Source: Balneola sp.
Lineage (GTDB): Bacteria > Bacteroidota > Rhodothermia > Balneolales > Balneolaceae
DNA length: 64,000 nt
NCBI GenBank assembly: GCA_003712055.1
Contig: RHLJ01000002.1
Location: 124,001-188,000 of the forward strand
Direction of reading: 5' to 3'
Shown here piece by piece: positions 1 to 64,000 of this stretch (position 1 is the stretch's first letter; each line of letters opens with the position of its first letter). Both the position numbers and the translations under genes were made by a program. The notes under the pieces are model-generated. The model did no database searches and was not told the origin of the DNA. It saw only the letters and a list, made by a program, of their open reading frames with translations.

Positions 1-419
1 CCATCCTGAATAGCGGTGTTATCTACTTTCGCGCTTAGCTTACTATATCGTGCGAGCAGGTTTCCGTCTTTTCCGGTTTTGTCACCCACCTTCTTAAGTT
101 CTTTGGGAGTGGCTAGCGATTCTTTTCCTTTGCCTCCACAAACATATAATCCCAAGGATTTTGAATGAGGATTTAGCGACTGTTTCAATGCATTCAAAAC
201 CGCAGTGGTAACACCGGAAGAATTCCAATCCATCCCTATTACTGCTCCAAAACTTTGAAACCAGAAAGGATCAGAGAGTCTACTTAAGAATCCTTTGGTT
301 CCATAGTCGATGATAATAGCTTCTACAATAGGCAGACTTAGTTTGGTCATTCGTTCGAACAACCAGGAGGGTATTTTACCTCCCATCAATGCTAAGTCAG
401 CGGAGCCTGAGGATTTCAT
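1..419 (-). CDS. DUF763 family protein (N-terminal part, cut by window edge)
   Basis: The minus strand is open from an ATG at 417-419 to base 1, so the C-terminal part lies outside the window. The visible 139 residues begin MKSSGSADLALMGGKIPSWL and continue with RLSDPFWFQSFG, a DWNSSGVTT segment and a CGGKGKESLATPKEL segment. These match what I recall of the DUF763 family, seen in archaea and some bacteria and of unknown biochemical role. The ATG overlaps the stop of the upstream 85-residue gene as ATGA, so the two are probably translationally coupled. Family assignment is from memory of conserved motifs; no function is claimed. Confidence 0.75.
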   Translation of the reverse strand, partial: MKSSGSADLALMGGKIPSWLFERMTKLSLPIVEAIIIDYGTKGFLSRLSDPFWFQSFGAVIGMDWNSSGVTTAVLNALKQSLNPHSKSLGLYVCGGKGKESLATPKELKKVGDKTGKDGNLLARYSKLSAKVDNTAIQD

Positions 420-673
420 GGCTTGTCACTCTCTACTTCAGTTTTTTTCGTCCATTTACGGCCATATTTCCAAAGCAGAATAATAACCAGTATAAGCATT
501 AACTGGGCAAGAAGACCACCTATAGCTTCACCCGCTTCATAAGCACTTAGTGAACCGCTAAAAATAGCTAAGAACTTAGCTACATCCATGGTCATTCTAT
601 CCAAAGTATTTAGTGCTGTTAATACTAGAAGTCCAGCTAGTACCAGAAAGATATAACCGAATAGTTTTTTCAT
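416..673 (-). CDS. Small two-helix membrane protein
   Basis: An 85-residue protein with two hydrophobic segments (about residues 5-25 and 48-68) and a basic, charged tail (KYGRKWTKKTEVESDKP). I do not recognise a family. Its TGA overlaps the ATG of the DUF763 gene (ATGA at 416-419), which supports it as real and co-translated. The topology suggests a small inner-membrane protein with both ends on the same side. No signal-peptidase or lipobox motif is visible. Confidence 0.6.
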   Translation of the reverse strand: MKKLFGYIFLVLAGLLVLTALNTLDRMTMDVAKFLAIFSGSLSAYEAGEAIGGLLAQLMLILVIILLWKYGRKWTKKTEVESDKP

Positions 674-741
674 ATAATATTAACGTCTTGATAAGTGCGC
701 TTTTCAATTTGAATATTGAAAGCTTAATGAACATACTAAAA

Positions 742-770
742 GAGGTTCAACACCAAAAGCATTGAACCTC
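742..770 (-). terminator. Stem-loop after the SDR gene
   Basis: Nine-base perfect inverted repeat (GAGGTTCAA at 742-750 and TTGAACCTC at 762-770) just past the stop of the minus-strand SDR gene. In minus-strand orientation it is followed by a short T-rich stretch. Probable intrinsic terminator. Confidence 0.55.
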
Positions 771-793
771 TAAAATTTTGAAATAAGTATTAA

Positions 794-1666
794 TTACTTA
801 TTCACTTTAAGCATGCCTTCTATGCCAAAAGCGGAATAGACTCCTTCAGTAATCTGATGGAGTACCTGGTTGTATTGTTCAACCGGTTCTCCCATTCCCA
901 TATGATCTACCACTGTACGGAATGGTTTCGCACCGAATGGGAGTTCAATAAGAGAGGAAATGGCATCGGCCACGATTTGAGGGCGTTGCAGTTCATTGTT
1001 CTGCAATGCTTCCATGAATGCTTCTCCCATAGCCTGGGGAGCATTCATAAATTCTCCATAGCTTTCATTTCTGCTAGTATCGCTTGGTTGTATCAGATTA
1101 TCAATGAAAGTAGTAGGAAAACCGCCTGGCTCAACAATGCATGATTCAATACCAAATCCGGAAAGCTCGGCCCGGTAATTTTCGGATAATGCTTCCAGAG
1201 CCCATTTTGAAGCTATATAGGGTCCATAGAAAGGAAGGGTAATTCGTCCAATACAACTCGATATTTGTATGATAGTGCCCTGTCCCTGTTCGCGAAGGAA
1301 AGGGAGAACAGCTCTCATAACTCTCTGAACACCAAATACATTTACATCGAACACGCGCTGCATATCTTCTGTGGTAAAGTGTTCTACCATTCCAGAGACG
1401 CCAACACCAGCGTTATTAATCACTACATCCAGGCCGTCCATTTTTGAAATGGCTTGTTGCACTCCTGAGTTTACGCTCTCCTCATTAGTTACATCCATTT
1501 CAACCAGATGTACACCTGAGGAAGAAAGCTCTTGAGCTACTGATTCATTCTTTCCTGAAGTCGATCGCATAGTTCCGACGACAGTATGTCCTTGTTCTGT
1601 TAGCAATTTTGCGGTTAAGAATCCAAAACCGCCACTTGCTCCGGTAAGTAAAATTTTCTTGCTCAT
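794..1666 (-). CDS. Short-chain dehydrogenase/reductase (SDR)
   Basis: A 290-residue classical SDR. The N-terminal nucleotide-binding motif is TGASGGFG (about residues 8-15), followed by NNAGV (about 85-89), the catalytic serine in QISSCIG and the active-site pair YxxxK in YGPYIASK. It is predicted to be a soluble NAD(P)H-dependent oxidoreductase; the substrate cannot be read from the sequence. An AraC-type regulator lies upstream on the same strand (176-bp gap containing heptamer repeats) and may control it. A stem-loop follows the stop. Confidence 0.9.
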   Translation of the reverse strand: MSKKILLTGASGGFGFLTAKLLTEQGHTVVGTMRSTSGKNESVAQELSSSGVHLVEMDVTNEESVNSGVQQAISKMDGLDVVINNAGVGVSGMVEHFTTEDMQRVFDVNVFGVQRVMRAVLPFLREQGQGTIIQISSCIGRITLPFYGPYIASKWALEALSENYRAELSGFGIESCIVEPGGFPTTFIDNLIQPSDTSRNESYGEFMNAPQAMGEAFMEALQNNELQRPQIVADAISSLIELPFGAKPFRTVVDHMGMGEPVEQYNQVLHQITEGVYSAFGIEGMLKVNK

Positions 1667-1790
1667 AATATCCTGTTTTAAGGGGTTAAGTTATTTGACA
1701 AGAATAAGATCAGAACAAACAGTAATACTCTAGAACACGGAATAGGGAAAGGAGCACACAATTTACTGGTGTGGTATGAAGAAGGTACAT

Positions 1791-1820
1791 TGTTCAATGT
1801 TCAATGTTCAATGTTCAATG
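1791..1820. repeat. Tandem heptamer TGTTCAA x4
   Basis: Four uninterrupted copies of TGTTCAA (starting at 1791, 1798, 1805 and 1812) plus two bases, between the AraC and SDR genes. The reverse complement TTGAACA recurs as a tandem array after gltX at 63852. Confidence 0.9.
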
Positions 1821-1842
1821 TGCTCCGTATCTCAAACGCTGG

Positions 1843-2751
1843 TCAATTCACTTCCCGGTATTCGTTGGGAGTCATTCCGGTTTTATTTTTGAACAGGCGA
1901 CTGAAATAATGGGGATAGTTAAATCCCAATTCATAAGCGATGCCACTTACCGAATCGTCTGATCCAAGAAGCATATTCTTCGCTTTATTAATCAGGAAGT
2001 CATTTATATGATCTTTAGCAGATCTTCCTGTTTCTTTTTTAAGCAGATCACTGAGATAATTAGGAGAGAGATGACAGTGTTCAGCAAGGTATTGAATAGT
2101 AAGGGGTCCGGATTGCAGTAGTAATCCCTGGTTGAAATAGTCCTTCATTAAGGATTCCACTTTCGAAACAATGTCCTTGTTGTGAGCCGACCGCGTATTA
2201 AACTGGCGCTCGTAAAATCTTAGGCTATAATTGAGCAGTAGTTCAATATTGGAAACCAATACCTGCTGACTATGATTATCAATACGCTCATTAATCTCAG
2301 TTTGAATCATATCCTTGCAGTTCAAAAAAACCTGCTCCTCTTGTTCAGACAAATGAAGGGCTTCATATACCTCATAAGAGAAGAAAGAGTAATTATCGAT
2401 GTTTGAACCGAGATTAGTTTTCCTTATTAAATCCGGATGGAAATAGAGGAGCCATCCTTCAACCTCTCCAGGTTCTTGCGCCCGGGTTATTGTGATTACC
2501 TGACCCGGAGCAGTAAACATTAATACGCCCTCAGCAAAATCATAAGAGTTACGACCGTAATCCAATCCACAATTAGAATCTTTCAGAGCGATGCAATACA
2601 TATCGGAGGAGATTCTGGTTCCTATTTGTTCTTCACCATGTTGTAGTTCTCCCACATTGATTACCGATACTAGCGGGTGAGTAGGTTTATCTAACTTCAG
2701 GAATTCATGAAGTTCACTTATAGAATTGTGGTTAATGATGGGACGAGGCAT
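1843..2751 (-). CDS. AraC family transcriptional regulator
   Basis: A 302-residue regulator. The N-terminal two thirds is a cupin-like sensing domain (GVLMFTAPGQVITI is a typical segment). The C-terminal ~100 residues hold the two helix-turn-helix units of AraC/XylS proteins: TIQYLAEHCHLSPNYLSDLL and then SGIAYELGFNYPHYFSRLFK with KTGMTPNEYR at the end. It probably binds DNA as a dimer in response to a small ligand. The neighbouring SDR gene downstream on the same strand is the natural candidate target, but this is inferred only from position. Confidence 0.92.
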   Translation of the reverse strand: MPRPIINHNSISELHEFLKLDKPTHPLVSVINVGELQHGEEQIGTRISSDMYCIALKDSNCGLDYGRNSYDFAEGVLMFTAPGQVITITRAQEPGEVEGWLLYFHPDLIRKTNLGSNIDNYSFFSYEVYEALHLSEQEEQVFLNCKDMIQTEINERIDNHSQQVLVSNIELLLNYSLRFYERQFNTRSAHNKDIVSKVESLMKDYFNQGLLLQSGPLTIQYLAEHCHLSPNYLSDLLKKETGRSAKDHINDFLINKAKNMLLGSDDSVSGIAYELGFNYPHYFSRLFKNKTGMTPNEYREVN

Positions 2752-2873
2752 GTGGAATTTTTTGTTTACAAAGTAGCAGCTTCCAATGATTCAGACTAAC
2801 ACAAATTCCGGTTCTAAAAGCATTTTTTAAATGAAACAGGTGTATCTTTAGCGCCAATCAAAAAGCCCTATAC

Positions 2874-3203
2874 ATGCACAAGAAACAAATTCACATCACG
2901 GTAGAACTAGACGAGCAACATATTCCAACAAACATTCTCTGGAATGCCGATGACATGCAGGGAAAAAGTGAAGCCCAGTGCCGGGCGATGCTACTGTCGC
3001 TTTGGGATTCCCGGAATAAAGACACCTTAAAGCTAGACCTTTGGACCAAAGATATGACCGTGGATGAGATGAAGATATTCTTCCATCAAACACTAGTTTC
3101 TATGGCAGATACTCTTCAGCGATCAACTGCTGATGAACGCATTTCAGGAGACATGATGGATTTTTGTGATTACCTCGCTGAGAAGATGGAGATTAAACAG
3201 TAG
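2874..3203 (+). CDS. gldC: Gliding motility protein GldC
   Basis: A 109-residue cytoplasmic protein. The opening KQIHITVELDEQHIPTNILW, an internal LDLWTKDMTVDEMKIFFHQT and the tail MMDFCDYLAEKM match GldC-type proteins of Bacteroidota. GldC was named from Flavobacterium johnsoniae gliding genes, but homologues occur in many non-gliding members, so motility should not be inferred. The gene stands alone on the plus strand between two minus-strand blocks. Confidence 0.8.
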   Translation: MHKKQIHITVELDEQHIPTNILWNADDMQGKSEAQCRAMLLSLWDSRNKDTLKLDLWTKDMTVDEMKIFFHQTLVSMADTLQRSTADERISGDMMDFCDYLAEKMEIKQ

Positions 3204-3266
3204 GCAATTATTCAATGATCAATTGGTCAATTATCAATTTCGCAATTAAGAATTAGTTGGAGGCTT

Positions 3267-3345
3267 GTCATTTCGAACGAATGTGAGAAATCTGATTTAT
3301 GTAAACAAAGGCAATCTTTAGATTTCTCGCTCCGCTCGAAATGAC
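3267..3345. repeat. REP-like palindrome (GTCATTTCGA type)
   Basis: The interval opens with GTCATTTCGAACGAATGTGAGAAATCT (split here as GTCATTTCGA...GAGAAATCT) and closes with the near-complement AGATTTCTCGCTCCGC...TCGAAATGAC. This forms a long imperfect hairpin between gldC and the Memo gene. A related element is at 50009-50082. AT-rich microrepeats built on CAATTAAGAATT flank it. Confidence 0.7.
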
Positions 3346-3395
3346 AAAAAGAAAATTCTTAATTGAAAATTGAACCATTGATCATTAAACCACTG

Positions 3396-4640
3396 TTAAT
3401 TGAATAAAATCGAGCCAAAACTAACCGCACTTTCTTGTTCTCGTTCATCCCAAAGATCATAAGAGAGAATCTCGCCTTTTAAACCAGGAAACGTTTTGAG
3501 GAAGGTGAAAAGGGGAGGGAAACCACAAATTCTATAGGGATCGTATTCCTCTTTCATTAAGCCTAATAGTTTATCCGGACTTCCGGTTGCTCCGATTTCG
3601 AGGAAGCGCTCATCATTAAGCTTTACCTCATCAAATAGTTGTGATGCTGGCTTTTGGTCGCCAAATTTATGCCCAATGTGTGAAAGGTCTCCGCTGATCA
3701 GGAAGAAGGTGTCTTCATCATCGGCATATTCTTTTCTCAGTAATTGAGTGAAAGCTTCTACCTGTTCTTCTCTAAAGCTATTTGTGGAATAGAACAGTTC
3801 ATCGAGTCCGCCCACAAGAATTGGGATTATTTCAAACTCATGACTCCAAATATGATTTAAAAAGAGGAGGTGAAGTTCGATGCTGTGTTCTATGCGATGG
3901 GCGCGGTCTTGGAATGATACTCCTGGCTGAGAAAGATTCTGAAACGAGTTCAGAATGACCTCATTAAAAGAAGTGTTGGAAGCTGTTTCTCCATTGGGGA
4001 GGGAGAAGTTTTTTTGGCTGATTACAAAGGGAGTCTCCTGGTAGAGTTTGTCATACCATCCTGAATAGTGAGAGGTAGCGAGAATCACTACTTTTTTTGG
4101 AGTAAGGTTTTTTATCGCTGAAAAAGCTTTTACATAACTACTTAATCCAACCCTTGGATCGATGTGGGGAGCATATAGAGCTTTAGCTTCCATTACTGGA
4201 GTTGATTGTTCATAAGTATTGAACGCTTCATCTAGCCAGGTTGAAAGTTCTTCCGGATTTTTCGGATAAGATATCCCCGCAGTATTGCTGAGGTGAATGG
4301 CCGAAGCTTCGTACTCGGTTTCGATAAGTTCGGAGTGACTGTTAAAGTACTCAGACTGAAGAAGCCCATGTTCATCCAGGTGGCGGATATATCCCAGTAC
4401 TTGTTCTTTAGTTACCTCATCGGAACTGAATTTCAAAATATCTTCTACACTTCGATTGCCATCCAGTAAAGAAAGCATAGTTTGGGATTCCATAGGGAGA
4501 GCGAAGTCAGGAGTCAAATATCCTAAAGCATCATAGAAAACAACCAGCGAATGCCCATTCTGGTGATGCGGAATTTGCTGAATATCAAATCTTACCGGAG
4601 GGATAGGGTCGGAGTAAGAATTAAATAGCAATTCTTCCAT
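3396..4640 (-). CDS. Memo-like protein (AmmeMemoRadiSam system protein B family) with N-terminal PqqD-like region
   Basis: A 414-residue protein. Residues ~150-414 match the Memo family: APHIDPRVG, ILATSHY, HSIELHLLFL, ISGDLSHIGHKFG and YRICGFPPLFTFL, which carry the His/Cys residues of the Memo metal site. The first ~110 residues resemble a PqqD-like winged-helix segment (LLDGNRSVEDILKF...LDEHGLLQSEYF), absent from minimal Memo proteins of ~270-300 residues. It is the last gene of a tight operon: its start directly abuts the stop of the TonB-dependent receptor (0 bp). No AMMECR1 or radical-SAM partner is adjacent. A metal-linked role fits the operon, but the activity is unknown. Confidence 0.85.
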   Translation of the reverse strand: MEELLFNSYSDPIPPVRFDIQQIPHHQNGHSLVVFYDALGYLTPDFALPMESQTMLSLLDGNRSVEDILKFSSDEVTKEQVLGYIRHLDEHGLLQSEYFNSHSELIETEYEASAIHLSNTAGISYPKNPEELSTWLDEAFNTYEQSTPVMEAKALYAPHIDPRVGLSSYVKAFSAIKNLTPKKVVILATSHYSGWYDKLYQETPFVISQKNFSLPNGETASNTSFNEVILNSFQNLSQPGVSFQDRAHRIEHSIELHLLFLNHIWSHEFEIIPILVGGLDELFYSTNSFREEQVEAFTQLLRKEYADDEDTFFLISGDLSHIGHKFGDQKPASQLFDEVKLNDERFLEIGATGSPDKLLGLMKEEYDPYRICGFPPLFTFLKTFPGLKGEILSYDLWDEREQESAVSFGSILFN

Positions 4641-7385
4641 TTAGAAGGAGATTTTGATATTCAGGTTTGGGGTGAACCCAAGTAAATACCTCTCTTCTTC
4701 AACAATTTCAATTTCTTCGTCGCTATCAATTTCGTCCGGGTAGTAGAAACGATTCAGGATATTGGTACGATCATAAAGATTAAGGAAAGAAAGTCCTACT
4801 TCAGCATTGAATGATCGGGATAGCGTTCGGGGTACCTTATACCAAATCGAAAAGTCCAGGCGATGATAATTAGGTAGTCGTTTACTATTTGTTTCCCCCC
4901 ATTCTATCACAAAGAAAGTTTCTGTTTCTGTTTCTCCTTCGTCAACTTCTACTACCTCAATAACTTCTTCGTTTTGAGGTTCGGTATAAGGAGCTCCTGT
5001 TTTAAAGGTCCAACCTGTAGAAAACTCAAAGTTTCCAATTTCCAGACTTTGAACAATCTGAAGCTGATGCTTTTGATCAAGGAAGGAAGGAAATCGCTCG
5101 TCTTCAAAATCCGGAAAAAAACTTTCTGCATCTACAAGGGAATAACTGATCCATGCCCGGTAATTATTAATTCGTTTTCTAAGAAGTACATCCAGACCGT
5201 GAATTATGTCTTCACCGCTTGATTCTTCATCATCTAGTTCCAAGCCCCCAAAGTTATAGTTCAAAGAAATCAGGCCATTTATTCTTCTTGAATAAGCTTC
5301 TGCATCTAATAGCCAGCCACTATGTTGAACCACAAAACCTCCTGATATTTGCTCACTTCTGAGCACAGGGAAATCTTCTTTATCCGACATATACCAAATT
5401 TCTTCTGTTCTACTGGAAATGGAGTTGTCGAAGTTTTTCAAAGTTCGGATGTATTGATGATATCGGCCAGTAGAGGCTTTTAGTTGAAGCCAGTTTGTCG
5501 GGGAGTAGGAGATATTCAATTGAGGATCTATGGTGTAAATATCTACAAATCCGAACCTGCTGGCTCTTACTCCCGCATCTATCCGAAAAGGTTGTCCTAC
5601 TCCGAATATATAATTTCCAAACAGGGAATAGCCGATGCCAGAGTTCTTTGTTCTATCAAAAAAATCATCTTCATAAGTACTTACTTGAGAGAGGGTAAAA
5701 TCGACATCGAGGATATTTAATTGACCACCGAATTTGAGCTGATTATTACCCAGTGAAAGGGTATTGATTGCCCGGATTTCGGTATTTAGAATATTGTTCG
5801 TTCGTAATGCCCGATCGCTAAGTGAGTCTACTCCGCTTGCAAAACCTCCATCAAATGGGTCTTCCTCTTCATCTTCCTCCTCATCGTCTTCTTCATCATG
5901 ATCATCGAGTTTGGAAAGTTGTTCACTGGCTTCAAATTCTGCCGGGTCTACTTCTCTTTGCAGAAGAAAGTCATATTCTAAATCATAAGAAGAAACGGAT
6001 GCACTTATTCTGCTTTCAAAACGATCGCTCCAGAAACGATCCCACGCAAGGTTTATGCCTGCAGTATTTACCTCATGAAATTGAAACTGCGCATTTTGCT
6101 CACCCTCATTGGTAGTTCGGTAATCGAGTTTATTCCCATTCGTAAATACACTAATGGAAAGTTGATTCCTGTAGTCTGGTTGCCAAATCCACTTTCCATT
6201 AAAATCCCAGAATACCAGCTCCTGTTTTTCTACTTCATCGCCTTCTCCATCTTCTATTTCAATGGGCTGTCCATCTCTGGAAAATTCGGAAGCATTAAAC
6301 AGTTTATCCTGGAAAGCATCGAAAGTGGCGGATTGATAGATGTCGGTATAAGAGCGTCTGCCTGAGAATAAAAAGCCATGTTTTTTGAAGGGTACAGCAA
6401 TAGATCCACTGGCATGAGTTAGGTTGGAATTAACATCTCCAGAGGTTTTTCGAGGCAAAAAAGTAGGCCCCTTCATTTCCAGCAATCCTGAGGTAGCACC
6501 ACCAAATTGTGTTGGAATTGCACTTCGATACACATTCACCGAGTTAATGCTTGAAGGGATGACAGCACTCACCAGTCCAAAGTAATGCCCGGTGTGATAC
6601 AGAGGAATATCATCCCAATACATAGATACCTGATCGTTAGAACCTCCCCGAATGTTTAGCCCGGAAGCAGATTCATCTTGAGCATTTATTCCGGGAAGAG
6701 CATGTAGAGAATACAAGGCATCAGGTTCTGAAAGCCCCGGAAGAACGTTCATGTTTTGTGGGCGGATAGTTACTGTTGAAGCGTCCTCTTTAACAATAAT
6801 CCCGGTATTGAGGTATTCCGTAACAGTGATACTTCCCAACTCAGAACTTTTTGGGGTTAAGGCTATGGTAGTATTTGCTGAAGTATAAAGCTCTAGTGCC
6901 TGGAAAGTTTGGCTCTCATATCCTAAATGGGTGAGTTCAACTTCATATTGTGAAGGCTTGTTTACATATAGCTCGATGTAACCGTCTAGGTCAGAATAGG
7001 TACCTTTATAGCTATTCAACTGCCGAGCTAGTACGAGTTCAATGGGATCTCCGGTCTCAGAATCGATGACGTGAAAAGAAAGCAAAGCTCCAATTTCTTC
7101 AGCCGGCTTAATGGCTATGAAATTTCCTTCGACTACCTCAAAACTCAATCCATATGGACTTAAAATCTTCACCAAAAAAACAGATAGGGAGGTGTTATCT
7201 ACTTCAATACTGATAGGCTCGGCAGGGATTTCAGTTACTGAGTAGGAGAAGAAGACAGCATAATTATCTGAGATATCCTCCAGGATTTCTGGCAATGGCT
7301 TCTCATTCGCAGAATAGCTAATACTCTGACCAAATAGGGGTATGGCTAACCCTATCCATAGCAACCCAAGTCCTAGAAACTTCAT
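4641..7385 (-). CDS. TonB-dependent outer-membrane receptor with STN signalling domain
   Basis: A 914-residue precursor. A signal peptide (residues 1-19) is followed by an STN domain (~20-75, as in FecA-type receptors that signal to FecR), a carboxypeptidase-regulatory-like beta domain (~100-180), a plug (~190-310, with LNIRGGSNDQVSMYWDDIPL) and a ~600-residue beta barrel ending in the aromatic F of NLNIKISF. Several predicted loops are extremely acidic, notably KLDDHDEEDDEEEDEEEDP (about residues 492-510) and a VEVDEGETETE segment. Ligand unknown; a cationic or metal-bearing substrate would fit. It lies 2 bp after fecR and abuts the Memo gene. Confidence 0.92.
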   Translation of the reverse strand: MKFLGLGLLWIGLAIPLFGQSISYSANEKPLPEILEDISDNYAVFFSYSVTEIPAEPISIEVDNTSLSVFLVKILSPYGLSFEVVEGNFIAIKPAEEIGALLSFHVIDSETGDPIELVLARQLNSYKGTYSDLDGYIELYVNKPSQYEVELTHLGYESQTFQALELYTSANTTIALTPKSSELGSITVTEYLNTGIIVKEDASTVTIRPQNMNVLPGLSEPDALYSLHALPGINAQDESASGLNIRGGSNDQVSMYWDDIPLYHTGHYFGLVSAVIPSSINSVNVYRSAIPTQFGGATSGLLEMKGPTFLPRKTSGDVNSNLTHASGSIAVPFKKHGFLFSGRRSYTDIYQSATFDAFQDKLFNASEFSRDGQPIEIEDGEGDEVEKQELVFWDFNGKWIWQPDYRNQLSISVFTNGNKLDYRTTNEGEQNAQFQFHEVNTAGINLAWDRFWSDRFESRISASVSSYDLEYDFLLQREVDPAEFEASEQLSKLDDHDEEDDEEEDEEEDPFDGGFASGVDSLSDRALRTNNILNTEIRAINTLSLGNNQLKFGGQLNILDVDFTLSQVSTYEDDFFDRTKNSGIGYSLFGNYIFGVGQPFRIDAGVRASRFGFVDIYTIDPQLNISYSPTNWLQLKASTGRYHQYIRTLKNFDNSISSRTEEIWYMSDKEDFPVLRSEQISGGFVVQHSGWLLDAEAYSRRINGLISLNYNFGGLELDDEESSGEDIIHGLDVLLRKRINNYRAWISYSLVDAESFFPDFEDERFPSFLDQKHQLQIVQSLEIGNFEFSTGWTFKTGAPYTEPQNEEVIEVVEVDEGETETETFFVIEWGETNSKRLPNYHRLDFSIWYKVPRTLSRSFNAEVGLSFLNLYDRTNILNRFYYPDEIDSDEEIEIVEEERYLLGFTPNLNIKISF

Positions 7386-7387
7386 TG

Positions 7388-8329
7388 TTAATTATGAATG
7401 GTAAGCGTTTTTGTATCAGAATTATACGAATAGGCAAACCCGAAAGGCTCCAATACTAGTCTTAATGCGGTATCTACATTATTGGTAGGAAAGCTTCCGG
7501 TAAACCTGAGTTCATCATTGTCAGGTACATTGAAAAAGGTGACTCCATACTGAGCTGTTACTTCATCAAAAGCCACCTCCAACGGTACATTTTCTAAAGT
7601 GATGATACCACTCATCCATGAAGGGCGAAGCACATCTTCAAACCCTGATTCAGAAACAATGGCACCAACTTCGAATTGAATTTGAGAACCTGCTTCAAGA
7701 ACACGTTCAATATTAGCTGCTTTTACGGCAACCCTTCCTTCATAACAGGTAGCAGTAAATAAGCCCTTTCGGTTCTTTACATTGAACTCGGTGCCTAATA
7801 CCTCTACCTCTCCTAAAGGAGTGCTAACTTTGAAGGTATTTCCGGAAGTGACATCAAAAAAAGCTTCGCCATCTAAAGTGATCAGGCGTGACGTTTCCCA
7901 TTGCTCTTCATCAAAAGAAAGTGAAGAGTTTGCATTTAATACTATCTCGGACCCATCAGGAAGAATGATGATTTTTGTTTCTCCAAATGCGGTTTGGTAT
8001 AAATTCAGTCCTGAGCTTTGGAAGAATGCCAGATATAGGCCAGTGAATGCAGCAATGAGGATGGTAGCAGCAATAGAAATAAACCGCGCACGAGGAAGAG
8101 TAAAGATGGTGGCTTGCTGAGGTTTTTCAATTCGATCTTTCAGTCTTGAAAACTCATTATCAACATCAAACTCCTGAACGGAAAGAGAATCTGAAACAGA
8201 AGCTATTTTTTTGAAGTCCCCGAATTCCTCGTGGTTCTCAAAGGCTTTTACTTCTTCCTCACTTAGTTCACCAGCAAGCCAGCGGGCTAGAAAGGTTTCA
8301 TCATTGATATGTGGTTTTTCGTTTGACAC
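7388..8329 (-). CDS. FecR-family anti-sigma factor
   Basis: A 313-residue single-pass membrane protein. The cytoplasmic N-terminal ~80 residues include LARWLAGELSEEEVKAFE, typical of FecR N-termini that bind the sigma factor. A transmembrane helix follows (about 83-105, FISIAATILIAAFTGLYLAF). The periplasmic FecR beta domain contains LPDGSEIVLNANSSLSF and LDGEAFFDV. The C-terminal DUF4974-like domain (FTGSFPTNNVDTAL...) would contact the receptor STN domain. It lies between the sigma factor (3 bp) and receptor (2 bp) genes, the usual order. Confidence 0.93.
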   Translation of the reverse strand: MSNEKPHINDETFLARWLAGELSEEEVKAFENHEEFGDFKKIASVSDSLSVQEFDVDNEFSRLKDRIEKPQQATIFTLPRARFISIAATILIAAFTGLYLAFFQSSGLNLYQTAFGETKIIILPDGSEIVLNANSSLSFDEEQWETSRLITLDGEAFFDVTSGNTFKVSTPLGEVEVLGTEFNVKNRKGLFTATCYEGRVAVKAANIERVLEAGSQIQFEVGAIVSESGFEDVLRPSWMSGIITLENVPLEVAFDEVTAQYGVTFFNVPDNDELRFTGSFPTNNVDTALRLVLEPFGFAYSYNSDTKTLTIHN

Positions 8330-8332
8330 GGC

Positions 8333-8845
8333 TTAATGACCTTGTAATACGTCCTTTAATTTTAGTAGTGCTTTACTCATTCTTTTTTCAACCGCCTTTT
8401 GGGAAACTTCCAGTCGTTCAGCGATTTGTTTGTAAGTCAGTTTGTCAATTCTGTTCATCAGGAACACTTCTCTTTGTCCTTCAGGCAGGGCAGCAATAGC
8501 TGATTCAAGTTTGGTTTTGTACTCATTCATTTCCATCTCAAATTCAGGATGTTCGCTGTTGAGCGTTTCTCCATCATAATTGGAGGCGTACTCAAACCGC
8601 ACATTATCCTTTTTGATCAGGTTGAGCATCAGGTTTTTAGCAACGGTGTATAAAAAGGGAAGAGCAGCATCCGGTACCACCGATTTACATTTCTCCCAAA
8701 GTTTTGCAAAAGCATCCTGAACCAGGTCATTTGCACGCTCCAGATTACCGCATTTGTAATACAAGTAATTGCGTAATTGAGGAGCCGATTCTCTAAAGAT
8801 CTTTTCGAATACCTGCTGTTGACACACATTTTCAGCCATTTCCAA
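8333..8845 (-). CDS. ECF RNA polymerase sigma factor (FecI-like)
   Basis: About 170 residues with a sigma-70 region 2 (NYLYYKCGNLERANDLVQDAFAKLWE) and region 4 (LPEGQREVFLMNRIDKLTYKQIAERLEVSQKAVEKRMSKAL). It is expected to be held by the adjacent FecR and released by a ligand-occupied receptor. The longest frame begins with TTG at 8843-8845; an ATG two codons inside (8837-8839) is an equally likely start. First gene of the operon sigma-fecR-receptor-memo. Confidence 0.92.
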   Translation of the reverse strand: MEMAENVCQQQVFEKIFRESAPQLRNYLYYKCGNLERANDLVQDAFAKLWEKCKSVVPDAALPFLYTVAKNLMLNLIKKDNVRFEYASNYDGETLNSEHPEFEMEMNEYKTKLESAIAALPEGQREVFLMNRIDKLTYKQIAERLEVSQKAVEKRMSKALLKLKDVLQGH

Positions 8846-8912
8846 GGGTACGGAACACTTGTTAAATGTCCAACTGTTCTGAGCATATCCTTTGCTGAAA
8901 ATGTACTTTTTC

Positions 8913-9113
8913 TCATGGCGCTATATGGTTTAAGCTTTGAGTGTAAGTGATAACAGGGCGTAACTCATTTACTTCCGATTCTTTTTCAATCGTGGTACTG
9001 ATTTCAATAACCGAGCTGTTCTTTTTGCTCAATAGCATCAAATCAAATGCTGTTACTGCAAAAATGAACAGCAGAATCAAAATGTAAGGGGTTGAAGGTT
9101 TTGCGTAATTCAT
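8913..9113 (-). CDS. Small single-pass membrane protein
   Basis: A 66-residue protein with one hydrophobic helix (about residues 9-28, PYILILLFIFAVTAFDLMLL) and a polar C-terminal tail. No family recognised. It is supported by its upstream region. The 34-bp promoter-like dyad at 9138-9171 is nearly the same, and at the same distance from the ATG, as one in front of the 504-residue membrane protein at 11567. It lies between the ATP-grasp gene and the sigma-factor operon. Confidence 0.55.
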   Translation of the reverse strand: MNYAKPSTPYILILLFIFAVTAFDLMLLSKKNSSVIEISTTIEKESEVNELRPVITYTQSLNHIAP

Positions 9114-9137
9114 GATTCAAATTTTTGTTGTTTACTT

Positions 9138-9171
9138 ATAAAACAACCGGGTTAAGGTTTACCCTACCCTA
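9138..9171 (-). promoter_or_regulatory. Promoter-like element A (TAGGGTAGGGTAA-N10-GGTTGTTTTAT)
   Basis: On the minus strand TAGGGTAGGGTAA and GGTTGTTTTAT are separated by exactly 10 bases and end 24 bases before the ATG at 9113. The second block starts a hairpin (GTTGTTT-N7-AAACAAC). The same arrangement occurs at 11591-11624. It could be an ECF-sigma-type promoter or a repressor operator. It overlaps the end of the ATP-grasp gene by three bases. Confidence 0.55.
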
Positions 9172-10050
9172 TACTTCAATTTTTCTTAGAATTTCTTTTT
9201 TAAGCCCCTTCTTATTCGCCATTTGGATTCCTAATCCAGGTCGAACATTAATCTCCAACACAGTTGGTCCCATTTCTCTGTCAATCACTATATCTATTCC
9301 CAGATACTCTAGAGGAAATGCCCTGGAAACTTCTTTAGAAAGTGCGATTATTTCATCCCAATGGGGGAGAGTTAAGCCCGTAATTTGATTCCCTGAATCC
9401 GGATGGTGAGTGGAGTACTCCTTGCCATCATATACATGAGTCAATATTCCTGTCTCCATATCAATACCCACTCCAAGCCCTCCTTGATGTAGATTGGCTT
9501 TCCCGTCCGATGCCTCAGTAGGCAACCTGAGCATTCCTAAAACCGGAACTCCTTTTACGGTAATAATCCGTACATCCGGTACTCCTTCCGAGTAGATGTT
9601 ACCAAAGAAGGCATGAGGTTGAATGCACTGTTCGATAATGGCTCTGTCTGAATCACCAAAGGAGTATACTCCAAAAATGATATTTGCGATGTGCGAGAAT
9701 ATCTCGCGCTCTTGGATGATTGAAGAACCTTTGTACCAGTCACCTTCTTTTTTGTGAAGGACAAGTATCCCGCCACCACCACTACCTTTAGCAGGCTTTA
9801 TGACCAACGAATGATGGGCTCTAAGTTTTTTCCATTTAGACTCTATCCCACCAATATTGGAAATCATGGCATAGGTTATAGGACAAGAAAGGCCTCTTGG
9901 CTCTAGTACCAGTTTTGTTTCAGCCTTATCATCAGCAAGCTTGTAATGCTTTCTCTGGTTATGGGAAAATATCAGGTCAACATTTCGCTGGTTGATGCCC
10001 AATACGTTCTCTTTTAACGGCTTTGAGTTCGAAAAAAGTGAAGTAAGCAT
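9169..10050 (-). CDS. ATP-grasp alpha-L-glutamate-ligase-like protein
   Basis: A 293-residue protein counting from the ATG at 10048-10050, which has an AAAGGAG ribosome-binding site seven bases upstream; a longer frame to 10209 lacks this support. ATP-grasp features are LVIKPAKGSGGGGILVL (nucleotide-binding lysine and glycine loop), a PDVRIITVKGVPVLGMLRLP segment and the metal-binding TVLEINVRPGLGIQMAN near the end. It belongs to the RimK-like ligases found next to transglutaminase-like 7TM proteins. Here that partner gene ends 2 bp upstream. It probably forms a peptide or amide bond on an unknown acceptor. Confidence 0.88.
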   Translation of the reverse strand: MLTSLFSNSKPLKENVLGINQRNVDLIFSHNQRKHYKLADDKAETKLVLEPRGLSCPITYAMISNIGGIESKWKKLRAHHSLVIKPAKGSGGGGILVLHKKEGDWYKGSSIIQEREIFSHIANIIFGVYSFGDSDRAIIEQCIQPHAFFGNIYSEGVPDVRIITVKGVPVLGMLRLPTEASDGKANLHQGGLGVGIDMETGILTHVYDGKEYSTHHPDSGNQITGLTLPHWDEIIALSKEVSRAFPLEYLGIDIVIDREMGPTVLEINVRPGLGIQMANKKGLKKEILRKIEV

Positions 10051-10052
10051 GA

Positions 10053-11567
10053 TTAAACTCCTTTTAATGCTGCAAAGCGTGAAAATTCTGTAAACCGTAA
10101 CCCAATCCACCTTCCGAGCAGTAGATTTAAAGCAGCAATAGTGAATAAGATTTCGGGGAAGGTGATAAGGAAATTCTGAATCAGTGTTGACGAGAATACC
10201 CATACACAAACCAGGGTAACGATGAGTGTTTGTAAGTACACATTAATAGCCTTTTTCGGAGAATCTTCTTCTACTTTGCGGGCAAATTTTTCAGCCATCA
10301 TGGTTATGATGATAATTGGGAACACAAGGGCTTTAGTGGGATCTAGCCAGCCCGTCTTGAAGAAAATTGTTAAAGCGATAATACTAATAATGGCTACTGC
10401 AGTTAGCATTACACTAATTTTCGGTGTGTGCAAAATGCGCCACTTTTCCAATGGAAAATTCATTAATGCTATTGCTACAATGATCATAGTGAAATAGCCT
10501 AATCCGATTAAGGTCCCCATTTCCATAAAAGCAAAGGCGATTAGTACCGGTAGAAAAACTCCAAAGGTTTTCAGACCTACCACATTTTTAAAAACCGAGA
10601 CCAAAAAAGCGCCAAGAGGGAGGAGTAAAAGAAAAGTAAGGGGCTTTTTAGGAATCCCGGTTTTGTCTAATACATCCCAAAGGTTAATGGCAGCAAAAGT
10701 GGGATAGTGATTTATTCGCTCTGATTCGATGTTATATAAATAATCGAATTCAATATTCTTTGAACGGGTAATTAGGAATTCATCGCCTTTGTACAATTCC
10801 AGGTAGTTTGCCGGGATTTCGGCAAAGTGGCCGTTTAATGCATCAAAAGGGACCCAGGTATTTCCGAGTTTTGCTTCAACCCATGCATGGGAAGTTTTTT
10901 TAGTAATGTCCTCCAATATGATTCCCCCCACCATGCGGGCTGGAATACCTTTGGCACGGAATAAAGCCACTAGCAGCCTGCTTTTCCCATTGCAGGAAGC
11001 TTCGTACTGGGTTAAAGCTGTTACCGCATCGGTAAGCTCATCGGTCGAACTTGAAGGGATTTTATGTACGAACTCATAAAAGGAAGAGCTTATTTCAGAT
11101 AACGTATTGATCGAATCCGACGCAAGTACGTTGGAAAGACGCTGAATTTTAAAATCGTTGGATTGAATAAAAGGAGTAGGAGAGATCCAGGTTATTCCAT
11201 CCGGCTGGATGTCATTCATTGATAACGCAGGATCAATATGGACTTTTAGGCGTTTTCCTCTGAAGGCGAATGTATAGGAGAGGTCTATATTCTCAGTTGA
11301 TTCTCCTCTCCACGCCATTTTTTTATTGAGGCCATCCTCCCATACAAGGCCGGAAAATTCTTCTGTTATGACTTCCTGTCGGATAGTGTTTTCCGGGAAA
11401 AAGGTAGTAACTGAATATGGAGTGCTATCGCCTTTTACAGCGAAATCATATTCTACATTGTAAAGTGTCTCAGAGTAGAAGTTCTTTTGAGATTCCTTAC
11501 TGATGCCAATTCTGAGCAGGATTAATAGAATTGGAATAATTATTAGTAAGTAGGTGGTGGTTTTCAT
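10053..11567 (-). CDS. Transglutaminase-like domain fused to a 7TM region
   Basis: A 504-residue membrane protein. An N-terminal anchor helix (3-20) is followed by a periplasmic region with a transglutaminase fold and then about seven hydrophobic helices (315-495). This matches the family named inactive transglutaminase with 7 transmembrane helices. In this copy a Cys-His-Asp triad can be read: C192 in SCNGKSRLL, H227 in SHAWVE and D242 in WVPFDA. The ATP-grasp partner follows after 2 bp, so the two likely work together at the membrane. A hairpin-bearing promoter-like element lies 24 bp before the start. Confidence 0.85.
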   Translation of the reverse strand: MKTTTYLLIIIPILLILLRIGISKESQKNFYSETLYNVEYDFAVKGDSTPYSVTTFFPENTIRQEVITEEFSGLVWEDGLNKKMAWRGESTENIDLSYTFAFRGKRLKVHIDPALSMNDIQPDGITWISPTPFIQSNDFKIQRLSNVLASDSINTLSEISSSFYEFVHKIPSSSTDELTDAVTALTQYEASCNGKSRLLVALFRAKGIPARMVGGIILEDITKKTSHAWVEAKLGNTWVPFDALNGHFAEIPANYLELYKGDEFLITRSKNIEFDYLYNIESERINHYPTFAAINLWDVLDKTGIPKKPLTFLLLLPLGAFLVSVFKNVVGLKTFGVFLPVLIAFAFMEMGTLIGLGYFTMIIVAIALMNFPLEKWRILHTPKISVMLTAVAIISIIALTIFFKTGWLDPTKALVFPIIIITMMAEKFARKVEEDSPKKAINVYLQTLIVTLVCVWVFSSTLIQNFLITFPEILFTIAALNLLLGRWIGLRFTEFSRFAALKGV

Positions 11568-11590
11568 GGGTTGAGTTGGTTGTTTTTACC

Positions 11591-11624
11591 ATAAAACAAC
11601 CAACTCAAAAGTTACCCTACCCTA
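11591..11624 (-). promoter_or_regulatory. Promoter-like element B with long dyad
   Basis: Minus-strand TAGGGTAGGGTAA, ten bases, then GGTTGTTTTAT, as in element A, ending 23 bases before the ATG at 11567. The second block lies in a near-perfect dyad (GAGTTGGTTGTTTT, short loop, AAAACAACCAACTC). Likely the shared control site of the transglutaminase/ATP-grasp operon and the 66-residue gene. Confidence 0.55.
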
Positions 11625-11678
11625 AAGAATATGTGAGTGATGAATCGAAAAGCAATTTCCTCTTGGTTTTCAAGAATC

Positions 11679-11779
11679 TTACCCACCCCTCAATCCCCTC
11701 CGGTGGAGGGGAGGCTCTTTGTTGGAGAATCTATTTGGTTATAGGAGTTCCCCTCTTGGGAGGGGAAAGGGGTGGGTAA
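11679..11779. repeat. Dispersed G/C-rich inverted repeat (ACCCACCCCT type)
   Basis: Perfect 12-bp ends TTACCCACCCCT (11679-11690) and AGGGGTGGGTAA (11768-11779) flank internal CCCCTCC/GGAGGGG and CCCCTC-TTGG-GAGGGG hairpins. A shorter relative lies at 62289-62324. It fills most of the gap between the 504-residue membrane protein and the ankyrin gene. Confidence 0.75.
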
Positions 11780-11822
11780 AAACTTTTATTAGAGGATTCC
11801 CAAAGAGGAAAAAACTCTGTTT

Positions 11823-12287
11823 CTAGTATTTGCTTAAAAGAGTCACCAACTCCGATAATCCCTTGAATTCTGCGTAATCAGCAGCAGTATTTCCGTTCTC
11901 AGCAACAAGAGTTTTATCAGCTCCGGCTTCGAGCAATGTTTTAGCCATTGATGCTTGAGCAAAAGATACGGCGTAAATCAGGGCAGTTTCTTTCTTTTTG
12001 TTTTGGAGATTTATATCAGCACCGTGCTCCAGAAGAAGTTTGGCAATAGAAACATTTCCTTTAAATGCTACTCCCATTAGTGCGGTATTACCCATTACAT
12101 CCCTGCCATTTACAGGTACCCCTTCTTCAAGAAGGTACTTTACGACATCTTCCTGATTTACATAACAGGCCAAAATAAGAGGGGAAAAGCCCTTGGAATC
12201 GGGAGTATTGAGAAGCGATTGATCGCCTTCAACCTGCTGCTTTATTTCCTCAATGTTCCCGGCGCGAATCAAGTCAAAAAAATCCAT
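11823..12287 (-). CDS. Ankyrin-repeat protein next to katG
   Basis: A 154-residue protein counted from the ATG at 12285-12287, which has AGGAG upstream; a longer frame to 12326 is less likely. It has four ankyrin units, with repeat signatures such as GFSPLILACYVNQEDVVKYLLEEG, GNTALMGVAFKGNVSIAKLLLEHG and ETALIYAVSFAQASMAKTLLEAG (each cited in part). It is predicted to be a cytoplasmic protein-binding scaffold. It follows katG on the same strand. In Pseudomonas aeruginosa an ankyrin gene beside katB is needed for full catalase activity, so a supporting role for KatG is plausible but inferred. Confidence 0.85.
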   Translation of the reverse strand: MDFFDLIRAGNIEEIKQQVEGDQSLLNTPDSKGFSPLILACYVNQEDVVKYLLEEGVPVNGRDVMGNTALMGVAFKGNVSIAKLLLEHGADINLQNKKKETALIYAVSFAQASMAKTLLEAGADKTLVAENGNTAADYAEFKGLSELVTLLSKY

Positions 12288-12372
12288 GCATTCTCCTGAT
12301 GATGTTAAAAAGAAAGGGCAATACAAGATTGCCTTATACTGATTTAGCTATGAAATAGAATTGTTGTTTAGA

Positions 12373-12456
12373 TCATTCCGCAGCGAAAGCCGGAATCTGG
12401 ATTCCTGCCTTCGCCCGCCTTCCATAGTAAAAGTACGGTGGACAGGCAGGAATGAC
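12373..12456. repeat. REP-like palindrome between katG and ankyrin gene
   Basis: Contains the perfect 10-bp inverted repeat ATTCCTGCCT (12401-12410) and AGGCAGGAAT (12444-12453), flanked by TCATTCCG and AATGAC ends. It is of the same CATTCC...GGAATGAC class as the other REP-like elements and can fold as an RNA hairpin between the two genes. Confidence 0.65.
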
Positions 12457-12475
12457 TTTTAAATTGTTTGATGGG

Positions 12476-14740
<2,265 letters not shown>

Positions 14741-14816
14741 TTAAAAATTTCTATCAAATCACACAAAACTTATGGCGTGATAGAAGGAATCAATATCACT
14801 AAGGGAATAGAGGAGA

Positions 14817-15503
14817 TTAGGAATTCTGCTCCTCTCTCATCTTTTGGCACTCGCATTTTGTCCCATAATTAATGCACAGTGGATGGTCAGGTGCCTTTGA
14901 AAACCGCGCTTTACAAGGGCCTCTGCCATGGTGAATAATAAGATGAGACAAATCGGTCCAGCTCTCCCTCGGAAATAAAGCCACAAGATCTTTCTCTATT
15001 TTATCCGTGTTGGTTTTGTGTTTTGTAAGCCCATAACGATTGGCAAATCTTTTTACATGGGTGTCTACAACTACACCGTGGTTTATATTGAAAGCATTAC
15101 CAAGTACAACATTAGCCGTTTTTCTGGCTGCTCCCCTTAGGGTAAGAAGTTCGTCCATGGTTTGTGGTACCTTACCATCAAATTTTTCAACCAATGTTTT
15201 AGATGTTTCTTTCAGAGATTTCGCTTTGTTTCTGTAAAAGCCTGTAGTTCGTACCAATTCTTCCAGTTCTTCTAAAGGAGCTTCTGCCATTAGTTCGGGA
15301 GTTGGATAGGTCTCGAACAATTTTGGAGTCACCATATTCACTCGTACATCGGTGCATTGGGCGCTTAGAATAGTAGCTATTAGCAATTCAAAAGGATTTC
15401 GGTGGTCCAGCTCACAAACAGGATTTGGGTAATATCTGTACAACTCATTGAGTATTTCGAGCGCTCGCTCTTTTTGCTGTTTAGTTTTGCGAGGAAGTTT
15501 CAT
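14817..15503 (-). CDS. nth: Endonuclease III (base-excision DNA glycosylase/lyase) with unusual cysteine spacing
   Basis: A 228-residue Nth family protein. The helix-hairpin-helix carries the catalytic lysine K128 (LTLRGAARKTANVVL, where GVG is usual) and the catalytic aspartate D147 (VVDTHVKR). The C-terminal iron-sulphur region has four cysteines, C197, C210, C217 and C219. Their spacing is x12, x6 and x1 instead of the usual C-x6-C-x2-C-x5-C. It should excise oxidised pyrimidines and cut the abasic site; whether the cluster is present is uncertain. A plus-strand kinase gene starts 97 bp away, divergently. Confidence 0.9.
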   Translation of the reverse strand: MKLPRKTKQQKERALEILNELYRYYPNPVCELDHRNPFELLIATILSAQCTDVRVNMVTPKLFETYPTPELMAEAPLEELEELVRTTGFYRNKAKSLKETSKTLVEKFDGKVPQTMDELLTLRGAARKTANVVLGNAFNINHGVVVDTHVKRFANRYGLTKHKTNTDKIEKDLVALFPRESWTDLSHLIIHHGRGPCKARFSKAPDHPLCINYGTKCECQKMREEQNS

Positions 15504-15600
15504 TTAGAAATATGATGCTGTTTTTTTGTTTTGTATTAGAAAATGGCGACTCTTGCCTAAAAATAGAATCATTAGAATCGTTCAGTTCTTTTAAGATTAT

Positions 15601-17526
15601 ATGAATTCGAAATCATCTGGGAAAAAATATCCAAATACTGTCAACTATACTCTTATTGGAATTTGTTTTGGGTTTCTGTTCCCGATAGTAGCAACAATAT
15701 TTGATATCAACTTACAAGGGTTAGAACTCTCATTTCAATCCGCTTTGGAAGTTCAAGCGGGAAACCCCTTGCATTGGATTATTGATACTGCTCCTTTTTT
15801 TCTTGGGAGTCTTTCAGCATTAGCAGGATTCAGAAAAGATCAAACTGTCCATATAAACCAGGGCCTGGAGGAAACGGTACAGGAAAGAACTAAGAGTCTG
15901 GAAGAGAAGAATAATGAGTTGGAGCAGGAGATCGCTCAACGCATTCAAACAGAGAAAGAGCTTTTTGAAGCTAAAGAAGCTGCTGAAGCAGGAGCAAGGG
16001 CGAAGACCCAGTTTCTTTCTACGATGAGCCATGAGATAAGAACTCCTCTTAACGCTGTAATAGGTATTACTGGGTTACTAAGAGATACTAACTTAAATGA
16101 TGAGCAAAGAGATTTTGTAAAGACGATCTATAAAAGTGGTGATAACCTGCTTGGGATTATTAACAACATACTGGATTATGCTAAGATTGAATCAGGAAAG
16201 TTTGATCTCGAAGAAGTAGAGTTCTCAGTAGCTTATTTGGTAGAAGATGTACTCGATTTAGTTTCAGCTACTGACATAGGGAAGAAGATTGAACTTCTCT
16301 ATGATATCGAGGATCATGTTCCTGATTATGTTTTTGGGGATTCTACCCGAATACAACAGGTATTGGTAAATCTTACCAGAAATGCACTAAAGTTTACTGA
16401 AGAAGGGGAGGTACTAATAACAATCGATCTTGAAGAAGAAACAGGGGATGATGCTTTAAGTTTACGTTTTAAGGTTAAGGATACAGGGATAGGTATTGAA
16501 CACAGTAAACAGGAGAAGCTCTTTAAATCTTTCTCTCAAATTGATGCAAGTACCACCAGAAAATTTGGAGGAACAGGACTTGGTCTCGCTATAAGTAAGC
16601 GGCTTGTAGACTTAATGGGGGGAGATATCTCAGTAGAAAGTGAACAAGGGGTAGGTAGTACGTTTACTTTTTCAATCCCTCTGAAAAAGAGCGAAAAAGA
16701 ATTCAATCCCTTTCAATCCGCTACCCTTGAAGACAGGAATGTGTTCATCCTGGATGATACAGATACGAACCTCATTATCCTTAAAAAACAGTGCGAAAAG
16801 GTGGGTATGAAGGTGACAACCTTTAGCGATAGTGAAAGCTTTATAAGTTCTATTCCAAAGTTAAAAGATTTTGATCTCGGGATTGTTGATATGCATATGC
16901 CTAATAAAAATGGGATTCAGGTAGCGGAGGAGATCAGGAAAATGTACTCAAAGCTAGATCTGCCCCTTGTACTTTTGAGTTCCATAATGGATTTAAAAGG
17001 AGAAGAGTGGAAGGCTCTTTTTAATCTATCTCTGACTAAGCCCATCAAGCAAACCCTGCTATTTCATAAACTAGAGAGAGTATTTCTAAACCAAATAAAA
17101 AAAGAAGACAGTGATGAAAAGGAATCTAAAAAACCTGTTAAGATAGCCAGTGACTTAAAAATTCTACTTGCTGAGGATAATCCTATTAACCAGAAAGTTG
17201 CCGGGAAAATGCTTAATAGATTCGGGTTGTCTTGCGATGTAGTCGGGAATGGGGTTGAAGCGGTACAAATGTGTAAAATGATTGCTTATGATCTGGTGTT
17301 AATGGATATGGAAATGCCAGAAATGGATGGGGTAGAGGCAACAAAGATGATTCATAAGATTGAGTCCGAAATTCCAAAACTTCCCATAATTATAGCGATG
17401 ACCGCTAATGCTATGGAAGAAGATCGAAAAAAATGTCTGGATGCAGGGATGAAGGACTTCTTGCCAAAGCCTGTTAAATTAAGCGATATGCAAGAAGTGC
17501 TAACCAAATGGTTTAGCACGGAGTGA
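15601..17526 (+). CDS. Hybrid sensor histidine kinase with two receiver domains
   Basis: A 641-residue protein. Two N-terminal membrane helices (about 16-34 and 57-78) with almost no periplasmic sensor lead into a coiled coil (85-125). The dimerisation domain has phospho-acceptor H144 (MSHEIRTPLNAVIG). The ATPase domain has the N box LVNLTRNALKFT, DTGIGIE and GGTGLGLAIS. Receiver 1 has its acceptor at D430 (IVDMHMPNKNG); receiver 2 has it at D569 (LMDMEMPEMDG) with TAN and KP signatures. No HPt or output domain is attached, so a separate phosphotransfer partner is expected. Stimulus unknown. Confidence 0.93.
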   Translation: MNSKSSGKKYPNTVNYTLIGICFGFLFPIVATIFDINLQGLELSFQSALEVQAGNPLHWIIDTAPFFLGSLSALAGFRKDQTVHINQGLEETVQERTKSLEEKNNELEQEIAQRIQTEKELFEAKEAAEAGARAKTQFLSTMSHEIRTPLNAVIGITGLLRDTNLNDEQRDFVKTIYKSGDNLLGIINNILDYAKIESGKFDLEEVEFSVAYLVEDVLDLVSATDIGKKIELLYDIEDHVPDYVFGDSTRIQQVLVNLTRNALKFTEEGEVLITIDLEEETGDDALSLRFKVKDTGIGIEHSKQEKLFKSFSQIDASTTRKFGGTGLGLAISKRLVDLMGGDISVESEQGVGSTFTFSIPLKKSEKEFNPFQSATLEDRNVFILDDTDTNLIILKKQCEKVGMKVTTFSDSESFISSIPKLKDFDLGIVDMHMPNKNGIQVAEEIRKMYSKLDLPLVLLSSIMDLKGEEWKALFNLSLTKPIKQTLLFHKLERVFLNQIKKEDSDEKESKKPVKIASDLKILLAEDNPINQKVAGKMLNRFGLSCDVVGNGVEAVQMCKMIAYDLVLMDMEMPEMDGVEATKMIHKIESEIPKLPIIIAMTANAMEEDRKKCLDAGMKDFLPKPVKLSDMQEVLTKWFSTE

Positions 17527-17536
17527 TCAAACCTTC

Positions 17537-18019
17537 TTACCGCACATCAAATATCAGTACTTCAAAATAAAGATTGGCATCCTCTGGTACGCCTACGGTT
17601 CCACTTGATCCATATGCCAATACGGAGGGAATGTATAAGCTAATGCGCCCGCCATCTTTAATAAGTGGTATCCCGATTCTCCAACCAGGGATTACGGTAT
17701 CTAAATCCAAAGCTGTTGGAGAAGTCCTGCCATCGAAGACATTTCCATTACTAATCAGCCGCCCTTCATAGGTTACAAAAACCTGGGCACAAGCATCGGG
17801 TCGATCTCCATCACCTTCTCTTTTAATGACATAACGAATTCCAGATGGGTGTACTTCGGCATCTATTCCCTCTTCAGCCAGATAGGCGTCAATGGCTGCA
17901 ATATCTTCAGCTAATTGAGTTTCGCTTACATTAATATTCGGGTCGGAACAGTCTTGCTTGCAACCGGAAAGCGAGATTAAAAGAATTCCGAGAGTAAGAA
18001 TAAGTGAATTATACTTCAT
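17537..18019 (-). CDS. FKBP-type peptidyl-prolyl isomerase lipoprotein
   Basis: A 160-residue lipoprotein. The signal peptide ends in the lipobox LISLSGC (cysteine at about residue 20). The FKBP domain spans ~55-160, with VFVTYEGRLISNGNVFDGR, VIPGWRIGIPLIKDGGRISLYIPS and a final LYFEVLIFDV strand. It should catalyse proline isomerisation in the periplasm, anchored by lipid. The gene lies 8 bp after pntB on the same strand and may be read with the transhydrogenase operon. Confidence 0.92.
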   Translation of the reverse strand: MKYNSLILTLGILLISLSGCKQDCSDPNINVSETQLAEDIAAIDAYLAEEGIDAEVHPSGIRYVIKREGDGDRPDACAQVFVTYEGRLISNGNVFDGRTSPTALDLDTVIPGWRIGIPLIKDGGRISLYIPSVLAYGSSGTVGVPEDANLYFEVLIFDVR

Positions 18020-18027
18020 AAAAGTGT

Positions 18028-19452
18028 TTATACCTCATTTAACGCTTCGTTCAACGCCTGAAGACTCTTTTTCGCGTCCCCAAAAAACATCTGATTTTTT
18101 TGTTCATAGAAAAGTGGATTATCAATACCGGCATAACCCACACTTAGGCTACGCTTAAATACCACCGTTCTTTTTGCTTCATCAACATTGAGAATAGGCA
18201 TGCCATAAATGGGGCTTCCGGGGGATGTTTTGGCCATTGGATTTACAACGTCATTCGCACCGATAATGAGTACTACATCGGTAGTGTTAAATTCAGGGTT
18301 AATTTGATCCATGTCATATAATAAGTCATAAGGGACGTCTGCCTCTGCGAGAAGTACATTCATATGACCAGGCATTCTTCCCGCCACAGGATGAATTCCA
18401 TATTTAACCTGAACACCTTTCGATTCAAGTTTTGTGGCTACTTCTTTTATAATATGTTGTGCCTGGGCTACTGCTAAACCATAGCCAGGTACTATAACTA
18501 CTTTACCCGCATAAGCGATTTGAATGGCCAGGTCCTCTGCAGAAGTTTCGTTCACTGATTTATCACCGCCAGCTCCGCCTCCACCGGTAGCTCCACCATC
18601 ACCTCCGAATGATCCAAAAATCACATTGGCTAAAGAGCGGTTCATTGCCTTACACATAATATTGGTTAGGATGAGTCCAGCAGCACCAACCAACGCTCCG
18701 GAAACTATAAGCAGGTTGTTGCCGAGCACAAAGCCAGCCATCGAAGCAGCTATACCTGAATAGGAATTAAGTAAGGAGATTACTACTGGCATATCTGCTC
18801 CACCGATTGGGATCACGGAAGTAATACCGATCAAAAGGGATACCCCAATGATTACCCAGAAAATTGTGGTATTTGAAGCATCAAAAGTAAATACGCCTAT
18901 TAACACTAACACTCCCAGCATCGACGCAATGTTAATTACATTAAGCCCCGGGAAGGTTATAGCATTTCCTGAAATGAAACCCTTAAGCTTTCCAAATGCG
19001 ATAAAACTACCAGTAAAGGTAACTGCCCCAATAAAGATACTTAGGCCAATAGTTACCAGGCTTGTAGTATCGAAAGCTGAAATATCGGTGGTTCTGGCAA
19101 ATTCACCCCAGGCCACAAGAGCGGAAGCAGCACCTCCAAACCCATTGAATACAGCTACAAGCTCAGGCATTGCCGTCATAGCTACTTTTTTGGCAAGCAA
19201 TACACCAATAAGGCTACCAATGATGACTCCAATAATGATGAGTTCAAAAGAGATGATTTCCTGATCAAATAAAGTGACAACTACTCCAATTAGCATCCCC
19301 GTGGCTGCAAGTTGGTTACCTTTTCGGGCTGTTGCCGGGGAATTGAGAAGCTTCAGTCCTCGAATAAAAAAAGCAGTGGCAACCAGGTAAAGAAGTTGAA
19401 TGGAGTCGGGAAGCCAGGCTGCAATGGCTTCAGGTAAGAGTTGACTAATCAT
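18028..19452 (-). CDS. pntB: NAD(P) transhydrogenase subunit beta
   Basis: A 474-residue membrane subunit. The N-terminal ~260 residues form about nine membrane helices that carry the proton path. The C-terminal domain III binds NADP(H), with VPGYGLAVAQAQH, GIHPVAGRMPGHMNVLLAEA and DVVLIIGANDVVNPMA. A glycine-rich linker (GGDGGATGGGGAGGDKS, about 282-298) joins them and is longer than usual. Together with the two alpha proteins it couples hydride transfer from NADH to NADP+ to the proton gradient. Its start overlaps the end of the small alpha gene (ATGA type). Confidence 0.96.
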   Translation of the reverse strand: MISQLLPEAIAAWLPDSIQLLYLVATAFFIRGLKLLNSPATARKGNQLAATGMLIGVVVTLFDQEIISFELIIIGVIIGSLIGVLLAKKVAMTAMPELVAVFNGFGGAASALVAWGEFARTTDISAFDTTSLVTIGLSIFIGAVTFTGSFIAFGKLKGFISGNAITFPGLNVINIASMLGVLVLIGVFTFDASNTTIFWVIIGVSLLIGITSVIPIGGADMPVVISLLNSYSGIAASMAGFVLGNNLLIVSGALVGAAGLILTNIMCKAMNRSLANVIFGSFGGDGGATGGGGAGGDKSVNETSAEDLAIQIAYAGKVVIVPGYGLAVAQAQHIIKEVATKLESKGVQVKYGIHPVAGRMPGHMNVLLAEADVPYDLLYDMDQINPEFNTTDVVLIIGANDVVNPMAKTSPGSPIYGMPILNVDEAKRTVVFKRSLSVGYAGIDNPLFYEQKNQMFFGDAKKSLQALNEALNEV

Positions 19453-19739
19453 TTGTCATCCTCCTTTTTCTTAAACATCTCCAACATACGATCGGTCACC
19501 ATAAATCCCCCAACCACATTAATTGTGGCTAGTATGATGGCTGCAAAACCGATCCACTTGCCAAGTTCTTCACCCAAAGATCCTGCTACAATTAAAGCAC
19601 CCACAATGGTGATACCTGAAATTGCATTAGCTCCACTCATTAATGGAGTATGAAGGGTAGGAGGAACTTTCGAAATTAGCTCAAAGCCAATAAAGCAGGC
19701 GAGCACGAAAATAAAGAGAGAAAAAATTAAGGCAGACAT
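19449..19739 (-). CDS. pntAB: NAD(P) transhydrogenase alpha, membrane part (PntAB/alpha-2)
   Basis: A 96-residue protein made almost wholly of membrane helices (residues 3-20, 33-55 and 58-80), corresponding to the membrane domain at the C-terminus of the fused E. coli PntA. The split into alpha-1 and alpha-2 is a known arrangement in many bacteria. The stop overlaps the pntB start. The gap to alpha-1 (59 bp) contains a perfect 12-bp stem-loop. Confidence 0.92.
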   Translation of the reverse strand: MSALIFSLFIFVLACFIGFELISKVPPTLHTPLMSGANAISGITIVGALIVAGSLGEELGKWIGFAAIILATINVVGGFMVTDRMLEMFKKKEDDK

Positions 19740-19761
19740 AGTTAGTTAATTAGGAATAGGA

Positions 19762-19793
19762 GAATTAGGAATAGGCAAGCATATTCCTAATTC
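19762..19793. repeat. Perfect 12-bp stem-loop inside the pnt operon
   Basis: GAATTAGGAATA (19762-19773) and TATTCCTAATTC (19782-19793) with an 8-base loop, between pntAA and pntAB. The stem is built from repeated AATTAGGAATAGG units that resemble the other intergenic microrepeats. No U tract follows, so termination is not obvious. Confidence 0.75.
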
Positions 19794-19798
19794 CTAAT

Positions 19799-20923
19799 TC
19801 AGTTATTCTTAATTGAAGGGGAGATGAGCTCACCCTGATGAGTAATCGTGGTATTAAGTAGGATTTCGTCTTCAAAGTTAAAATCTGCTGCTCCCTCTTT
19901 AATGAGAAGGTTAAGGAGATTCAGCATGTTTTTAGCATACAACATACTTGCATGGTTAGATAGCTGACTTGGCAGGTTAACAGGACCTACGATATTTACG
20001 CCATCTGCATTAACCGTTTTTCCAGCTTCGGTAAGCTCACAATTTCCACCATTTTCTGCAGCAAGATCGACAATAACAGAGCCAGGTTTCATGTCGCTAA
20101 CCATTTCCTTAGTAACAAGTAGTGGTGCTGGTCGGCCAGGAATCAGAGCAGTTGTAATCACAATATCTGATTTCTTAACATGCTCATGGATAACCTGTTT
20201 TTGTCGTTCTTGGCTATCTTTGGATAGTTCTTTTGCATAACCACCTTTGGTTTCGGTATTCTCTTCTTCCAAAGGAATCTCAACAAATTTAGCACCCAGG
20301 CTTTCTACTTGTTCCTTAACAACAGGGCGAACATCGTAGGCTTCAACAACAGCTCCTAACTTTCTGCAGGTAGCAATGGCTTGCAATCCTGCAACACCTG
20401 CGCCTAGAATCAGGGCTTTCGAAGGAGGAATAGTGCCTGCCGCAGTCATCATCATCGGGAAATATTTATCGAGAGTATCTGCGGCAATTAGAGAGGCCTT
20501 GTAACCGGCAATTGAGCTCATAGATGAAAGGGCGTCCATGTTTTGTGCCCTAGATATTCTCGGGATTGCATCCATACCAAGAGCAGAAATAGATTGACTT
20601 TTTAATAGCTCTACAAGGTCAGGGTGTTGTAAGGCCCAGAGGAAGCATACAAGGGTGGTATTTGATTTAATAGTCTTTAAATCCTCTGTTGAAGGTGTTT
20701 GAACAGCGAGAATAATATCCGAATCAGAAAGGATATCAGATCGGCTTTCGACAATTTTGGCCCCTGCTTCAGTGTAATGTGCATCCGGAAAATTTGCGCT
20801 TACTCCGGCGTCTTTCTCGACCCATACCTCTAGTTCTTTCTTAACTAACTGTGAGACTACATCCGGGGTAAGTGCAACTCTGCGTTCGTATTCTGCGGTT
20901 TCTTTTAAAACTGCAATGATCAA
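19799..20923 (-). CDS. pntAA: NAD(P) transhydrogenase alpha, NAD-binding part (PntAA/alpha-1)
   Basis: A 374-residue soluble subunit, counted from a TTG start at 20921-20923. GGAGG lies five bases upstream, and the family N-terminus (IIAVLKET..ERRVALTPD) begins there. A longer ATG frame to 20977 adds 18 unconserved residues. The alanine-dehydrogenase-like fold shows KALILGAGVAGLQAIATCRKLGA (dinucleotide-binding), VVKEQVESLGAKFVE and the mobile-loop region RPAPLLVTKEMV. It binds NAD(H) and docks on the membrane subunits. First gene of the pnt operon. Confidence 0.95.
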   Translation of the reverse strand: MIIAVLKETAEYERRVALTPDVVSQLVKKELEVWVEKDAGVSANFPDAHYTEAGAKIVESRSDILSDSDIILAVQTPSTEDLKTIKSNTTLVCFLWALQHPDLVELLKSQSISALGMDAIPRISRAQNMDALSSMSSIAGYKASLIAADTLDKYFPMMMTAAGTIPPSKALILGAGVAGLQAIATCRKLGAVVEAYDVRPVVKEQVESLGAKFVEIPLEEENTETKGGYAKELSKDSQERQKQVIHEHVKKSDIVITTALIPGRPAPLLVTKEMVSDMKPGSVIVDLAAENGGNCELTEAGKTVNADGVNIVGPVNLPSQLSNHASMLYAKNMLNLLNLLIKEGAADFNFEDEILLNTTITHQGELISPSIKNN

Positions 20924-21160
20924 TGGAACCTCCAACTTTAGTTTTGCCCAACAAGTCAACATAATGAAATACATCATTTAGATAAACAAAAGTGGGAGCG
21001 CTTTTTTTGAATTATTTAAGAAAAGCCAGGTTAATTCAGAGCGAGGGATTTGATGCATGTAATTGAACCGAGATGATCTAACGCCTTATAAAAATAAATT
21101 AAGGCATTTCTGCTATGGAAAATGTATAATCAGGTCAACATTAGAAGTAAGGGTAGTGCC

Positions 21161-22285
21161 ATGAGGTATTGGAATAGCAGCTATGCGAAGTATGCCGCAC
21201 TTCTATTTTTAGGAGTTTTTTTATCAACAACAGCTTGTGAAGAAATAGATCTGGATAGCGAAGAGGCAGGAGAAGTACAGGGATTTTGGCAATTGAGATC
21301 CGGAACCGGAGACAACACTTTTCTGCTTGTATCAGCTACTGAGGTTATTTTTTATTTCTACGATCGTTCAGAGAATTGTATTACTCTAGACACGTACGAA
21401 GTAGTATCTATTGATGGGACGGGTTTTTATTTGTTGAGGCAGGAAGACACCGAAGAAACCAGGGGAATTACCTTTTCCAGGAATGGAGATGGACTCCACG
21501 TCAGGGATATTGATGAAAGCCAATCAAACCTTGATAAATATCAGATAAGCGCAGTTGATATCAATACCCTTGCTCCTGTTTGTGTAGATCCAACCGATGT
21601 ATTCGGGCTTTGGGAATATGTAAATGAGATGGTTAACGATACCGTATACGTATCTATTCAAATGGACACCATCAAAGTTGCGAGTAAAGGGCAACAGGAG
21701 GATTGTTTCTTTACTTCAGTTCTTGAAGTATTAGCAATTGACGGGACTAAATTTACTATACAAGATAATGACCCATCTTCAGAAACAGGCCAACAAGAGG
21801 TAACTCTTACCAGGACAAATGATGGCTTGAGGATTCAAAGGATGGAAGAAGGAGTTTTAGTAGATGAACTTTACACTCAAAGTGATTTTGATTTTTCTAC
21901 CGCTGAACCCGAATGTTCACAAACTCCAATCGATCTTTTTCAGGGTATTTGGCAATACAATGCACCTGTTGCTGATTCTTTTACATTTTATTTGAGTATC
22001 ACTCAGGAATCCATGAATTATCATTTTCCGCTCGAAGGTACGGTAGATAATCAAGGACAAGAATGCTACCAGGTGGAGGTACTTCCAATAATTGAAGCTG
22101 GTGAAGGGTTTCTTACTGTAACACTTCCTCCTGAACAAACGGAGCAAGTAAAATTCTTCTTTGAGTTTAATTCCGATGAAGGGCTTCTTTATATCGATGA
22201 TGGATTTCAAAAAGAATCTTTCTTTCCATCCGATATAACCCGTGCTGAAATAACCAATAGCTGTGTTCTCCTAAAAACTAATTAA
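21161..22285 (+). CDS. Lipoprotein with three lipocalin-like repeats
   Basis: A 374-residue protein from the ATG at 21161 (MRYW...); a 13-residue longer frame from 21122 puts extra residues before the signal peptide. The signal peptide ends in LSTTAC, a lipobox, followed by an acidic stretch. The mature part has three ~110-residue repeats, each starting with G-x-W (GFWQLRSG, GLWEYVNE, GIWQYNAP), containing a single mid-domain cysteine (NCITLD, DCFFTS, ECYQVE) and then a strand-rich segment. No family is recognised beyond a lipocalin-like look. It stands alone on its strand before trxB. Confidence 0.7.
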   Translation: MRYWNSSYAKYAALLFLGVFLSTTACEEIDLDSEEAGEVQGFWQLRSGTGDNTFLLVSATEVIFYFYDRSENCITLDTYEVVSIDGTGFYLLRQEDTEETRGITFSRNGDGLHVRDIDESQSNLDKYQISAVDINTLAPVCVDPTDVFGLWEYVNEMVNDTVYVSIQMDTIKVASKGQQEDCFFTSVLEVLAIDGTKFTIQDNDPSSETGQQEVTLTRTNDGLRIQRMEEGVLVDELYTQSDFDFSTAEPECSQTPIDLFQGIWQYNAPVADSFTFYLSITQESMNYHFPLEGTVDNQGQECYQVEVLPIIEAGEGFLTVTLPPEQTEQVKFFFEFNSDEGLLYIDDGFQKESFFPSDITRAEITNSCVLLKTN

Positions 22286-22370
22286 CGCCTATTGGTTTAA
22301 TAGAGATATTCAACTCCTAATGATTCCTGATTTTCTTATCATTGGCAGATAAAAATTTTAGGATATTATT

Positions 22371-23321
22371 ATGGAAGATATTGCAGGAAAAACATTTAAA
22401 GTAGTTATTGTTGGAAGCGGCCCTGCCGGGCTAACCGCAGCACTTTATGCAGCAAGAGCGGATTTAAACCCAATTGTATTTGAGGGGCCGGAACCAGGAG
22501 GTCAGCTTATGACCACCACAGATGTAGAAAATTTCCCTGGGTACCCTGATGGGGTAATGGGTCCTCAAATGATGCAGGATTTCAGGGAACAAGCATCTAA
22601 ATTTGGTGCCGATTGCAGGTACGGATATGTGACCAACATTGAGTTTGGGGAGCGCCCGTACAAGCTTACTGTTGATGAGAAAACCGAGATCTATGCTGAC
22701 ACCATTATTATTTCCACCGGTGCTTCTGCTATGTGGCTTGGTATTGAAAGCGAAACCCGTTTAAGAGGTAAAGGTGTGTCAGCTTGTGCTACTTGTGATG
22801 GTGCCTTCTTCAGAAACCAGCATGTGATTATTGTTGGTGGTGGAGACACGGCTATGGAAGAGGCTACTTTCCTTACCAAATTTGCAAGCAAAGTAACGGT
22901 TGTTCACCGAAGAGAGGAATTAAGAGCATCTAAAGCAATGCAGGCTCGAGCTTTTGCCAACGAGAAAATCGAATTCATGTGGAATAGCGAACTCGAAGAA
23001 GTGTTAGGTGACCAGGTGGTTGAAGGAGCAAAGGTAAAAAACAACCAAACTGGAGAGTCTACGGTACTTGAAGACGTGACAGGAGTATTTGTGGCCATTG
23101 GGCACAAGCCTAATACCGATTTGTTTAAAGGTGTGCTCACTATGGATGATGTTGGCTATATCCAAACAAAAGGGCAATCTACAAAAACAGATTTACCCGG
23201 AATTTTTGCATGTGGTGATGCGATGGATTCTTTTTACAGACAGGCAGTTACCGCAGCTGGAACTGGTTGTAAGGCGGCGCTGGATGCAGAGCATTATCTA
23301 AGTAATGAACTCACTGCTTAA
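22371..23321 (+). CDS. trxB: Thioredoxin-disulfide reductase
   Basis: A 316-residue flavoprotein of normal length. The FAD-binding motif is VGSGPAGLTAALYAARA; the redox-active pair is C139 and C142 in ACATCDG; the NADPH-binding motif is VGGGDTAMEEA followed by VHRRE. The C-terminal FAD segment GIFACGDAMD is intact. It reduces thioredoxin with NADPH in the cytoplasm. A two-way terminator separates it from the convergent DUF4342 gene. Confidence 0.97.
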   Translation: MEDIAGKTFKVVIVGSGPAGLTAALYAARADLNPIVFEGPEPGGQLMTTTDVENFPGYPDGVMGPQMMQDFREQASKFGADCRYGYVTNIEFGERPYKLTVDEKTEIYADTIIISTGASAMWLGIESETRLRGKGVSACATCDGAFFRNQHVIIVGGGDTAMEEATFLTKFASKVTVVHRREELRASKAMQARAFANEKIEFMWNSELEEVLGDQVVEGAKVKNNQTGESTVLEDVTGVFVAIGHKPNTDLFKGVLTMDDVGYIQTKGQSTKTDLPGIFACGDAMDSFYRQAVTAAGTGCKAALDAEHYLSNELTA

Positions 23322-23341
23322 TAGAAAAGGTGTATAAAAAG

Positions 23342-23373
23342 AAAGGTGAAATAGAGTTTATCTTTTCACCTTT
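23342..23373. terminator. Bidirectional terminator between trxB and the DUF4342 gene
   Basis: AAAGGTGAAA (23342-23351) and TTTCACCTTT (23364-23373) form a perfect 10-bp stem with A-rich and T-rich flanks. It lies between two convergent genes and can serve both. Confidence 0.75.
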
Positions 23374-23390
23374 CACTTTTCATTCAGTAA

Positions 23391-23813
23391 TTACTTCTTC
23401 TTTTTCTTGCCTACTGTTTTTTCTTCAGGCTCATCAGCCTCTTCTTCTTCAGCAGCAGCTTCAGTTGATTCTTCTTCCTCTTCTGTAATTTCGATGATCT
23501 CGGCATCAACTGAAAATTCGTCCTCATCATCTTCTACTTCTCTCTCAACCAGTATCTGGTAATCGTTGATAAACATTGCGAACATCCCTATTGCAGAAAT
23601 TACCGGGGCCATTGCCCCAACTAATGCAGCACCGCCTACGCCAAATGCCAATTGAGTCTGAAAAACCACTTCTCCATTTTTATTCTTGATGATTAATCGC
23701 CGGGCGCTGCCTTCCTTGATAAATTCCCTGATTGAAGAAATCACTTCATTTACCCCACCCTGAACTTCTTCATAGATGCGTTTCGCTTTTGATTTTGCCT
23801 CGTCTTTATTCAT
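23391..23813 (-). CDS. DUF4342-type membrane-associated protein with acidic tail
   Basis: A 140-residue protein. Residues ~15-90 fit DUF4342: IREFIKEGSARRLIIKNKNGEVVF followed by a hydrophobic stretch (about 57-80, LAFGVGGAALVGAMAPVISAIGMF in part). The last ~50 residues are a very acidic Glu-rich tail closing with a lysine run (GKKKKK). Function unknown. It is divergent from the comM remnant, whose start lies 89 bp away. Confidence 0.7.
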   Translation of the reverse strand: MNKDEAKSKAKRIYEEVQGGVNEVISSIREFIKEGSARRLIIKNKNGEVVFQTQLAFGVGGAALVGAMAPVISAIGMFAMFINDYQILVEREVEDDEDEFSVDAEIIEITEEEEESTEAAAEEEEADEPEEKTVGKKKKK

Positions 23814-23902
23814 GATATGTGCGATTTATGAAATTTTTTGTAAGGAGTCTCCTCCTGCGCGGTCTAACTACGCAAAGAAAAATAAAAAGATTCGGAGTTC
23901 CA

Positions 23903-24625
23903 ATGTTAGCAAGAGTTTATTGTGCCGCTACTGTCGGTGTTGACGCAAGAATTATTGATGTAGAGACTCATCACACTAATGGGATGGTCAAATTTTTTTT
24001 AGTCGGATTGCCTGACCGTGCAGTTTCAGAGTCAAGAGATCGGGTGGAAGCAGCCATTAGAAATACAGGCTCCTATTATCCACTAGGGCGGATAACTGTA
24101 AATCTGGCTCCAGCTGATCTACCTAAAGAAGGGAATGCCTTTGATCTTCCCATAGCTATAGGCCTTCTCAATATGTCCGGGCAACTGCACACCTCCAAAC
24201 TGAATGATACTGTTGTGGTTGGTGAATTATCCTTAGATGGGAAAATTCGTCCTGTCAAAGGGGTACTTCCGGTTGCGGTAGAAGCGAAAAATCGAGGTTT
24301 TAAGCATTTAGTAGTTCCAAAAGAAAATGGTTCAGAAGCAGCAGTAGTTGATGGATTAGAAATATTTCCTTTCGAACATCTGAACCAGGTAAAAGACTGG
24401 TTAGAAGACAGGAGCCCGGTTCGTCCTCATTCATCAAACCTGGATTTAATTTTTAGCAAAAATGGAATTTCCGAAGTGCTTGATTTCAGCGATGTACGAG
24501 GTCAGGAAAATGTAAAAAGAGCCCTTGAGATAGCTGCGGCAGGTGGGCACAATGTAATAACATTATATTTTATTACACAACTAGTCTTATTGCCTGCTCT
24601 ATTGTCTCATTTCTCAATAGTATAA
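23903..24625 (+). pseudogene. comM: comM (yifB) 5' fragment, interrupted
   Basis: Start chosen at the ATG at 23903 (MLARVYCAATVGVDA), the family N-terminus, with GGAG five bases upstream; the frame also runs open to 23819. Residues 1-218 are the N-terminal Lon-protease-like (ChlI) domain and the start of the AAA+ domain, up to RGQENVKRALEIAAAGGHNV. At 24557 the genomic element begins, and the frame then reads about 21 foreign residues before a stop at 24625. ComM is the hexameric helicase aiding branch migration during natural transformation. This fragment lacks Walker A and everything after it, so it cannot be an active ATPase. The other half is at 34663. Confidence 0.95.
24534..24580 (+). 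other. attL (left junction)
   Basis: Chromosomal comM sequence up to GTA, then the AT core (24557-24558), then the element arm with ATTACACA at 24572-24579. That motif starts 13 bases after the core and mirrors TGTGTAAT in the right arm. Confidence 0.85.
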
Positions 24626-24633
24626 ATTTATAA

Positions 24634-24649
24634 ATGTCATTCACGACAT
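24634..24649. promoter_or_regulatory. Inverted repeat before the XRE gene (operator candidate)
   Basis: ATGTC-N6-GACAT, 16 bases before the ATG of the XRE-type gene at 24666. Size and position suit a self-regulated XRE repressor. Confidence 0.45.
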
Positions 24650-24665
24650 ATATAAACTTTAAACA

Positions 24666-24914
24666 ATGAATTCATCCGAGTTTAAACCAATTTACTCACT
24701 GAAAATCGCTCGAATGATTATCAACTTGACACAATATCGATTATCAAAACTCAGTTCGATATCTCAAGTCACGATATCAAAAATTGAGAATGGGATAGTT
24801 AGACCACGAGATAAAACTATTCTAAAAATAGAGAAGATTGTTGGCCCTGTAGATTGGGAGAGAACTTTTAGCGAAGGATTCATTCAAAGACGCAAGGTAA
24901 ATCATGAGCTATAG
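24666..24914 (+). CDS. XRE-type helix-turn-helix protein
   Basis: An 82-residue protein whose core is an XRE/Cro helix-turn-helix: IARMIINLTQYRLSKLSSIS, then QVTISKIENGIVRPRDKTILKI. It is probably the DNA-binding regulator at the left end of the element. The gene overlaps a 52-residue gene, which in turn overlaps a 299-residue gene, so all three look co-translated. A small inverted repeat lies in the short upstream region. It could act as repressor of this cascade or as excision/replication regulator; no partner is proven. Confidence 0.8.
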   Translation: MNSSEFKPIYSLKIARMIINLTQYRLSKLSSISQVTISKIENGIVRPRDKTILKIEKIVGPVDWERTFSEGFIQRRKVNHEL

Positions 24915-25062
24915 AATCTTTCAAGTTTTTAACTCAGGGAGAGTCGAAAACTCAGAGTCAACCGAAAAGTTATTACCTAATGGTGTTAAAGAAACTTCTA
25001 GCGCTATTACTTCGGATCAAAAAGAGAATTTATTCCCAACTGATTTCAAACCAAGAGAATGA
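24904..25062 (+). CDS. Small unknown protein (52 aa) of the left-end cascade
   Basis: It begins at an ATG (24904) inside the last codons of the XRE gene and ends with a TGA that overlaps the ATG of the next gene (ATGATG at 25059-25064). The 52 residues (MSYRIFQVFNSGRVENSEST...) are polar and resemble nothing I know. The tight overlaps on both sides are the main support. It could be a small partner of one of its neighbours. Confidence 0.55.
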   Translation: MSYRIFQVFNSGRVENSESTEKLLPNGVKETSSAITSDQKENLFPTDFKPRE

Positions 25063-25958
25063 TGAAGCGACATTTTAAGCCAAATAATGGTTCTCCAAGG
25101 TATGTAAATGGTAAGTACCCAAATTACGATAGGACTTACAATCACCTTAAAGAAAACTCTGTAATCTTTAACGAAGAACTAAGATCAAAAAGAGAATCCC
25201 ATTCTGCTGTAATGACTGGAATAGGCGAATGCAGAAACGCACTAGCGGAGTGGGAAGGTAATTCACAAGGATACTATGTAGTATATGACCGTAGGTATGA
25301 AGCTTTATTACCAATTGCCAAAAAAGGTGTTCTAGCTGTTGTAAATGAGTTTAATATCTGGCGAAATCAACAGGTAAAGAATGGCTACGCAATAGAAACA
25401 CCAAGTACATGGCCTAAAGACTTACTCGATCGAAAGCTTAAGGCAGAGGCATTACTAGATATTAGATATGCTGAGATAAAAGCGTTGAAGGATCGAATTG
25501 AGGCGCTCATTCAAGAAAAAGAGAAAAAGAAGAAACAAGGTATTCTACCGAATGGTCCTCAAGGTAGAACTACACAGGCAAATGAGAATGAACCAATAAC
25601 TGCTATGGATGGTCAGGGGGTTTCTTATTCAGATCAAGGCATCCCTTTTATCAATGAAGAATCTTCACCATACCATGGCATGTCTGTTTTCCATTATCGC
25701 CAAATGTGTAAAGAATGGAGAAAAGAAGTAGGTATAACACCTGCTCAGCTTGTTACAAAAGCAGAAGAGATTTTTCTTGAGCAAAAACAGATTGCCAAAG
25801 AAGAAGGAATCGAACCGCCTCTTTTTCCTCCAGTAACTAGTGAGTTCAAACTACCAGAATGGATAAAGAGACTTGGAATAACTAAAAAAGATTGGCCTAA
25901 ATGGCCAGAAGGCGTAAAGCCTATTAAGAATATATCTGTACCCATTGCTCAGATATAG
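25059..25958 (+). CDS. Unknown 299-aa element protein with central coiled coil
   Basis: Not recognised. Residues ~25-150 appear helical, ending in a lysine/glutamate-rich coiled coil (LKDRIEALIQEKEKKKKQ, about 142-160). A polar linker then leads to a C-terminal segment with YHGMSVFHYRQMCKEWRKEV and PEWIKRLGITKKDWPKWPEG. No signal peptide or membrane helix. Translationally coupled to the 52-residue gene and followed by a terminator-like stem-loop, so it closes a three-gene unit led by the XRE protein. A DNA-binding or replication-accessory role is possible but unsupported. Confidence 0.6.
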   Translation: MMKRHFKPNNGSPRYVNGKYPNYDRTYNHLKENSVIFNEELRSKRESHSAVMTGIGECRNALAEWEGNSQGYYVVYDRRYEALLPIAKKGVLAVVNEFNIWRNQQVKNGYAIETPSTWPKDLLDRKLKAEALLDIRYAEIKALKDRIEALIQEKEKKKKQGILPNGPQGRTTQANENEPITAMDGQGVSYSDQGIPFINEESSPYHGMSVFHYRQMCKEWRKEVGITPAQLVTKAEEIFLEQKQIAKEEGIEPPLFPPVTSEFKLPEWIKRLGITKKDWPKWPEGVKPIKNISVPIAQI

Positions 25959-26031
25959 CTTGGAGTAAGTCATAGTACATACTCTCCTATTCGAGAGACG
26001 AAAGTCTTTCGGTTTATTATGATTAAATAAT

Positions 26032-26058
26032 CGTCGGGTATAACAACCCGACGGTTTT
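26032..26058 (+). terminator. Intrinsic terminator after the left-end cascade
   Basis: CGTCGGGT (26032-26039) and ACCCGACG (26046-26053) form an 8-bp stem with a 6-base loop, followed by GTTTTTG. Confidence 0.8.
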
Positions 26059-26133
26059 TGGATTTCGTTCTGATGCTAAATCGGACAAAGGGGCTGTTGA
26101 GTTTCGGGTCATTCATCAGCAGTCCCTTGATTG

Positions 26134-26231
26134 TATAATATAGAACTGGATAGGCTGTGCACGCTGAAAAGCTTGGTTTCTACTTCACCAAGCATTCCAG
26201 TTCACAATTTTTGAAGTAGTAAATGAAGTAG
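26134..26231 (+). promoter_or_regulatory. Structured leader of the polymerase-like gene
   Basis: TATAAT at 26134-26139 may be a -10 box. Downstream, GCTTGGT (26171-26177) pairs with ACCAAGC (26187-26193). The 9-base loop contains CTACTTC, complementary to GAAGTAG, which occurs twice: at 26213-26219 and at 26225-26231, just before the ATG at 26238. A loop-to-ribosome-site interaction or antisense control is suggested. Confidence 0.5.
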
Positions 26232-26237
26232 AAGAAT

Positions 26238-27476
26238 ATGAGGAAGACTTTACGTGTTATTTCCCAAATTGATAAATACAGGTATACAGATGCTTGGTGG
26301 CAAAATTCCGTTTCATTTGATCACAGCTTATCTCTCAGTGATAGTTTCAGTAAAAAATTTGAGTCTATCATTGTTGAATGTAAAATACCAAATAGAAAAG
26401 ATTCACTTATCAATTTCGAGATACTTATTGCTAATCTCATATATGCAAAGAATAGAAAACCAATTCGAGTTTCACTTGGTAGATCATCCAATAACTGGAA
26501 AAAAACTAGATACACAAAAGCTGGAAAATCGACTATACAATATATCCACATATTAGAAATACATGGATTTATAATAATGAAGAAAGGATTCAGAGATAAA
26601 AGAAACCCTGTAAATAGTAGGCTTACTAGGATTACTGCTACTAATAAACTTCTTAGCAGTTTAACTGAACTGAATAGCTGTGTTATAAAAAAACCTGTAG
26701 AGCTTGTAGAATTGAAGGATGAAAATGGGGCTCTGATAGACTACCATGATAATTCGATTAGTAATTCCATTAGAGAGATTCTCGAGAGAACTAATAGGAT
26801 CAACAGTAGTTCAAATATTCTTTATCTGGATCAAAAACTCTCAGTTTTCTTAGTCTCAATATTCATCAATGATTTTAAGAGTTATGGGAGATTACACACG
26901 AGGGGGTATTTACATCATCAAGCTTTAAATGAGAATGAGAGAGCTGAAATAACAATTGATGGGGAAGATATTGGGGAGTTAGATTTTAGTGCCTTACATC
27001 CAAATCTTCTTTATGCTTTGGAGGGTATACAATACTTTGGCGATCCATACTCGAGAATTGATGAAAGGCCACAGCTAAGACCTTTTTTAAAAGCAATGCT
27101 GCTTGCTCTTTTAAACTCTGAAGATATTGTTCAAGCTGAACGTGCCTGTAATAAATGGCTTTTTGACAATCTAACTTTGGATGAAAGACAAAAACTAAAA
27201 TTGACAAAAGCGAGACCATATCTAGAATCGATGATCGAAGCACATAGTCCGATTTCGCATCATTTTTGTAGTGGCAAAGTATCTGGGCTAAGAATTATGA
27301 ATCTAGATTCAAAGATTGCATTAGATATACTAGCACACTTTACAGATAAAGGCATTCCAATTTTACCTGTTCATGATTCATTCATTGTACAGAGACGATA
27401 TCTAACAGAGTTAAAAAAAGTGATGAAATCAGTATACCGTAAACACACAAACGGGTACAGAATTAAAGTGAAGTGA
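26238..27476 (+). CDS. Compact family-A-polymerase-like protein
   Basis: A 412-residue protein. The C-terminal half shows, in order, the three palm/fingers motifs of family A DNA polymerases and T7-type RNA polymerases. Motif A is GELDFSALHP with D249. A motif-B-like helix has R281 and K285 spaced R-x3-K, as in T7 RNAP and Pol I, but the usual YG at +12/+13 is N-S. Motif C is LPVHDSFIV with H379 and D380; HDS, rather than HDE, is the T7-RNAP form. Preceding LRIMNLDSKIALDIL resembles the segment before motif C in Pol I. No 3'-5' exonuclease domain is visible. Residues 1-190 are unassigned. It may be the replicase or primase of the excised element. Confidence 0.6.
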   Translation: MRKTLRVISQIDKYRYTDAWWQNSVSFDHSLSLSDSFSKKFESIIVECKIPNRKDSLINFEILIANLIYAKNRKPIRVSLGRSSNNWKKTRYTKAGKSTIQYIHILEIHGFIIMKKGFRDKRNPVNSRLTRITATNKLLSSLTELNSCVIKKPVELVELKDENGALIDYHDNSISNSIREILERTNRINSSSNILYLDQKLSVFLVSIFINDFKSYGRLHTRGYLHHQALNENERAEITIDGEDIGELDFSALHPNLLYALEGIQYFGDPYSRIDERPQLRPFLKAMLLALLNSEDIVQAERACNKWLFDNLTLDERQKLKLTKARPYLESMIEAHSPISHHFCSGKVSGLRIMNLDSKIALDILAHFTDKGIPILPVHDSFIVQRRYLTELKKVMKSVYRKHTNGYRIKVK

Positions 27477-27484
27477 TCAGATGG

Positions 27485-27532
27485 AAAACGTACTAGTTAA
27501 TATCAGATGCTCCCAAAACGTACTAGTTAATA
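27485..27532. repeat. Two 18-bp iteron-like direct repeats
   Basis: AAAACGTACTAGTTAATA occurs at 27485-27502 and 27515-27532, a 30-bp period (about three helical turns), 9 bp after the polymerase-like gene. Each contains the palindrome ACTAGT. They may be binding sites for an element protein, as operator or origin. Confidence 0.85.
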
Positions 27533-27660
27533 CGAATTGCATAATTAATCTAACTAATAAACATAGCTGCTGGTTTACCAGCCAACTATTTTCATTTTCA
27601 GATGTTCATCCTTTTCTGATACCAAATATTTCAGACCCCAAATTTTTAATCACCTAAGTT

Positions 27661-28410
27661 ATGCCACAAAGATGCAGAGTTTGTACCCACCCCAGAAGAA
27701 AAGAAATTGAAAAGCTGATTGTATCAGGTCAACCATATACCCAGATATCCAGAGAGTATGGGATGTCAGATGACTCAGTAAGTTATCACGCCCAAAACCA
27801 TCTGACTGCAAAGCTGATTAAAGTTGCACAAGAAGATGAGCATAACCATATAACTGATATCTTGTCTGGAGTAAATGATATTCTTAAAAGACTAGAAAGA
27901 ATCTTTGAGGAGGCTGACCGAAAAGACCAGAAGAGACTTGCTTTAGATGCCATAAAAGAATTGCGTACTACTTATGAATTCCTGGCAAAAGTAGAGGTCA
28001 AGAAAGCTGAACTTAATCGAGACAAGAAAGAACAAGGTAGTAGATTTATAGAAGAACAAATCACCAATGGGTTTATGGCACTTTCTGATAACGAACTACA
28101 TGCCTTTACCCAGTTGGTTGGTAAGATTTATTCAGCTGACCCTGACTATGAACTAGACCCCGTTGGCAAATTAGTGGTAGACCAGTATAAGCCCGTTGAT
28201 TTGCTCAAGAGAAGTAAACCAGATAGGAAGATTAGAATGAAGCGAAAGAGAAACAAAACACCTTTGGAAGAGCGGAGTACTCCTCAAACCTCAGATGATA
28301 GTTTATCTCTGGATTGGGATGATCTGGAATTGGATGAATTTGATACTATTCCAAGTATAGAAACTGATCCCCGCTGGTTACAGGAAGACATCAACAAAGG
28401 AATTAGGTAA
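27661..28410 (+). CDS. Zinc-site/HTH protein with helical body
   Basis: A 249-residue protein. Residues 1-50 combine a C5-x2-C8 pair with a helix-turn-helix (YTQISREYGMSDDSVSYHAQ) and H43-x3-H47, giving a plausible CCHH zinc site around a DNA-binding helix. Similar N-termini occur in many phage and element proteins. Residues 60-135 form a charged helical region, and the C-terminal ~60 residues are basic then acidic and low in structure. It may bind the nearby 18-bp repeats; a small-terminase-like role is an alternative, but no large terminase is present. Confidence 0.6.
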   Translation: MPQRCRVCTHPRRKEIEKLIVSGQPYTQISREYGMSDDSVSYHAQNHLTAKLIKVAQEDEHNHITDILSGVNDILKRLERIFEEADRKDQKRLALDAIKELRTTYEFLAKVEVKKAELNRDKKEQGSRFIEEQITNGFMALSDNELHAFTQLVGKIYSADPDYELDPVGKLVVDQYKPVDLLKRSKPDRKIRMKRKRNKTPLEERSTPQTSDDSLSLDWDDLELDEFDTIPSIETDPRWLQEDINKGIR

Positions 28411-28554
28411 TCAAAGGCTGAAACTCGGTAGAATATCCATTTCTAAGAGCTTAGCTACCTCTTTCTTATATCTTTGTTGGCCTCAATGGTTTTAAGCCAT
28501 TTAAACCCAGCAGAATCACCCTATGTAAGATGCTGTTAAATAAAATCCTATGTC

Positions 28555-28590
28555 ATAATATTTCTTAAACGACCGGTTAAGAAACGTTAT
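28555..28590. promoter_or_regulatory. Imperfect palindrome before the small serine recombinase
   Basis: TTTCTTAA (28561-28568) and TTAAGAAA (28577-28584) are perfect 8-bp arms around an 8-bp spacer. With the flanking ATAA/TTAT the dyad reaches 14 bp per arm with two mismatches. It lies 31 bp before the gene. It could be a recombination or dimer-resolution site, or an operator. Confidence 0.55.
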
Positions 28591-28621
28591 ATTTGATACA
28601 CAGGAACCAATTGATGAACAG

Positions 28622-29335
28622 ATGCAACAGTATATCGGGTATTACAGGGTAAGCACAAGAGGACAGGGTAAATCGGGATTAGGATTGGAAGCACAACGGA
28701 CAGCTGTTCGTAATTTTTTAAAAGGCAAGCAGGCAACGGAGATTGATTCATTTACAGAAGTGGAGTCTGGTAAAAAATTTGATCGTCCAATACTTAGGCA
28801 GGCAATTGATAAGTGCAAGCAAACAGGTTCGAAATTACTAGTAGCGAAACTGGACAGGCTAAGCAGGAATGCGAAGTTTCTATTTACATTGAAGGACGAA
28901 CTGGAAGATGCAGGCATTGGATTTACCATAGCTGACATGCCTGAAGCGAATACATTGGTACTTGGATTTATGGCTTCACTAGCACAATATGAAGCTGAGT
29001 TAATTTCTACGCGAACGAAGGAAGGACTAACGGAGGCAAAGCGGAAAGGTAAAAAGATTGGCTCCCCGCAAAATCTAACCAAAGAAGCTCGTCAGAAGGC
29101 ACTATCGACTATCAGAGACAAAGCAAGAAGCGATGTTGATACACGTAAAGCATTCCATTTCATTCAACCACGACGCGAGCAAGGTTGGTCGTATGCTAAG
29201 ATAGCTTCCGCTCTCAACAAAGAGGGTTACAGAACAAGAAATAATAAATTATTTTTTCCATCTCAAACTAGGAGGGTATTTATGCGGTATTTAGACGTTA
29301 ATAATTATACACTTATAAAAAGTACTAATGAATAA
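28622..29335 (+). CDS. Small serine recombinase (resolvase/invertase type)
   Basis: A 237-residue protein. The catalytic domain opens with YYRVSTRGQG, giving nucleophile S11, and includes KLDRLSRNAKFLF and the LGFMASLAQYEAELISTRTKEGL helix with the conserved arginines (cited in part). The C-terminal ~70 residues hold a helix-turn-helix region (GWSYAKIASALNKEGYRTRN). It lacks the zinc ribbon and coiled coil of the large recombinase at 32879. Probably resolves multimers or inverts a segment; the palindrome just upstream is a candidate site. Confidence 0.9.
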   Translation: MQQYIGYYRVSTRGQGKSGLGLEAQRTAVRNFLKGKQATEIDSFTEVESGKKFDRPILRQAIDKCKQTGSKLLVAKLDRLSRNAKFLFTLKDELEDAGIGFTIADMPEANTLVLGFMASLAQYEAELISTRTKEGLTEAKRKGKKIGSPQNLTKEARQKALSTIRDKARSDVDTRKAFHFIQPRREQGWSYAKIASALNKEGYRTRNNKLFFPSQTRRVFMRYLDVNNYTLIKSTNE

Positions 29336-29422
29336 CTCTGTAATAACTCAGAATTGCTTTAATCATAGATTTGGAATATTTTTACCCTATAATCTAACAA
29401 CTTAAATATAGGTATTAATTTC

Positions 29423-30133
29423 ATGAAGATACTTTCTCAAGAAGAGGCAAGAGATGAGCTCGACGGATATATGAATACCATCGCTGATGCAATTGAACGT
29501 GCAGTTAGCGAAGCGAATACTCAGGCAAAGCCTCATAACACAAAAAGAACACGTGCCGAATTAGTAAGAGATCAAGCGGTACAAAATTTAAAGGAAGAGT
29601 TCACTAACACAAGTGGCGTAACAGTTTTAGAGAAGGACAATACAGTTCTTTTTCGATTTGGTGAATCAATCATAGCACGTGTCAAAAAACTGGATAAGAA
29701 CTTCAATGCAAGTTACAATCACACACCAAGCTCGAGAGATTATACTAGTCAGAATTATGAATTATTCGGGGAAGAACACAAACTAACCAGCGTTCACATT
29801 GGTTATGTACTTGATGGATTCGGAGTTAGTATTTCAAATATGGCTATCGTTTGCCCTGTTAATAAAGGCAAACGATATACGTGGATTATTCCAATAGATG
29901 GAAGTACTACTATGACTGGATCACTATCATTTCCAAATGGACCAACTGATGCAGACACAAATGCTGATGATCGATTCAAAGTCAAAACTTACAGTGACGA
30001 TGAAAGCGAAGTGAACGAAAACCAAACACAACACGAAGACAAGAAGAAACAAACTGATGGCAGGCTCAGGATCAAATCAAAGCTACAAAAGGGTGAATCC
30101 CAAAATGGTCGAACTAGCGAGGGAGGCGCGTGA
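29423..30133 (+). CDS. Unknown protein paired with the XRE-ImmA/IrrE protein
   Basis: A 236-residue soluble protein, not recognised. Residues 1-60 are helical and charged, 65-175 appear beta-rich (VLFRFGESIIARV, SVHIGYVLDGFGVSISNMAIVC in part), and the last ~50 residues are polar and low in complexity. Its 3' end overlaps the XRE-metallopeptidase gene by up to 77 bp, which marks the two as a co-translated pair. Two-gene units with an XRE-ImmA/IrrE partner include toxin-antitoxin and phage-defence modules (RosmerTA is one that has been described). Membership here is only a suggestion. Confidence 0.55.
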   Translation: MKILSQEEARDELDGYMNTIADAIERAVSEANTQAKPHNTKRTRAELVRDQAVQNLKEEFTNTSGVTVLEKDNTVLFRFGESIIARVKKLDKNFNASYNHTPSSRDYTSQNYELFGEEHKLTSVHIGYVLDGFGVSISNMAIVCPVNKGKRYTWIIPIDGSTTMTGSLSFPNGPTDADTNADDRFKVKTYSDDESEVNENQTQHEDKKKQTDGRLRIKSKLQKGESQNGRTSEGGA

Positions 30134-31184
30134 ACTAACACAAACTAAACTAGCTAGTTTATTGAATGTATCACAAGGGATGGTTTCTAAAATCGAACAG
30201 GGTTTAAATTCTGTTGATGATGATATATTAAGGAAACTATCCCGAGTCTTACGTTACCCAGAATCTTTTTTCCTTCAGGATCATAGAATTTATGTTCCCG
30301 GAATAGGTTTTGACCGTAATCGTAAGTCGTTAGGGGTAAAAAAAAGAAATTCAATTGATGCTAAAATAAATATTCAGAGAATGCACGTGCAGAATCTGCT
30401 TAGTGCTGTTGAACTTGTATCTGAAAACATTCCTCGAATTGATTATTTAGATGGCAACCTTTCTCCAGAAGAACCAGAGATTGTTGCGAATGCAGTAAGA
30501 CAATATTACAAGTTGCCACGTGGACCAATTGAGAATCTTACAAAAGTTCTTGAGGATTCAGGCATTTTTGTAATTGAAACAGACTTTGACACTGATAAGC
30601 AGTTTGGCATGACAGTTCAAGCACCTGAAGTACCAGCGATTATTTTCTTGAACAAGAATCTCTCTCCAGACAGAATGCGATTCACTTTGGCTCATGAATT
30701 GGGACATATAATTATGCATGAAATGCCTAGTCCTGAATCTGAATCACAAGCTGATCGATTTGCCTCGGAATTGTTACTCCCAAGTGACGAAATAAAAAAA
30801 GATCTGCTAAATCATGGAATAAATAGAATGTATTTGCAGAATCTTAAAGACTTGAAATATAAATGGGGAGTCTCATTTCAGACTTTAGTAAAAAAAGCAT
30901 TGGACTTAGGGATTATTTCTGCCAAGCAACGACAGTATTTTTATGTACAAATGTCAAGAAATGGCTATTCAAGAAATAATGAGCCGGATTGTGGTTTGGA
31001 GAAAGAAAAACCAACTCTCTTTAATAATCTTCTAAAGCTTTATAAAAGTGAATTAGATTATTCCGATATAGATTTGGCAAAGGTTATGTCTCTCAACAAA
31101 GAGGAATATCAATCTTTATATAGTAATGAAGAATTACGGCCAAGATTGAGGCTGATTGCAAATAGTGGAAGGCATGCAGTTTAG
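30057..31184 (+). CDS. XRE HTH - ImmA/IrrE zinc metallopeptidase protein
   Basis: Up to 375 residues. An XRE helix-turn-helix (REARELTQTKLASLLNVSQG, then MVSKIEQGLNSVDDDILRKL, about 21-60) is followed by an ImmA/IrrE domain with the zinc motif HELGH (213-217) and a downstream glutamate in ESQADRFASELLLP. The ATG at 30057 lies deep in the previous gene. A GTG at 30093 would give the usual family start VNPKMVELAREA with a purine-rich site upstream, so the true start may be there. Proteins of this type cleave or bind repressors, or act in toxin-antitoxin and defence units. The protein is all-cytoplasmic. Confidence 0.85.
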   Translation: MAGSGSNQSYKRVNPKMVELAREARELTQTKLASLLNVSQGMVSKIEQGLNSVDDDILRKLSRVLRYPESFFLQDHRIYVPGIGFDRNRKSLGVKKRNSIDAKINIQRMHVQNLLSAVELVSENIPRIDYLDGNLSPEEPEIVANAVRQYYKLPRGPIENLTKVLEDSGIFVIETDFDTDKQFGMTVQAPEVPAIIFLNKNLSPDRMRFTLAHELGHIIMHEMPSPESESQADRFASELLLPSDEIKKDLLNHGINRMYLQNLKDLKYKWGVSFQTLVKKALDLGIISAKQRQYFYVQMSRNGYSRNNEPDCGLEKEKPTLFNNLLKLYKSELDYSDIDLAKVMSLNKEEYQSLYSNEELRPRLRLIANSGRHAV

Positions 31185-32158
31185 TTGCATGCCCTTCTTA
31201 CTATTCTTGAACGTCTATCACCAGATACATAAGTTTTATTACCATTTGAATTAATGTAATACTTCCCACCTCGAGGCCCTGTGTAAATTTTCCTACCATT
31301 ATAATACTCACATTGGGCTGTTGAAGTACTGCGGACATTTCGATTTTGAGTATTAGAACTGGTTCTTGAGTTAACAGCTGAACCATTATTAGAAGTTGTA
31401 CTTACTGTACTATTGAATTCCCATAAACTTATATCTATAGTTGACTCAAATGGTTCTTCTAATGAGTCTTCAAGATTATGATAAAAGTCCAATCCTGTAA
31501 AAGATTCTACTGAATCAACAGTCACTGCATAGTTGGTTATTGGTAGATCATTTCCGTCAGAGTTTTCTAAAATGAACCCAATTGCTTTCCTTTCATCAGT
31601 TGGATCATATACTACTTTATAAAAGTATTTAGGAACCCCAATCTCATTTTCACCAATTGATTCAATGATACCTTTACTCAATACTGGACCTGTTATAACA
31701 TAAACCCTCTCTTCTGTTAATGCCCAATTCCGAACAATTGATTCAAGGGACCTCCAAATCCCTCTATTGAATGATCGATGTTGTGGTGAAATATTGGAGT
31801 AATAAAATGAACTAGACATAGATTCTTCACTCATTTTTAAATCAGCTGCTGGAATCAAATGTCCGCGATCGTAACCTGAATTGGCATAGTCTCCGTATCC
31901 GGCAGTACCTGTAGTAATCTTAAAGTCACCTTTGAAAGAATCCTTTCGTGGGGTTGTACCATTTACTTCTGTAGCTGTAAGTTCATACGCAACCCAATCA
32001 GCTTGCTCGTAAGCTTCGTTATAAGAAAGTGAATACCAAGTTCGGTGAATTATTTGGTTGCCATCTACTGCATTGGCTAAAAATACTTGATTCTGAGCTA
32101 TTGAAATTCCTTGAGTCAAGAAAACCACTACTGTTAAAAGTAGAATGATTCTTTTCAT
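31181..32158 (-). CDS. Secreted DNA/RNA non-specific endonuclease with basic adaptor-like tail
   Basis: A 325-residue precursor with a signal peptide (1-21). The NUC/endonuclease-G type domain shows the active-site DRGH (D97-H100) and the metal-binding asparagine in SFNRGIW (N131), with FYYSNISPQH between. The catalytic domain ends near residue 225. A Ser/Thr/Asn-rich linker leads to a C-terminal YTGPRGGKYYINSNGNKTYV unit (about 290-309), which resembles the PBCV-type basic adaptor repeat. It should degrade nucleic acids outside the cytoplasm. The gene is convergent with the XRE-ImmA gene (4-bp overlap) and is a cargo gene of the element. Confidence 0.88.
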   Translation of the reverse strand: MKRIILLLTVVVFLTQGISIAQNQVFLANAVDGNQIIHRTWYSLSYNEAYEQADWVAYELTATEVNGTTPRKDSFKGDFKITTGTAGYGDYANSGYDRGHLIPAADLKMSEESMSSSFYYSNISPQHRSFNRGIWRSLESIVRNWALTEERVYVITGPVLSKGIIESIGENEIGVPKYFYKVVYDPTDERKAIGFILENSDGNDLPITNYAVTVDSVESFTGLDFYHNLEDSLEEPFESTIDISLWEFNSTVSTTSNNGSAVNSRTSSNTQNRNVRSTSTAQCEYYNGRKIYTGPRGGKYYINSNGNKTYVSGDRRSRIVRRACN

Positions 32159-32375
32159 GATAGAGACCTATTAAAATTAACCACGACGTTTTAATTGTAA
32201 GACCCCTGAGATTTGAACTCCTTACATTTTGGTTAATAAATTAATTAAATGAATCTATCATGAAGTTGAAAGCAAACACTCTAATTTTAATTGATTGTAT
32301 CTAACATCATTTTCATTACATATTCATATTAAATAGATTAATTCAGTGCATATAATTATTAAGGGGTATATGAAT

Positions 32376-32855
32376 ATGATCAGAATGACTTTTGTTTTAA
32401 GCTATTTATTAATAGTTAATGGAAATATTCTAGCACAAAGCTATCAACTCAACTCATTGGTAGGACTTGATAGCGTAAATGTCGTTGTTGATATACAAAG
32501 TGATTCAGATCATTCGTACGACGAGGATAATTTAATTGATAAAACTGAGCTTAGACTACGAAGAAATGGGCTCAAAATATCTGAAAACAGATTTAACTCT
32601 ACTGTATTTATAAGATTTCTAATTAAAGATATAACACTAGGTACTCGAAATGTTGGTTACTCAATATCATATGAGTTAATGCTTTCTCAGGGAACAATAC
32701 TTTTGAGTAACTATCAATATGTAGAACCTGCCATATGGTTAAGAAGCGGAGTAAGCTTGATAGGGGATGATTACACTAGAGATGAGTTAACTCGATTAAC
32801 TGATCAATTACTAGACACTTTCTTAAATGAGTTACTAACTGCTAATCCGGATTAG
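32376..32855 (+). CDS. Small exported protein of unknown function
   Basis: A 159-residue protein counted from the ATG at 32376, which has AAGGGG nine bases upstream; the in-frame ATGs at 32346 and 32370 are worse placed. A signal peptide (about 1-20, ending NILAQS) precedes a beta-rich domain. There are no cysteines after the signal peptide and no motif I recognise. It is divergent from the nuclease gene and convergent with the large recombinase gene. It may be an accessory to the nuclease, but only position suggests this. Confidence 0.55.
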   Translation: MIRMTFVLSYLLIVNGNILAQSYQLNSLVGLDSVNVVVDIQSDSDHSYDEDNLIDKTELRLRRNGLKISENRFNSTVFIRFLIKDITLGTRNVGYSISYELMLSQGTILLSNYQYVEPAIWLRSGVSLIGDDYTRDELTRLTDQLLDTFLNELLTANPD

Positions 32856-32878
32856 TTTATGATTAGCAATTAAGGCAA

Positions 32879-34582
32879 TTACATTTCCTTAATTGGAACT
32901 CTATATCTCTTAAGAGTAACGATCGTATTATTTCTCTCTTTAGTGTTGAAAATAACTTTAAACTTCTTGATATAACGACTCTCCATATGTACTATTACTC
33001 CTGGTTCATCAATTGGCATATTTCTAACATATGGCTCTTTTCGGGGATAAATCTCTACTCCATTAACAACGTTACCTATTAGCTGATGAAGTTTTTTTCT
33101 TCTATTTATTTTTTCTTCTTCTGATGTAGCTGTTTCTAAATATTCCCTCGCTTTGGTTATTTCTTTTTGAGAGGATTTAAGTTTTTTCGATTCATTTCTT
33201 AATGAATACAATTCAAGATTCAGATTATTTATTACTTTGGATAGATCAGTCTGCTCTTCTATAATTTTTTCAATTTTTAGTTCAAGCTTATTTCGTACCA
33301 CTTTATTACGAGTTGTAGAAATTGTATCAATTAAATTAGACACCTGATCTTCTAATTGTCTTACCCGAAATTTTTCAGCTGATATTTTTAGCTCATTTTC
33401 TGAAATCTGCTTCTTCAGCTCATCTTTATCATTAATGAATTTACTTAAATCCACCTCTTCTATGTATTTGAAGAAGAGTTCAAAGAAATCTTGATATCTA
33501 ACACTCCTTGCCCGACAAATACGGTTCCCATTCTCATCCTTTAATGCACGTTTTGCACTGTAGCACCTTAGATACTTACCTCCTTTTGAAGTATCACCTT
33601 TATTATCATAATGCATAGCTGAACCACATTCTCCACATTTGACAATTTTCACAAACACATTGCTATGTACCCCATTAGATCCATTTCTTCCAACATGGTA
33701 TCCATGTCTTTCTTTCCAATCTAAAATATGCTCCTGTACTGCTTCAAATAATTCCTTTTCAACAATCGGTGGGTAATAATTAATTATTTTATTTCCGATT
33801 TCTTTGCGTTTACCACTTTGCTTAGAGTGTGGCTGATATTCACCCAACACTCTTCTATCATGAATGTATCTTTGTATAGTGGAAGGTGGCCAATTGCGAG
33901 TCAATCTATCAGCTATTCGCTTATTTCCAAGTCCTTCAAGCTTTAATTGGAACATCATACGTACTTCAGCAGCAATATCTTTTTTAATTTTAAAGGATAT
34001 CGTTTTACCATTTTTGTTTGTAACAGGCTCAAGCCATAATGGGCAGATTTTACTTAGCTTTTCCTCACCTTTTTCTGATTTTTCTCTTTTTACTCGCCAG
34101 TTAGCCCTTCCTCTAATTGTTTTCTTTAACGACTCCTCGTGACCAGTTTGAAGTATTATCGCAGATAGAACAAGCTGTCCAACATCAAATGTATCTTTTG
34201 TGTAATACTGCTTATCTGCTGCCGTATATATACCTACTCCTTTAAGTAAGATTCCTGTCATTAGATGAACAGCCTCTAATAGTGCCTGCCTTGTTAATCT
34301 ATCTAGCATTTCTATTACAAGAACACTACCCTCTGCGATCTTTCCATCATTAATTAGGGTCTCGAAATAACCTAAAGCACCTTTCGTCCTATTTTCTCCT
34401 GTAAAACCTGAAAATCCTTCGTCAACTAATTTTAACTCATTGTCGAGTGGTAAATCCAAACTCTTTGCGATTTTTTCATAATCGATATCTTCAGTTTGCC
34501 TTCGTAATCCATCACCTTCTCTTTGTTTACCTGTACTAATTCTTATGTAACTGTAAACTTTTGGGGTACTTTGATTTTCCAT
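32879..34582 (-). CDS. Large serine recombinase (integrase of the element)
   Basis: A 567-residue protein with the three-part layout of large serine integrases. The catalytic domain carries nucleophile S16 (YIRISTGKQ) and EMLDRLTRQ. A recombinase domain (~165-300) includes GLGNKRIADRLTRNWPPSTI. A zinc ribbon starts with CGECGSAMHY and pairs with a later CYSAK...CRARS, and is followed by a long coiled coil (~385-480). The start lies 77 bp from the right junction and the gene reads leftward into the element, the usual placement beside attP. It is the likely enzyme that inserted the element into comM. Confidence 0.96.
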   Translation of the reverse strand: MENQSTPKVYSYIRISTGKQREGDGLRRQTEDIDYEKIAKSLDLPLDNELKLVDEGFSGFTGENRTKGALGYFETLINDGKIAEGSVLVIEMLDRLTRQALLEAVHLMTGILLKGVGIYTAADKQYYTKDTFDVGQLVLSAIILQTGHEESLKKTIRGRANWRVKREKSEKGEEKLSKICPLWLEPVTNKNGKTISFKIKKDIAAEVRMMFQLKLEGLGNKRIADRLTRNWPPSTIQRYIHDRRVLGEYQPHSKQSGKRKEIGNKIINYYPPIVEKELFEAVQEHILDWKERHGYHVGRNGSNGVHSNVFVKIVKCGECGSAMHYDNKGDTSKGGKYLRCYSAKRALKDENGNRICRARSVRYQDFFELFFKYIEEVDLSKFINDKDELKKQISENELKISAEKFRVRQLEDQVSNLIDTISTTRNKVVRNKLELKIEKIIEEQTDLSKVINNLNLELYSLRNESKKLKSSQKEITKAREYLETATSEEEKINRRKKLHQLIGNVVNGVEIYPRKEPYVRNMPIDEPGVIVHMESRYIKKFKVIFNTKERNNTIVTLKRYRVPIKEM

Positions 34583-34635
34583 AATGCATCATTTTAATGA
34601 AAGTCGGACACACAAGAAATGAAATCATTTATAAA

Positions 34636-34686
34636 TAGTGTGTAATTAACTACAACATTATTATGGTAGGACCACCGGGATCAGGT
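34636..34686 (+). other. attR (right junction)
   Basis: The element arm carries TGTGTAAT at 34639-34646, 13 bases before the AT core (34660-34661), after which comM resumes at TATGGTAGG. Joined to the left arm it gives a dyad-symmetric attP (TGTGTAAT-N13-AT-N13-ATTACACA). Confidence 0.85.
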
Positions 34687-35547
34687 AAAACGATGATGGC
34701 TCGAAGGATTCCCACCATTCTTCCTCCCTTAACTCTTGATGAAGCTTTAGAAACCACAAAAATACATTCTGTTTCCGGTTTGCTTCAATCTGGTAAGGCG
34801 CTCATTACTTCCAGGCCGTTTAGGGCACCACATCATACAGTATCGGATGTAGCTCTGGTAGGTGGGGGTGGAATTCCCATGCCGGGCGAAATTTCCATGG
34901 CGCATAATGGAGTGTTGTTTTTAGACGAACTCCCTGAATTCAAGCGAAGTGCGTTGGAGGTGATGCGCCAGCCCCTGGAAGATGGTTTTGTCTCTATCTC
35001 CAGAGCCAGAATGAGCGTTACTTATCCAAGCAGAGTAATGCTCGTTGCTTCCATGAATCCATCCCCTTCCGGAGACTGGTATAACCCAAATGAAGGAGGA
35101 GGGGTTAGCTCATTACAAATGCAGCGATACCTAAGTAAGATCAGCGGCCCGCTTCTGGATAGGATTGACCTGCATATTGAAGTAAATAAAGTGAGCTATG
35201 ATGAGCTTTCTGGTCGGGCAAAAGGAGAGTCTTCTGAAGAAATTCGAAAAAGAGTTATCGAAGCCAGGAAAATTCAGTCACAGCGTTTCTTTGGCGCAAA
35301 GGGAGTATATAACAATGCTCAAATGAATACCCGACAGGTAAGAAAAGTGTGCAAGCTTGATACTACAGGTTCAGAAATACTGAAAGGGGCGATTATTTCA
35401 CTAGGCCTATCTGCAAGAGCATATGATCGAATTTTAAAAGTAGGCAGAACGATCGCTGATTTGGATAAATCGGAAAACATCCAGGCTAATCATATTGCAG
35501 AAGCCATTCAGTACCGGAGTTTAGATCGAGAAGGGTGGCTGGGGTGA
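34663..35547 (+). pseudogene. comM: comM (yifB) 3' fragment
   Basis: Continues ComM from [17 protein letters not shown] (Walker A) through [10 protein letters not shown], the Walker B segment [15 protein letters not shown], sensor region [17 protein letters not shown] and the C-terminal MG-chelatase-like region to REGWLG. The reading frame is intact for ~294 residues. It happens to begin with ATG at the junction but has no clear ribosome site, and it lacks the N-terminal domain. It would be restored to a full gene by precise excision. Confidence 0.95.
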
Positions 35548-35593
35548 ACATTGAACTTTGAATAAGAACACCGAACATTGATTTATATATAAG

Positions 35594-35956
35594 GTGGAAA
35601 GAAAGAATAGATATGATTTACATGATCGTTTAATTAAGTATTCGATTCTGATAATGAACGTGGTAGAAATGCTTCCAAAAAGTTATGCAGGAGTTCATTT
35701 TGCTAAGCAGTTAGTAAGGTGTGGAACTGCTCCGGCTTTTCATCATGCTGAAGCACAAAGTGCAGAATCAAGGAAGGACTTTATACATAAAATGAAATTG
35801 GCTCTTAAAGAGCTTCGTGAGACATATATAAATCTCAAGATAATTCATGAAAAGCCACTTCTCGATGATGAAAAGGTTAAAAAAGGAATCGAAGAGACAA
35901 ATCAATTGATTTCGATCTTTGTCAAAAGCATTCAAACGGCTCGAAGGAATAGCTGA
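35594..35956 (+). CDS. Four-helix-bundle protein (23S-IVP family)
   Basis: A 120-residue protein with a GTG start at 35594 (AAGGTG context), which restores the family N-terminus NRYDLHDRLIKYSILIMNVVEMLP. The signature HFAKQLVRCGTAPAFHHAEAQSAESRKDFIHK and LALKELRETYINLKII (cited in part) identifies the family. These proteins were first noticed inside 23S rRNA intervening sequences but are often free-standing, as here. Role unknown. It follows the comM remnant by 46 bp of degenerate TTGAAC microrepeats. Confidence 0.85.
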   Translation: MERKNRYDLHDRLIKYSILIMNVVEMLPKSYAGVHFAKQLVRCGTAPAFHHAEAQSAESRKDFIHKMKLALKELRETYINLKIIHEKPLLDDEKVKKGIEETNQLISIFVKSIQTARRNS

Positions 35957-36257
35957 AGCGCTCGATGTTCGAAGTTTCACGTTCAGAGTACAATGTTCTA
36001 CAGCTCGCATCATTATGCGGTATCAGAAAAGAATTACAAAACTATAATTCATATAGACGAAACAAACCAGAAACAATAAAGTTAAATCCCAAGAAATATG
36101 GTGACAACTATGAGAGACAAGACAACATATTGGCAAGGCAGTTTGGTATTTACTTTACCTATCATAATTATCCTATTATACATTTTACTATTCCTTTAAG
36201 GTTGATTTGAGTGTTCGATTTAGAGTAGCTTACCGATTCTGAATTAAACACAACATA
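35957..36257. other. 301-bp gap without a supported gene
   Basis: AT-rich stretch before priA. It starts with degenerate TTCGAAG/GTTCAGAG microrepeats and ends near the TTG start of priA. An 81-codon open frame (35965-36210) has no ribosome site and no recognisable protein features. I see no promoter, hairpin or RNA gene that I can support. Confidence 0.5.
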
Positions 36258-38687
36258 TTGGGCAATTACGCGGATATAGCATTTCCTTCTGCTGTACGAA
36301 GATTATTTACTTATCAGGTTCCAAAAGCCTTGCAAGGAGAAATAAAACCAGGCATGAGGGTTTGGGTGCCATTTCGTACTTATAATGCAATCGGTGTAGT
36401 TGTTAAGCTTCATAACCAAAAACCTGATTTCGAGATTAAAGCAATTCGGGAAGTTCTTGATCAAAGCCCCGTACTGGATACTTCATTGTTCAAGCTTACA
36501 GAATGGGTGCATCAGTTCTATTTTGCGAGTTGGGGAGAAGTAATACAGGCGGCCCTTCCGTCAGGCCTGAATTTTGTATCCAAAGAATTTGTGCGAATAA
36601 ACCCTGATTCATCCACTCAGTCCCTTAGTGAGAAAGAACAGCAGGTAGTAAACGAGATAAGTATGCATGAAAAGCTTACCCTTTTAGAGGCAAATAAACG
36701 CTGGCGCAATTCCGGGTTCTCAGTTTCAAAGCTAATTAAAAAAGGAGCTCTGGAGGTTTGGGAAGAGCCATTTATGAAAGTGGATCTCAAAACAGAAAAA
36801 GAATGGGATTGGGCAGAGGGGAAATCAGCGCATATTGCCACGCAGTTTTTGCAGAGTGCTACGGGCAGGCCAGCAAAATGGAAAACAGCGTTGTCAGCTC
36901 TTGCTCAAAGTGACCTTCCCAAAAGAGACGCTCAACTCTCAGCCATACCTGAATTCAATAGTACTACTAAAAGAAGGCTTCAGGATGACGGATGGATTCA
37001 ATTTAAAAAGGTAGAGAAGGAGTTTAACCTTGAGTTGGAATATGTCCCCGGTTCGATAAAAGAATTAAATAAAGAACAGAGGGAAGCTTTTCAGGCCATT
37101 GGCGAATCAATAAGCAAAGAGCAGTTTGAAAACTACCTACTGTATGGTATTACCGGTAGCGGGAAGACCGAAGTGTATATTCATGCCCTAAATGAGACTC
37201 TCAAAATGCAGAAAGGGGGCATTATCCTGGTTCCCGAAATCTCACTTACTCCTCAAACTGTTTCTCGTTTTTATAAAGTTTTCGGAGATGAAATTGCAGT
37301 CTTGCATAGCAGGATGAGCGATCGAGAGCGATTACAGGCTTGGAACGCATTGAAAAGCGGTAAGAAAAAAATAGCCATTGGAGCACGATCGGCCATATTC
37401 GCTCCTGTACAGAACCTGGGGCTAATTGTAATTGATGAAGAACATGACGGGTCTTATAAACAAGAAGATCCTTCTCCGAGATATCATGCCCGCGAAACCG
37501 CAATAATGAGAGCAAGCATGGGAAATGCGGTAGTGATTATGGGTTCTGCAACACCTAGTATGCAGGCACTCCATATGGCTGCTAAAGGCAAATGTCAGTT
37601 ACTTAGTTTAACAACTCGTCATGCTGATGCAAGGCTTCCGGACGTCGAAATCGTTGACCTAAAACAATACTCCGGCGCCATGAAAGGGAACCTTGCTATT
37701 TCTTTGTTCAATGCTGTTGAAAATGCCCTATCAAAAAAAGAGCAGGTAATTCTGTTATTCAACCGAAGAGGATTTGCAAGCTATTTACAGTGCGGTATCT
37801 GTGGTCATATTCCTCAAAGTCCCGAATGCTCCGTAAGTCTGACCTATCACAAACGTAGAAACCTCTTACTATGTCACTATTCGGGATATTCCAGGAGGGC
37901 TGATACACATTGCGAAAAGTGTGGATCTGGCAACCTATTGATTCGAGGCTCAGGTACCCAACAAGTGGAGGAGAACCTGGAGGAATTATTTCCAAAAGCC
38001 AAAATTCTTCGTTTTGATAAAGACTCAACGAGCAATAAAGGCGCTCATGAGAAAATCCTGGCGAAATTTGGGAATCACGAAGCAGACATTCTTATAGGAA
38101 CCCAGCTAGTAGCCAAAGGCCTTGACTTTCCAAATGTAACTGTAGTAGGAGTGATTGATGCAGATACCGAGTATGCATTCCCTTCTTTTCAATCTCATGA
38201 ACGAATGTATCAGTTGTTAAGCCAGGTATCAGGGAGGTCGGGAAGAGGGGAGAAACCAGGTAAGGTATTTATCCAAACCCGGCAACCGGAAAATCCTGCC
38301 ATTCAATTTGCCAAATTCCATGATCATGAAGGTTTTGCTAAAGAAGAAATGGGCTTTCGTAAGCCTTTGAATTACCCACCCTATTCGCGTCTTATAAAGT
38401 TTGTTTTGAAAGGAAAAAAGGAACATGAGGTAATTACCGCCTCCGAGAGTCTAAAAAATATAGCGTTATCGGTTGTTCCTGATATTGAACTCTTAGGACC
38501 CTCTGCTTCATCCATAGGATGGATGAACAACAATTATATTTGGGAATTATTATTAAAACTGGATCCTGAAAAAGGGGGGCAGTATATCGAAGCGGTGCTT
38601 AGTAAAATCATGGAAGTATATTCCAGGAAATCCGGATTGAGTAGCTCAAAAGTGAGAATCAATATTAATGTGGATGCAGTGCGCTAA
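36258..38687 (+). CDS. priA: Primosomal helicase PriA (N') with one zinc site degraded
   Basis: An 809-residue helicase that reloads the replisome at stalled forks. It starts at TTG (GNYADIAFPSAVRRLFTYQVP). The DNA-binding N-terminus is followed by Walker A (GITGSGKTEVY), the DEEH box (VIDEEHDGSYK), GSATPS and the C-terminal helicase lobe (VSGRSGRGEKPG). In the zinc region the outer pairs CGIC and CEKC are intact, but the inner pairs are S-P-E-C (37818-37829) and C-H-Y-S (37872-37883). Two of the four ligands of the second zinc site are therefore serine. The rest looks functional. The stop is followed 58 bp later by the GCS2-CBS gene. Confidence 0.95.
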   Translation: MGNYADIAFPSAVRRLFTYQVPKALQGEIKPGMRVWVPFRTYNAIGVVVKLHNQKPDFEIKAIREVLDQSPVLDTSLFKLTEWVHQFYFASWGEVIQAALPSGLNFVSKEFVRINPDSSTQSLSEKEQQVVNEISMHEKLTLLEANKRWRNSGFSVSKLIKKGALEVWEEPFMKVDLKTEKEWDWAEGKSAHIATQFLQSATGRPAKWKTALSALAQSDLPKRDAQLSAIPEFNSTTKRRLQDDGWIQFKKVEKEFNLELEYVPGSIKELNKEQREAFQAIGESISKEQFENYLLYGITGSGKTEVYIHALNETLKMQKGGIILVPEISLTPQTVSRFYKVFGDEIAVLHSRMSDRERLQAWNALKSGKKKIAIGARSAIFAPVQNLGLIVIDEEHDGSYKQEDPSPRYHARETAIMRASMGNAVVIMGSATPSMQALHMAAKGKCQLLSLTTRHADARLPDVEIVDLKQYSGAMKGNLAISLFNAVENALSKKEQVILLFNRRGFASYLQCGICGHIPQSPECSVSLTYHKRRNLLLCHYSGYSRRADTHCEKCGSGNLLIRGSGTQQVEENLEELFPKAKILRFDKDSTSNKGAHEKILAKFGNHEADILIGTQLVAKGLDFPNVTVVGVIDADTEYAFPSFQSHERMYQLLSQVSGRSGRGEKPGKVFIQTRQPENPAIQFAKFHDHEGFAKEEMGFRKPLNYPPYSRLIKFVLKGKKEHEVITASESLKNIALSVVPDIELLGPSASSIGWMNNNYIWELLLKLDPEKGGQYIEAVLSKIMEVYSRKSGLSSSKVRININVDAVR

Positions 38688-38745
38688 AAACTTGCAATAG
38701 GTTTCAGAAAGTAAGTATTTACGCCCGAACTCATAATCATCAAAC

Positions 38746-40683
38746 ATGGGCGAACAACGAGTAAAACTGGCTAAGACTAACGAGGAAGTTCAAAACTTCA
38801 TGAAGAATGTTCTAAAGGATGTTAGAGCATTGGAAAAAATGTTAGAGGAAGAATGGTTTGAGACGGATATAATCCGAATTGGAGCAGAACAGGAGCTTTG
38901 CTTAATAAATCAGCAGGCCAAGCCTTTTTTTGAGGCTCCTGATGTCTTAGAAAAGCTTGGAGGAGATAGTGATAATTTTACTACAGAATTCGCAAAGTTT
39001 AACCTGGAGATTAATGTAAATCCCCCGCTTGAGTTTAAGGGGAACTGCCTCTCACAAATGGAGCATAATCTCCAAAAGAATGTGGAGCAGGTAAGAGCCG
39101 CTGCAGACGAATTTGGTGCAGAAGTACTACTTACCGGGATTCTTCCAACCATCCGAAAAGCAGATGTCAGTATCGATAGTCTGACTCCGATCCCAAGATA
39201 TAAGGCGCTTTGCCAGGCTATAGATAATCTGAGAGGAAAAGAATATGAGCTTCGAATCCAGGGGATGGATGAATTACTTATGAAATTTGATACCCCAATG
39301 CTGGAGGGATGTAATACAGGCTTTCAAATTCATTTGCAGATAAAGCCTGATGAGTTTGTTTCGAAATATAATGTAGCTCAGGCTATTACTGCTCCGGTTT
39401 TAGCAAGTGCAGTAAACTCTCCCCTTTTCCTGGGCAAGAGGTTGTGGGCCGAAACCCGAATTGCTCTATTTCATCAATCAGTAGATACCCGAGGAGTAGG
39501 AGACCATATCCGAGAAAGCAGTCCAAGGGTGATGTTTGGAACCGACTGGCTAAGAAACTCCATTCTTGATATTTACAAAGAGGATATTTCAAGGTTCAGA
39601 GTACTGCTAAGCTCTGATGTAGAAGAAAATGCAGAAGAGCTGATGAAGGAAGGGGTCGCTCCTCAATTAATGGCGCTGAAAGTTCATAACGGTACCGTTT
39701 ACCGGTGGAACAGGCCATGTTATGGAGTAGGTGGTGGTAAGCCTCACCTGAGAATTGAAAACAGAGTGCTTCCTTCAGGTCCGACCGTGATTGATGAAAT
39801 GGCTAATACAGCTTTTTGGCTGGGGCTCCTTAATGGCTTCGAAGATGAGCATCCGGATATAACTAAAGAACTTGAGTTTGATGATGCAAGAATGAATTTC
39901 TTTGCCGCTTCAAAAATGGGTATGGACACCAAGTTTGAATGGACAGGTGGAAGAAAAGTTACTGCAAAGGATTTAATTCAGGATGAACTGTTACCGATAG
40001 CCCGTGCAGGGTTGGAAAAAGCTGAAGTCGATAAATCGGATATAGATACTTATTTGGGCGTGCTTGAAGATCGCATCGAATCTTCACAAACCGGGGCTTA
40101 CTGGGTAGTGAAATCATACTCGAATCTGATTAAAGAGAACAACAGGGAGCATGCTGTTTCTGCAATTACTACTTCCATGCTCAAGAATCAGAAAAAAGGT
40201 GAACCAGTACATAAATGGGGATTGGCCAGAGTAGAAGATATGGATCACTGGAAGCCTTCCAGCTTGATTGTTGAAGAGTTTATGACTACCGATTTATTTA
40301 CAGCCCGGAAAGAGGATTTAATCGAGTTTACCGGGAACCTTATGGATTGGAGAAAAATCAGGTATGTGCCCATCGAAGATGACCAAAAGCATCTAATTGG
40401 ATTAGTTTCAATGAGAATGATGATTCGGGAATATGCTAAGGCGGCAGTAAATGGTGAAGAGATTACAAACAGGCCTATTAGTGATTTCATGATTCAAAAC
40501 CCGATAACCATTCATCCTGAAGCTTCAATATTGGAAGCAATGAATATTATGCAGACCCAAAAAATAGGATGTCTTCCGGTAGTGAAGAATAGCCGTTTAG
40601 TTGGTATTATTACCGAAGGTAATTTTATGGATATTACGCGAAGGTTATTATTAGCCCTTGCGGATGAAAAGGACAGCAAATAG
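38746..40683 (+). CDS. Glutamate-cysteine-ligase-like (GCS2) enzyme fused to a CBS pair
   Basis: A 645-residue protein. Residues ~40-480 resemble the GCS2 (YbdK/plant-type) glutamate-cysteine ligase family: IGAEQELCLIN (metal-binding glutamates), NLEINVNPPLEF, TGFQIHLQIKPDEF and GGGKPHLRIENRVLPSG. Residues ~508-640 hold two CBS motifs (VEEFMTTDLFTARKED and ISDFMIQNPITIHPEASILEAMNIM, in part), which in other enzymes bind adenine nucleotides. ATP-dependent amide-bond formation controlled by cell energy is a reasonable guess. The deacylase gene follows after 3 bp, so the two may work on related amino-acid conjugates. Confidence 0.8.
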   Translation: MGEQRVKLAKTNEEVQNFMKNVLKDVRALEKMLEEEWFETDIIRIGAEQELCLINQQAKPFFEAPDVLEKLGGDSDNFTTEFAKFNLEINVNPPLEFKGNCLSQMEHNLQKNVEQVRAAADEFGAEVLLTGILPTIRKADVSIDSLTPIPRYKALCQAIDNLRGKEYELRIQGMDELLMKFDTPMLEGCNTGFQIHLQIKPDEFVSKYNVAQAITAPVLASAVNSPLFLGKRLWAETRIALFHQSVDTRGVGDHIRESSPRVMFGTDWLRNSILDIYKEDISRFRVLLSSDVEENAEELMKEGVAPQLMALKVHNGTVYRWNRPCYGVGGGKPHLRIENRVLPSGPTVIDEMANTAFWLGLLNGFEDEHPDITKELEFDDARMNFFAASKMGMDTKFEWTGGRKVTAKDLIQDELLPIARAGLEKAEVDKSDIDTYLGVLEDRIESSQTGAYWVVKSYSNLIKENNREHAVSAITTSMLKNQKKGEPVHKWGLARVEDMDHWKPSSLIVEEFMTTDLFTARKEDLIEFTGNLMDWRKIRYVPIEDDQKHLIGLVSMRMMIREYAKAAVNGEEITNRPISDFMIQNPITIHPEASILEAMNIMQTQKIGCLPVVKNSRLVGIITEGNFMDITRRLLLALADEKDSK

Positions 40684-40686
40684 TAG

Positions 40687-41637
40687 ATGCAACTTATTGA
40701 AGAAGAACAACGGCTGAAACCCGGTTCAAGGGCAGACCATTACATTGGAGATTTAACGGGAATAAATCCTGGCCCTACAATTATAGCAATGGCAGGAATT
40801 CATGGTAATGAAGCTACAGGTGTTTCTGCAGTTGCACGAATTATGGAACTCCTCGAGCCTCATCAGGAGAAATTGAATGGTCGGGTGTTAGGATTAAAAG
40901 GCAATATTGCAGCTCTTAAATTAGGCCGACGTTTTGTTGATGAAGATATGAATCGGCTTTGGAGAACCTCTCTGCTCGATAAAATACGGAGAACAGAATC
41001 ACACCAATTGCCCACCATAGATCGGGTTGAAGTAAAGAAAGTGCTACAAATTTTAGATCCAATTATGCTTTCAGGTGAAGAGGTAATTTATGTTGATCTG
41101 CATACTTTCTCTGGCTCAGGGGGGATGTTTATAATTGCTGCAGGTGAGGAAAGCGAATCAGAGTTTCTTTCAGCTCTTGAAGTTCCACAAGTGTTTGGAA
41201 TCGATAAATCCCTTCAGGGAACATCCATGGATTATGCCGAGCACGCGGGGAAATTTGGCTTTGCATTTGAGGCGGGTTCACATGGGTCTGACGATGCAGA
41301 AGAAAATGCTTTTATTGGGTTATCCATATTGTTGGTAAATCTTGGTGTTATCTCGAAAGAGATTATCCCTGATTTTGATCAAAAAGTGGCTTCTTTAAAG
41401 GAGAAAGTAAAAGACTTCCCAAAAAAGGTTGAATACCTATATAAGCACATCGTTGAAGAAGGCGATAACTTTGTGATGAACCCAGGATTCAAAAACTTTG
41501 ACAAAGTGAAAGAAGGTGATTGGCTAGCTTCAGACATAAATGGCAAAATCTTGGCTTTATCAGATGGATTTTTATTAATGCCTTTGTACCAGGAGCAAGG
41601 GAATGATGGTTTTTTTATTGTGAGGGAATGTGAGTAA
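40687..41637 (+). CDS. Succinylglutamate desuccinylase/aspartoacylase family protein
   Basis: A 316-residue zinc enzyme of the M14-like AstE/AspA family. The zinc motif is GIHGNEATG (H and E ligands, about residues 39-42), the third ligand is in VDLHTFSG, and a DEDMNRLW segment follows the substrate-binding region. It hydrolyses N-acyl amino acids or similar amides; the substrate is unknown. It is coupled to the GCS2-CBS gene before it and overlaps the scpB start by 8 bp, making a five-gene plus-strand run to 44055. Confidence 0.88.
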   Translation: MQLIEEEQRLKPGSRADHYIGDLTGINPGPTIIAMAGIHGNEATGVSAVARIMELLEPHQEKLNGRVLGLKGNIAALKLGRRFVDEDMNRLWRTSLLDKIRRTESHQLPTIDRVEVKKVLQILDPIMLSGEEVIYVDLHTFSGSGGMFIIAAGEESESEFLSALEVPQVFGIDKSLQGTSMDYAEHAGKFGFAFEAGSHGSDDAEENAFIGLSILLVNLGVISKEIIPDFDQKVASLKEKVKDFPKKVEYLYKHIVEEGDNFVMNPGFKNFDKVKEGDWLASDINGKILALSDGFLLMPLYQEQGNDGFFIVRECE

Positions 41638-42361
41638 AAAAGAGCTTAACGATTATCAATTTATTGATGGAAGCAGGCTTTCTTCTGTGATAGAAGCTTT
41701 GATTTTTGCCAGCGAGGAGCCCATTTCAGGTGATAAAATCAAAGATATCATTATAGAAAATGAAGATCAGATTGAGATCAGTAAAGAAACCGTAGCCGAC
41801 TTTGTTGAAAAACTAAATCAGCGTTACGATGAAAATGGATTAAGCTTTCGGATCGAAAAACTAGCTGGAGGATATACTTTTGTAACCCAATCCAAATACC
41901 ACTATTGGCTCAGTATCTTTCAGCACGAAAATGCTTTTCGAAAGCTCTCACAGTCTGCTATAGAAAGTTTGGCTATTGTTGCATACCGTCAACCCATTAC
42001 CAAGCCCGAGATTGATCAAATTCGAGGGGTAGATTCGGGTTATATCATCAGGCAGCTGATGGAGAAAGCTCTTGTGGAAGTAGCAGGAAGGGCAGACGGT
42101 CCTGGAAAACCGCTACTTTACCGAACAACCCGTCATTTCTTGCGACATTTTGGACTGAATTCAGTCGCTGATCTTCCTAAGCCAAGAGAGATTGAGGAAA
42201 TTTTGAAAGATGATGATATGGCTGAGCACCGCCAGCTATTACTCGAGCGTCAGCTTATGATGGAGGTTGAAGAAGAACGGGATAATGGAAGTGAGGAAGA
42301 AGAGGATTCAGGAGTTGAAGGAGAAGGTAACTCCGAGGAAGGATTAAATGAAGAAGAATAA
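41630..42361 (+). CDS. scpB: Segregation and condensation protein B
   Basis: A 243-residue kleisin-associated protein of the SMC-ScpAB chromosome condensation complex. The GTG start at 41630 overlaps the deacylase gene. Two winged-helix domains are visible, with VIEALIFASEEPISGDKI and the signature FRKLSQSAIESLAIVAYRQP...EIDQIRGVDSGYIIRQL (cited in part). The C-terminal ~40 residues are a Glu-rich tail. scpA is not in this window. It overlaps rluB by 14 bp. Confidence 0.93.
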   Translation: MSKKELNDYQFIDGSRLSSVIEALIFASEEPISGDKIKDIIIENEDQIEISKETVADFVEKLNQRYDENGLSFRIEKLAGGYTFVTQSKYHYWLSIFQHENAFRKLSQSAIESLAIVAYRQPITKPEIDQIRGVDSGYIIRQLMEKALVEVAGRADGPGKPLLYRTTRHFLRHFGLNSVADLPKPREIEEILKDDDMAEHRQLLLERQLMMEVEEERDNGSEEEEDSGVEGEGNSEEGLNEEE

Positions 42362-43178
42362 TTCGAGAAACAGCGGTAAGAAGTTCAAAGGTAAGGGCAA
42401 TAAGAAATCTAACGAAGTAGACCAGGATTATTCCCAATCAGAACAAATTCGATTAAATAAGTTTATAGCTCACGCCGGTCTTTGTTCAAGGAGAGAAGCT
42501 GATAAGCTCATAACGGATAAGAAAGTACAGGTGAACGGCAAGGTAGTGACAGAGATGGGCTTTAAAGTTCGCAGAAAAGATTCTGTAGTAGTTGATGGGC
42601 AAAAAATATCCCTGGAGCCTTTTGTATATATTCTTCTTAACAAGCCAAGAAATACCATCACAACCACTGATGATGAGAAAGGCAGGAATACGGTGATGGA
42701 TGAGATTGAGGATGCAACCGGCTACCGGGTTTATCCTGTAGGGCGACTGGATCGTAATACAACAGGTTTATTGCTACTTACCAATGATGGAGATTTAGCT
42801 CATCGTCTTATGCACCCCAGCTATAAAGTGAGAAAAACCTATGAGGTAGAAACTGCTCGGGGACTTCAGGAAAAAGAGCTTGCTGCCTTCGTTACAGGAA
42901 TTAAACTTGAGGATGGTCCCGTAAAAGGCTACAATATTAAAGTGTTCGGGGATGTTAAGAACACGTTTATTATTTCTGTTTTTGAAGGTCGAAACCGACT
43001 TATTCGAAGAATGGTTGAATACCATGGAACAGAAGTCACCAAGTTGAAACGAGTAGAATATGCAGGGTTAAATCTAAAAAATGTGGCAATGGGTAGGTGG
43101 CGATATCTCAAGCAAAAAGAGATTAACGACCTTCGTCAACTTGTCAAATTAGATACGCTCGACTTTAGAAAGCAGTAA
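42348..43178 (+). CDS. rluB: 23S rRNA pseudouridine synthase (RluB type)
   Basis: A 276-residue protein. A lysine-rich N-terminal extension (~30 residues) precedes an S4 RNA-binding domain (RLNKFIAHAGLCSRREADKL). The RsuA/RluB catalytic domain has the aspartate in GRLDRNTTGLLLLTNDGDLA and the later FEGRNRLIRRM motif. It isomerises a uridine in 23S rRNA. The scpB-rluB pairing is common in bacteria. RluB is the best guess within the RsuA/RluB/RluE/RluF group. Confidence 0.88.
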   Translation: MKKNNSRNSGKKFKGKGNKKSNEVDQDYSQSEQIRLNKFIAHAGLCSRREADKLITDKKVQVNGKVVTEMGFKVRRKDSVVVDGQKISLEPFVYILLNKPRNTITTTDDEKGRNTVMDEIEDATGYRVYPVGRLDRNTTGLLLLTNDGDLAHRLMHPSYKVRKTYEVETARGLQEKELAAFVTGIKLEDGPVKGYNIKVFGDVKNTFIISVFEGRNRLIRRMVEYHGTEVTKLKRVEYAGLNLKNVAMGRWRYLKQKEINDLRQLVKLDTLDFRKQ

Positions 43179-43179
43179 C

Positions 43180-44055
43180 ATGGAATTTGAGAATATCTCC
43201 ATATCGTCAGGGCAAACCCCTTCCTCTGAAGGGCTCCCGATACGATGGGATTTATATTCTCCGATAAGTGGAACCAATCGCGAGTTCCCTGTTATTCTTT
43301 TTCTACACGGTTTCAAGGGATTTAAAGACTGGGGTCCTTTTCCTGATGCATGCGAGGAAATAGCAAGAAATGGATTTGGTGTAGTTGCTTTCAATTTTTC
43401 ATTGAATGGGATAGGCGACAATAAAACTGAGCTGGATAGACTAGATTTATTTGCCAGAGAAACATTTTCGCAAGATATCCAGGATATAGATACGATTATT
43501 GGAGCTCTTCAGCGGGGAGAAATCAAAGACTCTCACTCTCACTTAAATACGGATGTGATTGGAATATTGGGGCATTCGAGGGGAGGGCAAACTGCCCTTG
43601 TAGCAGCTTCAAAGTTTGATTCCATTCAGTGTCTGGTAACATGGTCGGCAGTAGCCAATTACCTGGAGAGATGGTCAGATGTTCATAAAAAAGATTGGGA
43701 CGAAAAGGGCTTTACAGAATTCAAGAATAGCCGTACCGGTCAGATAATGAAGTTGGATCGTGTTGTATATGATGATGCACTAAATAATCAGGAGGAAGTT
43801 TTAGCTATTAACAGAGTTGAAAAGCTTCGGATCCCATCCTTATTCATTCATGCCCGTCAGGATGAAACTGTTCCTTATACCGATTCAGAAGAACTTCATA
43901 TAAAGTGCGCTACTAAAGAAAAAGAGCTGCGTTTGATCGCAAATACCGGACATACTTTGGGAGCTGCACATCCTTTTGAAGAAGAAGATTTTCCTGCTCC
44001 GTTTATGGAGGCCTTAGACTGGTCGATTGGTTGGTTTAGAGAGTATCTTAGATAA
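43180..44055 (+). CDS. Alpha/beta hydrolase
   Basis: A 291-residue cytoplasmic hydrolase of the dienelactone-hydrolase-like type. The oxyanion region is LFLHGFKGFKDWGPF, the nucleophile elbow GHSRGGQT (serine), the acid is in FIHARQDETVPY and the catalytic histidine in ANTGHTLGAAHPF. It starts 1 bp after rluB and closes the plus-strand gene run. Substrate unknown. Confidence 0.88.
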   Translation: MEFENISISSGQTPSSEGLPIRWDLYSPISGTNREFPVILFLHGFKGFKDWGPFPDACEEIARNGFGVVAFNFSLNGIGDNKTELDRLDLFARETFSQDIQDIDTIIGALQRGEIKDSHSHLNTDVIGILGHSRGGQTALVAASKFDSIQCLVTWSAVANYLERWSDVHKKDWDEKGFTEFKNSRTGQIMKLDRVVYDDALNNQEEVLAINRVEKLRIPSLFIHARQDETVPYTDSEELHIKCATKEKELRLIANTGHTLGAAHPFEEEDFPAPFMEALDWSIGWFREYLR

Positions 44056-44161
44056 GCTAATTCTAGCTTTTAAAACTTTTACACGAATAACTTGCTAAAC
44101 CGGGTTGTTTGTAAGACTTTCTTAGACTTTTTATTAAAACTAACAACCAACTATTCTATTT

Positions 44162-46660
44162 ATGCAACTCGGAATATTTAAAAAAGGGCGTATTCTAGCG
44201 TATGTTCTATGCAGTTTTTTGGTGATTTCTGGATGTAAGACGACTCAACCAGCTTCGTCGTCATCGTCTTCATCACGACCTTCTGCCAACCGACCTGGAC
44301 CAGGTGGTGGCGATATGAAGAAATTCAGTGAAGTAATCACTAAGGATGCTGAATCTGATGAAGGTTTATTTAACGTGCACAAAGTAAAAGACAAGTATTA
44401 CTTTGAAGTACCAAATGAACTTCTTGAAAGAGAAATGCTACTCGTTACCCGTGTAGCCGGTTCTACTCAAAACTTAAGTTTTGGTGGAGCAGGTCAAAAA
44501 GCTCGTGGCCAGCAAGTGGTAAGGTGGCAGCGAAAGGAGAATTCAATCATGCTTCGACACGTTTCTTATTCCAGTGTTGCAGATGAAGAAGATCCAGTAT
44601 ACAAGTCAGTACGCAATAATAACTTTGAGCCAGTAATCTATACCTTCAAAATTGAAGCTGATGCAACAGATAGTACTGGATTAGTGTTTGATGCTACCAA
44701 GCTTTACACCTCTGATGTAGCTTTATTGAGCGGTTTAAGTAGCTTCCAAAGAAGAAATTTCCAGGTTCGTCGTTTAGATGCGAGCAGAAGTTTCGTAGAG
44801 CGTATGGCGAGTTACCCAAAAAACCTTGAAGTACGCCATGTATTAACTTATGATGCTGGTTCTCCTCCAGATGATGGTGTTACTAATACTATTTCTTTGG
44901 AAGTAAACCAGTCGATGTTACTTCTTCCGGAAGAGCAGTGGATGCCAAGAAACTGGGATCAAAGAGTAGGCTATTTCTCAATCGGTCAATACGATTATAG
45001 TTCTGATGAGCATAAAGCAGAAAGAAACAGATTCATTACTCGCTATAAGCTGGTTCCAAAAGAAGAAGACAAAGCAGCTTATCTAAGAGGTGAGCTAGTT
45101 GAGCCAGAAGAGCAAATCGTTTATTACTTAGATCCGGCTACTCCAAAAAAGTGGGTTCCATATCTATTACAAGGTATTGATGACTGGCAGGTAGCATTCG
45201 AAGCAGCAGGCTTCAAGAATGCAATTATTGGTAAAGAAGCTCCAACTCCTGAAGAAGACCCAGAGTTTTCGCCAGAAGATGCGCGTTACTCTGTAATGCG
45301 TTATATCACGAATCCAATTCAGAATGCTCAGGGACCCCACGTTCATGATCCAAGAACAGGTCAGATTCTAGAAAGTGATATCCTTTGGTACCACAATATC
45401 CAGAATCTCCTTAGAAACTGGTTCTTCATTCAAACAGCAGCAGCTAATCCTGATGCAAGAAACGTGAAAATGTCAGATGAAATCATGGGCGAAATGCTTC
45501 GATTCGTTATGGCTCACGAAGTTGGTCATACACTTGGTCTTCCACACAACATGGGTTCAAGTGTTGGATATACGGTAGATCAGTTACGTGATCCTGAATT
45601 TACTTCTACGCACGGTACTGCTCCATCTATTATGGATTATGCACGTTTCAACTATATTGCACAGCCAGGTGACGGAGTAACTCATTTCTATCCAAAAATT
45701 GGCGAGTACGATATCTGGTCAATCAAATGGGGTTACACCTGGATTCCTGAAGTTGAAGAGCCAAACGACGAAAATGAAACTCTAAATGAGTGGATTGTAG
45801 CTAATGGTGACGATCCGCTATACTGGTTCGGTTACTCAAACGGTATCGATCCTCGTTCACAAACAGAAGCGATTGGTGATGATGCGATGAGAGCTAGTGA
45901 GCTTGGTCTTGCTAACCTTCAGGTTATAACTGACAATCTTATCGATTGGGTTGGAGAACCTGGTGAAGAATACAGTGATCTAAGTGAACTTTATAATAAC
46001 ATCATTGGTCAGTGGAGACGATATATGGGGCATGTTACTACCTATGTAGGTGGTGTGTACCAAACATACAAAACCTTCGATCAGGATGGAGAAGTGTATG
46101 AGATTGTATCTAAAGCAGATCAACGACGTGCATTGGCTTTCCTAAATCGCCACGCTTTCACTACTCCAACCTGGGCATTTAACCAGGATATCCTTGACCG
46201 TGTGAATTCATCAACAGCTGTAGAAGCTTTCCGTGGTGCACAAGCAGGGGTACTGAACAATGTTATGAGTCCAACCAGAATTGCTCGATTAGCAGATAAT
46301 GAGCGCCGTGCTGATGGCGAAACGTACACTGCCTTCGAAATGATGGATGAACTTCGAGGTGGAGTATTTAGTGAGCTTAGAGCGAATAGAAATATCGATG
46401 TTCATCGTCGACATCTTCAAAGAGCTTATATTGAGCGTGCTGATTACCTCATGAACCAGGAGCCTCCAAGAGGTGGGTTCTTTGGCTCACCTTATGACAT
46501 TAGCCAATCTGATGTACGTCCAATCGTTCGCAACCAACTAGTGATTCTTAGAAGAGATATTAACAATCGCTTGAATGCAGGAAATATCAATCGTGCTTCG
46601 AGAACTCACCTTGAGGATGCTCGCGCCCGAATTGATGATATTCTTGACGGCGACGACTAA
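44162..46660 (+). CDS. Zinc-dependent metalloprotease lipoprotein (DUF5117/DUF5118 type)
   Basis: An 832-residue lipoprotein: signal peptide with the lipobox LVISGC, then a serine-rich linker. The N-terminal DUF5118/DUF5117-like region (to ~residue 400) precedes a metzincin-like site, HEVGH (452-456) with the third histidine in GLPHNMGSS and the Met-turn SIMDYARFNY. It should be an extracytoplasmic peptidase. A terminator and a 1057-residue BNR-repeat exported protein follow. The pairing suggests peptide handling outside the cell, but the substrate is unknown. Confidence 0.9.
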   Translation: MQLGIFKKGRILAYVLCSFLVISGCKTTQPASSSSSSSRPSANRPGPGGGDMKKFSEVITKDAESDEGLFNVHKVKDKYYFEVPNELLEREMLLVTRVAGSTQNLSFGGAGQKARGQQVVRWQRKENSIMLRHVSYSSVADEEDPVYKSVRNNNFEPVIYTFKIEADATDSTGLVFDATKLYTSDVALLSGLSSFQRRNFQVRRLDASRSFVERMASYPKNLEVRHVLTYDAGSPPDDGVTNTISLEVNQSMLLLPEEQWMPRNWDQRVGYFSIGQYDYSSDEHKAERNRFITRYKLVPKEEDKAAYLRGELVEPEEQIVYYLDPATPKKWVPYLLQGIDDWQVAFEAAGFKNAIIGKEAPTPEEDPEFSPEDARYSVMRYITNPIQNAQGPHVHDPRTGQILESDILWYHNIQNLLRNWFFIQTAAANPDARNVKMSDEIMGEMLRFVMAHEVGHTLGLPHNMGSSVGYTVDQLRDPEFTSTHGTAPSIMDYARFNYIAQPGDGVTHFYPKIGEYDIWSIKWGYTWIPEVEEPNDENETLNEWIVANGDDPLYWFGYSNGIDPRSQTEAIGDDAMRASELGLANLQVITDNLIDWVGEPGEEYSDLSELYNNIIGQWRRYMGHVTTYVGGVYQTYKTFDQDGEVYEIVSKADQRRALAFLNRHAFTTPTWAFNQDILDRVNSSTAVEAFRGAQAGVLNNVMSPTRIARLADNERRADGETYTAFEMMDELRGGVFSELRANRNIDVHRRHLQRAYIERADYLMNQEPPRGGFFGSPYDISQSDVRPIVRNQLVILRRDINNRLNAGNINRASRTHLEDARARIDDILDGDD

Positions 46661-46677
46661 GCAATTATCATAAAGAC

Positions 46678-46713
46678 AAAGGATGGTACGGTAACTGTGC
46701 CATCCTTTTTTTA
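46678..46713 (+). terminator. Intrinsic terminator after the metalloprotease gene
   Basis: AAAGGATGG (46678-46686) pairs with CCATCCTTT (46700-46708), with inner GTAC/GTGC bases adding partial stem, followed by a T run. Confidence 0.85.
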
Positions 46714-46731
46714 TTTAAAAAAGGAGATAAC

Positions 46732-49700
46732 ATGAAAAAAGCCTATTGGTTGATACCCGTTCTCAGTTTATTGATGATGATTCCAAGTACATCAGCTCAG
46801 CAACTGGATATGGAGTTAATGAAAGGGATTGAACCGCGGAATATCGGTCCAGCTGGTATGAGTGGTCGTATCACAGCGATTGATGTGGTAGAAATGAATC
46901 CGGATATCATGTATGCCGGGTCTGCTTCCGGAGGTATCTGGAAATCTGAAAGTGGTGGAATTGCCTGGGAGCCTATTTTTGATGAGTATGCTGCTGCTTC
47001 CATCGGTGCGATTGACATACACCAAAAGAGCCCGGATATCATTTGGGTTGGAACGGGAGAAGGAAATCCAAGAAACAGTGCCAGTGCAGGAGCCGGGGTA
47101 TATCGCAGTTTAGATGGTGGTCGATCCTGGGAATTAATGGGTCTTGAAGGGACCCGAAACATTCATCGGGTAATTATTCACCCGGATGATCCAAACACCG
47201 TGTATGTTGGCGCTCAAGGAAACGCATGGGCCGATACAGAAGATCGTGGAGTGTACAAAACCACAGATGGTGGCAAAACCTGGGAAAAGATTTTATATGT
47301 AAATAATAGAACCGGTATTGCTGATTTGGTGATGGACCCCATCAACCCGAACAAGATGTTCGCAGCAATGTGGGAGTACCGCAGATGGCCATGGTTCTTT
47401 GAATCAGGTGGAGAAGGCTCAGGTCTATATATGACAGTTGATGGAGGTGAAACCTGGACCGAACTTACGAGTGAAGATGGCCTTCCTGAAGGAGAACTTG
47501 GAAAAATGGGGATTGCTATTGCACCAGGCAAAACCAATGTAGTTTATGCCATTATCGAATCCAAGAAGAACGGAATTTACCGAAGTGATGATGGTGGATT
47601 TACCTGGGAGCTTCGTCAAACCGTTGAAAAAGACGGAGATGTAGGAAACAGACCATTCTACTATGCAGAAATCTATGTAGATCCATTCAATGAGAATCGT
47701 GTATACAGTATCTATACGTATATCTCCAAGAGTGAGGACGGAGCCAAATCGTTTGAAAGCCTCTATCCATACTACAACTGGGTACACCCAGATCACCACG
47801 CTTTCTGGTTAAGTAAAGAAAGCCCTGGCTTTATGATTGACGGAAACGACGGTGGTTTGAATATTACCTATGATGGCGGTGATACATGGAGATTCATCGA
47901 TAACATCCCTGTAGGTCAGTACTACCATGTTAATGTGGATATGGGAATACCATACAATGTATATGGCGGTATGCAGGATAACGGTTCATGGGAAGGTCCT
48001 GCTTATGTGTGGAGATCAGGTGGAATCAGGAATTCTTATTGGGATGAACTATTCTTTGGTGATGGATTTGATGTACTGGTTGATCCAAGTGATTCTCGTT
48101 ATGTATATGCCATGTCTCAGCAAGGGAATATTGGAAGGGTTGATCGGGTTAGCGGAAGCGCAAAATTCGTAAAGCCAACCCACCCTGATGGAGATGTACT
48201 TCGTTTCAATTGGAATGCAGCTCTAAACTTTGATCCATTTGATGCAGAGACTATCTATTTCGGTAGCCAGTATGTGCACAAAAGTACCGATCGGGGAGAA
48301 ACCTGGGAGATTATATCACCGGACCTAACAACTAACGATACTACCAAGCAGAAGCAGCATGAGAGTGGTGGTTTAACCATGGATGCTACCGGCGCTGAAA
48401 ACTACACCACCATTTTGGCTATTGAGCCAAGCCCTGTTGAAGAAGACGTGATTTGGGTTGGTACCGATGATGGTAAAGTGCAAATCACTCGAGATGGTGG
48501 CGCAAATTGGACTGATTTAGCAAGAAATCTGCGTGGTGTTCCAGAAGGAAGCTATGTAGCTCAGGTTAAAGCGTCTAAGTTTAACGCTGGTGAAGCTTTT
48601 GCGGTAATCAACGATTATCGTCGAGGAAACTGGGCTCCTTATGTACTTCATACTACCGATTATGGTCGCCGTTGGGCAAACATCGTTGAAGACAAAGGAG
48701 TGAAAGGCTATGCACTTTCCTTCGTTCAGGATTTGGAAGAGCCGAACCTGATGTTTGTTGGAACAGAGTTTGGATTGTATGTAAGTATTGATGCGGGTGA
48801 TACTTGGACAAAGTGGACACATGAATACCCAACGGTATCTACCTATGATATGGTAATGCATCCACGAGAGCATGACCTTGTAATAGGAACATTTGGCCGT
48901 TCATTCTGGGTGTTTGATGATATGCGACCACTTAGAGAGCTTGCCAGTAATGGTGCTGACGAACTTGAAAAAACCATCAAGGCTTTCCCTTCTCCGGATG
49001 CCTATCTCGCAGAATGGAGACAAGCCATGGGAAGCCGTTTTGCGGCAGATGGTATGTTTTTTGGCGATAATCGGGGAAGTGGAGCGATGTTAACTTATTC
49101 GGTAAATATTCCTGAGCCTGAAGAAGGTGAGAAGAAGAAAGACGAAAAAGTTAAAGTCGAAGTATTCGATAATTCAGGTGATAAAATCAGAACCTATGAA
49201 GTAACCCCTGATGGAAATGGCTTAAACCGAACCAGTTGGTCACTAAACCGAAAAGGAGTTCGATTTCCAAATAGAAATGCTCCAAGACCGAATGCTCCAG
49301 AACCAGGTGGCCCAAGTGTACTTCCGGGAACATACAAAGTGAAGTTTACTTTCATGGGTGAGTCTGATTCCACAATGGTAAGGGTGCATCCGGATCCGCG
49401 CATCGAAATGCCGATGAATGCTCTTCAGGCTACTTCCGACTTTTATGACAGAGTATATGAAGTAGTGAATCAAATGAACGATGCAGTAGCCATGCTTCGT
49501 GATGCCAAGGAAATTGTGGAGGTAAACGAACGACTTTTAAAATCCGATACTCGTCCAAAAGATGAGCTAAAGGAAGTCAATGATCTTAGTAAGGAAACCA
49601 AGGAACGCATTGATGAATTGATGAATCATGTATTCGGTAAGCCGGATGACCGCCAGGGAATTACACGTAACCCTGCAATTACTGTAATGACCCGGTTGTT

Positions 49701-49905
49701 TGGCCCAAACCGTTATTTAAACAATGATTGGGATGGCCCGGGTTCTCATGAAGAAAACCTCCTCCGTTTAGCTGCTGAAGCAGTAGATGAAGCAGTTGCT
49801 CAAATCGAGGACTTTGTAGCTACCGATTGGGTAGCTTACCAGGTAGCGATTGAATCTGCTGATCTAAGTCCGTTCAAAACTCTAGGTGGAGACGACCAGG
49901 ACTAA
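46732..49905 (+). CDS. Large exported BNR/sortilin-type beta-propeller protein
   Basis: A 1057-residue precursor with a signal peptide (1-22). It contains many BNR/Asp-box repeats (SESGGIAWEPI, SLDGGRSWELM, TTDGGKTWEKI, TVDGGETWTEL, SDDGGFTWELR and others) forming one or two VPS10/sortilin-like propellers up to ~residue 730. A C-terminal region with a Pro/Asn-rich linker (RFPNRNAPRPNAPEPGGP) and helices follows. Annotated relatives are called glycosyl hydrolases, but no glycosidase active site is evident here. Likely secreted or surface protein of unknown substrate. Strong RBS (AAGGAG) before the ATG. Confidence 0.88.
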   Translation: MKKAYWLIPVLSLLMMIPSTSAQQLDMELMKGIEPRNIGPAGMSGRITAIDVVEMNPDIMYAGSASGGIWKSESGGIAWEPIFDEYAAASIGAIDIHQKSPDIIWVGTGEGNPRNSASAGAGVYRSLDGGRSWELMGLEGTRNIHRVIIHPDDPNTVYVGAQGNAWADTEDRGVYKTTDGGKTWEKILYVNNRTGIADLVMDPINPNKMFAAMWEYRRWPWFFESGGEGSGLYMTVDGGETWTELTSEDGLPEGELGKMGIAIAPGKTNVVYAIIESKKNGIYRSDDGGFTWELRQTVEKDGDVGNRPFYYAEIYVDPFNENRVYSIYTYISKSEDGAKSFESLYPYYNWVHPDHHAFWLSKESPGFMIDGNDGGLNITYDGGDTWRFIDNIPVGQYYHVNVDMGIPYNVYGGMQDNGSWEGPAYVWRSGGIRNSYWDELFFGDGFDVLVDPSDSRYVYAMSQQGNIGRVDRVSGSAKFVKPTHPDGDVLRFNWNAALNFDPFDAETIYFGSQYVHKSTDRGETWEIISPDLTTNDTTKQKQHESGGLTMDATGAENYTTILAIEPSPVEEDVIWVGTDDGKVQITRDGGANWTDLARNLRGVPEGSYVAQVKASKFNAGEAFAVINDYRRGNWAPYVLHTTDYGRRWANIVEDKGVKGYALSFVQDLEEPNLMFVGTEFGLYVSIDAGDTWTKWTHEYPTVSTYDMVMHPREHDLVIGTFGRSFWVFDDMRPLRELASNGADELEKTIKAFPSPDAYLAEWRQAMGSRFAADGMFFGDNRGSGAMLTYSVNIPEPEEGEKKKDEKVKVEVFDNSGDKIRTYEVTPDGNGLNRTSWSLNRKGVRFPNRNAPRPNAPEPGGPSVLPGTYKVKFTFMGESDSTMVRVHPDPRIEMPMNALQATSDFYDRVYEVVNQMNDAVAMLRDAKEIVEVNERLLKSDTRPKDELKEVNDLSKETKERIDELMNHVFGKPDDRQGITRNPAITVMTRLFGPNRYLNNDWDGPGSHEENLLRLAAEAVDEAVAQIEDFVATDWVAYQVAIESADLSPFKTLGGDDQD

Positions 49906-49928
49906 ACCTTTTTAACAAAGGAAATACT

Positions 49929-49959
49929 AAAGCCCCGGCTATTCGTCGGGGCTTTTTTT
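49929..49959 (+). terminator. Intrinsic terminator after the BNR protein gene
   Basis: AAAGCCCCG (49929-49937) pairs with CGGGGCTTT (49947-49955), followed by seven T. Confidence 0.9.
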
Positions 49960-50008
49960 ATTCGTCATTGTTTCGGTCGCTGTTGGCTTCCTCGCAAAAA
50001 CTCTACAA

Positions 50009-50082
50009 GTCATTCTGAGGATACCTCCGAAGAATCTAAGTGTTTTGAATCACGTTGATTCTTCGCTTTCGCTCAGAATGAC
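50009..50082. repeat. REP-like palindrome (GTCATTCTGAGG type)
   Basis: Ends GTCATTCTGAG (50009-50019) and CTCAGAATGAC (50072-50082) are perfect complements. Internal AAGAATC/GATTCTT arms extend the hairpin. Same class as the element at 3267-3345. Confidence 0.75.
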
Positions 50083-50162
50083 AGTAGTGAGAAGGAATGC
50101 GAGATTACAAGTGAAAGTTTTATATTCGATTCAAGGCAACCGCTAAAAGAACATAAATCAGC

Positions 50163-51035
50163 ATGGAGTCATTTATAGAGTTTTTTGAAAACATCCCATC
50201 CGCTTTCAGAGCGGGTATTCTGGTAGGGGGTATTTTCCTATTCTGGATTATCGAAGGGGTATTTCCACTCTTCGAGTTTGGGTACAGGAAAGTCCGTCAT
50301 GCTGGTATAAATGGATTACTCACACTCTTCTTCCTAATCATTGGGCTTGCTTTTGCCAGTGTGCTATTAGCCGCTTCTGATTGGGTAACTGCCAATGATT
50401 TCGGATTACTAAACTGGATAGACATGCCCATTTGGGCACAAATGATAGTAGGGGTAATGCTTCTTGATTTTTATGGAGCCTGGCTGGTTCATTGGGTGGA
50501 ACACAAAGTTCGATTCATGTGGAAATTCCACCTGGTACACCACAGTGATACTACGGTTGATGTAACTACAGGACTAAGACACCATCCCGGAGAAGCTGTA
50601 TTCCGAATGATCTTCACTATCCTTGGAGTGGTGATTGTTGGAGCTCCAATCTGGATTGTATTCCTTTATCAAACTTGCTCAGCAGCTTTTACCCATTTCA
50701 ATCATGCCAATATCCAAATGCCCAAAAAACTGGACCGCACACTATCCTGGGTATTTGTAACTCCCTACATGCACAAAGTACACCATCACTACACCCAGCC
50801 CTTAACCGACACTAATTACGGGAATATCTTTGCGATTTGGGATCGGGTATTTGGTACTTTCGCAGAGGTGGATGATACTAAAGAGTTGATTTATGGAATC
50901 GATACCCACATGGACCCTAAAGAACATGACGATGTAGTAAACCTGCTAAAAATTCCATTTCAAAAATATCGCCCGCCAGTAGGTTCTAAGTTTGGAGGGG
51001 ATGAGAAAGTAGAATCTTCAGATATAGAATCATGA
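50163..51035 (+). CDS. Sterol desaturase/fatty acid hydroxylase family membrane protein
   Basis: A 290-residue membrane enzyme. Helices lie at about 15-35, 50-75 and 90-115. The di-iron histidine clusters are HWVEHKVRF (HxxxH), WKFHLVHHSD (HxxHH), FNHAN and a final HKVHHHYTQPLTDTNYGN. Members hydroxylate or desaturate lipid chains with O2. The soluble C-terminal tail is acidic. Substrate unknown; carotenoid or fatty acid modification is possible. A terminator and REP-like element separate it from the BNR gene. Confidence 0.9.
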   Translation: MESFIEFFENIPSAFRAGILVGGIFLFWIIEGVFPLFEFGYRKVRHAGINGLLTLFFLIIGLAFASVLLAASDWVTANDFGLLNWIDMPIWAQMIVGVMLLDFYGAWLVHWVEHKVRFMWKFHLVHHSDTTVDVTTGLRHHPGEAVFRMIFTILGVVIVGAPIWIVFLYQTCSAAFTHFNHANIQMPKKLDRTLSWVFVTPYMHKVHHHYTQPLTDTNYGNIFAIWDRVFGTFAEVDDTKELIYGIDTHMDPKEHDDVVNLLKIPFQKYRPPVGSKFGGDEKVESSDIES

Positions 51036-51141
51036 GCCTTTTCGAACAATGCCATTTCTTATAAAATACCTATATATAAGTATTGCATCTATAGATATTT
51101 ATGGATATGATGATTGTGGTCAGGTCAAAAAAAGGAAAATT

Positions 51142-51375
51142 ATGAAATATCTATTCAGACTCTCTTTAATCTATATTTTAATTCAAGTCTTTTTACTTCC
51201 CAATAACGAAATCGAAGCTCGGGAAAGTTGTCATGACAATGGCGTATGTACAACGATATGTGGAGAAGAAGGAACCAAAGCTTGTTCATATGCTTGGTGT
51301 GATGATGAAATAGGTACTGAGCTATGTATGTCTGGAGGTGGTACACCTATGGAGTGTACGTCCGGGTGTTTTTAG
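51142..51375 (+). CDS. Cysteine-rich exported peptide
   Basis: A 77-residue precursor from the ATG at 51142, with AGGA upstream; the frame is open to 51049 but that start lacks a signal-like context. A signal peptide (1-25) is followed by a short mature part of ~50 residues with eight cysteines: SCHDNGVCTTICGEEG, then ACSYAWCDDE, LCMSGGG and ECTSGCF at the very C-terminus. The mature part is acidic and glycine-rich. Four disulfides or cysteine-based modification are possible. It is followed after 9 bp by a beta-propeller gene, an arrangement reminiscent of the small NVEALA-type peptides of Bacteroidota, but it is not the same sequence. Confidence 0.6.
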   Translation: MKYLFRLSLIYILIQVFLLPNNEIEARESCHDNGVCTTICGEEGTKACSYAWCDDEIGTELCMSGGGTPMECTSGCF

Positions 51376-51384
51376 CCTTTATAT

Positions 51385-52410
51385 ATGAGATTATTTGTTA
51401 CTATTGTATCAGTTTCTCTTATAGTTTTTCTTTTCATTTATGTATTTCATACCAAATCATATTTATTTGAAAAAGAGGCTTTTGACTCTCAAAGTTTAGA
51501 GAGAAGAATTGATACACTTGATGTAGGTAGTAGAAAGGAAGTTTCTTTACCAGATTCTCTATACCGTCCTGAACAGATTCTTTTTAAGGAAGGGTATATT
51601 TATATCCTTGATTTTTCTGATATGAGAATTTACAGGTTTGATCAGGAATGGAACCTGATATCAATAATCGGAAACGGTAAAGGTAGGGGGCCTGGAGAAG
51701 CACTCTTGATCACTGATTTTTTTGTGGACTCCAATTTTATTTGGGTCGTAGATTCAAGGCAATTCAAAATTCTTAAGTTTGATCTTAATGGTAACTTAGT
51801 GGATGAACTAAATTCTAAAATTCATCCATTAAGAATTTTCTCAAACGATGAAAGTATTTTTTATTTAAGCTTGGGAGATGAGTTACTATTTAGCAAAATA
51901 AATATCGAAAATGGCCTGGAAAAGAGATTTGGACAATTTCCTGAGTTAGAGGCTAAAAGTTCTATTCTTTATGATGGTCAAATTACTGGTGGTAAAACAA
52001 ACGATTTTTATTACTTACCATTCTATTATAGTAAGCTTTATAAATTCTCAGGTACTGAAGCTAATCGCATTCAAACAATTCACCTTCCTGATGCCCAAGA
52101 TAAACCTGAACTAAAAATAGAATCTGGTTCAACTAGGATAACAGCACCAAAAGAAGAAAGGATAAATAATACTGGTATCGATGTATATAACGGAAAAGTA
52201 TTTGTTGCCACCTATGATAAAGGAGTTTGGAATGGTGAAAAGTATGTAGAAGAGTGGAAATTATTTTTAGATGTATACGACGAAGAAAGCGGAGAATATT
52301 TACAGTCGTATAGGGTGCCAGGTTTTTTCCATAATTTTGCACTTGGCGAAAAGAAAATGTATATGATTTTACCTTCAGATATTATCTATGAAGTTCCTTT
52401 CGAGTATTAA
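51385..52410 (+). CDS. Six-bladed beta-propeller protein, membrane-anchored
   Basis: A 341-residue protein with an N-terminal hydrophobic anchor (3-23). The repeats resemble NHL/6-bladed propeller blades of Bacteroidota: GYIYILDFSDMRIYRFDQEWNLI, then GNGKGRGPGEALLITDFFVD and FKILKFDLNGNLVDEL (each cited in part). The GRGPGE motif is typical of this family. It probably sits in the periplasm or on the outer side of the membrane. It lies between the cysteine-rich peptide and a membrane gene whose start overlaps its end by 23 bp. Confidence 0.8.
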   Translation: MRLFVTIVSVSLIVFLFIYVFHTKSYLFEKEAFDSQSLERRIDTLDVGSRKEVSLPDSLYRPEQILFKEGYIYILDFSDMRIYRFDQEWNLISIIGNGKGRGPGEALLITDFFVDSNFIWVVDSRQFKILKFDLNGNLVDELNSKIHPLRIFSNDESIFYLSLGDELLFSKINIENGLEKRFGQFPELEAKSSILYDGQITGGKTNDFYYLPFYYSKLYKFSGTEANRIQTIHLPDAQDKPELKIESGSTRITAPKEERINNTGIDVYNGKVFVATYDKGVWNGEKYVEEWKLFLDVYDEESGEYLQSYRVPGFFHNFALGEKKMYMILPSDIIYEVPFEY

Positions 52411-52840
52411 TAGTAGATTTCTGCTGGGAGATATCTTTATAAGAGTATTGATAATACTTTTAATGCTTGCTCATTTAGTTATCATTCTTCTTATCGCATT
52501 TAAACCAAGTTTAGTTCTAGATTTTTTTGAAGTAGTTTTTGTTCGAAGTAGATTTATTTTTTACACCTTTCTTTTTATTACCATAGCAAATCTATCATCA
52601 GGTTTGTTTTACAAAACAAAACCTTTTTGCTTGTTCTCTTTCCTGATCTTTTTTTCGCTTTCAGTTCTGATAATTAATTATTCTAGATCAATGGGCTTAG
52701 ATTCGATATTAATGGATCCTCTATATTTTGATTTTGAAATGTTAAGCTTCTCTGTGATTGAGATAGGAGTAATTTCTCTTGTATCACTAATAGTGTTTTT
52801 TGATTTAATGGAAGGTAAAGAGTTAGAAAATTCAAATTGA
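52388..52840 (+). CDS. Four-helix membrane protein
   Basis: A 150-residue very hydrophobic protein with about four membrane helices (11-33, 50-68, 78-96, 115-140). The layout loosely resembles MauE/DoxX-like proteins, but no signature is clear. The start overlaps the beta-propeller gene by 23 bp, so the two are probably co-translated. Its AT-rich sequence matches its two upstream neighbours and differs from the flanking core genes. Confidence 0.6.
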   Translation: MKFLSSINSRFLLGDIFIRVLIILLMLAHLVIILLIAFKPSLVLDFFEVVFVRSRFIFYTFLFITIANLSSGLFYKTKPFCLFSFLIFFSLSVLIINYSRSMGLDSILMDPLYFDFEMLSFSVIEIGVISLVSLIVFFDLMEGKELENSN

Positions 52841-52872
52841 AAGTACGTTTGCTCATTAGTTTATAGTCTGAA

Positions 52873-53310
52873 ATGAATAAGGTCTATTTTACACTGCTTC
52901 CTTTATTAATGCTAATGTTGATGTGCGCTCCAATTCCGGACCCTTCACAAGATCCTTGCTATAAGCTTCCGGATTATTACTTCAATGAAGAAATTGTAGA
53001 TACCTCTGAGGTTGTAACCGATTTTGATGTTCCATTTGAAGTAGTACCAAATATTAATTCAGGAATCACCTTTCCTGAGCCTGCTAGAAGAGCAGGTGTT
53101 TCCGGGAGAGTTACTATGGAAATAACTATATCAAAATATGATGCAGTACAGGAAATCAAAGTTATAAATGGACCAGGTTATTGTCTAAACAGACAAGCAG
53201 TACAGGCCTATATGAAAGCTTCATATACTTCTGCCATAAAAGATGGTGAACCTGTTAAAACCAGCTTTACAACGGGAATGAATTTTAACCTTTCCACTGT
53301 GAATTATTGA
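52873..53310 (+). CDS. TonB C-terminal domain lipoprotein-like protein
   Basis: A 145-residue protein. The signal-like N-terminus ends in LMLMCAP, which may be a lipobox. Residues ~65-140 form a TonB C-terminal domain: GITFPEPARRAGVSGRVTMEITISKYDAVQEIKVING (cited in part), with a conserved YCLNRQAVQAYMKASYTSA helix. It lacks the proline-rich linker and inner-membrane helix of true TonB, so it is an accessory or enzyme-like TonB-C protein. Convergent with the DUF5916 gene. Confidence 0.75.
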   Translation: MNKVYFTLLPLLMLMLMCAPIPDPSQDPCYKLPDYYFNEEIVDTSEVVTDFDVPFEVVPNINSGITFPEPARRAGVSGRVTMEITISKYDAVQEIKVINGPGYCLNRQAVQAYMKASYTSAIKDGEPVKTSFTTGMNFNLSTVNY

Positions 53311-53352
53311 TTAGCGTAGATGCACAAAAAGGTGTCAAAGAGTGATCAATAA

Positions 53353-55953
53353 TTACATTCCAAGCAGGTAAGAGAACTTAATCAGAAACACATTTTCAGG
53401 TTTTACTGAAAATAGCTCATCAAAACCTGAGCCATAGTTAAAGCCTCCGGTTGAATCATCAAAGTCGGTTCGGCCTTGTGTCCAAACCAGGAATACCAGC
53501 GATCCTGGGCGATATTCCCATCTTAGTACTAAATTAGATCTGAATTGACGAAAGTTGAAGTCGTAGTCATTTACGTAATCTTCGGATGAAAACGAAACAT
53601 CCCTGCTAAATCGATCTTCAAAATTATCGGCACGAGGATTAGTGACGACTTTAGGGTCAGAATAATCTACCGCACTAATAAAGGGTGATCCATAATATTG
53701 AATAGTAAAATCCGGAGAGACTACATAATCCAGTCGCATGGTAATGCTCGTAGTTACTTGATCAATGTCGCCAAATATATATGCATCGTCACCAATGAGG
53801 TCACTTGTTGTGGTCATATACTGAAGTTCCCCGTCAAAAATATTAAGGCTTGGGCGGACAAAAATTCTAAAGGCGTCAGTAGGAATGTATCTGACAGAGA
53901 AACCAAAATTCTTTCGATTGGCAGAATTATCAAATCCAAAGAATTGACTATGATTAGTTCCAAATGAAAGCTGCTTTCTACTATCAGTATTTACATTAAA
54001 ATAGTAGCTATATCCACCAGGTACCTGCATAGATGGACCACCTCTTAAGAAAGTATTTGATACTTCTTCTCCTTCTATATCCATGCCACCACTTACAAAC
54101 CAGTAATTTTTAAGCTGACCATTGATATTAAAATTCCCACCTTTGAAGCTATTGGTGCCACCAAAGTCCCAGCCTGTCCATTGATTGAAATTCAAATTCG
54201 CGTTTCTGAAAATTCCTATCGGATTAGCGAAACGGTAGCCGGCCCAAAGTACCTGGAAAATGGAATCACCGCGTCTCAAGAAACCTAAATCATTTAGTTC
54301 CAGCTCGGGAGAGCGCCAGGTTAGCCACCCCAAGTATCGCCATCCGCTGCTAGCTTGCTTTCCAACTTCGATATTTCCACCAGTTCCGGTCAGAGAAGTT
54401 CTGGTTGGGTCATAGGTGGTATAATCATTGTCAGGTCGTTGGAAGAACCTTCGGGACGATTCCTGCTGACTTAGGATTGCTTCTTGACTTCCTGTGATAT
54501 GGCTGGCGATCATATTTGCACGAACGTAATACGTTCTGTCATTCCAATAGTGTTCAAAATTTAATCCTCCTGTATAAGCACTGGTATTTAGATTTTCGAG
54601 GGAGGCATCATTAATGTCCCGGTTTGTGGCGGTGAACATTCCACCAAAAACAGTATTACTCTCATTCGTTTCCTGCTGTACACTAGCCAGGAAATAATTC
54701 GTAAGTGGTTCAACGATTTCTTCACTAGAAATTCCATTCCGACTTACATCTGAGTATTCAGCAGAAGTCAGGCTTTCCACGATTCCAATGGATAGGCCGT
54801 TTTGGGTTTTGCCAGTAAGCTTTACAGCACCTAAAATGGTCGTGTTTTGTGGCACATCTGCATATTCGTTTAAATCACTATCAACATCCGGGAAATTTTG
54901 CGGGCTTCTGCCAATTCGACGAGAGTAGAATAAATTGTCGGATGAGTAAGGATTACCTCCACCGGTAATTTGGAAACTTGTGATGTTTCTACCTTCAATA
55001 AAAAATGGTCGTCGTTCCTGGAAAAAAGACTCAAATGCGGTAAGATTTACTTCAGAAGGATCGGCTTCAACCTGTCCAAAATCCGGGTTGATCGTGAAGT
55101 CTACAGTGAAGTCGTTAGTAATACCGATTTTACCATCTAATCCAAGACTTAAAGATTCGTCACTTCCATCTCGGAAAGGGTTTCCTGCTTCAGCTTCATA
55201 ACGTTCTGCTTTTGCAACCGTGTATGGCGCGATTTCAATTTGCCGTTTTGGCTTAATTCCCCGGATACCGTGTAGTTTTCCAAAATTACTTACCCATCCG
55301 GCGTCTTCTTGTGAGAAGTACTGCCAGGTAGACCGCTCTTGATTTCTGAAAAACCTGCGGGTGAATTGCATTCCCCACTCCTGATTTTCATTTGCATCGA
55401 AGCGAAGTTGAGTAAACGGAATTCTCATTTCTGCAATCCAGCCTTCATTATCAATGCTGGTTTCAAAATCCCAGAGTGGATCCCAGGAAGAATCCCAGTT
55501 ATTACCATCATTACTAATGGCTTCATCTCCTTTTACACCGGCAACTGTTGCGGTAAATGAAAAGGCGGTTCGTTTGTCGTTATAGCTATCAATATTAATC
55601 TCTACCCAGTCGCCTTCAAATCCATCTCTACGTGAAAGGCGTTTAACGATTTTATCCGGTTCATCGTCAAAAGCCCGGATCGCTACATAGAGGTAATTGT
55701 CATCATACAAAATTTTAATTGCCGTGGGTTGAGATGGCTCGGCTCCATGATCCGGACTGATTTGTGTAAAGTCACCCGACCATTCTACCATATTCCAGCT
55801 GTCTTCATCGACAAAACCATCAATTCGGGGAGCCTCGCCCGCAATTTTTTGAGTGTAATAGCTCTTTTGTTGAATTTCGGTTTGTTCCTGTGCAGTTACC
55901 AATTGTTGTGCACAGAAGCTAACGATGAGGAGTACTCCGAATTTGATTTTCAT
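53353..55953 (-). CDS. DUF5916 outer-membrane-type protein with CBM9-like N-terminus
   Basis: An 866-residue precursor with a signal peptide (1-21, ending VTAQ). Residues ~35-220 are a CBM9-like sugar-binding fold (APRIDGFVDEDSWNMVEWSGDF, VAIRAFDDEPDKIVKRLSRRD in part). The remainder is the DUF5916 region with GLDGKIGITNDFTVDFTINPDFGQVEADPSEVNLTAFE and FFQERRPFFIEG (in part), and many alternating strands that suggest a beta barrel. The final residue pattern FLIKFSYLLGM is close to an outer-membrane signature. Function unknown. Confidence 0.88.
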   Translation of the reverse strand: MKIKFGVLLIVSFCAQQLVTAQEQTEIQQKSYYTQKIAGEAPRIDGFVDEDSWNMVEWSGDFTQISPDHGAEPSQPTAIKILYDDNYLYVAIRAFDDEPDKIVKRLSRRDGFEGDWVEINIDSYNDKRTAFSFTATVAGVKGDEAISNDGNNWDSSWDPLWDFETSIDNEGWIAEMRIPFTQLRFDANENQEWGMQFTRRFFRNQERSTWQYFSQEDAGWVSNFGKLHGIRGIKPKRQIEIAPYTVAKAERYEAEAGNPFRDGSDESLSLGLDGKIGITNDFTVDFTINPDFGQVEADPSEVNLTAFESFFQERRPFFIEGRNITSFQITGGGNPYSSDNLFYSRRIGRSPQNFPDVDSDLNEYADVPQNTTILGAVKLTGKTQNGLSIGIVESLTSAEYSDVSRNGISSEEIVEPLTNYFLASVQQETNESNTVFGGMFTATNRDINDASLENLNTSAYTGGLNFEHYWNDRTYYVRANMIASHITGSQEAILSQQESSRRFFQRPDNDYTTYDPTRTSLTGTGGNIEVGKQASSGWRYLGWLTWRSPELELNDLGFLRRGDSIFQVLWAGYRFANPIGIFRNANLNFNQWTGWDFGGTNSFKGGNFNINGQLKNYWFVSGGMDIEGEEVSNTFLRGGPSMQVPGGYSYYFNVNTDSRKQLSFGTNHSQFFGFDNSANRKNFGFSVRYIPTDAFRIFVRPSLNIFDGELQYMTTTSDLIGDDAYIFGDIDQVTTSITMRLDYVVSPDFTIQYYGSPFISAVDYSDPKVVTNPRADNFEDRFSRDVSFSSEDYVNDYDFNFRQFRSNLVLRWEYRPGSLVFLVWTQGRTDFDDSTGGFNYGSGFDELFSVKPENVFLIKFSYLLGM

Positions 55954-56108
55954 TGCGTTAATTTCTGAATTTTGTACCTATAACTATTTAAGCGACTTAC
56001 AGATACACGCTTGGCGAAGAGAAAGGTTTCCTTAAGGAATGTAAAAGAATGGGAAGGGGGCTAAATGGGAATATTCACTACTCTCGGAAAGTATAACCTC
56101 ACAATAGA

Positions 56109-57068
56109 CTAAGTCTCAAAAAGCTCTTCTAAGATTTTCCAAAATTCATCAATCAGGGCTTGGTTGCTCAAAGCAGAATTCATAGATGTTTGTTCGGTAA
56201 ACTTACCTATTGATTTTCCTTCTGGTGCTCCAATTAAGTTTCCATTGTTACCAATTTTTCCTATTAGACATTCTGCAAACTTTTGTCCCCCTTTTTGTGG
56301 TGTTTGAGATTTTCCTGCTAAAGCCATAAAAGTAAAAAGGACATTATTCATGAACCATCTCTTAAAAGGAGGTAAGGTTTTGAGCCCATCAGAGCCAGAA
56401 GTAAGCCCTGGAGAAAACCAGATAGTTTCATGCTCATCTTTGAATACCTCAGCCATTTTCTTCGTCCATAAAGCTCCGCAAAATTTTGAAACACCAATAG
56501 CATTCATTGGATTATAGGGTGGCGTTTGCTTCAAAAAGACATAGTCTCTTAGTTCTTCAGGAGTAGAGAATTCGGGCTTTTCTATTAACCCTTTTAACCC
56601 TCGAGCACCTTCACCACCTGCAATAACTACCCTCGCATTAGGCTTAAGCAGATTGTTTTCTTTAATAAGTTTTAGGGTAACATGACTGCCCATCAGGTTT
56701 TGAAAGATATTCTTTTCAATTCTTTTGCCATCCCATTCTACAGCCTGGTAATCATCTGAAAACACAGCGAAACCTGCTGCGAGAAAGACTATATCAAAAG
56801 AAAGGTTGTTTGGCAGCGAATATATTGCACTTCGAATCTTTTTTGGGTCATTCATATCAAACCCACCTATCACTCGAAGATTTACTTTGTTGCCTACTCC
56901 TAACTCATCCTCAATCTCTTTCTTGGCTATCAACCCTTTGGCCTTAGACCGACAAGCCATTACTATTGACGTTGCGCCATTAGCAATTAATTGCTTGATG
57001 GTTTCTCTTGCCATCGCTCCATTAGCGCCAGTGATCAATATATTCTTGTCAGAAATATTACTATCCAT
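56109..57068 (-). CDS. Short-chain dehydrogenase, TetR-associated
   Basis: A 319-residue protein from the ATG at 57066-57068 (MDSNISDKNILITGANGAMA); a 13-residue longer frame overlaps the previous gene. The glycine motif TGANGAMARE lacks the final glycine of TGxxxGxG (GAMA). The usual YxxxK is replaced by NAIGVSKFCGALWTKK, so it may be an atypical or protochlorophyllide-reductase-like SDR. It is the last gene of a unit behind a TetR-type operator. Confidence 0.82.
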   Translation of the reverse strand: MDSNISDKNILITGANGAMARETIKQLIANGATSIVMACRSKAKGLIAKKEIEDELGVGNKVNLRVIGGFDMNDPKKIRSAIYSLPNNLSFDIVFLAAGFAVFSDDYQAVEWDGKRIEKNIFQNLMGSHVTLKLIKENNLLKPNARVVIAGGEGARGLKGLIEKPEFSTPEELRDYVFLKQTPPYNPMNAIGVSKFCGALWTKKMAEVFKDEHETIWFSPGLTSGSDGLKTLPPFKRWFMNNVLFTFMALAGKSQTPQKGGQKFAECLIGKIGNNGNLIGAPEGKSIGKFTEQTSMNSALSNQALIDEFWKILEELFET

Positions 57069-57078
57069 CTTAATCAGC

Positions 57079-57438
57079 TTAAGAGTTAGAAGTAATAGTT
57101 GAACCAAAAAAGGCTTTCACATTTTTGTGATAGGAAAGAGCAAAAGAAATCACAGCCACAAGGATTCCTATATATGCCCCAACTGGGATAGATATGAGGA
57201 TGTTCAACGCAAAGACCAATCTCATCAGAATGATTTTTCTATTTAAGATTGTAGCGACAAGCATTGCAAAGCTGATGATGTACCCGATACCTGTATAGAC
57301 CATCCAAATTGGATCAAGTGTACCTATAATTATATCCTGTGTAGTAAAAACCAGGTAAAAGAGAAAAGGGAGGGCAATCATCAACGCATTTAAGATGAAG
57401 ATCGCTCGCAGCTGCTTCGGTTTATTTATTTTTTCCAT
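57079..57438 (-). CDS. Four-helix membrane protein in the TetR unit
   Basis: A 119-residue hydrophobic protein with four predicted helices (11-31, 41-60, 68-85, 88-106) and charged ends. No family recognised. It starts 26 bp before the operator at 57464 (minus strand reading) and precedes the SDR by 10 bp, so both should be controlled by the adjacent TetR regulator. Confidence 0.65.
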   Translation of the reverse strand: MEKINKPKQLRAIFILNALMIALPFLFYLVFTTQDIIIGTLDPIWMVYTGIGYIISFAMLVATILNRKIILMRLVFALNILISIPVGAYIGILVAVISFALSYHKNVKAFFGSTITSNS

Positions 57439-57463
57439 TGCTGTTTAGTTATGTGTTATTAAG

Positions 57464-57478
57464 ATGACCATTCGTCAT
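57464..57478. promoter_or_regulatory. TetR operator 1 (ATGACCATTCGTCAT)
   Basis: 15-bp imperfect dyad with ATGAC/GTCAT ends, between the TetR gene and the membrane protein/SDR unit. Only one base differs from operator 2 at 58086. Confidence 0.75.
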
Positions 57479-57494
57479 ATTTTGTTTAAAAAAA

Positions 57495-58073
57495 TTATAG
57501 GTTTGCTAAAAAGTACTTTTTGAAATCCTCAAGTGGCTTTGCAGTAGCAGAAGCTTTCATCCGAACTAGCGCACCATGCCAGCCATTAATGATAGAACTT
57601 CCAAGAAGTTCTACATCTGTTTGTTCGTCAATTTCGCTTTGTGACTGGGCTTCTTTAAGACATTCAATGATTACCTGCTCCTGTTCATCAAAGCCCTGAT
57701 CTAACAATATTCGAAATGACTCATTTACATCAGCCATTTCCGTAGAGAAGTTCCCCATCATACACCCCATCTTAAATTCCAGGACTTTTTTGTATTCCTG
57801 GATATTTCCCTCGTAAAAATCTCTAATCCTTTGAGTAGGTGACTTACTTGTATTTAGTAAATGGTTTTTGTGGATATTAAGTCCGTTAGACATATAGTTT
57901 CTTAATACTTCCAGCCCAAATTCTTCTTTACTTGAGAAATGATTGTAGAAAGAACCTTTAGGTATACCCACCTTATTGGTTATGTCTTTGATACCGGTAG
58001 CATTGTACCCGTTCACAAACATCAGGTCGCGGCCAGCATTAATAATGTCTTCTTTAAATATTTTTCGTCTCAC
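57495..58073 (-). CDS. TetR/AcrR family repressor
   Basis: A 192-residue regulator. The N-terminal helix-turn-helix is GRDLMFVNGYNATGIKDITNKVGIPKGSFYNHFSSKEEFGLEVL (cited in part). The C-terminal helical domain has GCMMGNFSTEM and matches the TetR_C type of organic-compound-responsive regulators. Operators with ATGACC[A/G]TTCGTCAT lie 13 bp before its own start and before the downstream membrane/SDR unit. It therefore likely represses both itself and that unit. Confidence 0.93.
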   Translation of the reverse strand: MRRKIFKEDIINAGRDLMFVNGYNATGIKDITNKVGIPKGSFYNHFSSKEEFGLEVLRNYMSNGLNIHKNHLLNTSKSPTQRIRDFYEGNIQEYKKVLEFKMGCMMGNFSTEMADVNESFRILLDQGFDEQEQVIIECLKEAQSQSEIDEQTDVELLGSSIINGWHGALVRMKASATAKPLEDFKKYFLANL

Positions 58074-58085
58074 GGATCAATTATA

Positions 58086-58100
58086 ATGACCGTTCGTCAT
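58086..58100. promoter_or_regulatory. TetR operator 2 (ATGACCGTTCGTCAT)
   Basis: Near copy of operator 1, starting 13 bp upstream of the TetR start codon; supports autoregulation. Confidence 0.75.
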
Positions 58101-58119
58101 ATTTCCAAGTTTTATTTTT

Positions 58120-58533
58120 TTAATGCCAGCGAGCATCTTTACTCTTTTCAATTAACTGAGCCAGCACATCCAAATCAATATCGGCAAGTTTGTTGATGTA
58201 CAGGCACCCCTTGCCCCATTTACACTTACCCAATTTGCTGGTTAGTTCTTCCTGTTCATTGATATCGAAGGTGAGATATACAGTCATTTTTGTCTTTCGT
58301 GGAGCGAATCCAACATTAAACCATTCGAACTCTTCTTTCCCACCTTTCCGAGTGTAAGTGTATTTCCCGAAGCCAATGATAAAATGATCACCCCAGATTT
58401 TGGGCTCATGGCCAGTGATTTCCTGTATCATTTTGATCAGGGTTTTGCTGTCCTCCCTTTTAGACGCACTTTCAATACTGTCGATAAAATCAGAAACGCT
58501 TTTGTTGGTTTCCTGTGTTGCCAGGCCTGCCAT
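58120..58533 (-). CDS. DUF1801 (YdhG-like) protein
   Basis: A 137-residue cytoplasmic protein with DUF1801 features: DFIDSIESASKREDSKTLIKMIQEITG, PKIWGDHFIIGFGKYTY and KGCLYINKLADIDLDVLAQLI (cited in part). The family has an iron-chaperone-like fold and no settled role. It lies 13 bp after the ACT-domain gene. Confidence 0.85.
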   Translation of the reverse strand: MAGLATQETNKSVSDFIDSIESASKREDSKTLIKMIQEITGHEPKIWGDHFIIGFGKYTYTRKGGKEEFEWFNVGFAPRKTKMTVYLTFDINEQEELTSKLGKCKWGKGCLYINKLADIDLDVLAQLIEKSKDARWH

Positions 58534-58546
58534 AATACCTATTGGT

Positions 58547-58942
58547 TTATTGCTGTGTTAGGGAATGTAATACATCCATGGCTTTTTGGGCGTCTTTTGT
58601 ATTCACGAAAAGATGATCATGATAATAGCCTGCTACCACATTACAGCTGATATCATGCTTAGCCAATTCGGTAGAAAATGCGGCGGTTAAGCCAACTGCT
58701 TCCAAAGAAGAATGAACGGTGAGGGTAATCCAGGCCGCCACGAACTCATAGGAAAACCCTAGTTCATTCGCTTTTTCTTTATTTAGGATGAGAGTAGTTC
58801 CTTCTTCTTCTTTGATTTGAGCAATGATATCATCTCGATTAATGCCTTCTAAACCGGTCACCAAGACAAAGACATATTCTCCCTCATTGAGTTTTGGGGA
58901 GAGGTTTTTGAGGAGGGAGTTGAGATTAGTTTTTACGGACAT
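58547..58942 (-). CDS. ACT-domain protein
   Basis: A 131-residue protein with tandem ACT-like halves (EYVFVLVTG...; FVAAWITLTVHSSLEAVGLTAAFSTEL in part, followed by CNVVAGYYHDHLFV). It probably binds an amino acid and acts as a regulator. It resembles small free-standing ACT proteins seen in many bacteria. The next gene downstream on the strand is the DUF1801 gene. Confidence 0.8.
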   Translation of the reverse strand: MSVKTNLNSLLKNLSPKLNEGEYVFVLVTGLEGINRDDIIAQIKEEEGTTLILNKEKANELGFSYEFVAAWITLTVHSSLEAVGLTAAFSTELAKHDISCNVVAGYYHDHLFVNTKDAQKAMDVLHSLTQQ

Positions 58943-58963
58943 ATATCTAATCTATACAAAAGC

Positions 58964-59689
58964 TTATACCAACCCTCTTTTAAGAAAACTTTCAACTTTT
59001 TGTCTTAAAATAATTATTAGCTCAGTCTGCATATAGTCATATTCATCAGGGATATATAGGCATACAATTTTCTTATTCTGGTATGTATCAGGATCTAATT
59101 TCCTTATATAGTTTCTGTGGTGCTTTTCCATAACTATTATTGTATCCGCCCAATTAAGTAATTCGATAGTTATAGGAGTATTAGCACTAACATCAGTGCC
59201 CGCAGATTTAACTGCAAACCTTAAGTCATTTTTATAAATCTCATGTGCAGTAGCGCTTCTCATTCGATTAACAGTGCAAATAAATAGGATTTTCTTTCTT
59301 TTTATCTGTTTAGAAAAAAGATTTCGTATAAGTGGAGTGATACCCCACCAATGGCTAGAGCTTTCTGAATCCAAACAAGACCAATAATTAATCAAGAATT
59401 TGTGGATTTCATAGTCCCAGATTAATCTTTTTTCTAATTCTATCCATCCATCATTGTCACATTTATCTTCAATAAGGTCATTAGTAGCTTGCATCATAAT
59501 CTGCATCATGACAAACTTTTCTTCCTTGGTAATTAAGCTATCATAAATGCAGTGATATTTATGTATCAATTTTGGATCAGCAACCTCATATGCCCAGTCT
59601 TGCATATCTTCATGATGACTAATCTCTAATCTATGTGCTATTGATTCAAGAGCTTCTTTGGTCTCATAGAATTGGGCTTTCTTTTCCAT
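58964..59689 (-). CDS. Low-molecular-weight phosphatase-like domain with helical N-terminal extension
   Basis: A 241-residue protein. Residues 131-241 match the short protein-tyrosine-phosphatase family: ILFICTVNRMRSATAHE holds the P-loop C138-x5-R144, followed by SAGTD, ELLNWADTIIVMEKHHRN and the IPDEYDYM acid-loop region (D215). Residues 1-130 are helical with no family I recognise (YDSLITKEEKFVMMQIMM, WWGITPLIRNLF). The phosphatase unit is normally free-standing at ~110 residues, so this is a fusion. It lies between the symporter and the ACT gene. Confidence 0.82.
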   Translation of the reverse strand: MEKKAQFYETKEALESIAHRLEISHHEDMQDWAYEVADPKLIHKYHCIYDSLITKEEKFVMMQIMMQATNDLIEDKCDNDGWIELEKRLIWDYEIHKFLINYWSCLDSESSSHWWGITPLIRNLFSKQIKRKKILFICTVNRMRSATAHEIYKNDLRFAVKSAGTDVSANTPITIELLNWADTIIVMEKHHRNYIRKLDPDTYQNKKIVCLYIPDEYDYMQTELIIILRQKVESFLKRGLV

Positions 59690-59695
59690 TAGAGA

Positions 59696-61426
59696 TTAAT
59701 TTTTCTTCGGAAAAGCCATACTAACCCCTAAACCAACAATCACTACCACAAAAGCGCCGAGTGGGTTTAACCATAAGAACTCAATGGCTTTGGTATAGCC
59801 TTCAGGGGTTTGGGCCCACGGAAAGAAAAAGGAGTAATCAGCCAGGGCTTCAGAATAGAAGAGGCGATCGAAAGTAAATACAGAAAGCATTCCTGCAGCC
59901 AGACCAGCAAGGGCTCCATTTCCATTAGCTTTCTTAGCCCAGAGTAAGAGGATGAATACCCCAAGAATGGAGCCATAAAAATAACTACCGATCTGGTTAA
60001 CCAGCTCAATGATAGAACGAGTCTCACCCAGAGCGAGGGCAGAAAGGGTGGCAAATACTCCCCAACCTAAGGTAGTCCAGCGAGAATATTTGAGGTAATG
60101 CTTGTCCCCATGCTTGTTGTTATCCAGCCGCTGGTACCAGTCTACAATAGAGACGGCACTCAGGGCATTCAACTGAGAATCGATGGAACTCATGGCTGCC
60201 GCGAAGATTCCGGCTATAATGAGTCCTATTAAGCCAATGGGAATATAATTCAGGATGAAATAGGGGAAGATGTAATTGGTATCGTTGACATCAGCATCTA
60301 AAATCTCGGCTTGTAAATCGAGTTCGGCCTGACGTGCTTTATTTAGATCGTTGTCAGCATCAATAAAGGCTTGCTGAAGGGCGTAGTCTCGAGTCTCGGC
60401 GGCTCTAAGTGCCAGGGCTCTTCGGTTACCTTCAGCTTTTTGGTATTCATGCATGATGATTTCTTCCCGATTCAACTGCTCTTCAGTCTGGGCGACCGGG
60501 TCAGAAGCGCGGAAAGAAATAGGGGCGTCGTTAAAAATGAAGAAGATATAGAGCATCACCCCAAGCAACAGGATGAAGAACTGCATAGGTACTTTCGCAT
60601 AAGCCGACATTAACAAAGAATTACGGGCTGCTTTAACCGAAGGAGTAGTTAGGTAGCGTTGTACCTGAGTCTGATCGGTTCCGAAATAAGAAAGCATCAG
60701 GAATAACGCGGCAATAACCCCACTCCACACATTGTATTTCTCGCTCAAGTCAAAGCTTAGGTCAAGTGCTGTGAGTTTATCCAAAGAACCAGCCAGATAG
60801 AGTGCATCTCCAAAAGAAACGTCTTCCGGGAAGTGATATAGAATCATCCCAAAACAGAAGATGAGGCCGAACATCATGACTGCCATCTGCTTCACATCGG
60901 TGGATATCACGCCAGCCATTCCGCCAATCATGGTATAGCCGGTGGCAATTACTCCAATTATAAGAATGGTGATCCACAGTGGTAATCCAAGCAAAAGGGC
61001 TAATACGTAAGAAGGTGCGGCGATTACAGTACCTAAGGCCAATCCGCGGGAAATAAGGAAGAGTCCGCTGGTAGTGAGACGTGTTTTTAATCCAAAACGT
61101 TCTTCCAGTACCTCATAAGCAGTAAAAGCTTTCTTTTTGGCAAAAAAGGGTACCAGGAACATACAGATGATGATCATTGAAAAAGGAATGGCCAGGTACA
61201 CCATCACAAAGCGCATGTCTTCTACATAGGCTATTCCTGTTGTTCCAATGAAAGTGATGGCAGAAGCCTGGGTAGCCATAATGGAAAGTCCGGCGGCCCA
61301 CCAGGGCATACCTCTTCCCGCAAGTAAGTAGCCTTCGATATTTTCAGCGTCTTTTCCTTTCCGGGTACCGTCCCAAATAGTGTAAGCTAAAAAGGCGAAC
61401 AACACCGCCCAATCAATCCAATGCAT
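59696..61426 (-). CDS. Sodium:solute symporter (SSS family)
   Basis: A 576-residue membrane carrier with ~13 helices. SSS signatures include GRGMPWWAAGLSIMATQASAITFIG, IGGMAGVISTDVKQ and GLIIAGIFAAAMSSIDSQLNALSAV (each in part; the serine pair in AMSSIDSQ is the Na2-site region). A ~75-residue charged coiled-coil-like loop (about 300-375) lies between helices 8 and 9. It couples Na+ entry to uptake of an unknown solute (sugar, sialic acid or similar). A 38-residue membrane peptide is encoded just upstream. Confidence 0.92.
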   Translation of the reverse strand: MHWIDWAVLFAFLAYTIWDGTRKGKDAENIEGYLLAGRGMPWWAAGLSIMATQASAITFIGTTGIAYVEDMRFVMVYLAIPFSMIIICMFLVPFFAKKKAFTAYEVLEERFGLKTRLTTSGLFLISRGLALGTVIAAPSYVLALLLGLPLWITILIIGVIATGYTMIGGMAGVISTDVKQMAVMMFGLIFCFGMILYHFPEDVSFGDALYLAGSLDKLTALDLSFDLSEKYNVWSGVIAALFLMLSYFGTDQTQVQRYLTTPSVKAARNSLLMSAYAKVPMQFFILLLGVMLYIFFIFNDAPISFRASDPVAQTEEQLNREEIIMHEYQKAEGNRRALALRAAETRDYALQQAFIDADNDLNKARQAELDLQAEILDADVNDTNYIFPYFILNYIPIGLIGLIIAGIFAAAMSSIDSQLNALSAVSIVDWYQRLDNNKHGDKHYLKYSRWTTLGWGVFATLSALALGETRSIIELVNQIGSYFYGSILGVFILLLWAKKANGNGALAGLAAGMLSVFTFDRLFYSEALADYSFFFPWAQTPEGYTKAIEFLWLNPLGAFVVVIVGLGVSMAFPKKN

Positions 61427-61429
61427 AAA

Positions 61430-61546
61430 CTAGGGCTGGTTGAAGATTGCGGTGAATATCCAGAAAAGAATTACACACACTATTCCCCAGATGAATACGA
61501 TCCAGTAAGTCCGGTTCCAGTTGGTGTTGTCCGTGTTTTCTTCCAT
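61430..61546 (-). CDS. 38-residue single-pass membrane peptide upstream of the symporter
   Basis: Reads MEENTDNTNWNRTYWIVFIW and continues with a hydrophobic stretch to FTAIFNQP. One membrane helix (about 14-33) follows a polar N-terminus. It ends 3 bp before the symporter start, in the same orientation. The spacing and amphipathic layout support a real gene, possibly a small symporter partner. A longer open frame overlapping here in another phase is rejected. Confidence 0.65.
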   Translation of the reverse strand: MEENTDNTNWNRTYWIVFIWGIVCVILFWIFTAIFNQP

Positions 61547-61569
61547 CACTGATGATAGGAAATGATGCC

Positions 61570-62235
61570 TTAGGAAAAAAGGGCTGAGAGCACCTTATAG
61601 CTCTCTTTTCCCTCATTTAATAGCAAATCGAGGATAGAGCAACCTTCAATAAAACCGGGATGAGCCTGACGGTAATTGGGATGTCTTTGCAAAGCAACAA
61701 GAGCTTTGTCGCTCTGCCACAGATAGTTTTTGGATTGGTGCTCGATATAGAATTCATTAGCTCCAAGATTTGCTGCAGCTTGCTCGGGGTTAGAATCATA
61801 CTTAGATAGCTCACTGGCGTGGGAGATATTGATATCTAATTCCAGGTAAGCGCATAACCGCTGAAAGAAGTAAGCGTTGAATTCAAAAAGGAATTGGCAC
61901 TCCCTAGCGTATTGAATATCTGAAAAGAGTTCGTCTTCAAAGAAATCAAACCAGGTGGCATGCTGGTAATTGTGAAGGATTCCATTCCAGAAGGCTTCCA
62001 GCCAGGGCTCCGAATGATCAATACGAACTTCCCGAATGGGCTTTTTCTTGTCCTCGCTAAGAATGGGGATGTTAATCCATTGAGTTCCATCGGCATTCCT
62101 AAGTTCCGCACGATGAGTTCTGCCTTTTCTTGACCAGGGCTCGATATCCAGCCAAATTACCTGCTCAGATTTAAGCATAGAAGCCAGATCATACAGGTTC
62201 GGTGCGAATTGAGGAGTTATTAAAGCGAGTTTCAA
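61570..62235 (-). CDS. WbqC-like family protein
   Basis: A 221-residue cytoplasmic protein with the family start ALITPQFAPNLYDLASMLKSE, then WSRKGRTHRAELRNADGTQWINIPI, and the later HPGFIEGCSILDLLLNEG (each in part). WbqC proteins are linked to polysaccharide or O-antigen gene sets but have no firm biochemical role. It is followed by the 38-residue membrane peptide and symporter genes on the same strand. Confidence 0.88.
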   Translation of the reverse strand: MKLALITPQFAPNLYDLASMLKSEQVIWLDIEPWSRKGRTHRAELRNADGTQWINIPILSEDKKKPIREVRIDHSEPWLEAFWNGILHNYQHATWFDFFEDELFSDIQYARECQFLFEFNAYFFQRLCAYLELDINISHASELSKYDSNPEQAAANLGANEFYIEHQSKNYLWQSDKALVALQRHPNYRQAHPGFIEGCSILDLLLNEGKESYKVLSALFS

Positions 62236-62288
62236 TTGGTCAATTATTCAATTAAGAATTCTGAATCTGCGAGAAGGTAAGAAAAAAG

Positions 62289-62324
62289 TCCCCTCTTGGG
62301 AGGGGATTTAGGGGTGGGTTTTTC
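62289..62324. repeat. Short G/C-rich dispersed repeat (CCCCTCTTGGGAGGGG)
   Basis: CCCCTC-TTGG-GAGGGG hairpin followed by AGGGGTGGGT, the same core as the 3' part of the element at 11679-11779. It lies in the gap before gltX. Confidence 0.7.
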
Positions 62325-62369
62325 GTACCTTTGAAGCCTTTTAGAATTAACCAAGAAGTAGATTTTTAA

Positions 62370-63851
62370 ATGAGCGTTAGAGTACGTTTCGCACCATCAC
62401 CAACCGGATTTTTACATATCGGTGGATTGAGAACCGCATTATATAATTACCTGTTTGCCCGGCATCATGCAGGAACTTTTGTATTAAGAATAGAGGATAC
62501 CGATCAGGCAAGATTTGTAGAAGGGGCAGAAGAAGACATCATTCAATCATTGGAATGGGCGGGAATGACCATTGATGAAGGCCCGCACAAACCAGGAGGA
62601 TTTGGTCCATATCGTCAGAGTGAGCGAAAGGAATTGTACCATACGTACGCTAAAGAATTAGTAGAAAACGGACACGCTTATTACGCCTTTGATACCCAGG
62701 CAGAAATCGAAGAAATGCGGGAGCGCTTGAAGAAATCAGGGAATCCTTCTCCAAGCTATGATTCTATTACTCGTCAGTCCATGAAAAACAGTTTAACACT
62801 TCCTCAGGATGAAGTGGAAAAGAGGCTGGCAAATGGGGATGAGCATGTAATTCGTTTGAAGGTACCTCGAAGAGAAACGGTTAAATTCGAAGATTTGATT
62901 CGAGGTATAGTTTCCTTTGAAACAGCTGGGCTAGATGACCAGGTATTGATGAAATCAGATGGGATGCCTACCTATCACATTGCCAATGTTGTAGATGATC
63001 ATACTATGGGGATTACCCATGTAATTCGCGGAGAAGAGTGGCTGAGCTCGGCGCCCAAGCATATGCTTTTATACCAGGCTTTTGGCTGGGAGCCTCCAAC
63101 TATGGCACATCTCCCGCTGATTATGAGTCCCAGTGGAGGAAAGCTTTCAAAAAGAAAAGCGGAAAGCGAAGGAATTCCGATTAATACTAAAGATTACATT
63201 TCCGGGAATTATGAGCCAGAAGCACTGGTGAACTTCCTAGCCTATTTGGGTTGGAGTCCGGGAGATGATTCAGAAGTACACTCACTTACTGAATTATGTG
63301 AACTGTTTACCCTCGACCGTGTGAGTAAAAGTGGGGCTGTATTCAATCACAAAAAACTGATGTGGTATAATGAGCACTACATCAGAGAAACGTCGATTGA
63401 GGCATTACTTCCAAGAGTAAAAGCTTTGGCTGAGGAACAAGGTTTTGATACCAAAGACGAAGGATATCTTTCCAAAGTAGTTGGGTTGCTGCACGAACGT
63501 GTTTCTAAAGTAGATGAATTTGTAGCCATGGGTTCATTTTTCTTTGAAGCTCCTGCCGAATATGATGAGAATGCCCTCAAGAAATGGAAAGACGACAGTG
63601 CAGGTCTGGTTAAAACCTACCAGTCAAAGGTAGAAGCTTTATCGGGTGACGAGTTCAAAGCGGCCAAAATAAAATCCTTACTTGAAGAAGTAATTGCAGA
63701 ACATGAAGTCGGTTTCGGAAAATTGATGATGCCACTTCGAATTGCTGTAACCGGACAAGGCTTTGGCCCGGATTTATTTGAGTCTTTTGAACTTCTTACA
63801 AAAGAAGAAGTGTTATCAAGGATTGAAACTGCTTTGCTTAAATTAGCTTAG
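62370..63851 (+). CDS. gltX: Glutamate-tRNA ligase
   Basis: A 493-residue class I aminoacyl-tRNA synthetase. The HIGH motif is HIGG in APSPTGFLHIGGLRTALYNY, and the KMSKS motif is KLSKR in SGGKLSKRKAE. GEEWLSSAPKHMLLYQAFGW and the C-terminal anticodon-binding helical domain are complete. It charges tRNA-Glu (possibly also tRNA-Gln). No frameshift. Followed by a TTGAACA tandem repeat. Confidence 0.97.
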   Translation: MSVRVRFAPSPTGFLHIGGLRTALYNYLFARHHAGTFVLRIEDTDQARFVEGAEEDIIQSLEWAGMTIDEGPHKPGGFGPYRQSERKELYHTYAKELVENGHAYYAFDTQAEIEEMRERLKKSGNPSPSYDSITRQSMKNSLTLPQDEVEKRLANGDEHVIRLKVPRRETVKFEDLIRGIVSFETAGLDDQVLMKSDGMPTYHIANVVDDHTMGITHVIRGEEWLSSAPKHMLLYQAFGWEPPTMAHLPLIMSPSGGKLSKRKAESEGIPINTKDYISGNYEPEALVNFLAYLGWSPGDDSEVHSLTELCELFTLDRVSKSGAVFNHKKLMWYNEHYIRETSIEALLPRVKALAEEQGFDTKDEGYLSKVVGLLHERVSKVDEFVAMGSFFFEAPAEYDENALKKWKDDSAGLVKTYQSKVEALSGDEFKAAKIKSLLEEVIAEHEVGFGKLMMPLRIAVTGQGFGPDLFESFELLTKEEVLSRIETALLKLA

Positions 63852-63879
63852 TTGAACATTGAACATTGAACATTGAACT
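63852..63879. repeat. Tandem heptamer TTGAACA x4
   Basis: TTGAACA at 63852, 63859 and 63866 and TTGAACT at 63873, directly after the gltX stop. Reverse-complement twin of the array at 1791. Confidence 0.9.
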
Positions 63880-63904
63880 CAATGAATTCTGTTCAAATCA
63901 ATTA

Positions 63905-64000
63905 TCAAGGGTTTTTCTGATCGTCTAATACTACTTCTTCACCTTTAGCGTCTGCAAGTTTGCGGATCTTAAGCCCTGCATAGGCATAGAACATTGTCAT
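63905..64000 (-). CDS. C-terminal end of an unknown gene (cut by window edge)
   Basis: Open minus-strand frame from the window edge to a TGA at 63905-63907; 31 residues, MTMFYAYAGLKIRKLADAKG then EEVVLDDQKNP. The frame may continue outside the window. No family recognised; convergent with gltX. Confidence 0.4.
   Translation of the reverse strand: MTMFYAYAGLKIRKLADAKGEEVVLDDQKNP

Follow-up and report, generated by a model that had tools for sequence, protein, structure and literature searches.

Polymerases of the kind described here have been predicted twice. The TV-Pol proteins of mobile elements were defined by an absolutely conserved arginine in a hairpin, two aspartates in the palm, an aspartate and an RxxxK motif in the fingers, and the absence of nucleases; their mobile-element neighbourhoods contain a gamma-delta resolvase, a lambda-type integrase or transposase, or a D5 helicase, and in some cases a gene of its own next to the polymerase gene encodes the N-terminal domain (Iyer, Abhiman, Aravind 2008; PMC2579912). 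CcPol, which was assigned to the TV-Pol group, primes DNA and carries out primer-independent synthesis with its partner MP; it is close to Pol I and keeps the equivalents of E710 and F762 (PMC7581432). The second prediction is divPolA2, which came from a study of polymerase swapping in tailed phages. It has an active palm, no exonuclease and an unknown N-terminal domain that replaces the thumb, occurs as 2–3 paralogues in some genomes, and was proposed to be either a repair DNA polymerase or an RNA polymerase; the phage genes adjoin a regular PolB and lie outside replication modules, in variable neighbourhoods (Yutin et al. 2024; PMC11348598). The enzyme kind is therefore already known, as predictions, and the suggestion in an earlier note on this DNA that no characterised enzyme of so compact a form was known does not hold, given these two papers. 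The jobs predicted for the two guises differed (primase-polymerase, repair polymerase and RNA polymerase), and the family is not listed in the searched part of the text of a survey, dated 2026, of the DNA polymerases of bacteria (PMC12926913).

The window analysed here, that is, the whole stretch of 64,000 nucleotides from Balneola sp., contains an ORF with an ATG start on the forward strand (26238–27476) that encodes a 412-aa protein of this kind. It matched phrog_4756 of PHROG, which is annotated as "unknown function", with an E-value of 6e-60. The motifs read from the sequence by the earlier note were recovered at the same residues: GELDFSALHP with D249, the catalytic Asp of motif A (26982–26984, +), R281-x3-K285 in the fingers helix (27078–27092, +), and LPVHDSFIV with H379-D380 in motif C (H379-D380-S381, 27372–27380, +). 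N293-S294 also occupies the place of the usual Tyr-Gly after motif B. These features were conserved in 81 non-redundant and diverse relatives, which are about 20–38% identical to the window polymerase. G217, R218, R235, D249, K285, P374, H379 and D380 were invariant (81/81), while E247, D269, Y271, R281, N293, D357 and S381 were kept in at least 76 of the 81, including N293 and S381 in 80 each, R281 in 79 and D269 in 76. Such a motif set is well beyond chance. The window polymerase itself had no Pfam or NCBIfam match, PADLOC gave no match for it among known defence systems, and searches of the PDB by sequence (phmmer and a profile search) returned no polymerase.

The polymerase fold suggested by the earlier note was borne out by structure prediction. 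The AlphaFold2 model, built from an alignment of 75 rows from which six rows of phage or plasmid records were left out, had a pLDDT of 91.7 (about 95–99 in the core, poor at residues 1–17 only) and a pTM of 0.88. It contains, in order, a beta-hairpin (204–210/218–222), the motif-A strand (243–250), an O-helix-like fingers helix (278–293), a helix at 348–370 and the motif-C hairpin (376–385). In the palm and fingers of family-A enzymes the elements follow one another in this same order, and the outcome that the earlier note had named as refuting (no palm, or motifs A and C far apart) was not seen in the model. No exonuclease domain was found by Pfam or in the predicted structure, as the earlier note had said. 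All 50 PDB matches listed by Foldseek were family-A DNA polymerases, including apPol, Aquifex, Bst, Taq, Klenow and Pol theta, with a best E-value of 1.3e-6 and a probability of 1.00; no T7-type RNA polymerase was among them. The TM-scores normalized by query length were low overall (0.24–0.37), which we read as meaning that only the palm and fingers are common to the polymerase and its PDB matches. A single clear helix (173–191) precedes the hairpin, and a thumb of the Pol I kind is absent from the model. When the family was aligned with the Pol I profile by hhalign, R218 in the hairpin (26889–26891, +) fell on the Arg of TGR and D249 on the Asp of DYSQ(V/I)EL, which is the correct register at a nonsignificant E-value (0.012–0.017). 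Single T7 DNAP and RNAP sequences and shallow profiles gave no significant E-value in hhalign, and the right register was obtained from the Pol I profile only. Judged from sequence and model together, the ORF is a family-A polymerase with an intact pair of metal-binding aspartates and an intact catalytic set, and its product is very probably an active polymerase.

We then assigned the sugar-gate positions from the standard numbering of Pol I and T7 RNAP and from the spacing of the motifs (five residues after the Asp of motif A, eight after the Lys of motif B), rather than from superposed structures; the hhalign register backs the motif A position only. On this assignment both classic residues are replaced. 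The steric-gate Glu of Pol I (E710) corresponds to H254 (26997–26999, +), which is His in 73 of 81 relatives, and the Tyr of Pol I Y766 and T7 RNAP Y639 corresponds to N293 (27114–27116, +), which is Asn in 80 of 81. Because both positions are replaced nearly family-wide, Pol I and T7 give no guide to the choice between dNTPs and rNTPs.

The window polymerase has almost the full set of defining TV-Pol features. The hairpin Arg is R218 (81/81), between strands 204–210 and 218–222; the two palm aspartates are D249 and D380 (81/81 each); the fingers residues are D269 (76/81), R281 (79/81) and K285 (81/81); and there is no nuclease domain. A resolvase and a serine integrase are encoded in the same element, and in some relatives the N-terminal domain is a separate ORF. 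It differs from TV-Pol in that no D5 helicase occurs in the element. The two-helix antiparallel thumb of TV-Pol is not evident in the model, which shows one clear helix before the hairpin. The named member from Ma-LMM01 was not detected by the family HMMs. By its feature set, and not by direct homology to a named TV-Pol, the window polymerase is of a known kind. The likeness to divPolA2 includes homology: the representative AUR84708 (MG592441.1) was matched by tblastn (E 3e-6) and scored 143.8 bits with the family HMM, and the window polymerase likewise combines palm motifs A, B and C with the lack of a 3'–5' exonuclease and with an unrelated N-terminal domain where Pol I has its thumb. In contrast to phage divPolA2, the window copy lies in a chromosomal element within comM and not in a phage genome beside PolB. 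We therefore classed it as homologous to divPolA2 and not as phage divPolA2, because phages were the only source of the published description. Among the replication proteins of virophages (TV-Pol–D5 fusions of Sputnik and Zamilon), that of Zamilon, V6BPG7, was a structural match by Foldseek (E 7.2e-4, probability 1.00). However, these proteins are fused to a helicase, and only about 250 columns align with the window polymerase, at 15% identity.

The family is wide, with members in phages and in many bacterial phyla. By tblastn, 285 phage records (Vibrio, Rheinheimera, Aeromonas and others) and three plasmids matched the polymerase, and a scan with a family alignment found 75 genome loci and 33 viral loci. 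When the same genome and viral collections were scanned with the single protein instead, no relatives came up. The family is sparse in the phylum of the host (4 of 297 genomes), and a profile search found it in 3 of 129 genomes of the host's order. At least one recombinase was encoded within 6 kb of the polymerase at 54 of the 81 related loci (47 tyrosine, 19 serine), and no D5 helicase was found around the 81 loci in a search with one partial seed, a weak test. The phylogeny of homologues proposed in the earlier note was also built. In this tree, the viral rows lie dispersed among the bacterial ones, with at least five changes forced by the starred branches. Since the two kinds of rows interleave, the phage divPolA2 proteins and the polymerases of elements form one family, and we found no paper that states this. 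Several variations were seen among the relatives. Large Vibrio and Aeromonas phages commonly have 2–3 places per phage that match the family, outside any evident replication module. A divergent relative in the bacterial family of the host (L352:2807–4033, –) has HDA instead of HDS in motif C and matched phrog_4756 at E 9e-19. The separate ORF that represents the N-terminal domain lies directly before the polymerase ORF at two loci (L014, 5796–6230; L032, 8818–9696).

That the polymerase gene belongs to a mobile element, as the earlier note had proposed, was confirmed by the boundaries of the element. A segment of 10,102 bp (24557–34661) is inserted in comM/yifB, just ahead of the codons for the Walker A motif (GPPGSGKT), and divides the gene into a 5' part (23819–24558, +) and a 3' part (34660–35547, +), both recognized by comparison with intact comM. 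The crossover consists of the AT dinucleotides at 24557–24558 (attL core) and 34660–34661 (attR core). When the flanks were joined at this attB, comM was restored in frame, as in the intact comM of relatives, and the rebuilt attP was imperfectly palindromic, at 16 of 21 positions. Near the right end lies a gene for a large serine integrase of 567 aa (32879–34582, –) with resolvase, recombinase and Zn-ribbon domains (Pfam), whose weak similarity to CcrB (7.3e-9) was below the cut-off.

On the left side of the element, the polymerase gene is preceded by genes for a small HTH regulator of the Cro/C1 type (82 aa; 24666–24914, +; Pfam HTH_3, 2.3e-10) and for a 299-aa protein without a Pfam match (25059–25958, +). 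It is followed by genes for a 249-aa protein with an N-terminal Cys/His segment and an HTH-like segment that gave weak HTH matches (27661–28410, +), for a small serine resolvase of 237 aa (28622–29335, +; Pfam Resolvase, 1.8e-32), and for a 236-aa protein to which no family was given (29423–30133, +). The start of the next gene (30057–31184, +) overlaps that ORF by 77 bp in a different frame; its product, a regulator with an HTH and an ImmA/IrrE peptidase domain (Pfam M78, 7.9e-19; HTH_3, 3.4e-11), matched the RmrA models of PADLOC strongly (E 5e-59). A gene for a secreted-type DNA/RNA non-specific endonuclease with a basic adaptor C-terminus of the PBCV type (31181–32158, –; PF01223, 7.4e-55) is cargo. 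Its homologue near a polymerase of the family in Lentisphaerae (L015:384–1376, E 1.4e-53) indicates a cargo that is common across phyla. A 169-aa protein, also without a family (32346–32855, +), completes the gene set. Among the products of the element, Pfam recognized neither a helicase or D5 ATPase nor a known SSB, and searches of the element for a relaxase or transfer gene and for RNA families likewise gave none.

Related elements occur at exactly the same comM site, with the same AT core, in two other genomes of the same bacterial family as the host (L012 and L351). Four core genes are common to the three elements; they encode the small resolvase, the integrase, the 249-aa protein and the 299-aa protein, the last with homologues that are 37% and 32% identical. 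The small HTH regulator also has a homologue in L012. The L012 element is syntenic and keeps the polymerase (35% identical). In L351, an unrelated orphan protein of 308 aa occupies the polymerase slot, and directly behind its gene are 22-bp iterons in 3.6 copies (L351:9961–10040; G341:C9), which by sequence look like an iteron origin. In the same relative place in the window element, beginning 9 bp behind the polymerase stop, we found a perfect 18-nt direct repeat, AAAACGTACTAGTTAATA, in two copies that lie 30 bp apart (27485–27532, +); none of 100 shuffles gave three matches, and we consider this a candidate origin or iteron region. Searches gave no function for the 308-aa protein, its single-sequence structure model had a pLDDT of 34, and no plasmid homologues of it or of the 299-aa protein were found. 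A possible likeness of this protein to the TV-Pol N-terminus, from a winged-helix-like hhalign match of 22 columns (E 0.026), was set aside. The replacement of the polymerase by a protein with iterons behind its gene suggests that one replication protein may have been displaced by another, and this exchange is the strongest hint from gene context that initiation of replication is what the slot serves. Among more distant relatives, serine-integrase elements with the same polymerase family lie beside comM/yifB fragments in Lentisphaerae (L015), in Rhizobium (L036) and on a viral contig (L090), so that comM seems to be a recurrent home for such elements.

Copying or priming of the excised element, which the earlier note had inferred as the task of the polymerase, is supported here as its likely role. 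The polymerase probably functions in element replication, and we favour, with only modest assurance, the reading that it is the replication protein of this comM-resident integrative element, with the task of priming the excised circle or initiating its replication. The large serine integrase would excise the 10.1-kb element as a circle, with comM repaired. The repeats at 27485–27532 would be engaged by the winged-helix-like N-terminal part of the polymerase, perhaps together with one of two core proteins (249 aa or 299 aa). The palm would then start a strand there, either de novo in the manner of a primase or from a nick or short primer; de novo priming is possible, though somewhat doubtful. 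The strand would be extended by the helicase and replicase of the host, and the small resolvase would resolve multimers of the replicating circle. We counted in favour of this role that all three comM elements retain a dedicated small resolvase. The recombinases near most relatives, the conserved element core with its exchange in the slot and the precedent of priming by CcPol also speak for it. Against it, the window element has no helicase, whereas TV-Pol and CcPol elements usually have one, the model lacks a thumb of the Pol I kind, and only two repeats follow the polymerase. The position of phage divPolA2 beside PolB and outside replication modules also argues against an obligatory replicative role in phages (PMC11348598).

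The same phage arrangement, with a regular PolB present and variable gene neighbourhoods (PMC11348598), fits a repair or gap-filling polymerase, for example one for second-strand synthesis after entry of single-stranded DNA or for tidying recombination intermediates, and so do the lack of a helicase nearby and the absent exonuclease, which suits low-fidelity synthesis. Nevertheless, the steady residence of the family in integrative elements and the slot swap with an unrelated protein and iterons fit initiation better, and transfer of single-stranded DNA is not evident where no relaxase or transfer gene was found; we hold this explanation to be unlikely. Another rival reading is a DNA-directed RNA polymerase of the single-subunit type known from T7 and mitochondria, which would transcribe genes of the element or phage. 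For divPolA2, an RNA polymerase was raised by Yutin et al. (2024; PMC11348598) because Dali gave matches to the RNAPs of mitochondria and N4, and a likeness to T7 RNAP had also been seen in the earlier note. As far as motif C is concerned, the likeness stood, with the Ser of HDS kept in 80 of 81 relatives; LQxxDS resembles HSxDG of T7 RNAP in our own reading, the RNA-polymerase family phrog_414 was matched weakly by 2 of the 81 members (E about 4e-4), and the steric-gate Glu of Pol I is lost. The likeness did not extend further: the sugar-recognition Tyr of RNAPs (K+8 in motif B) is replaced by Asn293 in 80 of 81, the promoter-binding N-terminal domain of the T7 kind is absent, the top 50 PDB matches listed are DNA polymerases only, and an unsystematic look at the element showed no repeated T7-like promoter. 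An RNA polymerase is thus an improbable reading.

Two further explanations have very little probability. Membership in the CcPol-MP (PolA-SSB) primases of SCC elements was suggested by the similar setting, in which a family-A palm without an active exonuclease is encoded in an element with a large serine integrase (PMC7581432; PMC10061031), and by the weak CcrB match of the integrase. It was largely refuted, because none of the 81 members matched PF00476, although CcPol itself is a close relative of Pol I, and because H254 and L289 stand in the window polymerase at the E710 and F762 equivalents that are kept in CcPol (PMC7581432). Behind CcPol come an SSB-like MP and a helicase; in the window element Pfam recognized no helicase and no known SSB, and no CcPol-MP pair of the SCCmec type was found there. 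A catalytically degenerate or regulatory relic would have a parallel in those PolA-SSB relatives that consist of an RRM only, without the Asp residues (PMC10061031), but here all catalytic residues are invariant among proteins about 20–40% identical and the ORF is intact, so that we give a relic equally little weight.

Returning to the replication protein, its role can be put in a more specific form. It would be a one-polypeptide family-A primase-polymerase in which a winged-helix origin-binding domain is joined to a palm whose sugar gate has changed from Glu/Tyr to His/Asn; it would start replication of the comM circle although it brings neither a helicase nor an SSB, and elements of this class would swap the module against an iteron-type initiator. 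Taken as a whole, this version is rather speculative and we would not expect all of it to hold. If it were true, the phage divPolA2 genes would be captured element-replication modules. To the two earlier predictions, the present analysis adds the union of divPolA2 with the polymerases of elements, the conserved His/Asn pair, and a class of comM elements whose replication slot is exchangeable. The chief gain is that starting element replication, as the likely job, is now open to direct test, given one family, an element with defined ends, an excision site that can be assayed and a nearly invariant His/Asn pair at the sugar gate. Elsewhere in the window, the segment 51000–53300 has a low GC content (0.31–0.33) and contains small ORFs, among them a cysteine-rich ORF of 108 aa and one for a TonB-C-like protein of 145 aa.
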